Assembly (NCBI GenBank): GCA_944372525.1
Contig: CALVZL010000035.1
Location: 1 to 43,227, forward strand
Direction: 5' to 3'
DNA: 43,227 bases
Origin: an uncultured Clostridia bacterium
GTDB taxonomy: Bacteria; Bacillota; Clostridia; Christensenellales; Borkfalkiaceae
Every line of letters starts with the position of its first letter. Positions within the stretch are counted from its first letter, which is position 1. The translations under genes were made by a program, and so were the position numbers. The notes beneath the pieces were generated by a model, which saw only the letters and a list, made by a program, of their open reading frames with translations, made no database searches and was not told the DNA's origin. Below are positions 1-43,227 of this stretch, in pieces.

Positions 1-531
1 ATAGCGATACCTATATATGTCTATAAAAGGCAGATAATTTTCTTTTTGATAATCTTCCTTCCTCGGCAAATATCCGTGAGAATCGAAAAACGTTTCCAAT
101 CCGTCGCTGATATTCTTCTCGTTCCATTTTGTCAGCGGATATTCTGACAGAATATCGCGGAGCTTCCCAGCGGTTTCATCGTCCTCTGCCGCAACTTCGA
201 TAGCCGTTTCCAACGCCTGCCGAATCGTGACGGACGGCTTATAATATGTAGGGAAGTTCCGCTCCATCCATTCGTGTGCAGTCATCTTGAACAGATACGG
301 AAAGAGCGCGTGCGCGGGCATTCCGTCTTTCACCTTGAAATCTGTAACTGAGGGCAATCTTCCGTGATCGCTCATAAATTGCTCCACACAGTCGCGGACT
401 GTTCCTTCGCTCCACTTCACGAAAGGCATTGCGTCTGCTATTTCAGTGAGCTTTGCGACAAGATCCTCATTTTGCCCTTTCTGAGCCCGAATTTTCAAAA
501 TCGCCTTGAAAATTGCCTGTTTTCGCGTCAT
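1..531 (-). other. HNR-like repeat segment with its own internal start, inserted in sigG (3'-partial)
   Basis: Within the fused frame, codon 109 is an ATG at 529-531 preceded by AAAAGGGG and a 5-nt spacer, so this segment could be translated alone as the inserted element's own gene. It begins MTRKQAIFKAIL and holds two roughly 95-100-residue units. Each has an RQA-type helix followed by KWSE or KWNE, then HGRLP or HGYLP. Such repeats are known as DNA-binding accessory modules of homing endonucleases and phage proteins. No nuclease motif (HNH, GIY-YIG or LAGLIDADG) appears in the visible part; one could lie beyond the left edge. Function is not assigned. Confidence 0.55.
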
Positions 532-855
532 AAATACCCCTTTTCGGGTATTTCGACGTCCTAACGTCTTCGGAACGGCATATGTGGAAAATTTTACGTT
601 GAATTTCAGATCAAAGTGATCGATCGCTTTGATCAAACCCAAACACCCCGCCTGAAACACATCGTCGGCATTGGCATTCTTTGCCCAAAACCGTTTGACA
701 AGAGAGAGAACAAGACGCATGTTTCCCACAATGAATTTTTCTCTCGCTTTGCGGTCTCCCTGTTTGAGCGCACGCATCAGCGCATCGTTCTCCTCCGCAG
801 AAAACTTCGGCAGACCGGACGTATCGACCCCGCATATCACGACCTTTTGCAGCAT
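1..855 (-). CDS. sigG: Sporulation sigma-G N-terminal part fused in frame to HNR-like repeats (interrupted sigG, 3'-partial)
   Basis: Residues 1-95 are a clear SigG start: the VICGVDTSGLP signature at 6-16, then the conserved region-2 blocks GNMRLVLSLVKRF and FNVKFSTYAVP. SigG is the late forespore sigma factor. At residue 96, where SigG normally reads MIIGEIRRYLRD, the sequence becomes KTLGRRNTRKGVF and continues in the same frame, with no stop to the window edge, into two repeats of the form KWxExxIxDxLExFxxxHGxLPxxxD (about residues 143-175 and 238-270). These resemble the homing-endonuclease-associated repeat (HNR/HNH_repeat family). Sigma regions 2.4, 3 and 4 are absent from the window. 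The start ATG at 853-855 has GGAGGTGAAGC upstream, and spoIIGA-sigE precede it, which is the normal sigG location. As read, the product cannot be a working SigG. It may be a skin-like element, an intron with its ORF in frame with the exon, or a decayed gene. The SigG identity is firm; the HNR assignment is moderate. Confidence 0.85.
   Translation of the reverse strand, partial: MLQKVVICGVDTSGLPKFSAEENDALMRALKQGDRKAREKFIVGNMRLVLSLVKRFWAKNANADDVFQAGCLGLIKAIDHFDLKFNVKFSTYAVPKTLGRRNTRKGVFMTRKQAIFKAILKIRAQKGQNEDLVAKLTEIADAMPFVKWSEGTVRDCVEQFMSDHGRLPSVTDFKVKDGMPAHALFPYLFKMTAHEWMERNFPTYYKPSVTIRQALETAIEVAAEDDETAGKLRDILSEYPLTKWNEKNISDGLETFFDSHGYLPRKEDYQKENYLPFIDIYRYRY
532..568. repeat. Two adjacent inverted repeats at the sigG breakpoint
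   Basis: AAATACCC (532-539) and GGGTATTT (546-553) form a perfect 8-bp stem with a 6-nt loop. GACGT (555-559) and ACGTC (564-568) form a second stem with a 4-nt loop. They fill the short gap between the last sigma-G codon (571-573) and the internal ATG of the inserted segment. On the minus strand the first hairpin would bury the AAAAGGGG ribosome binding site of that ATG. Paired palindromes at a breakpoint suggest an element terminus or a structured intron 5' end, but only one junction is visible. Confidence 0.6.
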
Positions 856-1031
856 GCTTCACCTCCGTTATGTAACTGCGCGAAAACAGTATCGGCAAAG
901 CAATAAAATCAATACGCGTCGCGGGAAGATAAGAAGGTTTTCGATCAAAGGCCGCTCTGCACATCCTTTCGACGGCAACTCACAGCTCGCTCTTGCGCAA
1001 ATATCGGTCTCGTCCTTTTCCCCATAAGAAG
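856..1031 (-). promoter_or_regulatory. sigG leader with a possible forespore-type promoter
   Basis: This 176-bp gap between sigE and sigG holds no gene. Read on the minus strand, a GTATT motif is followed about 16 nt later by CGATACTG, loosely like the -35/-10 pattern of SigF/SigG promoters that normally drive sigG. The match is weak and was found by eye. GGAGGTGAAGC directly before the ATG is the sigG ribosome binding site. No terminator is evident after sigE, so read-through from spoIIGA-sigE is also possible. Confidence 0.3.
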
Positions 1032-1742
1032 TCAAACCATTTTGGAAATCTCTTTTTTCAGCCGCTGTATAATCTTTTTTTCCAATCGGGATATATAGCT
1101 TTGTGAAATCCCGAGCCGATCCGCCACATCTTTCTGCGTCATCTCTTCACAGCCGCCCAATCCGAACCGCATAAACATAATTTTCCGTTCCCGTTCCGAC
1201 AGTTTTTTCAGCGCCTCTTTCAGAAGTTCTTTTTCCACGCTGTTTTCAATATCGCCGTAAACCGCATCATTGTCTGTCCCGAGAATATCCGAAAGCAACA
1301 GCTCGTTTCCCTCAAAATCCGTATTAAGCGGTTCGTCGAAAGAAACCTCGCTCTTGAGTTTCGCCGTCCGTCGAAGATGCATTAATATCTCGTTTTCAAT
1401 GCAGCGCGAAGCATAAGTTGCCAGCTTAATGTTTTTTTCCGGACAAAAGGAGTTGATTGCCTTGATGAGTCCGATCGTTCCGATTGAGATCAAATCGTCC
1501 GTATCCACGCCTGTATTTTCAAATTTATGCGAGATATAGACCACCAGCCGTAAATTGTGTTCGATCAGACGCGCCTTGATCTCCTCAGCATTTTCCCCGT
1601 TTTCAAGCTTTCTAAGCATCTCCTTCTCTTCGTCTGCCGTAAGCGGTAACGGAAGCGCTTCGCTTCCGCTGAGATAATGAACAACGTTTTTCTTTATTCT
1701 GAATTTTTCCAGCCAAATCTTTAGTCTCGTCAAAATATTCAT
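1032..1742 (-). CDS. sigE: RNA polymerase sporulation-specific sigma factor E
   Basis: This 236-residue sigma-70 family protein is the first mother-cell sigma factor of sporulation. The N-terminal 25-30 residues are an amphipathic pro-sequence ending in [11 protein letters not shown] (23-33), matching the pro-sigma-E segment cut by SpoIIGA. Region 2 carries [30 protein letters not shown] and [15 protein letters not shown]. Region 4 has the helix-turn-helix [21 protein letters not shown]. Length and sequence fit the family closely. The ATG at 1740-1742 has GGAGGGACTTT upstream. That site lies inside the spoIIGA frame, which runs 131 nt into this gene, so translation of the two is probably coupled. 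Confidence 0.97.
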
Positions 1743-2541
1743 AAAGTCCCTCCAAAAGCGCAGCGCTTAATATAAGCCGACATTCCCTCATCCCCACCTC
1801 ACCGACGGTGAAATAGCTCTTCCCCGCAGATACAAATTTTCCGCGAATGCAAATTTTCATTTGCTCGCAGACATACACGGGCGCAACACTTTTGCCGTTT
1901 ACCGTATCGATTGCGATCCGCCCCACCGGTTTTTCCTCTTTGCCAAATAAAACATATGCCGACGCGGCGGACAATACACATACCCCCTGCCCCCGAAACG
2001 TAAGAAGATTTCCGCTGTCTGCAAACCCAGACCACCGCACTTCTTTCTCCTTGGTTTCAAGCATACAGAGATACATCCCCTGTTTCATCAGCCGACTGCT
2101 TTTCCATGCCGAGATCGTTTTGCTCAAAATAATTGCAAATGCCGCACTGATCAGTACAACCAATAAAACAGGAGCTCGGCTGACCGTAAACGTGCCGTTT
2201 GTATAGTTTGCTCCAAAGAAAGAATACACCGCCGCAAGGAGTCCCCCGAGCGAAAAGGTAAATAAAAAGAAAAATGCACTCGTCTTGATCCAGACTGTAA
2301 AACGCCTCCCCGGAACCGCAAGGATCGCAAGCAGGATACCCGTAAGAAGTTTTACAATCCCAAGGAAGGGATCCGGCAATGCAATCAACGGAAAAAGCAG
2401 TGCCGCTCCGCCCCCGAGCCCGGCTGAAAGAAACAAACGCAGCACGCTGATTCTTCCGTGCACACATTTTACGGCGAGATAAAGCAAGACGCCGTCGAGC
2501 AAACAATTTTCGGCAAAGACATATTCCACGTAAACGACCAT
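1612..2541 (-). CDS. spoIIGA: Sporulation sigma-E factor-processing aspartic peptidase SpoIIGA
   Basis: SpoIIGA is the membrane-bound aspartic protease that activates pro-sigma-E at the sporulation septum. The N-terminal half has about five hydrophobic segments beginning [20 protein letters not shown], as in the family. The cytoplasmic half has the catalytic-type motif ADSGN with Asp175. The chosen start is the ATG at 2539-2541, preceded by GGTGAGGCGG; an upstream in-frame start would add 51 residues that are not membrane-like and lie outside the family. The predicted 309 residues fit the family. The stop lies 131 nt inside sigE in another frame, much more overlap than usual, so the last 40 or so residues (rich in K, R and S) may be a lineage-specific tail or the result of stop loss. 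Confidence 0.93.
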
Positions 2542-2562
2542 CCGCCTCACCCCGCGATAGAG

Positions 2563-2685
2563 ATTATAACGAACGAACGCCGCATGAAAAACAATTTTAC
2601 CGTCTAAAGAAGACGAACTTTGTCGGGCAGATTTCGCAGAAGCCCTTTTGCCTGCTTTCAAAACTAAGAAAAAAGTGAGTCGACA
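2563..2685 (-). promoter_or_regulatory. Candidate Spo0A-controlled promoter region of spoIIGA-sigE
   Basis: On the minus strand a TATAAT (2563-2568) lies 22 bp before the spoIIGA start codon, with no good -35 at 17 bp. Upstream lie TGTCGAC (2679-2685, minus strand) and TGTCGGG (2621-2627, plus strand), each close to the 0A box TGTCGAA. The Bacillus spoIIG promoter is likewise a SigA promoter with poor spacing that depends on Spo0A boxes. Positions were read by eye and the boxes are imperfect. Confidence 0.35.
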
Positions 2686-2749
2686 CAATTCCACAAAAGT
2701 ATACCGTTTCCCCGAGATATTTTCGTTTTACTGTGCATGAGAAAAAAAG

Positions 2750-2843
2750 TTATCCAAAATTTTTCCACAATTCGACGAGATATTCCACAAAAATTGTAAT
2801 TTTCAATAAAACATGGGGATAACCTCTCAAAATCTTATCCACA
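2750..2843. promoter_or_regulatory. DnaA-box cluster
   Basis: Five matches to the DnaA box TTATCCACA lie within 94 bp of AT-rich DNA: TTATCCAAA (2750-2758), TTTTCCACA (2761-2769), TATTCCACA (2781-2789), TTATCCCCA on the minus strand (2814-2822) and a perfect TTATCCACA (2835-2843). A partial site, TGTGGAC, starts at 2857. Three of the five have one mismatch, one is exact and one has two mismatches. No replication gene is near, so this is more likely a DnaA-titrating or regulatory cluster than oriC. Confidence 0.6.
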
Positions 2844-2885
2844 AAATAAAATTTATTGTGGACGGTTTTTTCCTTAAAAAAACCG

Positions 2886-2914
2886 TTGACAAAGACAAAC
2901 GAAACCGCTATAAT
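2886..2914 (+). promoter_or_regulatory. SigA-type promoter of tRNA-Arg
   Basis: TTGACA (2886-2891) and TATAAT (2909-2914) are both perfect consensus hexamers with a 17-bp spacer. The tRNA begins 55 bp after the -10. This is one of the strongest housekeeping promoters in the window, as expected for a stable RNA gene. Confidence 0.9.
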
Positions 2915-2969
2915 ATATAGGTGTTCTCGGATATCTCTGTTTTGATCTGAGAACATCGATAAATTTTTC

Positions 2970-3046
2970 GCGCTGTTAGCTCAATTGGATAGAGCGTTGG
3001 TCTACGGAACCAAAGGCTAGGGATTCGAGTTCCTTACGGCGCACCA
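2970..3046 (+). tRNA. tRNA-Arg (anticodon ACG)
   Basis: The 77-nt cloverleaf includes an encoded 3' CCA. The acceptor strands GCGCTGT and ACGGCGC pair with one G-T wobble. The D arm contains TAGCTCAATTGGATAGAGC. The anticodon stem TTGGT/ACCAA encloses the loop CT-ACG-GA with the anticodon at 3004-3006. The T loop has GGATTCGAGTTCC. The first anticodon A would be edited to inosine to read CGU, CGC and CGA. It has its own promoter and terminator and stands alone. Confidence 0.97.
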
Positions 3047-3055
3047 AAGAAGTAT

Positions 3056-3105
3056 AATCCGAATGATTTGCTGATAAATAGCGAATGGTTCGGATTTACT
3101 TTTTT
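3056..3105 (+). terminator. Terminator of tRNA-Arg
   Basis: AATCCGAA (3056-3063) pairs with TTCGGATT (3089-3096) around a long loop, and TACTTTTTT follows. It starts 10 bp after the tRNA CCA end, consistent with a factor-independent terminator. Confidence 0.75.
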
Positions 3106-3577
3106 AATTGGCGGATGGTGACGAAATCGCGCCTTCGGCGAACGATACGCTATTTAAGTCGCTTTACTCCTTACGGCTTTTCTCTTTTCAAGTGAATGCA
3201 GACGCGTTTAATTCAGCAAACAACCAATTCAATTTGGCGAAAGCTGTTACTTAAAAATTATGACAGAAAATATCGTTTCAATATTTGCTGTTAACCGGAT
3301 AATGAATTTGTTATTGTTGTAGCTTTGGCTAGGCGCAGTTCTTTGCAGATATGTTCTAATTAAGTCTATAAAATCTTTTGAGAATCAAAATATCAAAAAA
3401 GGAAGAAAGTATAAATTTCTTCCCTTTTTTATACTGATTAAAATAAAATTCAGCCTTGTTTATTTTAATTTTCCTGGCAAAAAGCATATAAAATGTTTGG
3501 TTTAAAAGTTTGTAAGACGGTTAATTTGTCGGCGGTCGATTATTGTAGAGTTTACTCTGAATAATATTTTAAAGTTA
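3106..3577. other. AT-rich non-coding region between tRNA-Arg and an LRR lipoprotein gene
   Basis: I see no gene with a credible start and ribosome binding site in this stretch. It is visibly richer in A and T than the housekeeping regions. Apart from the terminator at 3395-3430, it holds an AT hairpin, ATTAAAATAAA (3437-3447) against TTTATTTTAAT (3459-3469). The position just behind a tRNA 3' end is a common integration site for mobile DNA, but I found no copy of the tRNA 3' end that would mark an attachment site. Confidence 0.5.
3395..3430 (-). terminator. Hairpin terminator downstream of the LRR lipoprotein gene
   Basis: GGAAGAAA (3401-3408) pairs perfectly with TTTCTTCC (3416-3423). Six A residues precede the stem and six T residues follow it, so it can work on either strand. 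It most likely ends the minus-strand LRR transcript, whose stop codon is about 150 bp upstream. Confidence 0.6.
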
Positions 3578-5344
3578 TTAAATTTTGGATAAGTTTCCGT
3601 CGGTGCATCTGATTGTATAATAGCCGGTATTGCTGTTCCAATCAGTGTCTTTAACGATTTCTAACCACTGCGTCTTTGTCCCGCCAAATTCAATCGTAGT
3701 AAGATAAATACAGCCGCAAAACGCACTGTTGCCTATGATTTTTACGTTTTCGCTTATTGTAATGCGGCATATCTTAGGAGCGTTTATGCCGCCGACATTG
3801 AAAAGACGAGCAGGAATTTTTAAGACATCATCGCCAAAGGTAACTTCAATACCGTCGCCGTCTTTGCCTGCGTTGTAGAAGGGAAAGCTGTTATTTGGAA
3901 TATCGTTTACCGATACCGCATTAAATATGATTTCCGCAAGATTGTTACAGTTATAAAATGCCCTATATCCTATGTCCTTCACATTGTTGCCTATCAGAAC
4001 TTGTTTAAGGTTTTGACAGTTTGCAAAAGCCTGATCTCCTATGCTCGTTAAACCGTTCCCCGTGTTGACGGAAATGAGGTTTGCCTCTTTATCGTTATGT
4101 CTGAACATATATGCGGGTATTCTTTCTACATCGTCGCCGAAAATAAGTTCAATGCCTTCGCTTGCTGTGCCTGCATTTTCGAAAGTGAAAGCAATCATGC
4201 TGAAATCATCGACCGATTTTGCGTTCCATTGAATTTTTTTCAAAGCGGTACAATCCATAAACGTTTCAGACCCTATAAGTGTAACCTTTTCGGGAATGAT
4301 TATGGAGGTAAGTGAGGTGCAGCCGTTAAAAGCTCCGCCCGCAATACTTTGAAGGTTATTCGGTAAATCTATTTCGGTCAGCGAGAAGCAGTTTTTAAAT
4401 GCGCTGCCGCCGATTCGGACAATGCTTTCCGGCAATTCGACGGAATGTAGGTTGTAAGAATAGAGAAAAGCATTGCTTTCAATTTCTTCACCGTCGGTGA
4501 TGACTACACTTTCAAGCGAGGTTTTGGGAATGTATTTCGCCGCATAAGCGGGAATTGTTGCAGTTACTATATTGTGGCATCCTTCAAAGGAACTGTCACT
4601 TATCTCGATTTTTATTTGGCTTGCGGATATGGTTAACGAGTTGAGTGCGGTACAATCTTTAAAAGCATTGAATTCTATACACGTAATATTTTGAGGGATA
4701 GTAAGAGAAGTCAATCTCGTGCAGTCGGAAAAAGCCCCGCCGCCTAAAAGCTCAACACCGTTTCCAAGCGACAGCGATGTTATGCTGTTGCAATTAGCAA
4801 AAGCCATTCCTCCTATTGAGGTAACGGAGTTTGGAATTGTAACGGAAGCGAGCGAAGTGCACCCATAAAATACATTGCTTGAAATGCTTCTAAGACTTTC
4901 CGGGAGTGTAATAGTTGTGAGCCCCGTACAATTTGCGAATGCGCCATGTTCCATGTCCTCAACGCCGTAAGGAATCGTGATGGAAGAAAGATTTGTGCAG
5001 CCGCTAAAAGATTGCTTGCCTATTGTTTTCAGAGTATTAGGTAAAATTACAGACAGAATTTCAGTATTGTTTTCAAAAGCCGATTCACCTATTTTCAGAA
5101 CGGGCAATTCACTATATTCAGAAGGAACGGATAGGTTTTCTTCGTATCCGTCATAACCTGCAACCGAATAATATTTCTCATCTTCACTTAAATGAAGAAT
5201 AAATCCGTCAACATTGGCAATGGCTTCTTTTTTTTCGCTTTCGGCGGGGTCTTTGATGTTGTTTCCCGCACCGCATCCAAACAGCATCCCTGCCGATAAT
5301 AGACAACCTGAAATTGCAAGAACAGAATATATAATTTTTTTCAT
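3578..5344 (-). CDS. BspA-type leucine-rich-repeat surface lipoprotein
   Basis: This 588-residue protein has a lipoprotein signal peptide (KK, a hydrophobic core, then LFGC with Cys24). A run of about 20-25-residue BspA/LRR_5 repeats follows, of the kind xxFxxCxxLxxIxIPxxVxxIG, for example FSGCTNLSSITIPYGV and FYGCTSLASVTIPNSV, and fills residues 70 to the end. This class is exported and often binds host proteins or other cells, but the ligand cannot be read from the sequence. Base composition is clearly more AT-rich than the next LRR gene, and the gene sits just beyond a tRNA, which suggests acquisition by transfer. The ribosome binding site is weak (GGGGCTTAA before the ATG at 5342-5344). 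It is probably transcribed separately from its neighbours. Confidence 0.85.
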   Translation of the reverse strand: MKKIIYSVLAISGCLLSAGMLFGCGAGNNIKDPAESEKKEAIANVDGFILHLSEDEKYYSVAGYDGYEENLSVPSEYSELPVLKIGESAFENNTEILSVILPNTLKTIGKQSFSGCTNLSSITIPYGVEDMEHGAFANCTGLTTITLPESLRSISSNVFYGCTSLASVTIPNSVTSIGGMAFANCNSITSLSLGNGVELLGGGAFSDCTRLTSLTIPQNITCIEFNAFKDCTALNSLTISASQIKIEISDSSFEGCHNIVTATIPAYAAKYIPKTSLESVVITDGEEIESNAFLYSYNLHSVELPESIVRIGGSAFKNCFSLTEIDLPNNLQSIAGGAFNGCTSLTSIIIPEKVTLIGSETFMDCTALKKIQWNAKSVDDFSMIAFTFENAGTASEGIELIFGDDVERIPAYMFRHNDKEANLISVNTGNGLTSIGDQAFANCQNLKQVLIGNNVKDIGYRAFYNCNNLAEIIFNAVSVNDIPNNSFPFYNAGKDGDGIEVTFGDDVLKIPARLFNVGGINAPKICRITISENVKIIGNSAFCGCIYLTTIEFGGTKTQWLEIVKDTDWNSNTGYYTIRCTDGNLSKI

Positions 5345-5435
5345 TTAAGCCCCGATTTATAAAAATATCATTTGTTTTTATTTGTTTTTATATTGTCGTT
5401 AATATATGATAATTTTAAATGATTATATCAAGAAG

Positions 5436-8400
5436 TTAAGTCTCGCTGTCCACAACAAAGAAATTTCCTTTGAGATGGAAGGTTACCGTCTTGCCCGTCG
5501 CATTGCTGTGGAAGGTATAATAAGTAGTTCCGCCGATCACGACCGTCATGTACTCGGCGACCTCCGGCTGTGCGCCGGAGATATTCGCATTGGAAACCCA
5601 AAGCGTGTTTTCCCCGTAATCGAGATTGATCCGCTGATAAGCGTTCGCCGCAGAAGAGCTGCTGTCCGCATAATAGAAATAAGACTCAGACACACTGAAT
5701 ACCCTTCGGCTCGCATCAAAATAATTTTGGACCGAAAGTTTCACGCTGGTTCCTTCGTTTACAGAGGTCTTATAAATGCTAAACGAAGTCTTATTCAGAT
5801 TCCAGCCGACCGAACCCAAGTAGAAACAGGTATAGCTTCCCTTCTTTGCAATGCCGACTTGGGTGAGTTCGGAGTCAAACCATGTAAAGAAATAAACGTC
5901 GGACCCGTAGTTGAACCGTTGCGTTCCCGCATAATTCAACGCATCGTTCTCCAAAATATACTCATATGTACCGTCCTGATTTACGGTCACTGTCGCATAG
6001 AAACGGATAGATTCCGTCGCTGAAGTATTAATCTGCACAGGGAAGACATTGCTTGAAACAGAATTGATCCGTACAAACGTAATCGGATTGCCCTCCGTAG
6101 AGAAATAGAAATACTGGTCGGAATTGCTGACATGGACGATCGCAAGCCTGTCTTGATACCCTCCGGATTGTCTGATATAATAGATAATGGGGATTTCCTG
6201 CATCTCTCCGATTTTGGAGTCCCTGCTCAGTCCGAAATAAACATCGTCGGATCCAATGCGACAGACGAACTGACCGATTCCGTTTGCCAAGTCAATCGAG
6301 CCGCTTCCCTCTGCCGCCTCGCCTTCCGAAAGTGAAGTACGCAGCTCTCCGGTCATGCTGTCAAACTCATATTGTCCGCTGTAATATACACCTTCCCGAT
6401 AGAAGAGCCAATTCTCCGTGCCGTCAAAATAGACACAATCGTCAGGCGAGCTCGTCACATAATATTTGCCCGCCTCCGCCGTCTGCGAAACGGAGACGAT
6501 CGCAAATGTCTTTTCTTCCGTCTGCAAATATATGATCTTGTATTCGTCTTCCGAAATCAAGAGCAAGTTCGTGCTCTCCCCGAAGAATACGAACTGCATC
6601 GACACGCCGTTCAGTTTTGCCGTGAAATAGCCGTCCAGCACAAGACGATCCGATCCGCCGGTAAACACCCCCGCGATTCCGGAAGCAACAACGTCGAAGT
6701 GCATCGTTTTCCCTTCATAATCTCCCTGCAACAATCCGTTCTGCGAAATGCAGGAATACCCCCAGAAAACTTCCGAACCGTTCAGAAGGAACGAGATGGA
6801 AGTATCATGCAGCAGATAGCCCGCCGTGATGACGGACTCCCCGGAGACAAGCGTCAATTTTCCGTCATACACCGTGCCCGCTTCCGAATAAGACTGTCCG
6901 TCCAGTTTGACATATGCCGCATTATTCAAATCGTAATAAACACCGGCTTCTTCGCCGATTTGAGAGTAGGCGCTTTCCCCGATTTCAAGCACCGCCCCCG
7001 CCGACTCGGAGGAAGCCCGAAAAATCGCAGAAGAAATGCCGTCGATTCCCTCGATCGTGAGAATGCCCTCCTCGGAAATGGAATATTTTCCGATCTTTGT
7101 CCCTTCATTGAGGAAATGCACCACGATATTTCCCGCTCCGTCCAGTTTTACAACGACAGTATCCAGCGACCCGTATGCCCCCGCCTCCGCGCCGCGTACA
7201 ACGAGGGACTGCGAATCGGCCGCAAAGCAACCAAAAAGGGAAAACTCAGAGGGATGCGAAACGCCTTCGGCTGCATAGTACACCGTAATTTTTTTCAATT
7301 CGGAATCACCGTCATATCCGGGAACCGCATCGTAGCAGAGCCAACCCCCGCCTTCAAATCCGCTTTCTTCCGAAAACCGGACAAGGGCATATCCGTTCGT
7401 CGTTCCGCGCATGGTAATTATCCCGAAACCGGTTTGATACTGTGTTCCCCGCGCAAAAGGCCCCTCGGTCACGAGCTGACGGAAGTCAGAAAGAGAATAG
7501 TTTACGGGAACTTTCCCATTCATAGCCAAATTCTCAAGATCGGAAAGGCTCTCCTCAAATGCGTCGAGAAAGGGCTGACATTCCGGACTGATCCAGCCGC
7601 TTCCGCTCCATTCCTCTTTTGCGGAAAGCGGAGTCCAAACCTTCTGCTCTTCCGAAGTGCTGTCGTTATTGTTAAGCAAAACGGGATAGATCACACCTTT
7701 TTCTTCATAACAAAAGGCGCCGCTTCCCACAGTCGGAGCGATTTCTCCGCGGAAAATAAGCTCCGTAAGGTACTTTTGTCCGCCAAAAGCGCCTGCTCCG
7801 ATCTCCAAAATCCCCGTACCGAAAGAAACACCCAACAAAGTCCCTTGTGAAAAGGCTTTTGCGCCGATTTTTTGAAGTCCGTCCCCGAATTGTACAAATC
7901 GGAGAGACTGATTGCCGCAAACGGCGCCGTCTGCAACTTCCACGACCTCTTCCGGTACTTCATAGACGATCCCGGATCCCTGATAATCGTAAAGTACGCC
8001 TCCCTCTATCGTCTGACCGTTTTCGTCCGCAGAAAGCAGCCTGACGGTGAAGCGCTCCCCGTCAAAGAGTACGGTGACGCGGGATCCGTCTTCCGAAATC
8101 TCATACGCGTGGGAATACCCGTATTGGGTTGCAGGAACGATCTCGGACTCGCGCAGCAAAAATGCGCGATCTCCCATACCAAGATAGGCATTGAACGATT
8201 CTCCGCGATAAATTCCGTTCCCGGAAACAGCTTTTGCGTGACGCTCCCCCGAAAGCACGTTGATCTGCAGATTCTGCGAAGAAACGGAAAGTTTCCCCGC
8301 GATCTTTTCCGTTAACGTTTCACCCGAAGCATCAGCCGCAAAAGCAGAATAGGCATCTTCTGTCGCATACAGAGCAAGAGTCGTCTGAGGAACCCCGAAT

Positions 8401-9464
8401 ACAGAAGCGCCAAGCGCAGGGATTCCTGCTTCAAAGCCGCATTCAGAAAGTGCCGAACAGGAGAACGCCGCGTCTCCGATCTCTTTCACTGCAGCAGGAA
8501 CCGTCACGGATAAGAGCGCGGAATCCCGAAACGCATTGCGGCCAATCTCAAGGGCATTTCCGAGATCAACGACAGTCAGGGCGCTTTTTTCAAAAGCGCT
8601 CTCTCCGATCATGACATAGGTGTCCGAAAAATCGACATATTTCAGACTTTCATTCCCGTAAAAGGCGCCCGTGCCGACAAACAAGACATCTGACTGCGTG
8701 ATCAGTTCACGCGCAGTGAGCGACTGCATTCCTCCTTCGGCAATCCTGACGACTTCCATGCCGTTCACCGAGGCTGGAATCGTCACGGAAGCGGGGTACT
8801 CGTAACCGACCACAGCAGAAACTTCCAAAGTCTTTGTCTCACCGATTTCCGTATAGGCAAATCCATTCTCCTCGTAAACAATTTTTTCCCATTTCGCATA
8901 GACAACGGCGTCACCCGCGACGGCGGAGTCAAAATCAAACAGCGTTTCATAGCCGTCGTCTGCATACCAGCCGCTAAAACGATAGCCGTAGCGCGTCGGC
9001 TCTTCCGGCACAAGCGCCGCCTCGCCTTCTCTGACCTGCTGTGTCTCCACCGCGGAGCCGCCGCAACTGTGGAAGGAAACCGTAAAAATTTGAGGATCGA
9101 CGGGAATCAGTTCCCACAGCGCATAGAGCTCAATGCTCTCATTCACAACATCCGTTTCGAAGGAAAATTTTTCCTCATATGAAGAATCCAAGTACCACCC
9201 CTTAAAACGATATCCTTCTCTCACAGGATCGTCCGGGGCGGATACCAAAGCGCCGATCTGCACCAATTGTGCCGTAACACCGGAACCATAGACACTGTTA
9301 AATGAGACAACACAATAATTTTTTACCGAACCAGAACCGTCGGGATCGTTGATATCCCCGTCTCCGTTTTCATCGTTCACCCCGCCGCACCCTGCAATCG
9401 CAAATGCGGAAAGCGCTGCGACCAGCAATCCGGCAATCAGAAAGATCTTTCTCTTTCTCGCCAT
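5436..9464 (-). CDS. Large lipoprotein with InlB-type B-repeats and LRR_5 segments
   Basis: This 1342-residue exported lipoprotein starts MARKRKIFLIAG, with lipobox IAGC and Cys26, then a Gly/Asp-rich linker. Two Listeria-Bacteroides (InlB B-type) repeats at about 51-118 and 126-193 each carry GYRFxGWYxDxxYExxFxF. Two LRR_5 patches follow at roughly 220-380 and 540-620. The remaining 700 residues are beta-rich and Tyr/Gly/Ser-rich with repeated short hairpin-like units (for example GQYEF, GEYEG-type), and I do not recognise a family. The start is the ATG at 9462-9464, placed 7 nt after AGGAGG; an ATG 6 nt upstream lies too close to that site. The gene is likely monocistronic with its own strong promoter. 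A role in cell-surface adhesion or glycan binding is plausible, but the ligand is unknown. Confidence 0.85.
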   Translation of the reverse strand: MARKRKIFLIAGLLVAALSAFAIAGCGGVNDENGDGDINDPDGSGSVKNYCVVSFNSVYGSGVTAQLVQIGALVSAPDDPVREGYRFKGWYLDSSYEEKFSFETDVVNESIELYALWELIPVDPQIFTVSFHSCGGSAVETQQVREGEAALVPEEPTRYGYRFSGWYADDGYETLFDFDSAVAGDAVVYAKWEKIVYEENGFAYTEIGETKTLEVSAVVGYEYPASVTIPASVNGMEVVRIAEGGMQSLTARELITQSDVLFVGTGAFYGNESLKYVDFSDTYVMIGESAFEKSALTVVDLGNALEIGRNAFRDSALLSVTVPAAVKEIGDAAFSCSALSECGFEAGIPALGASVFGVPQTTLALYATEDAYSAFAADASGETLTEKIAGKLSVSSQNLQINVLSGERHAKAVSGNGIYRGESFNAYLGMGDRAFLLRESEIVPATQYGYSHAYEISEDGSRVTVLFDGERFTVRLLSADENGQTIEGGVLYDYQGSGIVYEVPEEVVEVADGAVCGNQSLRFVQFGDGLQKIGAKAFSQGTLLGVSFGTGILEIGAGAFGGQKYLTELIFRGEIAPTVGSGAFCYEEKGVIYPVLLNNNDSTSEEQKVWTPLSAKEEWSGSGWISPECQPFLDAFEESLSDLENLAMNGKVPVNYSLSDFRQLVTEGPFARGTQYQTGFGIITMRGTTNGYALVRFSEESGFEGGGWLCYDAVPGYDGDSELKKITVYYAAEGVSHPSEFSLFGCFAADSQSLVVRGAEAGAYGSLDTVVVKLDGAGNIVVHFLNEGTKIGKYSISEEGILTIEGIDGISSAIFRASSESAGAVLEIGESAYSQIGEEAGVYYDLNNAAYVKLDGQSYSEAGTVYDGKLTLVSGESVITAGYLLHDTSISFLLNGSEVFWGYSCISQNGLLQGDYEGKTMHFDVVASGIAGVFTGGSDRLVLDGYFTAKLNGVSMQFVFFGESTNLLLISEDEYKIIYLQTEEKTFAIVSVSQTAEAGKYYVTSSPDDCVYFDGTENWLFYREGVYYSGQYEFDSMTGELRTSLSEGEAAEGSGSIDLANGIGQFVCRIGSDDVYFGLSRDSKIGEMQEIPIIYYIRQSGGYQDRLAIVHVSNSDQYFYFSTEGNPITFVRINSVSSNVFPVQINTSATESIRFYATVTVNQDGTYEYILENDALNYAGTQRFNYGSDVYFFTWFDSELTQVGIAKKGSYTCFYLGSVGWNLNKTSFSIYKTSVNEGTSVKLSVQNYFDASRRVFSVSESYFYYADSSSSAANAYQRINLDYGENTLWVSNANISGAQPEVAEYMTVVIGGTTYYTFHSNATGKTVTFHLKGNFFVVDSET

Positions 9465-9531
9465 AACCATTCCTCCTTTGTATATTGATGATAAAACAAT
9501 AGCAAATTCCGCTTTTGGGCGGTAGAGCCAC

Positions 9532-9560
9532 ATTATAGCATTTTCATTTTGCGGCGTCAA
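9532..9560 (-). promoter_or_regulatory. Promoter of the 1342-residue lipoprotein gene
   Basis: On the minus strand TTGACG (9555-9560) and TATAAT (9532-9537) are separated by 17 bp. The transcript leader is about 60 nt and contains a small CCGC/GCGG hairpin before AGGAGG. Confidence 0.8.
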
Positions 9561-9572
9561 GTCATGGAAAAG

Positions 9573-9626
9573 AAAAAAGATCGGATCGGCAATCCGAAAA
9601 TTTTTCGGCCACCGACCCGATTTTTC
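9573..9626 (-). terminator. Terminator at the end of the pyrH-rseP operon
   Basis: A compound hairpin follows the rseP stop codon. Outer arms containing CCGATCCGATC and ATCGGGTCGG enclose an inner CCGAAAA/TTTTCGG stem, and a T tract follows on the minus strand. It separates this operon from the next promoter at 9532-9560. Confidence 0.75.
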
Positions 9627-9680
9627 TGTATTATGTCTGAAATAATACTATTCAAATTACAAAAATTCAATCAGAATCGT

Positions 9681-10946
9681 TCAAATAAACTGCAAAATAT
9701 CGACCAGAACAGCAAATCCAAGCAGAAAAATAAATCCAACAAGATTGATCGCTGCCTCAACTTTTCTGCCGATCGGCTTCCCCCGCACCCATTCGATCGC
9801 GGTGAAAATAATCTTGCAGCCGTCTAGTGCAGGAATGGGAAGCAAGTTGAATACCGCCAGATTTACACCGATATACCCTGCAATTTCAAGAAAATAGCGA
9901 AATCCTCGCGATACCATCTGTGAAGTCATTGTAATCGTCGTGATCGGGCCTCCGAAAGCCGTCAACCCGAGTTTTCCTGTCAGCAGTTCACCCAAGACGG
10001 TAAAAATCGAGCCGGCGATCTTAAAGGAATAGACGAAAGAGCGGCCGAGCGTTTCCCAAAATCCAAACCGATACAATTTATTTGCGAGAAGATACCCGCT
10101 TGCTTCCTCCGTCTCGACGTCATAATATTTGACTCCGAGCGCTGCCCAGACACCGGAGATATCTGAACTGTTTTTTACGTTGACATCTGCACGAAGCATG
10201 ACCAGGATATCCATCTCTTCGCGCACCGTACCGTCGGCTGTCTTTTCAACAATTCTTGAAACTCGGAACGAGACAAGATCTCCCTCTTTCTTTCCGTTAA
10301 CGGCTTTTACAATGTCCATGGTCAGATAGAGCTCTTTCCCCTCCGCACAGAGCAAGACATCCTGATCGGAAAAGCTGTATCCGATATATTCTCCTTCGGC
10401 GGGCTCCGCCTCGTAGACGGCGATCATTGTCTGGCCGTAGGCAAAAAAGCACACAATGATGAGAAAGACTGCCAGCAAATAGTTCATAAACGCACCCGCA
10501 ACGAGAACAATGATACGCTGCCAGGGCGGCTTTTTTGTAAAAGAATTCGGATCCGGCCCCCGCGGTGAAATCTTTTCCGCCCCGACCGTCGGATCGGTTT
10601 GCCCGTTCGGCACTTCCTCGCCTGCCTCGAAAGCTTCCTCTTCAAAAACCCTCGTCTCAGACGGTTCTTGGGGCTGCTCTTCTTCCTCAACGCCGTCCTC
10701 TCCCTCGAAAGCGCAGTATCCCCCGAGCGGAACAAGGCGAATCGCAAACAGTTCTCCGGTTTTCGGGTTCCGACGTTTGAATAAGGCGGGACCGAATCCG
10801 ATCGAAAACTCATTGATCTTAAAATGAAATATTTTTCCTGCAATATAATGACCGAATTCATGTACGGTGATCATGACAAGCAGGATCAGAATGGCGAGCG
10901 CCACGGAGCCGATCGTGGTCCAAACAGACAGAAGATTATTTTCCAT
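9681..10946 (-). CDS. rseP: Site-2 zinc metalloprotease (RIP family, RseP-like)
   Basis: This membrane-embedded zinc protease has HEFGH at residues 29-33 in the first transmembrane helix and the third zinc ligand motif LDG (Asp375) in the C-terminal NLLPIPALDG helix. Family members cut transmembrane anti-sigma factors and leftover signal peptides. The ATG at 10944-10946 was chosen because the protein then starts MENNLLSVW directly before the helix; it overlaps dxr by 11 bp. A longer start 10 codons upstream would put a charged leader before it. An unusual strongly acidic insert (about residues 81-134, including VEEEEQPQEP) lies between the first catalytic helix and the next helix, where the family normally continues directly. 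It is the last gene of the operon; dxr-rseP adjacency is common in bacteria. Confidence 0.93.
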   Translation of the reverse strand: MENNLLSVWTTIGSVALAILILLVMITVHEFGHYIAGKIFHFKINEFSIGFGPALFKRRNPKTGELFAIRLVPLGGYCAFEGEDGVEEEEQPQEPSETRVFEEEAFEAGEEVPNGQTDPTVGAEKISPRGPDPNSFTKKPPWQRIIVLVAGAFMNYLLAVFLIIVCFFAYGQTMIAVYEAEPAEGEYIGYSFSDQDVLLCAEGKELYLTMDIVKAVNGKKEGDLVSFRVSRIVEKTADGTVREEMDILVMLRADVNVKNSSDISGVWAALGVKYYDVETEEASGYLLANKLYRFGFWETLGRSFVYSFKIAGSIFTVLGELLTGKLGLTAFGGPITTITMTSQMVSRGFRYFLEIAGYIGVNLAVFNLLPIPALDGCKIIFTAIEWVRGKPIGRKVEAAINLVGFIFLLGFAVLVDILQFI

Positions 10947-12069
10947 AAATATAATGTTCGGCGCAGATCCGCGCACGTCGGTCCGTTTCGCATAACTGAC
11001 CGAAATCCTTTACTCGTTCAAACGGAATGAGATCCAGCGCACATGAAACAGTATCCGCAATCTGCAGGAAGGTTATCCTGTTTTGCAAAAAGGCCGTCAC
11101 CGCAACTTCCGCCGCGGCGTTCAGGACCGTCGGCGCCGTTCCCCCCTGTTTACCCGCAGAAACGGCAAGATCGAAGCAGGGGAAATTTTCCCGTTCGAGC
11201 GGATAAAACTGCAAAGATCCGAGCGCGGACAAGTCCGGCTGAGGAAGACAGGGAATGCGCTCCGGATAGGTCAGCGCAAGTTGAATCGGAAGCCGCATAT
11301 CGGGATAAGCCAACTGTGCCATGACGCTGCCGTCCTCAAACGCAACAAGAGAATGCACGATGCTTTGCGGGTGCACGACGGTCTCAATCTGAGAAAATTC
11401 AGCACCGTACAACCACTTTGCTTCGATCACTTCATACCCTTTATTGAGCAGTGTAGCGCTGTCAATCGTGATCTTGCCCCCCATCTTCCAAGTCGGATGA
11501 CGAAGCGCGTCCTGCGCAGTTACCTCATTCAATTTCTCCTTTGGCAATCGGAAAAAAGGTCCTCCGCTCGCCGTTAAAATGAGTTTTGCATAAGGGGCGT
11601 CGCGACGAAAAGAAAGCGCCTGGAAAAGCGCGGAATGCTCGCTGTCCACAGGAACGAGATCCAACCCTGCCCGTTCTGCTTCGCGCATAACCAACTCTCC
11701 GCCGCACACAAGCGATTCTTTGTTGGCAAGGGCAATCTTTTTTTTCAGCGCCGCAGCGCGCAACGTATAGGAAAGACCGGAAAACCCGCTTGCAGCAATA
11801 AAGGCAACGTCACAGTCTTCGAAACAGTGCCGCAAAATCTCCTCTCCGCGCAACTGTCTTACCCCTTGCGGAAGCGAAATCGATATCTCCCGATCGGCAA
11901 GCGCCGCAAAGGCGGGACGGAATTCTTCGGCCAACGCAGAGAGGCATTTCTCATCCGAACCGCAGACAAGCGCAGAAAAAGAAAAGCGTTCCGGATACCG
12001 ACGCACAACGTCGCACACCTGCCGCCCGATACTTCCGCTGCAACCGATCAGAGAAATTCTTGTGTTCAA
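10936..12069 (-). CDS. dxr: 1-deoxy-D-xylulose-5-phosphate reductoisomerase
   Basis: This 377-residue enzyme performs the first committed step of the MEP isoprenoid pathway, DXP to MEP with NADPH. The N-terminal Rossmann motif is GCSGSIGRQ (9-17). The substrate and metal region has VPVDSEHSALFQ, followed by LTASGGPF, HPTWKMGGKITIDSATLLNKG and EVIEA, all family signatures. The start codon is TTG (12067-12069), with GAGGT placed 7 nt upstream; no nearby in-frame ATG would keep the nucleotide-binding strand. It lies between cdsA and rseP, the usual neighbourhood. The 67-bp gap to cdsA contains a possible attenuator. Confidence 0.97.
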   Translation of the reverse strand: MNTRISLIGCSGSIGRQVCDVVRRYPERFSFSALVCGSDEKCLSALAEEFRPAFAALADREISISLPQGVRQLRGEEILRHCFEDCDVAFIAASGFSGLSYTLRAAALKKKIALANKESLVCGGELVMREAERAGLDLVPVDSEHSALFQALSFRRDAPYAKLILTASGGPFFRLPKEKLNEVTAQDALRHPTWKMGGKITIDSATLLNKGYEVIEAKWLYGAEFSQIETVVHPQSIVHSLVAFEDGSVMAQLAYPDMRLPIQLALTYPERIPCLPQPDLSALGSLQFYPLERENFPCFDLAVSAGKQGGTAPTVLNAAAEVAVTAFLQNRITFLQIADTVSCALDLIPFERVKDFGQLCETDRRARICAEHYIYGK

Positions 12070-12081
12070 ATGATTTACCTC

Positions 12082-12112
12082 AAAAAATATCCGCGCTCGC
12101 TAAAAACGCGGA
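12082..12112 (-). terminator. Possible attenuator between cdsA and dxr
   Basis: On the minus strand TCCGCG and CGCGGA form a 6-bp stem with an 11-nt loop (12090-12112), followed by ATTTTTT. It sits 20 bp upstream of the dxr TTG codon. The stem is short, so it would at most reduce read-through into dxr-rseP. Confidence 0.4.
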
Positions 12113-12136
12113 CGTCCTTTTCTATTGATATGCCGG

Positions 12137-13054
12137 TTACCCTGTCACCATGATACGAATCACGATGACAAAGCAAACAATCAGGCTCGCGTAAAGCGTA
12201 GAATCGATGCGATCTAAAACACCTCCGTGTCCCGGAAGCAGATCTCCCATGTCTTTGATGCCCAATCTCCGTTTGATCGCGCTCTCCACCAAGTCTCCGA
12301 ATTCTGCAAATGCCGCAGTGAGTACGCCCAGTGCGATAAAGAAAATCAAGTTTGCCGCTTTCAGACTGAAATCCGCAGGCGCCAGCAGACCATAATAGGC
12401 AAAAAAGATTGCGCACGCCCCGACCGCTCCGCCGATCACCCCTCCCAATCCTCCGATGAGCGTCTTATTCGGACTGACGTTCGGAGCAAGCTTTGCCGGC
12501 AGTTTTTTTCCGAACAATCTGCCGAAGACATAGGCAAAACAATCGGCAAACGGACAAATGCAGAAAACGAAAAGAATGCCGATTTCCGAATCCTGCGGCA
12601 TGTGATTACATCCGGAAAGCACCAGCAAAAATACCGATGGGTAAATCAGGCAAAAAAACGCGTTCGCCGTCGACTGCAGTGTCGTCTTTTTATAGCGGAA
12701 TACCAACATGGAAAACAAGAGCGCACTTCCCGCCATAAAGACAACGAACGACAAATTTGCGGAATAATTCACAATCTGCGGATCGCTCTGCTGCATATGG
12801 CGGTAGAGCGTATCTGCAAGAGAGAAGCAAAGGATGACGGCAAGAGAGAAAATGCGGACCACAATGCGCTGAGCCCGTTCGATACGATCGCCGAATGCAC
12901 GCAGAACCTCATGCGTTCCAAGCCCCGTAAACAGTAGCACGAGAACGTCAAAACAGAGAATATGAAGATACCTTCTCAGCAGAAAAAATTCCAGAATGAC
13001 TAAAATATAGACGATTCCCGTAAAGAGCCGCGTCAGCTCTCTCTTCTTATCCAT
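12137..13054 (-). CDS. cdsA: Phosphatidate cytidylyltransferase
   Basis: CdsA makes CDP-diacylglycerol from CTP and phosphatidic acid for phospholipid synthesis, in the membrane. The 305-residue protein has about eight hydrophobic segments and ends with the family signature region: SPNKTLIGGLGGVIGG, then FGDLVESAIKRRLGIKDMG and LLPGHGGVLDRIDS. The chosen start, MDKKRELTRLF at 13054, has TGAGG 6 nt upstream. An ATG four codons earlier lacks good spacing. It follows uppS by 21 bp in the same operon, a widely conserved pairing. Confidence 0.95.
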   Translation of the reverse strand: MDKKRELTRLFTGIVYILVILEFFLLRRYLHILCFDVLVLLFTGLGTHEVLRAFGDRIERAQRIVVRIFSLAVILCFSLADTLYRHMQQSDPQIVNYSANLSFVVFMAGSALLFSMLVFRYKKTTLQSTANAFFCLIYPSVFLLVLSGCNHMPQDSEIGILFVFCICPFADCFAYVFGRLFGKKLPAKLAPNVSPNKTLIGGLGGVIGGAVGACAIFFAYYGLLAPADFSLKAANLIFFIALGVLTAAFAEFGDLVESAIKRRLGIKDMGDLLPGHGGVLDRIDSTLYASLIVCFVIVIRIMVTG

Positions 13055-13075
13055 TGCAAACCTCATAATCCCGCA

Positions 13076-13792
13076 TCAACGCACCTTCCGCAATTTTCCG
13101 AAACGACGATCCCTGCGTTGATAATCCCGCAATGCACGATCAAGATCGGCATCGGAAAAAGCAGGGAACATTTTATCGGAAAAATACAATTCAGTATACG
13201 CAGATTCAAAGAGCAAAAAGTTCGACAGCCTCTTCTCTTTTCCCGTGCGGATCAGAAGATCGGGAGGAGGCAATCCCCGTGTGGAGAGAAGGAATGAAAA
13301 GGACTCTTCCGTCAAAACGCCGCCTGCCGAAACGGCAGCATTCGCCGCATGCAAAATGTCCTGACGGCCTCCGTAGGCAATTGCAAGCACGAGCACCCCC
13401 TCCGCGTCCGGAATCATACGCGCTTCCTCTCTTTCGATCAGCGCCACAATGTCATCGGGCAAAAGCGTTCTGTCGCCGATGACCCGGAGGGTAATTCTAT
13501 TTTGTGCAAGTTCTTCCGCCTTTTCGGAAAAATATTGCCGAAAAAGCCCGAATAACGCGTCGACTTCCTCTTTCGGACGAGACAGATTTTCCGCTGAAAG
13601 CGCATAAAGCGTTATATATGGAATCCCGCGCGAAAAAATATGCCGTGCAAGACCGATCATACGCTCCATTCCCGCGCGATGCCCCGCACTGCGCGGGAGA
13701 AAGCGCCTCTGCGCCCAACGTCCGTTTCCGTCCATAATAATGGCAACGTGGCGGGGAAGCCGCTTCTTCTCCGCCTTTTTACGGAATATCAA
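13076..13792 (-). CDS. uppS: Isoprenyl (undecaprenyl diphosphate) synthase
   Basis: This 238-residue cis-prenyltransferase adds isopentenyl units to farnesyl diphosphate to make the C55 lipid carrier for peptidoglycan. The active-site block HVAIIMDGNGRWAQRR (15-30) includes catalytic Asp21. Further signatures are TLYALSAENLSRP, AIAYGGRQDI and PDLLIRTGKEKRLSNFLLFESAYTE. The start is TTG (13790-13792), overlapping the frr stop by 4 nt, with AAGGAG inside the end of frr, so translation is probably coupled to frr. No ATG lies upstream of the catalytic block. Confidence 0.96.
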   Translation of the reverse strand: MIFRKKAEKKRLPRHVAIIMDGNGRWAQRRFLPRSAGHRAGMERMIGLARHIFSRGIPYITLYALSAENLSRPKEEVDALFGLFRQYFSEKAEELAQNRITLRVIGDRTLLPDDIVALIEREEARMIPDAEGVLVLAIAYGGRQDILHAANAAVSAGGVLTEESFSFLLSTRGLPPPDLLIRTGKEKRLSNFLLFESAYTELYFSDKMFPAFSDADLDRALRDYQRRDRRFGKLRKVR

Positions 13793-14358
13793 ACGGTCAT
13801 CAGCTCCTTTTCTTTCGCCGCCACCGTTTTATCAATTTCTTTCGTACATTTTTCGATCTGTTCTTCGACATCCGCTTCCGCATTGGAAGCAACGTCCTCG
13901 GAGACCACTTTCCCCGTTTTCAGTTTTTTGATCCCTTCCATTGCCTCACGGCGGACATTGCGCGCGGCGATCTTTGCCTCTTCGCCCATCTTGCGCACTT
14001 GCTTGACGAGATCTTTTCTGCGTTCTTCCGTCAATTCAGGGAAAACGAGACGAATGACTGTTCCGTCGTTGGTAGGATTGATCCCGATGTTTGCCTGCTG
14101 GATCGCTTTTTCGATGGATTTTAAAAGCGACTTATCCCACGGACTGATGACAAGACAGCGTGCATCCGCCACGGAAACGTTTCCGAGTTGATTCAGCGGG
14201 CTGACTCCGCCGTATGCCTCCACCTGAAGACGGTCCAGAATGTGCGGATTGGCACGGCCGGCACGAATCACCGCATAATCATCCTTCAGAACATTGACCA
14301 CTTTGCCAAGTTTGTCTTCCAGCACCATCAAAATTTCTTCTATCTGTTCGTTTTCCAT
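13789..14358 (-). CDS. frr: Ribosome recycling factor
   Basis: RRF splits the post-termination ribosome together with EF-G. The 189-residue protein has the family's typical length and helical content. Conserved segments include IRAGRANPHILDRLQVEAYG, PLNQLGNVSVADARCLVISPWDKS, ANIGINPTNDGTVIRLVFPELTEERRKDLVKQV and AKIAARNVRREA. GGAGGTCGTT precedes the ATG at 14356-14358. It follows pyrH by 17 bp and overlaps uppS, the common pyrH-frr-uppS-cdsA order. Confidence 0.97.
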   Translation of the reverse strand: MENEQIEEILMVLEDKLGKVVNVLKDDYAVIRAGRANPHILDRLQVEAYGGVSPLNQLGNVSVADARCLVISPWDKSLLKSIEKAIQQANIGINPTNDGTVIRLVFPELTEERRKDLVKQVRKMGEEAKIAARNVRREAMEGIKKLKTGKVVSEDVASNAEADVEEQIEKCTKEIDKTVAAKEKELMTV

Positions 14359-14375
14359 AACGACCTCCGTCTTAA

Positions 14376-15086
14376 TTATTCATTGACAATCATTGTCCCC
14401 ATCTTTTCTCCGCACACCGCACGGACAATGGAGTCCTTTTCATTCAGCGCAAACGCAAGCACGGGAATATTATTTTCCATGCACATCGTCGCCGCCGTCG
14501 TGTCCATCGCTTTCAGCCCCTGATTGATGATTTCTCCGAACGTCAGCTTTTCATATTTGCGCGCATGGGGGTTCATGTGCGGATCGCTGTCGTAGATCCC
14601 GTCGACATTTTTTGCCATCAGCAACACGTCTGCATTGATCTCACAGGCTCGCTGCGCCGCAGCGGTATCCGTGGAGCAGTACGGGTTTCCGGTCCCACAT
14701 GCCATGATCACAATTCTGCCTTTCTCAAAATGATGCAGTGCCTTGCGCAGAACATACGGTTCCGCCACGGAAATCATATTGAGCGCCGTCTGTACCCGAG
14801 TGGGAATCCCGCGCTTTTCAATTGCGTCCATCATTGCGAGAGAATTCATCACCGTCGCAAGCATTCCCATGTGATCGGCCGTAGCGCGATCCATACCGGT
14901 CCCCTGGCGCCCCCGCCAAAAATTCCCGCCTCCGATGACAAGCGCGATCTCAACGCCCATCTCATGCACGCGCACAAGCTGGTCGACCACGCCGGAAATT
15001 ACACGTTCATCCAACCCGAACCGATCTTTTCCGGCAAGCGCCTCGCCTGAAAGTTTGAGCAAAATCCGATGATATTTCGGTTCCAT
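14376..15086 (-). CDS. pyrH: Uridylate (UMP) kinase
   Basis: PyrH phosphorylates UMP to UDP. The 236-residue amino-acid-kinase-fold protein opens MEPKYHRILLKLSGEALAG and has VIGGGNFWRGR, MDRATADHMGMLATVMNSLAM and TDTAAAQRACEI, all family signatures. The ATG at 15084-15086 has AGAGGAAGAG upstream. An in-frame start 45 codons further up would lie over the promoter and add a non-homologous leader, so it was rejected. It is the first gene of the six-gene operon ending in rseP. Confidence 0.97.
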   Translation of the reverse strand: MEPKYHRILLKLSGEALAGKDRFGLDERVISGVVDQLVRVHEMGVEIALVIGGGNFWRGRQGTGMDRATADHMGMLATVMNSLAMMDAIEKRGIPTRVQTALNMISVAEPYVLRKALHHFEKGRIVIMACGTGNPYCSTDTAAAQRACEINADVLLMAKNVDGIYDSDPHMNPHARKYEKLTFGEIINQGLKAMDTTAATMCMENNIPVLAFALNEKDSIVRAVCGEKMGTMIVNE

Positions 15087-15141
15087 CTCTTCCTCTTTTG
15101 TCCGAAACGCCTGCGCGATCCGGGCAGATGATATTTGTCTC

Positions 15142-15170
15142 AGTATAGCATATTCCAAAGCAAAAAGCAA
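15142..15170 (-). promoter_or_regulatory. Promoter of the pyrH-frr-uppS-cdsA-dxr-rseP operon
   Basis: On the minus strand TTGCTT (15165-15170) and TATACT (15142-15147) are spaced by 17 bp, about 55 bp upstream of the pyrH start codon. It lies just after the stop of the unknown membrane protein gene. Confidence 0.75.
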
Positions 15171-15196
15171 TACTTTCGAAAAAGAAAATCCCTCCG

Positions 15197-16066
15197 TCAC
15201 CCCTGCAGATCGGAAGCACATGCCTCCCTGTCTTCGAATTCCGCGACCGAAACAACCCCTTCTCGATTCGGCTCGGCATGCCGGTCTGTCTTCAGACGGT
15301 TGATCTCGACCATCCGTTCCCTAAAAGACACACGGCTCCGCGCGCCGAGGTCCTCGTTGACGCGCCGAGTGACAGCCACAAAGATACAGAAAATTCCCAC
15401 CATCCCGAGGTTGGTTTCGAGAAGAGAGTTGACGATCAACGTCAAAAGTTTGTCGCTTATATCCGTCAGGCCGGCACTGCGGATCCCTCCGATCAAAAGC
15501 GCAAATTCCCAGGCAAACTGAACCAGGATCCCGATCGTCAGCATTCGCAACAGCGGAAATCTCTCGGTTTTTTCCCGACGGAAAAGATTATAAACGATCG
15601 CGCCGGCGTAACTTACGAACAGAATAAGTGCCATATATCCGTGATATGCTCCCGTCGTGCGCTGAATCGTAATCTCCTGCCCCGTGCCGAAAGTATTTGC
15701 GATCATGGGCGCGGAGATCCACCAGACGACGATCAGAAGCGACCATTCCGTCAGATGTCTGTCCTTGGAGACCCAAAGCCAAATCCAGACGAAATTGGTA
15801 ATGCCGTAACTCATGCTCATCCAGAGCAATACCCAAAACAGATCTCCGCCTTCGATCGTGCGCGTATGAAGGAGCAGGTGAAATATGCCGTAGTCCACAA
15901 TCATGTAGAGAATCCCGCCCGCGATTCCAAAAAGCAAAGTTAGATACTTCCGACGAAAAAACAGCAATAGACAGAGCAGAATCAAAAAGCCTACGTCTAG
16001 AAAAATATACAGCGGCTGAAAGACTCTTTGGGCAATGATCTCCGCCGCAAGCATCGATGTCTGCAT
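15197..16066 (-). CDS. Polytopic membrane protein of unknown function
   Basis: I do not recognise a family. The 289-residue protein has about seven hydrophobic segments between residues 10 and 240, including aromatic-rich stretches such as FWVLLWMSMSYGITNFVWIWLW and LLIVVWWISAPMIAN, and then a charged cytoplasmic tail of about 45 residues rich in R and E. A short loop, RTTGAYHGY, precedes another helix. The ATG at 16064-16066 has GAGGAACGT upstream, and its own SigA promoter lies at 16115-16143. It is followed by the pyrH promoter rather than a terminator, so it may also feed transcription into that operon. It could be a small-molecule permease or a sensor, but nothing decides this. Confidence 0.75.
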   Translation of the reverse strand: MQTSMLAAEIIAQRVFQPLYIFLDVGFLILLCLLLFFRRKYLTLLFGIAGGILYMIVDYGIFHLLLHTRTIEGGDLFWVLLWMSMSYGITNFVWIWLWVSKDRHLTEWSLLIVVWWISAPMIANTFGTGQEITIQRTTGAYHGYMALILFVSYAGAIVYNLFRREKTERFPLLRMLTIGILVQFAWEFALLIGGIRSAGLTDISDKLLTLIVNSLLETNLGMVGIFCIFVAVTRRVNEDLGARSRVSFRERMVEINRLKTDRHAEPNREGVVSVAEFEDREACASDLQG

Positions 16067-16114
16067 ACGTTCCTCTTTTGTTCTCCGAATTTTTTATCCG
16101 CAGGGGACAATGCA

Positions 16115-16143
16115 ATTATAGCAGAATTTGTCTCCTTTTTCAA
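16115..16143 (-). promoter_or_regulatory. Promoter of the unknown membrane protein gene
   Basis: On the minus strand TTGAAA (16138-16143) and TATAAT (16115-16120) have a 17-bp spacer. It lies between the ABC-operon terminator and the gene start, about 50 bp from the ATG. Confidence 0.8.
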
Positions 16144-16155
16144 GCCTTGCGAAAG

Positions 16156-16189
16156 AAAAAGATCGGGGCGGAACCGCCCCGATCTTTTT
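16156..16189 (-). terminator. Terminator of the marR-ABC-microprotein operon
   Basis: A perfect 16-bp stem with a 2-nt centre (AAAAAGATCGGGGCGG at 16156-16171 against its complement at 16174-16189) ends in a T run on both strands. It begins at the microprotein stop codon, so it directly terminates that transcript. Confidence 0.9.
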
Positions 16190-16266
16190 CACTTTTTCAG
16201 CAATGACTGCAAATACGCTTCATATTCTTCATCCGTCAGCTTTGCCATCTTTTTTTTCTTTGCCAT
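16189..16266 (-). CDS. Lysine-rich 25-residue microprotein downstream of an ABC transporter
   Basis: This small ORF starts MAKKKKMAKLTDEEYEAYL and ends LLKK. It is preceded by GAGGTGCTCTCA at good spacing from the ATG at 16264-16266. It follows the ABC transporter stop by 51 bp and its stop codon touches a strong terminator, so it is the last gene of that transcript. A basic head and an amphipathic helix (EEYEAYLQSLLKK) are visible; there is no signal peptide. Function is unknown; it could modulate the transporter. A chance ORF cannot be excluded, but the ribosome binding site, position and terminator all fit a real gene. Confidence 0.6.
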   Translation of the reverse strand: MAKKKKMAKLTDEEYEAYLQSLLKK

Positions 16267-16317
16267 TGAGAGCACCTCGTTTCGGATTACCGACAGTATG
16301 CCCCACCGAGTTGTCTT

Positions 16318-18981
16318 TTATTCGGTGCGGAGAGCAATCACGGGATCTTTCTTCGCAGCAGCGGAAGCGGGAATCAAGCCGGAAATCAGCGTCAGACAGA
16401 TGCTCACCAACACCATAATGACCGCAGTCGCGACCGGAAGTGCGGCAATTCCGGAGATGCCGGACAGCGAGAAAATGATAGCATTGACGGGAATTTGTAT
16501 CAGATATGCGATCATGACCCCGAGGACTCCCGCGATCAGCCCGATGATAAATGTCTCAGCATTGAACAGACTGCGGATATCGTGTTTGCGTGCCCCGAGA
16601 GAACGCAAGACGCCGATCTCCTTGATCCGCTCCACCACTGAAATATACGTGATGATCCCGATCATAACGGAAGACACTACAAGAGAAATTCCGGTAAAGG
16701 CAACCAAAACATAGGTAATGACATCCAAAATCGTCTGCACCATTCCCATCAAAGTCCCGACCGTATCGCTGTAGGTGATCTGTTCTGCTTCCTCGTGCGT
16801 GTCGTTCCATGCGTCAAGAATCGCAAGCACGCTCTCTTTGCTTTCGAAATCCTTGAGATAAAACGAAATTCCGCTCGGGCTGTCATTTCCGCCGACATAG
16901 CGCAGTGCGGCATCCGTCGCATCGTAGTAGACCGTTCCGCTGAACAGAGAAGACTCGATCGGAACCGCGCTGTAATACGCCCGAAGATTCTCTGCCGGAA
17001 GCCGAAAAAAGACCCTTACTCCATTGTAGATAATCCCGCTCGAGTTCATCCAATTCACGAGCTTGCTCTGCATGTTCAGTGCTATATACTCTTCAATGAG
17101 TGCTTCCGTAAAATTCAGACCGCTTGTCAGACAACCATAAGTATATTCGTTTTTCAGACGAAGAATCCCGCTGACCGTCAGCTCGATGCCGTTTTCTGCA
17201 GCAAAAAACTCTTCCTCGCTCTTCTCCCCATCGTATAAAAACTCATACGACGTATTGCCGGAAGCATCGCTGCTCTTCTCATAAACCCCGTCATTTCCGA
17301 ACAATACGAATTTCTTTCCGATTATTTCGGAAAAATCTCTCGTATGATATTTTTCGGAGCGCTGATCCTCTTCTTGATTTCCGAGACCGAAAAGGGAAAG
17401 GAACTCTTTTTCCTCAATAAAACCAAGCTGTGCAAGCGTTAAATCAAGCATATCGTTGTTTTGACCGACCACGAGCACGACCTCATTTTTGGAAGCGGGA
17501 AACGTACCGCCTATAAGATCATACTGCGATTGGACAAATGTTCCGTAATCCTCTGCCTCAAAATCCGAAGTGCCCGGCATTTTCCCCGTAACGCTGCCCA
17601 AATAATCGACGAGATAGGCAAGCTGCGCGTATTCCGCGGCACGCATAGTGAGCTCCTGCGTATAAAAATCCTTCAGATCTGAAAGAGACATGTACCGCGT
17701 CTTTCTTTCCAGCATAACTTTTTCCCCGGTATCTTCGTCGGTCACTTCGATGTCGCCGGTTACCACTTGCGCAAACAGATTGTTGGACAGCCCCACTCCG
17801 TAACTGTAAGAAATTGCATTGTAAAGGTTCGGATCGATCTCTCTGATATAGGCGAGATATTTTTCGGAAAGATCGTTCTGCACCGTCAGACCGTTTGCAA
17901 TTTCCGTAAGGAAGGAGTTTATATAAACTTGATTCTCCAATTCTTCCAGGTCGGGCATATCTTTCGCCGAATTCATCCCTGCGATAATGGAAGTCATGTC
18001 GATGGAAGATTCCGAAATCGTGAGCGGATAATAGGAAAGCATATCCTCTTCTGTTTTTTTGACATAATTTTGAAAGCCGCTTGAAAGCGCCAGCACCAGA
18101 CAGACACTGATAATGCCGATACTCCCTGCGATGGAGGTGAGAACGGTTCGCCCTTTCTTTGTGAGCAAATTGCGCATGCTGAGCGAAAATGAAGTAAACA
18201 GCCTCATCTTTGCCTTTCCGCTCTCTTTTTCCCGCTTTTTATCCTCTTTCCGCTCGGAATCAGGCGTGCTTCCGCCGCTGCGCTCGAGCGCTTCCTCCTC
18301 CCGCGAATAAGGATCGGAATCGGATTCCACTGTCCCGTCTTTCAGGCGAATGATCCTGGTCGCATAACGGTTGGCAAGCTCCGGATTATGCGTGACCATG
18401 ATCACGAGCCGTTCGCCCGCAATTTTTTTGATCAGCTCCATGATCTGCACGCTTGTCTTGGAATCGAGAGCACCCGTCGGTTCATCCGCCAACAGAATAT
18501 CCGGATTATTTACCAGCGCTCTCGCAATAGCGACGCGCTGCATTTGTCCGCCGGAGAGCTGATTGGGGCGTTTGTTGAATTCTCCGTCCAGCCCAACCTG
18601 AATCAGAGCTTCTTTCGCGCGCGCTTGGCGCTCCTCTTTGCTTACGCCCGCAATGGTGAGCGCAAGTTCCACATTACTGAGCACCGTCTGATGGGGGATC
18701 AGATTATAGTTCTGAAAGACAAACCCGATTCTGTGGTTGCGGTAGATATCCCAGTCCCTGTCCCGAAAGGCTTTGGTCGACTTCCCCTGAATCACGAGAT
18801 CACCTGAAGTATAATGATCAAGCCCTCCGACAATATTCAAAAACGTCGTCTTTCCGCAACCGGAAGGCCCCAAGATCGCGACAAACTCATTGGAACGAAA
18901 GGAAAGATTGACGCCATTCAGTGCCTGCACCGTACCGGCCGGAATGGGATATTCTTTTTTGATATCGATCAGTTGGAGCAT
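16318..18981 (-). CDS. ABC transporter, fused ATPase and FtsX/MacB-type permease
   Basis: The N-terminal ATPase domain (1-230) is MacB/LolD-like: Walker A GPSGCGKTT (38-46), the Q-loop segment VFQNYNLIP, signature LSGGQMQRVAIARAL and Walker B ILLADEPTG. A charged linker with many K, R and E (about 235-265) leads to an FtsX-type permease domain. One helix near 285 (SIAGSIGIISVCLVLAL) is followed by a roughly 430-residue external region and three C-terminal helices. Such mechanotransmission-type transporters export peptides or lipoproteins, or give antibiotic-peptide resistance. The substrate is not readable. At 887 residues both domains are fused in one chain. It is 11 bp downstream of a MarR regulator that probably controls it. 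Confidence 0.9.
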   Translation of the reverse strand: MLQLIDIKKEYPIPAGTVQALNGVNLSFRSNEFVAILGPSGCGKTTFLNIVGGLDHYTSGDLVIQGKSTKAFRDRDWDIYRNHRIGFVFQNYNLIPHQTVLSNVELALTIAGVSKEERQARAKEALIQVGLDGEFNKRPNQLSGGQMQRVAIARALVNNPDILLADEPTGALDSKTSVQIMELIKKIAGERLVIMVTHNPELANRYATRIIRLKDGTVESDSDPYSREEEALERSGGSTPDSERKEDKKREKESGKAKMRLFTSFSLSMRNLLTKKGRTVLTSIAGSIGIISVCLVLALSSGFQNYVKKTEEDMLSYYPLTISESSIDMTSIIAGMNSAKDMPDLEELENQVYINSFLTEIANGLTVQNDLSEKYLAYIREIDPNLYNAISYSYGVGLSNNLFAQVVTGDIEVTDEDTGEKVMLERKTRYMSLSDLKDFYTQELTMRAAEYAQLAYLVDYLGSVTGKMPGTSDFEAEDYGTFVQSQYDLIGGTFPASKNEVVLVVGQNNDMLDLTLAQLGFIEEKEFLSLFGLGNQEEDQRSEKYHTRDFSEIIGKKFVLFGNDGVYEKSSDASGNTSYEFLYDGEKSEEEFFAAENGIELTVSGILRLKNEYTYGCLTSGLNFTEALIEEYIALNMQSKLVNWMNSSGIIYNGVRVFFRLPAENLRAYYSAVPIESSLFSGTVYYDATDAALRYVGGNDSPSGISFYLKDFESKESVLAILDAWNDTHEEAEQITYSDTVGTLMGMVQTILDVITYVLVAFTGISLVVSSVMIGIITYISVVERIKEIGVLRSLGARKHDIRSLFNAETFIIGLIAGVLGVMIAYLIQIPVNAIIFSLSGISGIAALPVATAVIMVLVSICLTLISGLIPASAAAKKDPVIALRTE

Positions 18982-18992
18982 ATCCTTCCTCC

Positions 18993-19484
18993 TTATTCCC
19001 TTTTTTCCGTCCTCTGAATTTCATCGTCTGATTCGGCATCGAGGAATTCATTCCGTACTTCCAGGAAAACTGCGGCAAGCTGCTGATATCCATCAATCAG
19101 CTCGTTGATCCGATCCTCGCCAAAACGCTCCACAACCCGCTCCACCAGCTTGTTGGCACGGCTGCATTGCTCATTGAATACGGAGATGGAAGCCTCTGAT
19201 AAACGTACGTATGCAATTTTTTTATCCGTTGCAGATGCCATCCGCCTGACGATATTCCGCTCCTCTAATTTGGTAATGATTTGCGAAACGGCAGAACGGG
19301 TGATACCGAGCCGGCGAGCAAGTTCGGATGAAATGATCTCCCTTCCCCGATTGTTTTCAAGGATCACTTCCCGAAGCAGGCGAAATTCCGTTCTCGATAA
19401 TCTCTTCGTCCCAAGAAAAAAATCGATATTTTCCAGATCTTTGATCGTTTCAAAAAGCTTTACCAAATATTCGTTGATTTCCAT
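18993..19484 (-). CDS. MarR-family transcriptional regulator
   Basis: This 163-residue winged-helix protein has the recognition region SSELARRLGITRSAVSQIITKLEERNIVRRM (about 51-81), with the wing DKKIAYVRLSE next, and helical dimerisation ends. MarR proteins usually repress a neighbouring efflux operon until a small ligand binds. It is the first gene of the transcript, directly ahead of the ABC transporter, with its own perfect promoter and a direct repeat in the leader that may be its operator, so autoregulation is likely. RBS AAGGAG lies 6 nt before the ATG at 19482-19484. Confidence 0.9.
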   Translation of the reverse strand: MEINEYLVKLFETIKDLENIDFFLGTKRLSRTEFRLLREVILENNRGREIISSELARRLGITRSAVSQIITKLEERNIVRRMASATDKKIAYVRLSEASISVFNEQCSRANKLVERVVERFGEDRINELIDGYQQLAAVFLEVRNEFLDAESDDEIQRTEKRE

Positions 19485-19495
19485 TGCCTTTCTCC

Positions 19496-19518
19496 TTGTG
19501 ATTCTTTTTTTTGTGATT
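19496..19518. promoter_or_regulatory. Direct repeat in the marR leader, possible operator
   Basis: TTGTGATT occurs at 19496-19503 and again at 19511-19518, 15 bp apart, between the promoter and the marR start codon. A regulator bound here could block transcription. The first copy overlaps the ribosome-binding region, and the T run between the copies could make the repeat incidental. Confidence 0.35.
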
Positions 19519-19538
19519 TACTGAACAATCCGCTTTCT

Positions 19539-19567
19539 ATTATAAATTTCTTCTGCGGGAATGTCAA
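19539..19567 (-). promoter_or_regulatory. Promoter of the marR-ABC operon
   Basis: On the minus strand TTGACA (19562-19567) and TATAAT (19539-19544) are perfect consensus boxes with a 17-bp spacer. Such a strong promoter next to a MarR gene suggests control by repression. Confidence 0.9.
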
Positions 19568-19594
19568 TCGGCAGAATACAATTTCCATTAAATT

Positions 19595-20740
19595 TCACCG
19601 CAATATCATCTCCGCAGCATCCCGCGGCGGTTTGGCGCCCAAATAGGAGTATATACGGCACTCGAGATGAGCATTAAAGATCGTACGTTTTTTATCCGCT
19701 TTGCCGAACGCGCGTTCCGCTTCGGGATATGCCGTAAGAAGATAACAACTCCAATCCGGCAAGCGGCGGTACATACGGGAAAAATCGCGATAAAGCGGAA
19801 ACAACTCCTCTTTGTTCGACATACGCTCTCCGTAGGGAGGATTGGACATGAGAACTCCGTATGGTTCCGACGAAGTAAAATTGCGCATATCCGTGCATTC
19901 AAAACGAATGTGCTTTTCCACTCCGGCGCGTTTTGCATGAAAACGCGCAATCGCAATTGCCCTTTCCGACAAATCTCCCGCATACAGGCAGAGTTTTTCG
20001 GTGCGATTCCGCACATCCTCCGCCTCTTCTCTGGCAAGATCGAGAATGCCGTCCGGCACGCATTTCCAGTTGATAAAATCAAAACTGCGTTTTGCACCGG
20101 GAGCAACATTCAGCGCATACATTGCCGCTTCCACGGGGAAGGTCCCGCTCCCGCAAAAGACGTCGGCAAACGCTTTTCCCGCTCGATAAAAGGAGCTTTC
20201 GATCATTGCGGCGGCGATCGTCTCCTTCAGCGGCGCGTCATAAGAAAGTGTCCGATATCCGCGCTTGTGCAATCCGTCGCCCGAAGTATCCAACGTGATC
20301 GTCGCCGTGTCCGAATAAATCGAGACGCCGACAATTACTCGCTCCCCCTTTTCATCAAGCGTCTGAACTCCGAATTTTTCTCTCAGCCGATTTACGATCG
20401 CCTTTTTTGAGACACCGCCCGCCGCCTTCACCGCCATAAGCGTACTCTTTACGCACTTTCCGTCCATTCTGATGTTGACATTCGGCGAAAGATATTCTTC
20501 CCACGGAATTGCATATACGCCGTCGTACAACTCGTCAAACGTTAAGGCGGGAAAGGAGCCGACCGCGATCAAAACCCGTTCCCCCGAACGTAAAAAGACG
20601 TTGAGCCGCGCAACGTCTTTCCATTCTCCTTCCAAAGAGATCCTCCCTTCATGGGCAGGGCAGTCGCCGTAGCCGAGCCGCAACAACTGACGTTTGACAG
20701 AGGCCTCTGTTCCGAACGCACAAGGAACCAGTAATTTCAT
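19595..20740 (-). CDS. THUMP-domain class I rRNA N2-guanine methyltransferase (RlmL/YpsC-like)
   Basis: This 381-residue protein has an N-terminal ferredoxin-like plus THUMP RNA-binding half (about 1-155) and a C-terminal UPF0020-type SAM methyltransferase. Visible motifs are DVFCGSGTFPVEAAMYA (SAM-binding) and the catalytic SNPPYGERM near residue 298, typical of N2-guanine methylation of 23S rRNA. The length matches the Firmicutes YpsC group. GAGGT precedes the ATG at 20738-20740. The gene lies after a terminator, so it must have its own promoter; I could not identify one clearly. Confidence 0.92.
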   Translation of the reverse strand: MKLLVPCAFGTEASVKRQLLRLGYGDCPAHEGRISLEGEWKDVARLNVFLRSGERVLIAVGSFPALTFDELYDGVYAIPWEEYLSPNVNIRMDGKCVKSTLMAVKAAGGVSKKAIVNRLREKFGVQTLDEKGERVIVGVSIYSDTATITLDTSGDGLHKRGYRTLSYDAPLKETIAAAMIESSFYRAGKAFADVFCGSGTFPVEAAMYALNVAPGAKRSFDFINWKCVPDGILDLAREEAEDVRNRTEKLCLYAGDLSERAIAIARFHAKRAGVEKHIRFECTDMRNFTSSEPYGVLMSNPPYGERMSNKEELFPLYRDFSRMYRRLPDWSCYLLTAYPEAERAFGKADKKRTIFNAHLECRIYSYLGAKPPRDAAEMILR

Positions 20741-20751
20741 CGCAATACCTC

Positions 20752-20775
20752 AAAAAAAGGCGGTGACGACCGCCT
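20752..20775 (-). terminator. Terminator of the yitT-trxB-like operon
   Basis: On the minus strand AGGCGG and CCGCCT (20758-20775) enclose a 6-nt loop and are followed by seven T. It starts 7 bp after the reductase stop codon. Confidence 0.85.
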
Positions 20776-20782
20776 GAACCTT

Positions 20783-21667
20783 TTAACTGCTTTTCTTCAG
20801 ATACTCATAGACAGAATATGCCGCAACGCAGCCCTCTCCCGCCGCCTTAATATACTGATAGGGCTTCCCCGTGACGTCGCCCGCGGCAAACAGACCGCGA
20901 AGATTGGTCTCCATCCGACGGTTGACCTTTACGTGGGCTCCCTCCGTCTCGACCCCTCCGACCAAAGCGGAAGGCGGAGCAGAATTCTTGAGCAAAAATA
21001 CGCCGTCTACCGCAAGTTCGCCCTCCCGCAGAACAAGCTTTTCCACCCTCAGATTGCCCTCAACCGCAACAGGAACTCCTCGCATGACACGTATATTTCC
21101 GGCACGGAAGCCGGGATTCGGATATCGGCAAAATACATTCACTTCTGAGGCAAACCCCGCCAGATATTCTGCTTCCTCAGCAAATTCCGCAGAAGAAAGG
21201 ATTGCCGCGATTTTTTTTCCGCGATAGAGCGCGCCGTCACATACCGCGCAATAGCTGACCCCTCTGCCGAGAAATTCGTTTTCTCCGCGGATGGAACCCG
21301 CGGTCTCCGCTCCGGTTGCAAGGATGACCGAGCGCGCCAAAAACGATTCGCTTCCGCAAGTGAGCAAAAATCCCCCGTCCGAAGCATAAACTCCGTCGAT
21401 CCGCTTATCGAGGCGCTGAACGCCCTCGTACTGTCGCTGCGCCTCCAGGCGTTCACAGAACATCTTCCCGTCTCCGGTGAAGGACGGATAATTGCGGATA
21501 TATTCCGCCTTATAAAGTTTTTCCCCGAAGTTTTTTGCACCGAACCAAAGGAAATCCAGTTTAAAATTTTTCAAAACGAGCGCCGCACTGTAACCCGCGA
21601 TGCCGCCCCCGATTACAGCGGCCTCCCGCACTTCTTCTGTTTTCCGATTTTCCCGATTGAATTCCAT
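20783..21667 (-). CDS. Thioredoxin-reductase-like FAD/NAD(P) oxidoreductase
   Basis: The 294-residue flavoprotein has the FAD-binding GGGIAGYSAAL near the N-terminus, a redox CAVC pair (Cys140, Cys143) in SYCAVCDGALYRGKK as in TrxB, and the C-terminal FAD motif LFAAGDVTG. The second dinucleotide-binding region is weakly conserved, reading IAAILSSAEFAEEAE where GxGxxA/G is usual, so NADPH use is uncertain and it may accept electrons from another donor such as ferredoxin. The ribosome binding site is poor (ACTGAAATT) and the gene lies 28 bp after yitT, so translation may depend on that gene. It is the last gene before a terminator. Confidence 0.85.
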   Translation of the reverse strand: MEFNRENRKTEEVREAAVIGGGIAGYSAALVLKNFKLDFLWFGAKNFGEKLYKAEYIRNYPSFTGDGKMFCERLEAQRQYEGVQRLDKRIDGVYASDGGFLLTCGSESFLARSVILATGAETAGSIRGENEFLGRGVSYCAVCDGALYRGKKIAAILSSAEFAEEAEYLAGFASEVNVFCRYPNPGFRAGNIRVMRGVPVAVEGNLRVEKLVLREGELAVDGVFLLKNSAPPSALVGGVETEGAHVKVNRRMETNLRGLFAAGDVTGKPYQYIKAAGEGCVAAYSVYEYLKKSS

Positions 21668-21695
21668 AATTTCAGTTTAACCCGTTATTCTTTCT

Positions 21696-22598
21696 TTATT
21701 TGAGAAATTTACCGTATACCTCAGAAGTCGGCGCAAACTCGGCAAATGTATCCGGATATTTTTTGATAATGCGCTGTATTTCCGCGATCTGTCTCTTACG
21801 GATAATGCAGATGAGCATCGTGTGCTCTGCATGCGAATACATGCCCTGTGCAATGACTGCCGTCACGCCGTGATGCGTACGCGCCATGATTTCCGCCGCA
21901 ATCTCTTCCGGCTGGTTGGTGATGATCTCAAACCGATACGCCGTCTTAAATCCCTGCAGGATTCCGTCGCAGACTTTGCTCGTAACAAACAACGAAATCA
22001 GCGCGAGCAAAACGGGATTGAGACGAACGGTAAAGGAGCTTCCGACATTATAGACAAATATAGAAGCAAAGACCACACAGGCGTCAAACACGGAGGTCAG
22101 CCAGCCGACGCTGATGTTGCGATACTTTTTATTGACGAGTGAGGCGAGCACCGTGGTCCCGCCGGACGTGCCGCAGCTCTTGATCGTAATCGCAAGCGCA
22201 ACTCCTAAAAAAATCCCGCTGGCGATCGCAGCCAAGATCGGCGTTTCCGGAGTATAGCGCATACCCGAAAAGCCGGGAATCATATCGAAAAGAATGAGCA
22301 ATCCGGAACTCAGCAGCATGGAAAGCGTAGAAATTACCGCCTCTCGCTTTCCCAGGCAGAAATAAGCGACGAAAAAAAGAGGAATGTTCAATGCAAGCAA
22401 AAACCAACCGGAACTGACGTGAAAGATATATTCCAGCAAGACCGCGATGCCGTTGATTCCGCCCGGCGCGAAATTGTTGGGGGAAACAAACACATAAATG
22501 CCGAATGCCCGCACAATTCCCGAAAAAAGAACGGCAAGGATCGCACCCAGTACCGTTTTCCAGCCTTTCTGCCACCTGATTTTTGATTTTTCATCCAT
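21696..22598 (-). CDS. YitT-family membrane protein
   Basis: The 300-residue protein has about five to six transmembrane helices (the DUF161/YitT region, with NNFAPGGINGIAVLL and KSCGTSGGTTVLASL) and a C-terminal soluble DUF2179 domain of about 80 residues (for example GVTAVIAQGMYSHAEHTMLICII). The family is widespread in Firmicutes and its transport role is unknown. The chosen start is MDEKSKIRWQKG at 22598; the in-frame extension upstream would overlap the promoter at 22657-22685. It is the first gene of a two-gene operon with the thioredoxin-reductase-like gene. Confidence 0.9.
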   Translation of the reverse strand: MDEKSKIRWQKGWKTVLGAILAVLFSGIVRAFGIYVFVSPNNFAPGGINGIAVLLEYIFHVSSGWFLLALNIPLFFVAYFCLGKREAVISTLSMLLSSGLLILFDMIPGFSGMRYTPETPILAAIASGIFLGVALAITIKSCGTSGGTTVLASLVNKKYRNISVGWLTSVFDACVVFASIFVYNVGSSFTVRLNPVLLALISLFVTSKVCDGILQGFKTAYRFEIITNQPEEIAAEIMARTHHGVTAVIAQGMYSHAEHTMLICIIRKRQIAEIQRIIKKYPDTFAEFAPTSEVYGKFLK

Positions 22599-22656
22599 AA
22601 TTTCATCTTCCCCTTGATTTGCCGTTCCAGAAAACCAAAGCGTACAAAACAAGATT

Positions 22657-22685
22657 ATCTTACCATACGAAACGAAAAAAATCAA
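22657..22685 (-). promoter_or_regulatory. Promoter of the yitT operon
   Basis: On the minus strand TTGATT (22680-22685) and TAAGAT (22657-22662) have a 17-bp spacer and lie about 60 bp upstream of the yitT start codon. Confidence 0.65.
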
Positions 22686-22750
22686 CCTTCTTTTTTAAAA
22701 ATTTTTCTTCTTATGCAGATTTCCGCAATCGGCTGCAAAACAGAATCACA

Positions 22751-22775
22751 AAGCGGACCGCAATGCGATCCGCTT
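22751..22775 (-). terminator. Hairpin at the end of the glycan-use operon
   Basis: AAGCGGA and TCCGCTT form the base of a stem extended by CGC/GCG with one mismatched pair. It lies 37 bp after the last gene. The T tract on the minus strand is broken (TTTGTGATT), so termination may be inefficient. Confidence 0.5.
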
Positions 22776-22811
22776 CGTGAGATATCAATCGTTCCGTGTT
22801 ACAAACTCCGT

Positions 22812-24176
22812 TTATTTTTTCTTCTTGAAATAAATTACAAGGAATACCGCAAGCGCGACAATGACTACGCCGCCTACGCAAAGTCCGACGATCAGTCCCA
22901 CGGATGCGGGCTCTTTTTCCGGATTTTCGGGGGTTTCCGTATCCTCAGGATTCTCGGGATTCTCGGGATCCTCGGGATCCTCGGGATCTTCGGGATTCTC
23001 GGGATCCTCGGGATCTTCGGGATCTTCGGGGTTCTGCACCTTGTCATACGCCGTCTTAAGCTCTTCCGTCTTGGTCACTTTTCCGGCAAGCAACTCGCTG
23101 AGTCCGTTGTATAACTCGTAGACCTCCATGACGTCTTCTTTGAACGTTGCGGAACTTTCGTCCAGTCCTTCGATCAGTCCGTCGACGTAGGTTCCGACGG
23201 AATCCTCCGCCGCCGTCAGCGCCTCCTCCGTTCCTTCCGAGCAAAGCGACTGCGAGGACAGCAGTCTCTCCCACTCCACTCTGGCTTCTTCGACCTGCGC
23301 GATCTTCTCCTGGGAATCGACGCTCCCGATCGCTTTGATCTGCGCTTCTACCGCCTGCGCCCGCTGTGCGTCGCCGTCGCCCAAAACGGAGAAGTTTTCA
23401 ACACCGACGTTGAACGCTTCAGAATACAGCCCGACGCGGAAATTAAGGGTTTCATCTTCGATATCCTTCACATAATAGGTGTCTGCAATGAAATCTTCCC
23501 CGTCGATGATCTGATGCAGTTCAAATTTGCGCACTGTTGTCTGCGTTCCTCCTACCGTAACGGTCGTCTGCATCGAGACGATCTCCAATGTGACCGTCGT
23601 CGTGAGCAGCGCATTTCTTACGTTGCGGATTGCAGGATGCGAATTTCCTCCGTCCCACCACATGTCGTTGTATTCACCGTTTTTCCACGCGTCAAACTCG
23701 GTCCCCGTGCCGTTCACATACGATTTGAATACGCCGCCGACTCTTCCGTAGAATTGTCCTGACCAATCGCCTCCCATTTTCTGCTGCAGCCAATAGATCA
23801 GATAGTTGTCTCCGTCGACATACCATGCGACAAGCCCGTATGCCCGCTCCGCGGAGAGATCGCTCTCCGGATCCGGCACGAAAGTGCTCTTCAGCGTGTA
23901 GCCTTCGTCCGGCGCATACATCGTGTCACGCAAAGCGTACATATTGACGCGCTGCGTCGCAGTGTCTGCCTCTGCCGCCGCTATGTAGGAAATATTCCCG
24001 TCCGCTCCGAAAGAAAACGCACTTTTGTTTTCTTCGTTGCAGATCAGCGACCAGCCGTAATGTGCCGTCCCGTCATCCTCGACAAAATCCGCGCGAACGG
24101 ATGCCGCCGACCCTCCGGCAATCCCGCAAGCCATAATCAACGCCATGGGAATCGCCATCAATGTTGCTTTTTTCAT
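22812..24176 (-). CDS. Membrane-anchored surface protein with one concanavalin-like module and PE(D/N) stalk
   Basis: This 454-residue protein has a signal peptide (MKKATLMAIPMALIMACG, with cleavage near ASVRA), then a beta-rich module of about 240 residues with GLVAWYVDGDNYLIYWL near residue 115. That motif also recurs in the neighbouring 1015-residue protein and resembles concanavalin/LamG-type carbohydrate-binding folds. A helical segment (270-385) follows, then a stalk of PED/PEN triplets, a transmembrane helix (VGLIVGLCVGGVVIVALAV) and a KKKK end. There is no LPxTG motif, so anchoring is by the C-terminal helix. It is the last gene of the glycan-use operon. A role in holding glycans near the transporter is inferred, not proven. 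Confidence 0.8.
   Translation of the reverse strand: MKKATLMAIPMALIMACGIAGGSAASVRADFVEDDGTAHYGWSLICNEENKSAFSFGADGNISYIAAAEADTATQRVNMYALRDTMYAPDEGYTLKSTFVPDPESDLSAERAYGLVAWYVDGDNYLIYWLQQKMGGDWSGQFYGRVGGVFKSYVNGTGTEFDAWKNGEYNDMWWDGGNSHPAIRNVRNALLTTTVTLEIVSMQTTVTVGGTQTTVRKFELHQIIDGEDFIADTYYVKDIEDETLNFRVGLYSEAFNVGVENFSVLGDGDAQRAQAVEAQIKAIGSVDSQEKIAQVEEARVEWERLLSSQSLCSEGTEEALTAAEDSVGTYVDGLIEGLDESSATFKEDVMEVYELYNGLSELLAGKVTKTEELKTAYDKVQNPEDPEDPEDPENPEDPEDPEDPENPENPEDTETPENPEKEPASVGLIVGLCVGGVVIVALAVFLVIYFKKKK
22946..23035. repeat. Ten 9-bp tandem repeats coding for the PE(D/N) stalk
   Basis: Ten units of the type CGGGATCCT run head to tail in frame, each coding for a Pro-Glu-Asp or Pro-Glu-Asn triplet. 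Units differ by only one to two bases. Array length changes in steps of 9 bp would alter stalk length without a frameshift. Confidence 0.9.
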
Positions 24177-24185
24177 AAATTCCTC

Positions 24186-27100
24186 CTATTTATTTGCTTT
24201 TTTCTTTCGCACCAAAAGAATGACTGCGGCACAGATCACCGCCGCACCGGCAATGCACAAGCCGACAACCAAGCCGACATTCCCCCCGCCGTCCTCCTGG
24301 TCCGGATCGGACGGATCGGAGGGATCGGACGGATCAGAGGGATCGGAAGGGTCTGAAGGATCGGAAGGATCGGAAGGATCGGAAGGATCGGAACCCTCGG
24401 AAGAAGTTGTTCCGTCGATCTCATCCGTATAGGCCGCGTCTTCGTATATCCCGATCTCAAGCGCTTCCTCCGTGATCACCGTTTCCTGAGAAGGAAGCGC
24501 GGGCGCCGCCAGCTGCTCCGTTTCTCCGGCAGGAGTATATGCCCATTCGGACACCTCGATCGCATCGTTTAAGACATAGATCCCGCTCTTGACCGTCCTG
24601 CCGTCCGAATCGGGAAGACCTGCGGCTACCGTATATGTGAGCAGCCCCATCGACCCGTCTACGCTGCAGGTAAACGTGTTTCCGCTCTTTGTGACGCGCA
24701 CCGTATGCCATTGGTCGAGCTGCGAGCGCTCCGTGACGGTCAATCCGTCGTCTCCGACCGTATCGCCTTCCGCAAACCAGCCTCCGTGGTTATAGCGCGT
24801 GGGAAGATATTCGCCGTTGATGAGACCCGTAAACGTCGTACGCGGTACGTTGCTGTCCGAACGCCATTTGTCCATATAGAACAGGAGATAATTTTCTTCG
24901 TCCAGATACCAGACGACCAGTCCTACCCGATCTTCGGCACGCGATTCCGCGGTCACCCGCATCGTGGCCGTAACGGTATAATCCTCCGCGGTATTTTCCT
25001 GCAAAGCCCAATTCCTGTCGTCGTCTTTGTCGTCCGCCACGATTTCGTCCGTATACGTTGCATCCGACAGCAGCCAGCCCTGTCCGTCGATCGTCCATTG
25101 ATGATTTTTGATCCCGGACGTCAGCCAATCGCCGACCATGCTCTGCGTATATTTCTTATAGCCAATTGTTTCAAACGCGTTCAGCGTCACGTCGGCATTA
25201 TAGACATACACACCGATCTCTTTCGCCACATCGTCGATATCCGGAATATTCAGCCCGTAGACGAGCTCGTCCCCGACATAGACGCCGACCGCATCCGCCA
25301 CTTTCCGCACCGTGAGCACAAAGGAATTCGAAAGGTCTACGGAGCCGATCTCCGTTTCCCGAAGCGTATAGACGGGATCCCTGCCCTCTGCCTCATCTTC
25401 TTCCGTATAGGTGCAGGCATAGATGCGCGCATACGTCTTTCCCTCCCGGAAACTGAGCCCTGCCCGCACAAAGTTGTTCTCATCGTAAATATACGGAGAA
25501 AGGAGCAGTTCGGACATCTGACTTTCCGCACCCCGCATCAGCGTCGCGGTCACGCTTACGGAAAGGTTCCGATCGGAAATATCGCTCTCCCGACGCAGAT
25601 AAGAGCGCGCCGTCGCCGCATCCGCCGTCTCCTTTGCCGAGACGGAGATTGTCCCCTCGGAAAAGCTCCAGGAGCTCTGTGATTTTCCCGCATTCTTCCA
25701 GATCTCCCCGTCCTCGCCGTAGGAAGAGATCTCGTCATATGCAGAATAAATTGCGGTGCAGGAGATCGGAGACGCCGTATAATCGACGTTATATCCCTCA
25801 TACCCGTAGGCATAGTTGTTTTCCGTTCCCGCAATGCGTTTGGAAATGACGGGTTCTTCTCCGTCGTCAAGATAAACAAAGAATCCGACCGACTTTTTCT
25901 GTACCCGAATGGTATGTTCCTGCGTCACGTCGAAATCTTCTCCCAAGGAACAGAGCGTCGTTCCGATGCCGAGATTGCTGCAATCGATCCACCCGTAGAG
26001 GACAAGTTCTGTTTTTACGGTGGAAAATCCCGTTCTGCCGCTCTCCGTCCTGCGAATGGTTACCGAAATGAAGTTCTGATCGTCCTGCCACCAGGGAATC
26101 AGACCGTAGGCAAATTTGTATTCCTTTCCTTCGTATTCGGCGACTTCATCCGCGCGGAAGGTAGCAGAAACTTCATAATTCTGCGGCAGACCCTCTTCCG
26201 TCTGCGCGATCTGATTGATCGTATAGCCGCGATTGGTATTGTAGCCGCCGAAGTTTGTGCCGGATACGCTGTAAGCCGAAAGTTCGTCCTCCGTTGCCGT
26301 CGTCTTGACGGAGACGCTTCCGTCATCGGAAAAGGTCCAGCTGTCGTATCCGTTGAGCGTGCGATAGATATAGCCCTCTTTCTGCATCCAGTCGCGCGCC
26401 AGCACCGCCGTCTTATTTTCCGCATAGCCGTCCGTGAATACGGCATTGGAAAATGTGACCCGCATGTCTTGCGCCATGAACCCCATGGCGGCGGTCACGG
26501 GAATTTTATTGTAATAGTAAGCAGTCACGCTTCCGATCAGCAAACCGTTGTATGAGACGGAGAACTTCATGAAATTACCCGTCGAACCGCTCGCCTCTGC
26601 CTCCACTTTGAGCGTATGTCCGGAAGCCGAGAGCGGGTTCCGTTTGGCATTCGCCAAATTGGTCACCGTCTTTGCGTCGAATATCGTATTTTCCTGCTGT
26701 GAAGTCGATGTCTGATATTTTGCCTCTCCGTCCAGGCGGCCGCTTACAATGACTTCCTGCAGAGCATAGCCGTCGTCATACTCCTCCTGCGTAGTCTTAT
26801 AGCTGTCAGAATACGTAAACTTGAGCTGAACAAAGAGATAGTTGTCTTCGTCGATATACCAGGGAATGATCCCGACCATGGGATTTTCCACGGCATTCAG
26901 TTCATTGATGACAAAGGTCGCCTCCATTTCAAATGCTCCGTAAGCCTTTCCTACGGAAGTCAGATATGTTGCACCCTCCATGGCATACGCCGTTCCGAAC
27001 GTATCTGCGGTCAGCGTTCCGTTCTCGGGAGAAGGTGTCCATGTTCCGTAATTCTGAGAGACGGTCTCATTGTAGAACCAATCCTCCTGTGACGACGTCC

Positions 27101-27233
27101 GGATCAGGTCGGTCGTGACCGACGAGACCAGCGCCTTTGCCAGCAGGCTTCCTGCCGACACAGACATACAGACAATCGCCAGAAACAGACAGACAGCGAT
27201 CATTACCGGGCGGAACTTCGCATATTGTTTCAT
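24186..27233 (-). CDS. Large membrane-anchored surface protein with four concanavalin-like modules and SDP stalk
   Basis: This 1015-residue protein has a signal peptide or N-terminal anchor (MKQYAKFRPVMIAVCLFLAI). Four related beta-rich modules follow, each marked by a tryptophan/aspartate motif: GIIPWYIDEDNYL (about 120), GLIPWWQDDQNFI (about 376), SPYIYDENNFV (about 576, degenerate) and GLVVWYLDEENYL (about 769). An (SDP)10 stalk comes next, then a membrane helix (VGLVVGLCIAGAAVICAAVILL) and RKKKANK. The start at 27231-27233 has AAGGAGG 7 nt upstream. Its paralogue is 9 bp downstream and the lipoprotein gene is upstream. The modules probably bind extracellular polysaccharide; the family is not one I can name with certainty. 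Confidence 0.82.
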   Translation of the reverse strand: MKQYAKFRPVMIAVCLFLAIVCMSVSAGSLLAKALVSSVTTDLIRTSSQEDWFYNETVSQNYGTWTPSPENGTLTADTFGTAYAMEGATYLTSVGKAYGAFEMEATFVINELNAVENPMVGIIPWYIDEDNYLFVQLKFTYSDSYKTTQEEYDDGYALQEVIVSGRLDGEAKYQTSTSQQENTIFDAKTVTNLANAKRNPLSASGHTLKVEAEASGSTGNFMKFSVSYNGLLIGSVTAYYYNKIPVTAAMGFMAQDMRVTFSNAVFTDGYAENKTAVLARDWMQKEGYIYRTLNGYDSWTFSDDGSVSVKTTATEDELSAYSVSGTNFGGYNTNRGYTINQIAQTEEGLPQNYEVSATFRADEVAEYEGKEYKFAYGLIPWWQDDQNFISVTIRRTESGRTGFSTVKTELVLYGWIDCSNLGIGTTLCSLGEDFDVTQEHTIRVQKKSVGFFVYLDDGEEPVISKRIAGTENNYAYGYEGYNVDYTASPISCTAIYSAYDEISSYGEDGEIWKNAGKSQSSWSFSEGTISVSAKETADAATARSYLRRESDISDRNLSVSVTATLMRGAESQMSELLLSPYIYDENNFVRAGLSFREGKTYARIYACTYTEEDEAEGRDPVYTLRETEIGSVDLSNSFVLTVRKVADAVGVYVGDELVYGLNIPDIDDVAKEIGVYVYNADVTLNAFETIGYKKYTQSMVGDWLTSGIKNHQWTIDGQGWLLSDATYTDEIVADDKDDDRNWALQENTAEDYTVTATMRVTAESRAEDRVGLVVWYLDEENYLLFYMDKWRSDSNVPRTTFTGLINGEYLPTRYNHGGWFAEGDTVGDDGLTVTERSQLDQWHTVRVTKSGNTFTCSVDGSMGLLTYTVAAGLPDSDGRTVKSGIYVLNDAIEVSEWAYTPAGETEQLAAPALPSQETVITEEALEIGIYEDAAYTDEIDGTTSSEGSDPSDPSDPSDPSDPSDPSDPSDPSDPSDPDQEDGGGNVGLVVGLCIAGAAVICAAVILLVRKKKANK
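24304..24393. repeat. Ten 9-bp tandem repeats coding for the SDP stalk
   Basis: Ten in-frame copies of a GGATCGGAA-type unit code for Ser-Asp-Pro triplets on the minus strand. The last four copies are identical and the earlier ones differ at one to three positions, which suggests recent expansion at one end. Confidence 0.9.
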
Positions 27234-27278
27234 AGCATTCCTCCTTTTTATCCGAATTGTAAGCAAATTTCTCCGATT

Positions 27279-29669
27279 TCAGGAAATCTTTTCCGCAACC
27301 GTATTCTCAAAGACCTTGTGCGCATGCCCGCCGACTCCGTATGCTTCCAACCGCGCACGCAGCTCTTCGATCGGGACTTCCGAAAATTCCATCACGTCCG
27401 CTTTTCCGAATGTCACATACATTTTGGCGATCGGCTCAATGTTCGCAACGGAACTCCAGGTCACCCAGGCGCCGTCCGATGCGGAAGAAAACGTGAATCC
27501 CGTCGTCGTTGTGGCTTCCGCCACCAAACTCTTATATTTATAGCCGAGTGTTCCGTCCCAATTCATAATGGACTTCGTATTCTGCTGCACAAACTCCGCC
27601 TGTTTCAGATAATCCCGATCACCCGTAAGGATGTAGATCCTAAAGAGTTCGTAATAGATATACGCGATATAGTTGTCCGCTCCCGTGCTGTTTGTACAGA
27701 TAAAACTCATTCCGTCGTTATAGCCATATTCACAGGGATAAGCCGCTTTCAGAGGGGAATCTTTGACCGGATAACTGTAGATCTGTACCGTTGACATCGT
27801 GAACGCCGTTGCATGACGCAGGCATTCCAGCCAGCGCGCTTCGCCGGTAAGCAGATAGAGCGCGTCAAAACAGTACATGGCATATACGCCGGACTCCTTG
27901 TCCACGCGGTTGGGATTGTCACAGGTGCCGCCGGTATAGACGCCGGAGGGATAGATCTCGCGATATACAAACTCGCCCGCCGCCAGTGCCGCATCTTTAT
28001 ATTTTTCCGCACCCGTATATTCGTACATCTTGACCAAAAACCGCACGGGAAGATTGGTATTCAGCTTACTGAACGACTGACAGATATTGCCCGACGGCTC
28101 TTCGATCCCGTTGTCCCAATTTACAAACGGTCCGCCGTCGTAATTGTAGCAGCGATACCAGCTCCCGTCCGCGTTCTGATTGTTGACGAGAAAGTTGGCA
28201 AACAGCTCGATCGCCTGATACCATTCATACCGCTCGATCCCATGCGCTTCCGCGAGCCGATACGCATCCAGCAACCCCTCCAGCGCATCGACCGCCATGC
28301 GCAGAAAACAGGGATAGCTTCGGAATCCGTCCGCCCAGGTGTCATACCAAATATATGGCACACCTGCCGCGCTCATAAATTCCGCTCCGTTCACCCAAAA
28401 ATCTACGACGTTGACGCCGTTTTGCAAACTTTCGTAATCGTCGTTCATGATCCCATAGAGCATCATGTTGTAAGCGGAAGGGATCTGCTGTCCGATAAAT
28501 CCCGCCTGATAGGTCAACGGGCCGATCTCGCCGTCTTCGATCGTGATCCGCCAAGGCAGCCCGTAGGAATCATATTTCTTCCCCGTTTCCGGATTGGTTT
28601 GTTCCGTCTTCTGCAAAAATGTCTTATAGTCTTCGCAGACGACACGGTAGACCTCATCGATATCGGTGTTGACGATCCTTTGATTCTGCAAATTGAAGTG
28701 TGCGTTATAGGAGGCAATGATTGCCTCGCTGTGCGAAGGAGTCGTCTCTGCACGGAAGCATAGCGTCATGGCATGAGAAACCCCCGCCTTCATGGAATGG
28801 TATCTTCTTGCCGTATCGCGCGTCGGATATTCCACCGAAATGCTTCCGCTTCCCTCTGCGTTCGTCAGTGTGAGAGAGGCGTACTCGTTATTTTCATAGT
28901 GTATCACGGGCTGATAACGGGCCAGCGAAAGCGTATCCCCCGTCTCGCGGTTGCGCATCATGATCATGGGTACGCCGAGATAGGTCTCCCGATAGACTTT
29001 CGTTCCGTAATCCGCCTCGGAAAAAATATTGTTGGGAACAAACCAGTCGTAATCCCCGGAGGCGCTCTCCGAAGAAGAGAGCGAATATATACTCTCAAAC
29101 CCCGTGTCTGCGCTCTCTGCCTGCTGCACCGTCACCTGCTTTGCAACATTGATGGCGTTCTCTCCTTCCGGCGGAAAGTAATAACGATCTTCCACCAACA
29201 GGGCGCTGCCCGCTTCCGTCGTAAGCACGACGCTGGCAAGATATCCGTAATCTTTTCGGACCAAATCGGTGTACTGCCCTTCGAGCAGTCCCTCTCCTCC
29301 CTTGATATACAATTTCGCGGGAGCGCTCTCCGCAAACATCTCGCGGCCGGACGAATCGGTGACGGACAACCCGTATCCGCCGCCCTTCTGCACGAACGAA
29401 AGCGTGACGTTTCCCGCCGTCATCGAATTGTTGCCCAAATCCTCCTCATTTGCGGCGGGCAGAGCCGCCTCGTCGATGGTATTGTCGGGACGCGGAGGCG
29501 CCGTAAAATCACGGTCTACGCGATAGGCATAGGCATCCTCGCCCCCGGGTTCGGTCGGGTTATCGGGGATCTCGGGTTCGTCGGGGTTGTCGATTTCCCG
29601 AGTGCAGCCGAATGTTCCGAAACAGAGCATTCCGCAAAGCAACAGACTCACCACCTTTTTTCGTTTCAT
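27279..29669 (-). CDS. Lipoprotein with an (alpha/alpha)-toroid-like glycan-active region
   Basis: This 796-residue exported lipoprotein has the signal MKRKKVVSLLLCGMLCFG and lipobox FGC (Cys22), followed by a short Pro/Asp/Glu linker. Residues about 75-320 are beta-rich. Residues about 380-790 look like a six-hairpin alpha/alpha toroid, with repeating helical pairs such as FLRMAVDALEGLLDAYRLAEAHG, LPVRFLVKMYEYTGAEKYKDAALAAG and GVYAMYCFDALYLLTGEARWLECL. This two-part plan is typical of several glycoside hydrolase and polysaccharide lyase families, but I cannot fix the family or the catalytic residues. Its place behind the sugar permeases suggests that it acts on the imported substrate outside the cell. 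Confidence 0.75.
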   Translation of the reverse strand: MKRKKVVSLLLCGMLCFGTFGCTREIDNPDEPEIPDNPTEPGGEDAYAYRVDRDFTAPPRPDNTIDEAALPAANEEDLGNNSMTAGNVTLSFVQKGGGYGLSVTDSSGREMFAESAPAKLYIKGGEGLLEGQYTDLVRKDYGYLASVVLTTEAGSALLVEDRYYFPPEGENAINVAKQVTVQQAESADTGFESIYSLSSSESASGDYDWFVPNNIFSEADYGTKVYRETYLGVPMIMMRNRETGDTLSLARYQPVIHYENNEYASLTLTNAEGSGSISVEYPTRDTARRYHSMKAGVSHAMTLCFRAETTPSHSEAIIASYNAHFNLQNQRIVNTDIDEVYRVVCEDYKTFLQKTEQTNPETGKKYDSYGLPWRITIEDGEIGPLTYQAGFIGQQIPSAYNMMLYGIMNDDYESLQNGVNVVDFWVNGAEFMSAAGVPYIWYDTWADGFRSYPCFLRMAVDALEGLLDAYRLAEAHGIERYEWYQAIELFANFLVNNQNADGSWYRCYNYDGGPFVNWDNGIEEPSGNICQSFSKLNTNLPVRFLVKMYEYTGAEKYKDAALAAGEFVYREIYPSGVYTGGTCDNPNRVDKESGVYAMYCFDALYLLTGEARWLECLRHATAFTMSTVQIYSYPVKDSPLKAAYPCEYGYNDGMSFICTNSTGADNYIAYIYYELFRIYILTGDRDYLKQAEFVQQNTKSIMNWDGTLGYKYKSLVAEATTTTGFTFSSASDGAWVTWSSVANIEPIAKMYVTFGKADVMEFSEVPIEELRARLEAYGVGGHAHKVFENTVAEKIS

Positions 29670-29705
29670 AGTTCCTCCTTCGTTCGCCGGTCGGATCCGG
29701 CAAAA

Positions 29706-30551
29706 TCACTTCAGTCCGGAAAGACTGATCCCGTCCACAAGATATTTCTGACAGAGCAAGAAGAGCACAGACGTCGGGATCATCGCAACCACGCATGCGG
29801 TGAGAAGTTTTTCCGTTTCCACCGAATATGCGGAGTTCATCTGGTTGATCGCCAGCTGGACCGTAAACAATTTTTCATTGTTCCCGAGATAGAGCAACGG
29901 CGTGAGATAATCGTTGTAGAACCCGATAAAGCTCAATAAGGTCTGCGTGATAATTGCCGGTTTGATGAGCGGAAGGATGATGGAAATATAGATCCCGCCC
30001 CTGCTCATCCCGTCCAGGATCGCCGCTTCTTCGTAATCGGTAGGCAGCGTACGCAGGAAGTTCAGGAAGAAAAACATCATGACGGTGGAGCCGAACATGC
30101 CCGGGATCATCACCGGCAGCGGCGTCCCGACCCAGTGATAGAAATTTGCAAACATGACGTATGCTGGGATCATGATGATAATATTCGGAATCACCAGCGT
30201 CGCCATCATCAGGGAAAAAATTATCCTGCTCCCGGGAAAACGCAGACGGGCAAATCCGTAGGCGGCGAGTCCACTCATGAACACGCCCGTCAGCACGGGA
30301 GGTATGATATAGAGAAAGGTATTCAGAAAAGCACGGAGCATCACCGTTTCTTCAAAAACGGCACGGTAATTCGCGCCTGTCCAATGCTTGGGGAAGAAGG
30401 CAGAGAGATTGATTTCCTGTGCGTTCTTGAAAGAACAGCTCAAAAGATAGGCGAAGGGAACCAAAATGAATGCCGCAAACAAGACCAGAAGCACATAGGT
30501 CGCAATGCTGCCCGCCGCGCGGGAAAACTTTTTTCCGGAATTTACCTGCAT
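29706..30551 (-). CDS. Carbohydrate ABC transporter permease, CUT1 MalG type
   Basis: The 281-residue inner-membrane protein has six hydrophobic helices and the EAA loop EEAAILDGMSRGGIYISIILPLIKPA, which contacts the ATPase. The N-terminal half has the typical LVPFAYLLSCSFKNAQEI of MalG-like permeases. It starts 13 bp after the other permease, with GGTGAGAAT before the ATG. No ATPase gene is in the operon, so the transporter probably shares an MsmK-type ATPase encoded elsewhere. Confidence 0.95.
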   Translation of the reverse strand: MQVNSGKKFSRAAGSIATYVLLVLFAAFILVPFAYLLSCSFKNAQEINLSAFFPKHWTGANYRAVFEETVMLRAFLNTFLYIIPPVLTGVFMSGLAAYGFARLRFPGSRIIFSLMMATLVIPNIIIMIPAYVMFANFYHWVGTPLPVMIPGMFGSTVMMFFFLNFLRTLPTDYEEAAILDGMSRGGIYISIILPLIKPAIITQTLLSFIGFYNDYLTPLLYLGNNEKLFTVQLAINQMNSAYSVETEKLLTACVVAMIPTSVLFLLCQKYLVDGISLSGLK

Positions 30552-30564
30552 ATTCTCACCCCCC

Positions 30565-31530
30565 TCAGGACTCGTAATAGACCCATTTTTTGGAAAGCCC
30601 GAAATTCAGCGCCGTAACAATCGCAATGATGATGCCGAGCAGGATCGCCAGCGTGGAGGAATATCCGTAAAAAGCGCCGTAATTTCCTCCCGCATAATTG
30701 TAGATCAGCATCACGGGCATCATGGTGTTGGAGGGACTGCCCCCCGTCATCACCTGATAAATCGCAAATCCCTGCAGGCACCCGATCACGCCCATCGTCA
30801 AAATGTAAAAGGAGACGGGAGAGACGGAGGGCAGCGTAATGTAGAAAAATTTTTGCAGCCCGCCCGCGCCATCCAATTCCGCCGCCTCGTAATAGGACCG
30901 CGGAATGTTTTTGATCGTCGCAATATAGAGCAGGATATTGGTCCCCATTCCAAAAATCACGTTCAGGAAAATCAGGGAGGGAACGGCGTGCGCGCTGTCC
31001 AGCCAATTCACCTTTTCAAACCCGAACAGGCCGATAATCTGATTCAAAAATCCATACTGATAGTCATAGATGCGCTTCCACATGATCCCCACGGCTACCG
31101 AAGAACAAATCGTCGGCAGAAAGTAAATCATCCGAAAGACGTTTGTCCCTTTTTTCTTTCCGCTGAGCAGATTCGCCAACACAAGCGAAATCGCCATAGA
31201 GAGCAAAACGCCGATGCACATCACGAACGCGTTTCCCACAGAGGGCCAGAACTGCGTTTCGTTTTCGGAAAAAGCGCGAATAAAATTGTCAAATTTGACG
31301 AATACGGGCGGATTGAACAGATCGTACGTTGTGAGGGACAGATAACAAGCATAGCACAGCGGCGCGGCGAGAAAGAGCAGGAGTCCGATCGTAAGCGGAG
31401 CAACGCACAGATAGCCCCAGAAGATGTCCGATCTGCGCATACGGCTGAGTTTCTTTTTCGGCTGCGCCGAGGGCGCCGCCGTTGTCGTATGCATTAATTC
31501 CGACTGTGTCGAACAGCGTTCCGTTTGCAT
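30565..31530 (-). CDS. Carbohydrate ABC transporter permease, CUT1 MalF type
   Basis: The 321-residue permease has six transmembrane helices after a cytoplasmic leader of about 40 residues rich in K and R. The EAA loop is YYEAAELDGAGGLQKFFYITLPSVSP. The segment DIFWGYLCVAPLTIGLLLFLAAP is typical of UgpA/MalF-like subunits. It pairs with the following MalG-type permease and the preceding binding protein. GGAGGTAATT precedes the ATG at 31528-31530. Confidence 0.95.
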   Translation of the reverse strand: MQTERCSTQSELMHTTTAAPSAQPKKKLSRMRRSDIFWGYLCVAPLTIGLLLFLAAPLCYACYLSLTTYDLFNPPVFVKFDNFIRAFSENETQFWPSVGNAFVMCIGVLLSMAISLVLANLLSGKKKGTNVFRMIYFLPTICSSVAVGIMWKRIYDYQYGFLNQIIGLFGFEKVNWLDSAHAVPSLIFLNVIFGMGTNILLYIATIKNIPRSYYEAAELDGAGGLQKFFYITLPSVSPVSFYILTMGVIGCLQGFAIYQVMTGGSPSNTMMPVMLIYNYAGGNYGAFYGYSSTLAILLGIIIAIVTALNFGLSKKWVYYES

Positions 31531-31543
31531 AATTACCTCCTCT

Positions 31544-33016
31544 TTATCCGTTCGAAAACAATTCGGGAAAATCCGTCTTGATGATGTTCAGAATGACTTC
31601 TTTTTCGTCTGTCAGAAACTGCTCCGCCGTTGCCCGCTTGGACGGATCGGACTCAAACAAGACCCCCATATCGTCGGCAAGCCGATCTTTCCAGCGTACG
31701 CTCGGAAGATACTGCCACAGTCCCGCCCTTTGGTATTGCGCCGCGCGCAGCCATTCGGCAGTATTTTGGGGGAGTTTTCCCGCATCATACTCATAGAGTT
31801 TCGCGATCGTCTCTTCGTCGTTATACAGCGGGATCGAAAAGCCGGATTCCGTCATGATGAGCTGACCCTCTACAGATGTAAAAAACTCTGCCAGACGATA
31901 GGCGATATCCGGGTATGCCGTATTCTTATAGACTGCATACCCGACCGATCCCGACCACCCGTTGCAATTCGGATCCGCCTCGAAAGCGGGAATGGGAGCG
32001 ATGTCCCAGTCAAAGGTCGCCTGCTTTCGCAGATCGGACGTCACGGACCTTCCCTCGATGTAACACGCCGCTTCTCCGTTGAGAAAAAGCGTCTTTTCGC
32101 TCGTCGTGGCGAGGATCGCGGAAGTCGGCGTCACGCAATAATCCATCGTTGCCGTCTGAATATAGTCGTATACTTCGATGAACTCCGAGGAATCGATCAA
32201 AACTTCCGTTCGGTCCTCCGAAAGATAGTCCGCTCCGTTGGACCAAATCAGACTTTCCGGATAAATCTTTGCGACCCCGTAAACGTGCTCCGAAGTCACT
32301 TTTGTCTCCCCCGTCCTGCTTGAAACATATACCGTGCTTCCCCCCAGCTCTTCCGAGCGGGAATACCCGAACATGCTCCAATACTGCAACGCCTCTTCCG
32401 GCGTCCAAGGCACGCTCGGATCCGGATATGGAACGCCGTAACGATCGAACAGGTCTTTGTTGTAATACATGACATAGGGCGTGATATCTTTGGGCATGCA
32501 ATAGATCGCACCGGAGCCCATCGTCTTTCCGTTATAGCGATACCGATCGACGGCGGAGGGCCATACTTTGGAAAGATCGATGAGTTCGCTCTGTTCGATA
32601 TATTCCGTGAGATCCAGCATGACGCCCGTCTTGACCCACTGTCCGAAATTGCCGTCGGGAACCAGAAAGACGTCCGGAACGGTCTGTGCGGCAATGATGC
32701 TGTTGAACTGCGACTCATAACTGCTGATCACGCTCACCTCGACTTTGATCCGGTCGTATTCTTCTTCCCCCTCCTCCAAAGAGGCGTTTTTCTCGTCCAC
32801 TTCGGCGTTATATTTCTCTTCAAACGCCGCGCAGACTTCTTTCACGAGGTCGGTCTCCGTCGTGCCTCCGTTATCCCAGTGGCAGAGTGTGATCACGATA
32901 TAGTCGCCGCTCTCCGAATTCCCCGTGACGGAAGCAACCGCTGTAATAAAGCACGCTGCGACCAACACGATCGCACAGATCCATGCCGCAATCTGTTTCC
33001 AGGTCAGAATTCTCAC
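31544..33016 (-). CDS. Extracellular sugar-binding protein (family 1)
   Basis: This 490-residue CUT1 solute-binding protein starts at a GTG codon (33014-33016), with GGAGGAAGAGC upstream. The N-terminus has a hydrophobic stretch, IAAWICAIVLVAAC; the VAAC at 19-22 is lipobox-like, but hydrophobic residues continue after it, so lipid anchoring is uncertain. Family features include VITLCHWDNGGTTETDLVKEV, ISSYESQFNSIIAAQTVPDVFLVPDG and SGSVGYAVYKNTAYPDIAYRLAEFF. It gives the operon's transporter its specificity, probably for an oligosaccharide made by the surface proteins and lipoprotein. Confidence 0.92.
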   Translation of the reverse strand: MRILTWKQIAAWICAIVLVAACFITAVASVTGNSESGDYIVITLCHWDNGGTTETDLVKEVCAAFEEKYNAEVDEKNASLEEGEEEYDRIKVEVSVISSYESQFNSIIAAQTVPDVFLVPDGNFGQWVKTGVMLDLTEYIEQSELIDLSKVWPSAVDRYRYNGKTMGSGAIYCMPKDITPYVMYYNKDLFDRYGVPYPDPSVPWTPEEALQYWSMFGYSRSEELGGSTVYVSSRTGETKVTSEHVYGVAKIYPESLIWSNGADYLSEDRTEVLIDSSEFIEVYDYIQTATMDYCVTPTSAILATTSEKTLFLNGEAACYIEGRSVTSDLRKQATFDWDIAPIPAFEADPNCNGWSGSVGYAVYKNTAYPDIAYRLAEFFTSVEGQLIMTESGFSIPLYNDEETIAKLYEYDAGKLPQNTAEWLRAAQYQRAGLWQYLPSVRWKDRLADDMGVLFESDPSKRATAEQFLTDEKEVILNIIKTDFPELFSNG

Positions 33017-33034
33017 GCTCTTCCTCCTTTTTTG

Positions 33035-34810
33035 TCATTCCGCCGAGATCGCGTCGCGAAGCCGCTCTTCGGGCGCTTTCAGGGTTCTGTCGATCTCCGC
33101 AAGTCCGTTGAGCTCAGTCTCCACGTCCGTGAGCTGTGTGATGCAAAATCCGCAAATCCCGTCGATCTTCCGAAGCGCCGTGACCAGACTTTTGAGCCGC
33201 AGCACGAATTCTTCGGCCCCCGAGACGCATTTTCCGTAACCCCAGCCCTCCGCTTCGCCGCTCCGATATCCGATGCCCGCAAATTCCGTAATAAGCACGG
33301 GCTGTCCTTCATATTCGTATCCTTCCGCAAACGGAAGCCGCAGCTGCGAATATCTCGCCGCATTGCCTCCCTTCAATATGGCTTCGGTGCTTTCGTAAAA
33401 GCGATAAAGGGAATCGCTGTTCTGTTCGTAATTGTGCAACGTAACGAGGTCGCTCTTCGTATGCTCCCACCCGTCGTTGCTGATCACGAGCCGTCTGGAA
33501 TCGTACGCCTTCGTGATGTGATACAGCGCAAGCGAAAGCGCCTGCTGCGATCTGTCCGAACGGATGCGCGGAACGCCCCAGCTTTCGTTGAGCGGCACCC
33601 ATGCCAGAATGCAGGGATGATTATAGTGCTGACGCACGACCTCCGTCCATTCGGAAGAGAGCTTTTCCACCGTCTCCGCGCCGAATTCATAGGCGGAAGG
33701 CATTTCGCACCAGATCGCCATGCCGAGGATATCCGCATAGTAATAAAACCTCTCGTCCTCGATCTTCTGATGCATACGAATACCGTTGAACCCGAGACGC
33801 TTGGCGAGCAAAATGTCGGAACGGAGCGCCTCCTCATCCGGTGCGGTCATCCCGCTCTCGCTGTGATATCCCTGGAAGAGCACCATTCTCAAATAATAAT
33901 GATCTTCGTTGAGCAACACCGCATTCTTGCTCGCAACGCATTCCGCAATGCCGAAATAAGACCCGACTTCGTCTGTCACCTCTTCCCCGCGAAGAAGAAA
34001 AAACTCTACATCATAGAGATCCGGTTTTTCCGGAGTCCAATATCGGATGCGGAACAGCTCTCCGTCGTGATAAAGGCCCGCCTTGACACAAAGCGTTCTC
34101 CTGCAGAAAGAAGATGTCGTATCCGAAACCGTTTTTCCGTCGTAACTCACCACGATCCGCAGACAAAGTCCCTCCGAAAATGTTCCGACAGCCGCTTCAA
34201 ATTTGACATACCCTTCGCGAAGTGAAGGCGTGATCCGCACCGTCTCGAGCGCGATCTCCGGCACGAACTCCGACCAGACCTTTTTCCAGATCCCCGTCGT
34301 ACAACGATACCAGCACCCCACGGACCTGCCGATATCGCTCTGCTTTCCGCGCGGCTGACAGGCGTTCGGAAAATCCTCCGCCCGCACGGTGATACGCACC
34401 TTACCGCCGCTGCGCCTCGCCTCCCGGGTGATGTCAAAAGAAAAACGACAGTAGCCGCCCCGATGGTCTCCGACATATTGCCCGTTAATCCAGACCTTCG
34501 TGCAATAATCGCATCCCTCAAAATGAAGAATCAACCGCTTTTTCCGCACTTCTTCTGCGGAGTAAACGATCGTGCGGTCGTACCACACCCGTACATGTTC
34601 CGTGTTCTCCGCGACGCCGCTTTTCTCTGTTCTGTAATCGAAGGGAACGACAATTTTTTTTCCTTCCGGGAACTGCTCAAACCAACCCTCGCTCTCGCCG
34701 CGATCTTCGTCGTCAAACGCAAAATCCCACTCTCCGCAAAGATCGGTATCGTTGTCTCTCACAAATTGCGGCCGCGGATAGCCCTCCCGATAACATTTTG
34801 CATGTTTCAT
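33035..34810 (-). CDS. Glycoside hydrolase family 2 enzyme
   Basis: This 591-residue GH2 enzyme has an N-terminal jelly-roll sugar-binding domain (LHFEGCDYCTKVWINGQYVGDHRGGY), an immunoglobulin-like middle and a TIM-barrel end. The likely acid/base is Glu409 in WVPLNESWG and the nucleophile Glu509 in VLITEFAGIGY. There is no signal peptide, so it should act in the cytosol on imported sugars. It resembles the beta-galactosidase/beta-glucuronidase group, but the sugar cannot be assigned. It is the first gene of the operon, with GAGGACGAC before the ATG and a perfect promoter upstream. Confidence 0.92.
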   Translation of the reverse strand: MKHAKCYREGYPRPQFVRDNDTDLCGEWDFAFDDEDRGESEGWFEQFPEGKKIVVPFDYRTEKSGVAENTEHVRVWYDRTIVYSAEEVRKKRLILHFEGCDYCTKVWINGQYVGDHRGGYCRFSFDITREARRSGGKVRITVRAEDFPNACQPRGKQSDIGRSVGCWYRCTTGIWKKVWSEFVPEIALETVRITPSLREGYVKFEAAVGTFSEGLCLRIVVSYDGKTVSDTTSSFCRRTLCVKAGLYHDGELFRIRYWTPEKPDLYDVEFFLLRGEEVTDEVGSYFGIAECVASKNAVLLNEDHYYLRMVLFQGYHSESGMTAPDEEALRSDILLAKRLGFNGIRMHQKIEDERFYYYADILGMAIWCEMPSAYEFGAETVEKLSSEWTEVVRQHYNHPCILAWVPLNESWGVPRIRSDRSQQALSLALYHITKAYDSRRLVISNDGWEHTKSDLVTLHNYEQNSDSLYRFYESTEAILKGGNAARYSQLRLPFAEGYEYEGQPVLITEFAGIGYRSGEAEGWGYGKCVSGAEEFVLRLKSLVTALRKIDGICGFCITQLTDVETELNGLAEIDRTLKAPEERLRDAISAE

Positions 34811-34880
34811 GTCGTCCTCACAATAATGTAAAATTCTTTCAATTTCAATTTGCTATTCACAAAATTTTTAATCCGATTGT

Positions 34881-34909
34881 ATTATATCATTCTATTTTAT
34901 GTTTGTCAA
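34881..34909 (-). promoter_or_regulatory. Promoter of the glycan-use operon
   Basis: On the minus strand TTGACA (34904-34909) and TATAAT (34881-34886) are exact consensus with 17 bp between. The leader to the GH2 start is about 65 nt. The strength of the boxes implies that a repressor controls it. Confidence 0.9.
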
Positions 34910-34931
34910 TATCATATTCCAAATTTTAAGC

Positions 34932-34958
34932 ATTAGTTTTACTTATGTAATATTAGTT
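34932..34958. promoter_or_regulatory. Candidate operator between divergent promoters
   Basis: ATTAGTT occurs at 34932-34938 and 34952-34958, exactly 20 bp or two helical turns apart. The palindrome TTACTTATGTAA (34939-34950) sits between them, and CGTATTTTTACG follows just after at 34959-34970. The site lies between the promoters of the GH2 operon and of the winged-helix regulator, so it could control both. Confidence 0.45.
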
Positions 34959-34993
34959 CGTATTTTTACGTACGCGTTTCCCGATTTTTTTAG

Positions 34994-35022
34994 TTGCATT
35001 TTTTCGGCGTTCGTGTTATACT
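34994..35022 (+). promoter_or_regulatory. Promoter of the winged-helix regulator gene
   Basis: TTGCAT (34994-34999) and TATACT (35017-35022) have a 17-bp spacer and end 34 bp before the ATG at 35057. Confidence 0.7.
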
Positions 35023-35056
35023 TAACCGCAGAAACAACTTTTGAAGGATCTCTGCC

Positions 35057-35980
35057 ATGAGAATCATCGAAAATCTCAACGACGGTCTCCCGATCTTTGA
35101 TGCGCTGAGCAATCAGCTTCGAATTGATATTTTACAGCTTCTCATCAAAAACCACTCGATGAACATGAACAATATTGCCGATACGCTCGGCATTCCGAAG
35201 AGCACGCTCACGCCGCACATCAAAAAACTTCTGCAGGCGGGGCTCATTGACGTCAGTCTCAGTTTTGAGACGCGCGGCACGCAGAAGATCTGTCGGCTTG
35301 CGGAAGACAAACTGATCGTCAACATCATGCCGGAGATCCTCGCACAGACGATCTATGAAACGGAGTTGGATGCGGGACAATATACCGAATGCAACGTCCT
35401 TCCCACCTGCGGACTTGCAACGAGAGAGAAAGTGATCGGCGACGCCTTCGACGACCCCCGTTTCTTTTTCCTTGCCGAACGCTTCAACGCTTCGATCATC
35501 TGGTTTACGCAGGGCTATGTCGAATATGCCATTCCGAACATGCTGTCTCCCGCGCAAAAACCCGTGGAATTGCAGATCTTTCTCGAGCTGTGCAGCGAAG
35601 CGCCCGGCGTCATCAGCTATTATCCCTCGGACATCAGCTTCATCGTCAATAAAATCAATCTCGGATACTGGACTTCTCCGGGAGAACTGTTTGACCGCAG
35701 AGGACGATACACCCCCGCGTGGTGGTTCCAGAATTTCCCGCAATACGGCATCATGAAAGTGCTCACGGTCAACGATACCGGCACCTACCTCGACGGACTT
35801 CTGCTCTCCCCTGTCACCATCCGTGAACTGAATCTGGAACAGAACAGCGCCGTCACCCTGCGGCTGGAGATCCCCAAGACCGCAAAAAACATCGGCGGGC
35901 TCACGCTCTTCGGTAAAAATTTCGGAGATTATCCGTCCGGCGTCCGCTTCCGAATCCTGTGCGCCGCCGAACACGAGTGA
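35057..35980 (+). CDS. Winged-helix (ArsR-like) regulator with a C-terminal sensor-like region
   Basis: The N-terminal domain (about 10-85) is a winged helix with FDALSNQLRIDILQLLIKNHSMNMNNIADTLGIPKSTLTPHIKKLLQAGLIDVSL, close to ArsR-type proteins. The remaining 220 residues have no motif I recognise; they include several Trp and Tyr residues (IIWFTQGYVEYAIPN, YWTSPGELF) of the kind found in sugar-binding pockets. It is transcribed divergently from the GH2/ABC operon, so it probably controls that operon in response to a sugar. This part is inferred from position. AAGGATCTCTGCC before the ATG at 35057-35059 serves as the ribosome binding site. Confidence 0.85.
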   Translation: MRIIENLNDGLPIFDALSNQLRIDILQLLIKNHSMNMNNIADTLGIPKSTLTPHIKKLLQAGLIDVSLSFETRGTQKICRLAEDKLIVNIMPEILAQTIYETELDAGQYTECNVLPTCGLATREKVIGDAFDDPRFFFLAERFNASIIWFTQGYVEYAIPNMLSPAQKPVELQIFLELCSEAPGVISYYPSDISFIVNKINLGYWTSPGELFDRRGRYTPAWWFQNFPQYGIMKVLTVNDTGTYLDGLLLSPVTIRELNLEQNSAVTLRLEIPKTAKNIGGLTLFGKNFGDYPSGVRFRILCAAEHE

Positions 35981-36113
35981 ACGAATAATACGGCTTTTTC
36001 AATATTGTCCGAAAAACGACGCAAAAAACATAACACTGACTTTGGGAAAGCACGCAACATAAGCATTTCTTTGAAAAATTAGCATTAAGCTTAACGTGCA
36101 AACGGAAATTATT

Positions 36114-36740
36114 ATGACAGAACCCGAACAGAACGTCTCGTCCGAACAGACGCAACACGACAAAAAACACCATATCCGCGATATTTGCCATATTTCCTTG
36201 TTCGCCGCTCTCTTTACCGTATGTGCATACGTGGCCGTACCGCTCGGAGAGATCTCCTTTACGTTGCAGACGCTTGCCATCTGCGTCGCAGGCGGGCTGC
36301 TGGGAGCAAAACGCGGCACATTGAGCGTTTTCGTTTACATATTGCTCGGAATCTGCGGGATCCCCGTCTTCACGGGAGGAAAAAATTTTTACGCCATGCT
36401 CCCCGGCGCATCGGCAGGATATGTCTGCGGATTCCTGTTTACCGCTTTAATCAGCGGACTGTGCGCGGATCGTCTGTATCGAGGAGGCACAGGCTCTCTG
36501 AGCCACGCGCGCAGCTTCCTTCGACTGCTTCTTCTTGCGCTCGGCATGAGCATTGGCGTTGCCGTGTGTTATCTGTTCGGTACGGCATGGTATCTGCTGA
36601 TCTACCGCGGAAGCGCGACGGCAGACCATCTTCAGGCGGCGCTGACTTACTGTGTCTATCCCTTTCTTCTGCCCGACTTCATCAAAATCTGCGCCGCAGC
36701 CATTCTCGTCACTCGGCTCAAACATTTTGTCAAAGCATGA
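36114..36740 (+). CDS. bioY: BioY-family biotin transporter substrate-binding subunit
   Basis: BioY is the membrane substrate-capture component of ECF-type biotin uptake. The 208-residue protein has six helices and the family features VAVPLGEISFTLQTLAICVAGGLLG, RGTLSVFVYILLGICGIPVF and the C-terminal CVYPFLLPDFIKICAA. The ATG at 36114-36116 was chosen; a GTG six codons earlier is possible, and neither has a strong ribosome binding site (CGGAAATTATT). No ECF ATPase genes or biotin-synthesis genes are adjacent, and no clear BirA operator was seen upstream, so control is unresolved. Confidence 0.92.
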   Translation: MTEPEQNVSSEQTQHDKKHHIRDICHISLFAALFTVCAYVAVPLGEISFTLQTLAICVAGGLLGAKRGTLSVFVYILLGICGIPVFTGGKNFYAMLPGASAGYVCGFLFTALISGLCADRLYRGGTGSLSHARSFLRLLLLALGMSIGVAVCYLFGTAWYLLIYRGSATADHLQAALTYCVYPFLLPDFIKICAAAILVTRLKHFVKA

Positions 36741-36776
36741 GTACACTTCGACTCTGCGGCCTACTTAAAAAAAACT

Positions 36777-36811
36777 GCAACGGGGCGCGGCTTAAAGCCG
36801 CGCCCCGTTGC
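36777..36811 (-). terminator. Terminator of the rex-adhE-hydrogenase operon
   Basis: A 15-bp GC-rich stem (GCAACGGGGCGCGGC and its complement) with a 5-nt loop is followed on the minus strand by AGTTTTTTTT. It lies 18 bp past the hydrogenase stop codon. On the plus strand it would also face the end of bioY, but that strand lacks a T run. Confidence 0.9.
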
Positions 36812-36829
36812 ACAGAACAAATGGTTCCG

Positions 36830-38335
36830 TCAAGGCAAATTGATCTCGTACAATTCTTTTTCCGGCAATTTCTTGGTGGAATCCGCGACAAATTTTTTCA
36901 CCGCCGCAGCCCCTTTTTCAACCGGAATGTTAACGCCGGCGCCCGCAACGCATCCGCCCGGACAGCCCATTCCCTCAATCAGACAGCCGTTCTTCTTGCC
37001 GAGTTTTGCGAGCAACAGCACTTTTTTGCACTCCTCCAACCCCTCGGCGTGCTCTATTCTGACTTCCACGTCGGGATAATATTCCCGAACGCACTGCTCA
37101 ACGGCGGAAGCGACTCCTCCCGCCACCGCATACCCTCTGCCCGCACCCGTTGCGTCGTGGATCGCCTCCTCCTTTTCGTAATTGGAAAAATCGATCCCCT
37201 TCGCCTCGAAAATCGCCGCAAGCTCTTCAAAGGTTATGACGAAGTCTACGTCGCTGCGCACCGTCCTTCGCATCGCCTCCAATTTTTTTGCGGCACAAGG
37301 TCCGATAAATACGACGCGTGCCGTAGGCATTTTCTGTTTGATGGAGCGTGACGTCGCGACCATGGGCGTGAGCGCGCTCGAAACTTTGTCGATCATCTCG
37401 GGGAACTGCGTCTTGGCGAGCATGCTCCATGCGGGACAGCAGGAAGTCAGCAAAAACGGAATTTTTCCCGTCGTCACCTCGGTCGCATAATGATGCGCTT
37501 CCGTAGAAGCTCCCACGTCTGCTCCGTGCGCAACTTCGAACACTTCCTTGAATCCGAGGTCTTTGAGCGCCGCTTTGATCTTCCACAGCGTCACATTGGG
37601 ACCGAACTGTCCGACGATCGCGGGAGCAACTTCTGCGACGACTTCTTCGCCGGCTTTCATCGCGCGGATGAGCTGATAAAACTGCGATTTATCCGCGATC
37701 GCCCCGAAAGGACAGCTCACCATGCACTGACCGCATCCCACGCATTTTTTCGGATCGATCGAAGCGCGTCCGAGCGCATCGCTCGTGATCGCCTTAACGC
37801 CGCATGCCTGCGCGCAGGGACGGATCTTGTGTGCGATCGCATCGTAAGGACAGGCGCTCTTGCATTTGCCGCATTTGATGCATTTGCTCTGATCGATTAC
37901 CGCACGGCCGTCCGGGCCCTTGGAGATCGCCCCTCTCGGACAGACCGTAACGCAATAACGCGCCACACATCCGCGGCACTGATCGGAAACTTCATACTTG
38001 TTCTCCTCGCACCGATCGCATGCGGAGGGAATCACCTGCATCAGCGGCGGTTCGTAATACTGTCTTGTCACGTTGCTTTCGCTGAGTCCGCTCGTGATAT
38101 GCACCGGCTTGTCCTGCGGATTGAGCGACATACCCATTGCAAGGCGCACGCGCTCCGCCGCAATCGCCCGCTCCCGATAAATACTTTCCCGATATTGGGG
38201 AACTTCGGTCGGGGTGATCGCATACGGGATAGCCTCGATGTCGCTGACCACATTTTCAGACTCAAACGCAACGCGCGCAACTTCTACAAACACTTTCCGC
38301 CTCAGTTTGATGACGGATGTCTCCAGCCCTCTCAT
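36830..38335 (-). CDS. [FeFe] hydrogenase, monomeric group-B type
   Basis: This 501-residue iron-sulfur enzyme oxidises or makes H2. Cys-rich clusters include CRGCVARYCVTVCPRG, CIKCGKCKSACPYDAI, PCAQACGVKAI and CVGCGQCMVSCPFGAI, which look like four [4Fe-4S]-type sites. The H-cluster loops follow: L1 TSCCPAW (Cys299-Cys300), L2 GPCAAKKLEA and L3 EGMGCPGGCVAGAG. L2 has Gly where many group A enzymes have Met before PC, consistent with group B. The start, MRGLETSV at 38335, has GAGGAGATTTT upstream; an upstream in-frame start lies over the hairpin at 38371-38392. As the last gene after rex and adhE, it probably disposes of electrons from fermentation. Confidence 0.92.
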   Translation of the reverse strand: MRGLETSVIKLRRKVFVEVARVAFESENVVSDIEAIPYAITPTEVPQYRESIYRERAIAAERVRLAMGMSLNPQDKPVHITSGLSESNVTRQYYEPPLMQVIPSACDRCEENKYEVSDQCRGCVARYCVTVCPRGAISKGPDGRAVIDQSKCIKCGKCKSACPYDAIAHKIRPCAQACGVKAITSDALGRASIDPKKCVGCGQCMVSCPFGAIADKSQFYQLIRAMKAGEEVVAEVAPAIVGQFGPNVTLWKIKAALKDLGFKEVFEVAHGADVGASTEAHHYATEVTTGKIPFLLTSCCPAWSMLAKTQFPEMIDKVSSALTPMVATSRSIKQKMPTARVVFIGPCAAKKLEAMRRTVRSDVDFVITFEELAAIFEAKGIDFSNYEKEEAIHDATGAGRGYAVAGGVASAVEQCVREYYPDVEVRIEHAEGLEECKKVLLLAKLGKKNGCLIEGMGCPGGCVAGAGVNIPVEKGAAAVKKFVADSTKKLPEKELYEINLP

Positions 38336-38370
38336 AAAATCTCCTCGCTTTTTGTTTTGATATGCAGATA

Positions 38371-38392
38371 GGAGCAAGGTCAACCTTGCTCC
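38371..38392 (-). promoter_or_regulatory. Hairpin between adhE and hydrogenase genes
   Basis: GGAGCAAGG and CCTTGCTCC pair around a 4-nt loop, 22 bp after the adhE stop codon. No T run follows on the minus strand, so it is more likely an mRNA-processing or stability element, or a weak attenuator, than a true terminator. Confidence 0.5.
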
Positions 38393-38413
38393 TTCCGCGT
38401 GATCCGGTTGAGA

Positions 38414-41032
38414 TCAACCGTTGCTTTTTCCGTAGTAAGCGTTCAGATACATCTGCTTGATCTCGCTCATCAGCGGATAGCGGGGATTGGCGCCCGTGCA
38501 CTGATCGTCGAAAGCGTCCTCCGTCATCGCATCCAACCGTTCCAGGAACTGTTCTTCCGTTACCTTGTCGCCGAGCGCATCCCGGATCGTTCTGGGCTGT
38601 CCCACCGCATCCTGCAGTTCGCGCAGCTTCTTGATGAGCGCATCCACCAACTCGTCGTCGCTCTTTCCTTTGCATCCGACGAACCGTGCGACATCGGCAT
38701 AACGCGCTTTGCACTGAGGGTAAGCGTATTGCGGGAACGTTCCCATTTTGGTCGGCTGTTCCGCACTGTTGAAACGAATGACCTCTTCGAGCATAAGCGA
38801 ATTCGCCATACCGTGCGGGATATGCCAATAAGAACCGAGTTTATGCGCCATGGAATGGCAGACCCCGAGGAACGCATTTGCAAACGCCATACCCGCCATC
38901 GTGGAGGCGTTCGCCATCTTCTCGCGCGCCTCCATGTCATGCGCGCCGTTCGTATATGCTCTGGGCAGATACTCGAAGATAAGTTTTGCCGCTTCCTTCG
39001 CGATCCCGTTCGTGAAGTCGGTCGCCATCACGGATGCGATTGCCTCAAGGGCATGGCTCATCGCATCGATGCCCGAACAGGAAGTAAGCCCTTTGGGAAT
39101 GTTCATCATAAGATCCGCATCGATGATCGCCATATCGGGCATGAGCTCATAGTCGGCAAGCGGATATTTTGTCCCCGTCACTTCGTCTGTAATGACGGCA
39201 AACGGTGTGACTTCCGATCCGGTTCCCGCCGTCGTCGGGATCGCCACAAACAAAGCTTTTTCTCCCATATGGGGGAAGGTATAGATCCTCTTGCGGATAT
39301 CCATAAAGCGCATTGCCATATCCTGGAAATCCACTTCGGGGTGCTCATACATCACCCACATGATCTTTGCCGCGTCCATAGGCGAACCGCCGCCGATCGC
39401 AATAATGACATCGGGCTTAAAATCTCGCATCTGTTTTACACCCTCGTTTGCACAGGCAAGCGTGGGATCGGGAGCCACGTTGAAGAAGGTCGCGTGCGTG
39501 ATTCCTTCCTCGTCAAGAATATCGGTGATCTTTTTTGTGAACCCGCTCTGATAAAGGAATCCGTCGGTGACGACAAACGCACGTTTCTTGTTATAAACCT
39601 GATGACCGAGTTCTTTGAGCGCTACGCCGAGGCAGCCGCGCTTGAAATATACCTTTTCAGGGGTTCTGAACCACAACATATTTTCCTTCCTTTCCGCAAC
39701 GGTTTTGATATTGATCAGATGCTTCACGCCGACGTTTTCGGAGACGGAGTTCCCGCCCCAGGAACCGCAGCCAAGCGTGAGCGAAGGCGCAAATTTGAAA
39801 TTGTACAGATCTCCGATTCCGCCGTGGGAAGAAGGCGTATTGATGACAATGCGGCAGGTCTTCATGATCGAACGGAAATACGCGATCTTTTCGGCGCCCG
39901 TTTCGACATTGACGTACAGCGAAGAAGTATGTCCCAGGCCGCCGTCCTTGATCAAACGATCTGCTTTTGCAACCGCTTCTTCAAAGGTCTCCGCTTTATA
40001 CATGGCGAGAACGGGAGAGAGCTTTTCATGCGCAAACTCTTCGGAAATGTCTACGGATTCCACTTCGCCGACCAGCACTTTGCTTCCCGCAGGAGCGGTA
40101 AAGCCCGAAAGTTCTGCAATTTTGCAGGCGCTCTGTCCGACAATTTTGGCGTTCAGCGCCCCGTTGATGATGATGGTCTTTCTCACCTTGTCCGTCTCTT
40201 CGGGCGTGAGGAAATATGCGCCGCGGAGCGCCATTTCCTTCTTGAAAGCCGCATAGACGTCTTTCAGAACGATGACCGACTGCTCGGAAGCGCAGATCAT
40301 GCCGTTATCGAAAGTCTTGGAATGAAGAATGGAGGAAGCCGCAAGCCGAATATCCGCCGTAGAATCGATGATGGCAGGCGTATTTCCGGCTCCGACGCCG
40401 AGCGCGGGTTTCCCGGAAGAATACGCGGCCTTGACCATGCCGGGTCCGCCCGTAGCCAAAATCATGTCCGCCTCGCGCATGATCATTCCGGAAAGCGGAA
40501 CGGTCGGCTCGTCGATCCAACCGATAATATCCTCGGGCGCACCGGCTTTCACGGCAGCCTCGAGTACAATCTTCGCCGCTTCGATCGTACATTTCTTTGC
40601 ACGGGGATGCGGGGAGATAATGAGCGCGTTCCGCGTCTTCAGACAAATCAAAGATTTGAAAATCGCCGTCGACGTGGGATTGGTCGTCGGAATTACAGCG
40701 GCAATGACGCCGATCGGCTCCGCAATGCGAGTGAGTCCGAATCCTTCGTCCCGCTCGATCACGCCGCAGGTCTTCGTATCCTTATAGGCATTGTAAATAT
40801 ATTCGGACGCGTAATGGTTCTTAGTGACCTTGTCCTCGACAATGCCCATCCCGGTCTCCTGCACCGCCATTTTGGCAAGCGGAATCCGCATTTTGTTTGC
40901 GGCGAGCGCCGCCTCGAAAAAGATGCGGTCGACCTGTTCCTGAGTATAAGTCGCAAACTTTGCCTGGGCAGCCCTGACGCGCGCAAGCAATTTTTCGAGC
41001 GATTCCTCATCGTTCACGATAAAGTCTTTCAT
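38414..41032 (-). CDS. adhE: Bifunctional acetaldehyde-CoA/alcohol dehydrogenase
   Basis: This 872-residue AdhE reduces acetyl-CoA to acetaldehyde and then ethanol, using NADH. The N-terminal aldehyde dehydrogenase part has catalytic Cys247 in NGMICASEQS. The C-terminal iron-dependent alcohol dehydrogenase part has GGGSPMDAAKIMW, GTGSEVTPF and metal-site residues in DAMSHALEA and GVCHSMAHKLG. The ATG at 41030-41032 (MKDFIVNDEES) has GGAGGTAACA upstream; an in-frame start 19 codons upstream would overlap the rex gene end and was rejected. It sits between rex and the hydrogenase in an NADH-responsive operon. Confidence 0.97.
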   Translation of the reverse strand: MKDFIVNDEESLEKLLARVRAAQAKFATYTQEQVDRIFFEAALAANKMRIPLAKMAVQETGMGIVEDKVTKNHYASEYIYNAYKDTKTCGVIERDEGFGLTRIAEPIGVIAAVIPTTNPTSTAIFKSLICLKTRNALIISPHPRAKKCTIEAAKIVLEAAVKAGAPEDIIGWIDEPTVPLSGMIMREADMILATGGPGMVKAAYSSGKPALGVGAGNTPAIIDSTADIRLAASSILHSKTFDNGMICASEQSVIVLKDVYAAFKKEMALRGAYFLTPEETDKVRKTIIINGALNAKIVGQSACKIAELSGFTAPAGSKVLVGEVESVDISEEFAHEKLSPVLAMYKAETFEEAVAKADRLIKDGGLGHTSSLYVNVETGAEKIAYFRSIMKTCRIVINTPSSHGGIGDLYNFKFAPSLTLGCGSWGGNSVSENVGVKHLINIKTVAERKENMLWFRTPEKVYFKRGCLGVALKELGHQVYNKKRAFVVTDGFLYQSGFTKKITDILDEEGITHATFFNVAPDPTLACANEGVKQMRDFKPDVIIAIGGGSPMDAAKIMWVMYEHPEVDFQDMAMRFMDIRKRIYTFPHMGEKALFVAIPTTAGTGSEVTPFAVITDEVTGTKYPLADYELMPDMAIIDADLMMNIPKGLTSCSGIDAMSHALEAIASVMATDFTNGIAKEAAKLIFEYLPRAYTNGAHDMEAREKMANASTMAGMAFANAFLGVCHSMAHKLGSYWHIPHGMANSLMLEEVIRFNSAEQPTKMGTFPQYAYPQCKARYADVARFVGCKGKSDDELVDALIKKLRELQDAVGQPRTIRDALGDKVTEEQFLERLDAMTEDAFDDQCTGANPRYPLMSEIKQMYLNAYYGKSNG

Positions 41033-41061
41033 TGTTACCTCCGTTTCCCAAATCTTTGATT

Positions 41062-41688
41062 TTATTCCGACAAAAGCAGTCCGCCGCACACTCCCGCGAG
41101 CGAAGCCGCCAGGTCTTCATATCTGATGAGCACACCATCCGGAACATGCACATAGGCCGGAACGAAACTGAGGATCGCCCCGATGCCCGCCTTTATCATA
41201 TCGTCTGTCGCAGCCTGCGCGTTCTCCCTGGAAACGGTAAGAATGCCTACCCGAATGTCCTCTCTGCGCACAACCTCAAAAATACGCTCCATGGGATAAA
41301 TCGGTTTACCATCCGCCGCACCGATCACGACGGGAGACACGTCGAACGCCGCAACGACATGGATCCCGTATGCCTCAAACCCGTCGTAAGCGAGCATTGC
41401 GCGCCCCAGCCTGCCCGCTCCCACCACCGCTGCATTTGTGCGGCTGCGAAACCCGAGACGGCGCTCGATGTCGGCGATCAGCTCCGATACCTCGAACCCG
41501 CTTCCCGGTTTCCCGGGTTGCGACGAAATTCCGGCAAGATCCTTCCGAACGGCAACCGCGGAAAGCCCCATCGCCTCTGCTATGACAGCAGAAGAGATAT
41601 ATTTGTTGCCTCTTCCCGCCTCCGTCTTCAAATAACGCAGATATGCGGGAAATCGCAGCATGGTCGCTTTGGATATCGCATCCGCCAT
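41062..41688 (-). CDS. rex: Redox-sensing transcriptional repressor Rex
   Basis: Rex is a dimeric repressor that binds DNA when NADH is low and releases it when NADH rises. The 208-residue protein has an N-terminal winged helix (ATMLRFPAYLRYLKTEAG, then ISSAVIAEAMGLSAVAVRKDLAGIS) and a Rossmann domain with VVGAGRLGRA. It is the first gene, 29 bp before adhE, so it likely regulates itself, adhE and the hydrogenase. The ATG at 41686-41688 has GGAGAGCA upstream. Confidence 0.95.
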   Translation of the reverse strand: MADAISKATMLRFPAYLRYLKTEAGRGNKYISSAVIAEAMGLSAVAVRKDLAGISSQPGKPGSGFEVSELIADIERRLGFRSRTNAAVVGAGRLGRAMLAYDGFEAYGIHVVAAFDVSPVVIGAADGKPIYPMERIFEVVRREDIRVGILTVSRENAQAATDDMIKAGIGAILSFVPAYVHVPDGVLIRYEDLAASLAGVCGGLLLSE

Positions 41689-41739
41689 TGCTCTCCGAAT
41701 CGGCTCCTCATCGCTTTTGATATTTTTTTATCGATTATT

Positions 41740-41768
41740 ATTGTAGCAGACGCCAATCTGTTTGTCAA
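41740..41768 (-). promoter_or_regulatory. Promoter of the rex-adhE-hydrogenase operon with a Rex-like palindrome
   Basis: On the minus strand TTGACA (41763-41768) and TACAAT (41740-41745) are separated by 17 bp. The palindrome TGTTTGTCAACA (41759-41770) covers the -35 box. It resembles but does not match the Rex operator TTGTTAA-N4-TTAACAA, so Rex binding here is only a suggestion. Confidence 0.75.
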
Positions 41769-41855
41769 CACTTTCTGGCAAATTTTTCAAAGTCATTTAT
41801 TCATGTGTCTCCCGCCGAACGCCCCGGCTCCAAGTAAAATTATTCGCTTTTTATC

Positions 41856-41884
41856 TTGATTTTTTCGCCATGATGCGCTATAAT
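41856..41884 (+). promoter_or_regulatory. Promoter of the DUF815 ATPase gene
   Basis: TTGATT (41856-41861) and TATAAT (41879-41884) have a 17-bp spacer and end 26 bp before the ATG. It is divergent from the rex promoter. Confidence 0.8.
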
Positions 41885-41910
41885 GGCAAAAAAACAGCGG
41901 GTACTCACAC

Positions 41911-43074
41911 ATGGCAGACTCACACTTTGAATTTGAATTGACCGTATTGAGCGGAATCTTGTCCGATCCGCTTATCTCGGCATTTGCCGCATACCGAACC
42001 GCGCCGAACACCTCTGCTGCGCGCGTTCGTTTTCTCCACGAACTCTTCCGATGCGGCGCGGAGACGGATTTTGCCGCATATGTCGCGGACGCCGTTCTCA
42101 AAGACGAAAATGCCTTTTCTCGCGCCTGCGCCGCAGGGCAAAACATTTCTCCCTATCTCAGACGCGCCTATATCGCAGATCTCGAGACCATCGGCCGTGC
42201 GCTCAATTTCGAATCTCCCGATTTTCAGATGGGAAAAACAGGCTCCATCATAAGAAATTGGGACGAGCATGCGGCAAATCTTCTCTACGGGTATTATCAG
42301 AGCTACGGCTACGGGAAATTTATTTCCAACGGAGAATTCCGCTATGAAAAATCGGGAATGCTTGTCCCGATCCGCTCTGCCGCCGTACAGTTATCCGATC
42401 TAAAGGGATATGAACGGGAAAAGGCGGAAATATACGATAATCTGGAAAATTTTGTAAAAAAGCTTCCTTACTGCGACATGTTGCTCTACGGAGATCGGGG
42501 GACGGGAAAATCCTCCACGGTCCATGCCATGGCAAGCGCCTTCTTTTCTCAGAAACTTCGCCTTGTGGAACTTGCCAAAGAAGACATCGCCCGCCTCTAT
42601 GTTCTCAAAGCGGAACTGTCCCGCATCCCTCTTCGTTTTCTTATCTTTATCGACGATTTTTCCCTGCGGGAAGGCGACGACCGGATCTCTACGCTCAAAA
42701 CCGCACTGCAAGGAAGTTCGGAAGAAAGCGGCGACAACGTGATGATCGTTGCAACCTCCAACCGCAGACATCTCATCGACGAACAGAGTGCTCCGCACGA
42801 ACATCTGCACGGCAGAGAGAACGAGCAGGAGCTCCTCTCCCTCTCCGACCGTTTCGGGATTACCGTTCTCTTTTCCGCAACGGACAAAGACGAATATCTC
42901 CGGATCGTAAAAGAACTTGCCAAAGATTATAAGCTGCGCTGTTCCGCCGCGGAACTGGAAGCGCTTGCAGAACGTTGGGCGCTTCTGAAAGGAGGACGTT
43001 CTCCCCGCCGCGCACGGCAGCTCGTCGGCTATCTGAGCGCCTGCCAGAGAAAAAACAAAGAAGTAAAGCTATAA
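41911..43074 (+). CDS. AAA+ ATPase of the DUF815 family
   Basis: This 387-residue protein has a helical N-terminal part (1-165) and a C-terminal AAA+ domain with Walker A GDRGTGKSS (194-202), a Walker B-like FLIFIDDFS and the sensor region MIVATSNRRHL. The family is DUF815, found across bacteria with unknown targets; chaperone-like remodelling is only a family-level expectation. Its own promoter lies upstream, but the ribosome binding site is weak (GCGGGTACTCACAC). It stands alone on the plus strand, next to the putative insertion-sequence end that begins at 43108. Confidence 0.9.
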   Translation: MADSHFEFELTVLSGILSDPLISAFAAYRTAPNTSAARVRFLHELFRCGAETDFAAYVADAVLKDENAFSRACAAGQNISPYLRRAYIADLETIGRALNFESPDFQMGKTGSIIRNWDEHAANLLYGYYQSYGYGKFISNGEFRYEKSGMLVPIRSAAVQLSDLKGYEREKAEIYDNLENFVKKLPYCDMLLYGDRGTGKSSTVHAMASAFFSQKLRLVELAKEDIARLYVLKAELSRIPLRFLIFIDDFSLREGDDRISTLKTALQGSSEESGDNVMIVATSNRRHLIDEQSAPHEHLHGRENEQELLSLSDRFGITVLFSATDKDEYLRIVKELAKDYKLRCSAAELEALAERWALLKGGRSPRRARQLVGYLSACQRKNKEVKL

Positions 43075-43107
43075 ATCGGCCTATGCCGTTACACATGCAA
43101 AAATTCA

Positions 43108-43227
43108 AAACCACCAGTTAAACTGGTGGTTTGCACATACCCTAGAAGGGTTTATTGCCGGCGTACCCGTCAACGGGTATCGAAATTTGGCAACGCATCA
43201 CTTATTTCGGGCAGCCGCTATGTCGCG
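43108..43227. mobile_element. Putative IS200/IS605-family terminal region (partial)
   Basis: Three palindromes stand in a row: AAACCACCAG/CTGGTGGTTT (43108-43132), ACCC/GGGT (43139-43151) and TACCCGT/ACGGGTA (43164-43179), then unique-looking DNA to the edge. Strong subterminal hairpins of this type mark IS200/IS605 ends and TnpB guide RNAs. No transposase ORF is visible inside the window. The orientation is uncertain; in the minus direction this would be the 3' end of an element running off the right edge. Confidence 0.5.

Follow-up and report, generated by a model that had tools for sequence, protein, structure and literature searches.

Intervening elements have been described in sigK, spsM, spoVFB, spoVR and gerE, all of which are described as mother-cell genes (PMC4191935, PMC5595907), and one more has been described in yabG (PMC10747680). 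Since the mother cell dies, excision of an element there costs nothing. The skin element of C. difficile is reported to encode a directionality factor in addition to its recombinase (PMC5025042), and in SPbeta, which lies in spsM, the recombinase SprA and the directionality factor SprB are described as lying at its outer edges, on either side of attP once the prophage is circular, with SprB under sporulation sigma control (PMC4191935, PMC8270828). Because excision is confined to the mother cell, SPbeta is kept in the spore genome (PMC4191935). For the 28.6 kb gin element in gerE of Bacillus cereus ATCC10987, which has three recombinases, excision was shown by experiment (PMC5595907), and for yin the circle and the empty site are reported to coexist in culture (PMC10747680). 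An intervening element in sigG was not found among the matches listed in the titles and abstract openings of the open-licence literature, although one may exist.

The window, by which we mean the whole stretch of 43,227 nucleotides analysed here, is contig C35 of genome G000 (an assembly of 1.375 Mb, 88.7% complete), and its sigG gene is interrupted. An earlier, sequence-only reading had recognised sigG codons 1–95 at their normal place beside sigE, and both genes are indeed found there (Table 1). The break within sigG that it reported also stands, as the sigG model match in a profile search of G000 (C35:550–849, model positions 1–102) ends at that point; the continuation it expected, MIIGEIRRYLRD, does not, the sequence reading MILGEIKRYLRD here. 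Past codon 95 the sigG frame remains open through unrelated DNA down to window position 1, as had been noted; in G015 the frame stops ten codons past the junction with the same element, and the insert ORF has an ATG of its own, preceded by AAAAGGGG, so we regard the in-frame fusion as incidental. The half of sigG that had been missing was located by the model search in the same genome, behind element DNA, at C25:100–588 (model positions 91–254). These remaining 162 codons begin 106 bp into contig C25, and the first 105 bp of that contig, upstream of the sigG 3′ part, are insert DNA. The search of G000 found no complete second sigG, which the earlier reading had named as a way for its interpretation to fail.

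Since both contig ends of G000 fall within the insert, whose middle is absent from the assembly, the two junctions lie near contig ends, and an assembly or binning artefact might be suspected. However, the identical junction recurs in many genomes, and a single contig of G075 spans both sigG halves and the whole element; the join is therefore not the assembly error at position 571 that had been envisaged, and we consider an artefact extremely improbable. The 105 bp of C25 also precede the sigG 3′ part in G015, G017, G040 and G061 (97–100% identity) and in G027 (78%), while five further genomes gave weak matches of 30–40 bp at other places. The same break is present in nine of 103 genomes of the genus, G000 included, and in all ten further family genomes examined for carrying the large serine recombinase (LSR) of the element, which excludes chance. 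The interruption of sigG in the window is confirmed.

Table 1. Coordinates of features at the interrupted sigG locus of the window.
Feature	Position	Strand	Basis or remark
Left-end ORF ('HNR' protein), first 177 of about 279 residues, own ATG at 531	1..531	-	Contig ends inside ORF
Hairpin-capable AAATACCC-GAAAA-GGGGTATTT, ribosome-binding-like run ahead of ATG 531	532..553	-	By eye
Attachment-site left arm GAAGACGTTAGGACGTCGAAATACCC	546..571	-	16/24 match with inverted right arm, start of C25 (G000)
attL crossover dinucleotide CC, first two bases of Pro95 codon	572..573	-	Junction comparison
sigG 5′ part, codons 1–95, ending ...FSTYAVP	571..855	-	ORF and sigG model match
Sigma-F/G-like promoter GTATT-N17-GATACT, upstream of sigG	888..915	-	Loose pattern
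sigE (context; sigG comes right after)	1032..1742	-	ORF

The comparison covered 103 Gallimonas genomes (61 + 42) and a family set of 398 genomes. Intact sigG, which the sequence-only reading had proposed to seek in relatives, is present as a full ORF in 88 of the 103 (51 + 37). Nine are broken at codon 95 (G000, G015, G017, G037, G038, G040, G061, G072 and G075); just the 3′ part with the element right end was found in G040 and G061, and just the 5′ part with the left end in G072. The remaining six comprise four genomes with no sigG among the matches listed (G026, G058, G066 and G100) and two in which it lies at contig ends (G052 and G027). The LSR was detected in five Gallimonas genomes (E ≤ 1e-60) and in 15 of the 398 family genomes (E ≤ 1e-80), which represent four genera and include those five, and every one of the 15 carriers has a broken sigG. 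Outside Gallimonas, sigG was looked at in the ten LSR carriers, where the 3′ part starts at model positions 84–92 in nine (no such part in G335) and the 5′ part ends at positions 94–102 in eight (none in G106 or G208). In 12 of the 15 carriers a sigG part lies on the contig that holds the LSR, or in G328 a piece of it, the exceptions being G038, G331 and G335; contig ends truncate the LSR in G328 and G335, and G075 alone has the LSR between both sigG parts on a single contig.

Three Gallimonas loci depart from this arrangement. In G019, for which the genus search gave no LSR match, a complete sigG is accompanied by remains of the element and by an additional sigG 3′ part, 91.5% identical to the first; the order along the locus (L045 2967–8106) is complete sigG, left-end gene relic, an AbiLi-like ATPase with its neighbours, and the second 3′ part, and it looks like a repaired insertion. 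The two sigG parts of G038 lie 43 kb apart on the same strand of one contig (C1:205121–205423 and C1:248436–248921), with the 3′ part upstream of the 5′ part and the LSR on a different contig, an order that reflects rearrangement or misassembly and that simple excision could not repair. In G027, the sigG 5′ part continues past codon 95 up to the contig end, and at L041 5387–6232 an ORF made of an unrelated N-terminal part and an LSR C-terminal part adjoins an extra sigG 3′ part.

To place the crossover, we read 15 left and 19 right junctions, with the G075 right end re-phased by three bases and G027, which is out of phase, left unused. In elements of the G000 type, attL shows a host-dependent base ahead of CC and a constant base after it, and at attR the reverse is seen. 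Because the host-varying base precedes CC at the left junction only and follows it at the right junction only, the insertion is placed at CC within codon Pro95. Where both ends are available (13 elements), the two arms resemble inverted copies of one another (15–21 of 24 positions) and differ among elements. Among ten representatives, an element's own arms match at 17.7 of 24 positions on average, against 13.5 between elements (permutation p ≤ 5e-5), although in G161 and G152 another element's arm outscored the own arm and in G038 there was one tie. The loci therefore display what is expected of LSR elements, namely a short non-palindromic core, inverted attP arms and a constant attB target, along with resolvase, recombinase and zinc-ribbon domains in the G017 protein. 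They also show the hallmark of sporulation gene-intervening elements, in that joining the host flanks at CC restores an open sigG of 256–260 codons in all 13 elements with both ends, as precise removal requires. The proposal of a mobile element within sigG is thus upheld by a serine recombinase and matching sites at both junctions in relatives. A search with one arm set for the excised-circle junction gave no match in the 398 genomes or in IMG/VR; assemblies would rarely hold such a junction. As a by-product, the comparison yields thirteen deduced attachment pairs for LSRs targeting one highly conserved codon.

A self-splicing intron or an intein whose ORF had become joined to the exon upstream would likewise continue in frame, and one homologue of the insert protein weakly resembles homing-endonuclease repeats. 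The 'HNR-like' resemblance named by the sequence-only reading is weak: the Pfam family PF18780 (HNH_repeat) matches the G015 homologue with E = 0.005 and 17.6 bits, short of the 26-bit cut-off, and gives no match to the window protein at E ≤ 0.01. The suggested intron found no backing in Rfam, no intron model matching at gathering threshold in the window or in locus L001, which cover the insert ends, the middle being absent from the assembly. Moreover, the fusion frame is not conserved, the ends look like LSR attachment sites, and in relatives the insert, flanked by paired attachment arms, brings an LSR with cargo ranging from 9 kb to over 15 kb. We regard an intron or intein as the least probable of all the explanations considered. 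The sole Rfam match in the window and L001 at that threshold was a tRNA, and near the tRNA gene (2970–3043) the window has two large minus-strand ORFs (3578–9560; 588 and 1,374 aa) that look by eye like repeat-rich lipoproteins.

The content of the element is best seen in G075, where it measures 9,251 bp core to core (by subtraction) and comprises the left-end ORF, an HTH protein, an ECF-like sigma factor, two ORFs, the LSR, a second HTH protein and a TIR/TPR protein. The one of the two intervening ORFs that was scanned has no Pfam match, the HipA-like neighbour of the HTH protein scores 26.3 bits (below the cut-off of 30.5), and an NB-ARC match in the TIR/TPR protein is below threshold. Within this cargo (L059 3134–6827), the TIR/TPR protein and the HTH/HipA-like pair resemble phage-defence and toxin–antitoxin genes. 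One LSR is seen in this complete element. Ahead of the sigG 3′ part, G015 and G017 carry an LSR (495 and 492 residues, respectively) and a gene for a Fic protein; a PHROG integrase matches the G017 LSR across residues 27–477 (E = 1e-93), and a TnpV-like gene is its neighbour. G000 gave no LSR match, which we attribute to the missing middle of its insert. Among the matches listed, the nearest recombinases are 34% identical in phages and 28% in plasmids; IMG/VR holds one relative of the LSR (34% identical), and its PDB sequence matches include the TP901-1, A118 and TnpX proteins. The left end of the element in G161, a member of another genus, has the left-end ORF, a convergent LSR and conjugation genes, one of whose proteins matches the MMCAP2_0566 and ICE_Mbov_0396 conjugation families above the NCBIfam cut-offs, so by its gene content this element appears clearly conjugative. 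In G075, six ORFs were scanned in addition to the LSR and none was recognised as a conjugation gene, and no phage structural genes were noticed among the few element ORFs scanned. Separately, the surroundings of the split sigG in both G017 (L043 1717–3219) and G152 (L095 2199–3692) include an ORF that resembles a Y-family DNA polymerase by eye; in one genome it follows the sigG 3′ part, in the other the left-end gene.

The first 560 nt of the insert are 100% identical between G000 and G111, which belongs to another genus, while the sigG 5′ parts of the two genomes are 71.2% identical; between G000 and G017 the corresponding values are 96.4% and 71.9%. The Fic protein of G111 is likewise 100% identical to that of G017. 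An insert end identical over 560 nt beside host sigG 5′ parts of about 71% identity indicates that the element has moved recently between genera.

Recent movement bears directly on the most sober alternative, in which the element is a plain parasite that stops host sporulation: it integrates in sigG as a convenient conserved target, dispensable in vegetative growth, and the host lineage loses sporulation unless the element happens to leave. The identity of the insert end across genera fits this reading, since after a recent transfer the sigG halves can look intact without any function, and with conjugation genes such as those of G161, horizontal spread alone could maintain the element. Conserved sites, which we defined as those identical in at least 95% of 50 intact sigG genes, have changed slightly more often where the gene is interrupted, at a mean of 1.1 of 65 columns in the 5′ part (seven genomes) against 0.32 in intact genes, and at 2.5 of 106 in the 3′ part (eight genomes) against 0.68. 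Because the initial intact controls were few or skewed to the best-scoring genes (7 and 20 of 30 recognised by pattern), the final set of 50 also includes 20 intact genes with lower scores. The excess, greatest in G038, G061 and G040, is mild and may mean some relaxation. On the other side, the sigG parts stay open, and in the interrupted genomes tested (seven for the 5′ part, eight for the 3′ part) dN is far below dS, with dS near saturation. The complete sigG of G019, a genome without an LSR match, also speaks against permanent loss.

The wider sporulation gene set points in both directions. We take the genus of the window's genome to belong to the Borkfalkiaceae. One paper (PMC11536998) states that cultured bacteria which it places in this family are described as non-spore-forming, and that the paper's own genomes suggest otherwise. 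SpoIVA was found in 98 of the 103 Gallimonas genomes and in 60 of the 60 among the most complete, from which a sporulation programme appears to be present in the genus. In the same search SpoIVA had no match in G000, which suits a parasite, but the other eight of the nine interrupted Gallimonas genomes all keep it. Alpha/beta SASP (PF00269) were found in none of the 103 genomes, Bacillus subtilis being the one control that matched; this too suits a parasite, or else, together with the presence of SpoIVA, perhaps points to spores that lack the common DNA-protecting proteins or to an altered programme. Taken with the constraint on sigG, we consider that a parasite merely abolishing sporulation is possible but rather unlikely.

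A motif resembling what we take to be the sigma-F/G consensus lies upstream of sigG in 21 of 34 regions, against 0.24 expected from shuffles (6 of 14 interrupted and 15 of 20 intact genomes); the count leaves aside ten of 30 intact loci whose start the pattern missed and G161, whose upstream region is too short. At the right end, an outward TTGCAA-N16-18-TATA[AC]T promoter was found in 6 of 13 elements (0.01 expected), and a looser pattern in 9 of 13 (2.7 expected). Both the upstream-motif pattern and the right-end pattern were written after looking at the sequences. The right-end promoter is of vegetative type and in the circle would read across attP into the left-end gene. From the positions of the two promoters, the left-end gene would be expressed from the circle and, in the integrated state, at the times when sigG is expressed.

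The right-end promoter could instead be taken to express the sigG 3′ part, so that SigG would work as two polypeptides. In keeping with this idea, the strong promoter aims at the 3′ part in those six ends, and the 3′ part is an ORF with its own ATG in G000, G015 and G017. However, G061 has lost this ATG and G075 lacks it; past the junction, the 5′ part stays open into the insert ORF in certain genomes but soon reaches a stop codon in others; and the promoter would also suit transcription of the left-end gene from the circle. With the start codon of the 3′ part not conserved, we rejected a split sigma factor, which is very unlikely.

The protein encoded at the left end, single copy in G000 and with homologues at the G015, G017 and G111 loci, is encoded directly behind the junction and in the direction of sigG in G000-type elements, G075, G152 and G161. 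A profile of its tail built from these elements was run on six-frame translations of 26 loci and matched an ORF of 79 residues in the corresponding position of G335 (E = 1e-11) as well as the relic behind the complete sigG of G019 (E = 1e-10), with no other match among the 26 loci at E ≤ 0.05. The tail module is accordingly found at the left end of five element types and one relic, two of the six matches falling outside the training set. No such protein turned up behind the junction of G037 (536 nt available), G038, G331 and G334, and the contigs of G328 and G338 end too early for the search. It has no match in PADLOC or NCBIfam, nothing convincing among PDB sequences (best E = 0.14), two weak PHROGs matches for one homologue (best E = 0.0055) and none confirmed of 533 pattern matches in IMG/VR, and a structure predicted from three close sequences reached a poor mean pLDDT of 46. 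Given a position like that of SprB in SPbeta, and a place directly behind the sigG promoter where the forespore promoter would switch it on when integrated, we guess that it is a candidate directionality factor; the negative search in the four elements above and the poorly predicted fold keep this role a guess.

The insert is an integrative mobile element of a family that carries an LSR and has its attachment site at the Pro95 codon of sigG. We consider it probable, and the most likely of the explanations, that the LSR, with a directionality factor, would excise it precisely and restore sigG, leaving the host able to sporulate. Counting against this are the circle junction that the search did not find, the upstream motif in just 6 of the 14 interrupted genomes, the mild excess of changes in sigG, the missing SASP genes, the order of the sigG parts in G038 and the negative SpoIVA and LSR searches in G000. 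While integrated, the sigG forespore promoter would switch on the left-end protein directly behind it; in the circle, the left-end gene would come to lie behind the recurrent vegetative-type promoter from the element's other end. Once excised, the element would have to survive in circular form and integrate again; otherwise it would disappear. If sigG is rebuilt by excision, this must happen in the forespore genome or before asymmetric division, since sigG acts in the forespore; excision would then take place in the genome that the spore inherits, unlike that of skin and SPbeta. A more specific version, which we put forward tentatively and think doubtful, is a heritable, self-triggered switch, in which the sigG promoter drives the left-end protein, this induces LSR excision in the forespore, and the circle is carried along and reintegrates after germination. 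Were this so, the spore would travel with the element as a circle.

Elements of the TnpX/Tn4451 type, which we take to be LSR integrative and conjugative or mobilisable elements, share with this family the resolvase, recombinase and zinc domains, a TnpV-like neighbour (G017) and conjugation genes (G161), and differ from it in target, which here is sigG, and in recombinase, the nearest ones among the matches listed being just 28–34% identical. Of the described intervening elements, gin (PMC5595907) is alike as a non-phage serine-recombinase element that splits a sporulation regulator gene and has attachment sites at both ends; the differences are that gerE acts in the mother cell, while the gene here is sigG, that the complete element here has one LSR, and that excision here is predicted. 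The skin element of B. subtilis and C. difficile also lies within a sporulation sigma gene, sigK, and encodes its recombinase (PMC5025042), but sigK works in the mother cell and its excision is not inherited, whereas sigG is a forespore gene. The position of the left-end protein resembles that of SprB in SPbeta (PMC8270828), with the difference that the gene needed here acts in the forespore. Like yin in yabG of C. botulinum, which is described as particular to strain V73 and prophage-like (PMC10747680), the present element is a recombinase element splitting a sporulation gene, yet it belongs to a recurrent family that spans genera and has another target. An element in sigG must (i) leave the inherited genome, (ii) sterilise the host's sporulation, or (iii) have a way back, and the natural variants in this family, with an LSR, without an LSR and complete again, or never interrupted, allow testing which of these holds. 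Relative to elements of the skin and gin type, excision from the spore's own genome would be new.
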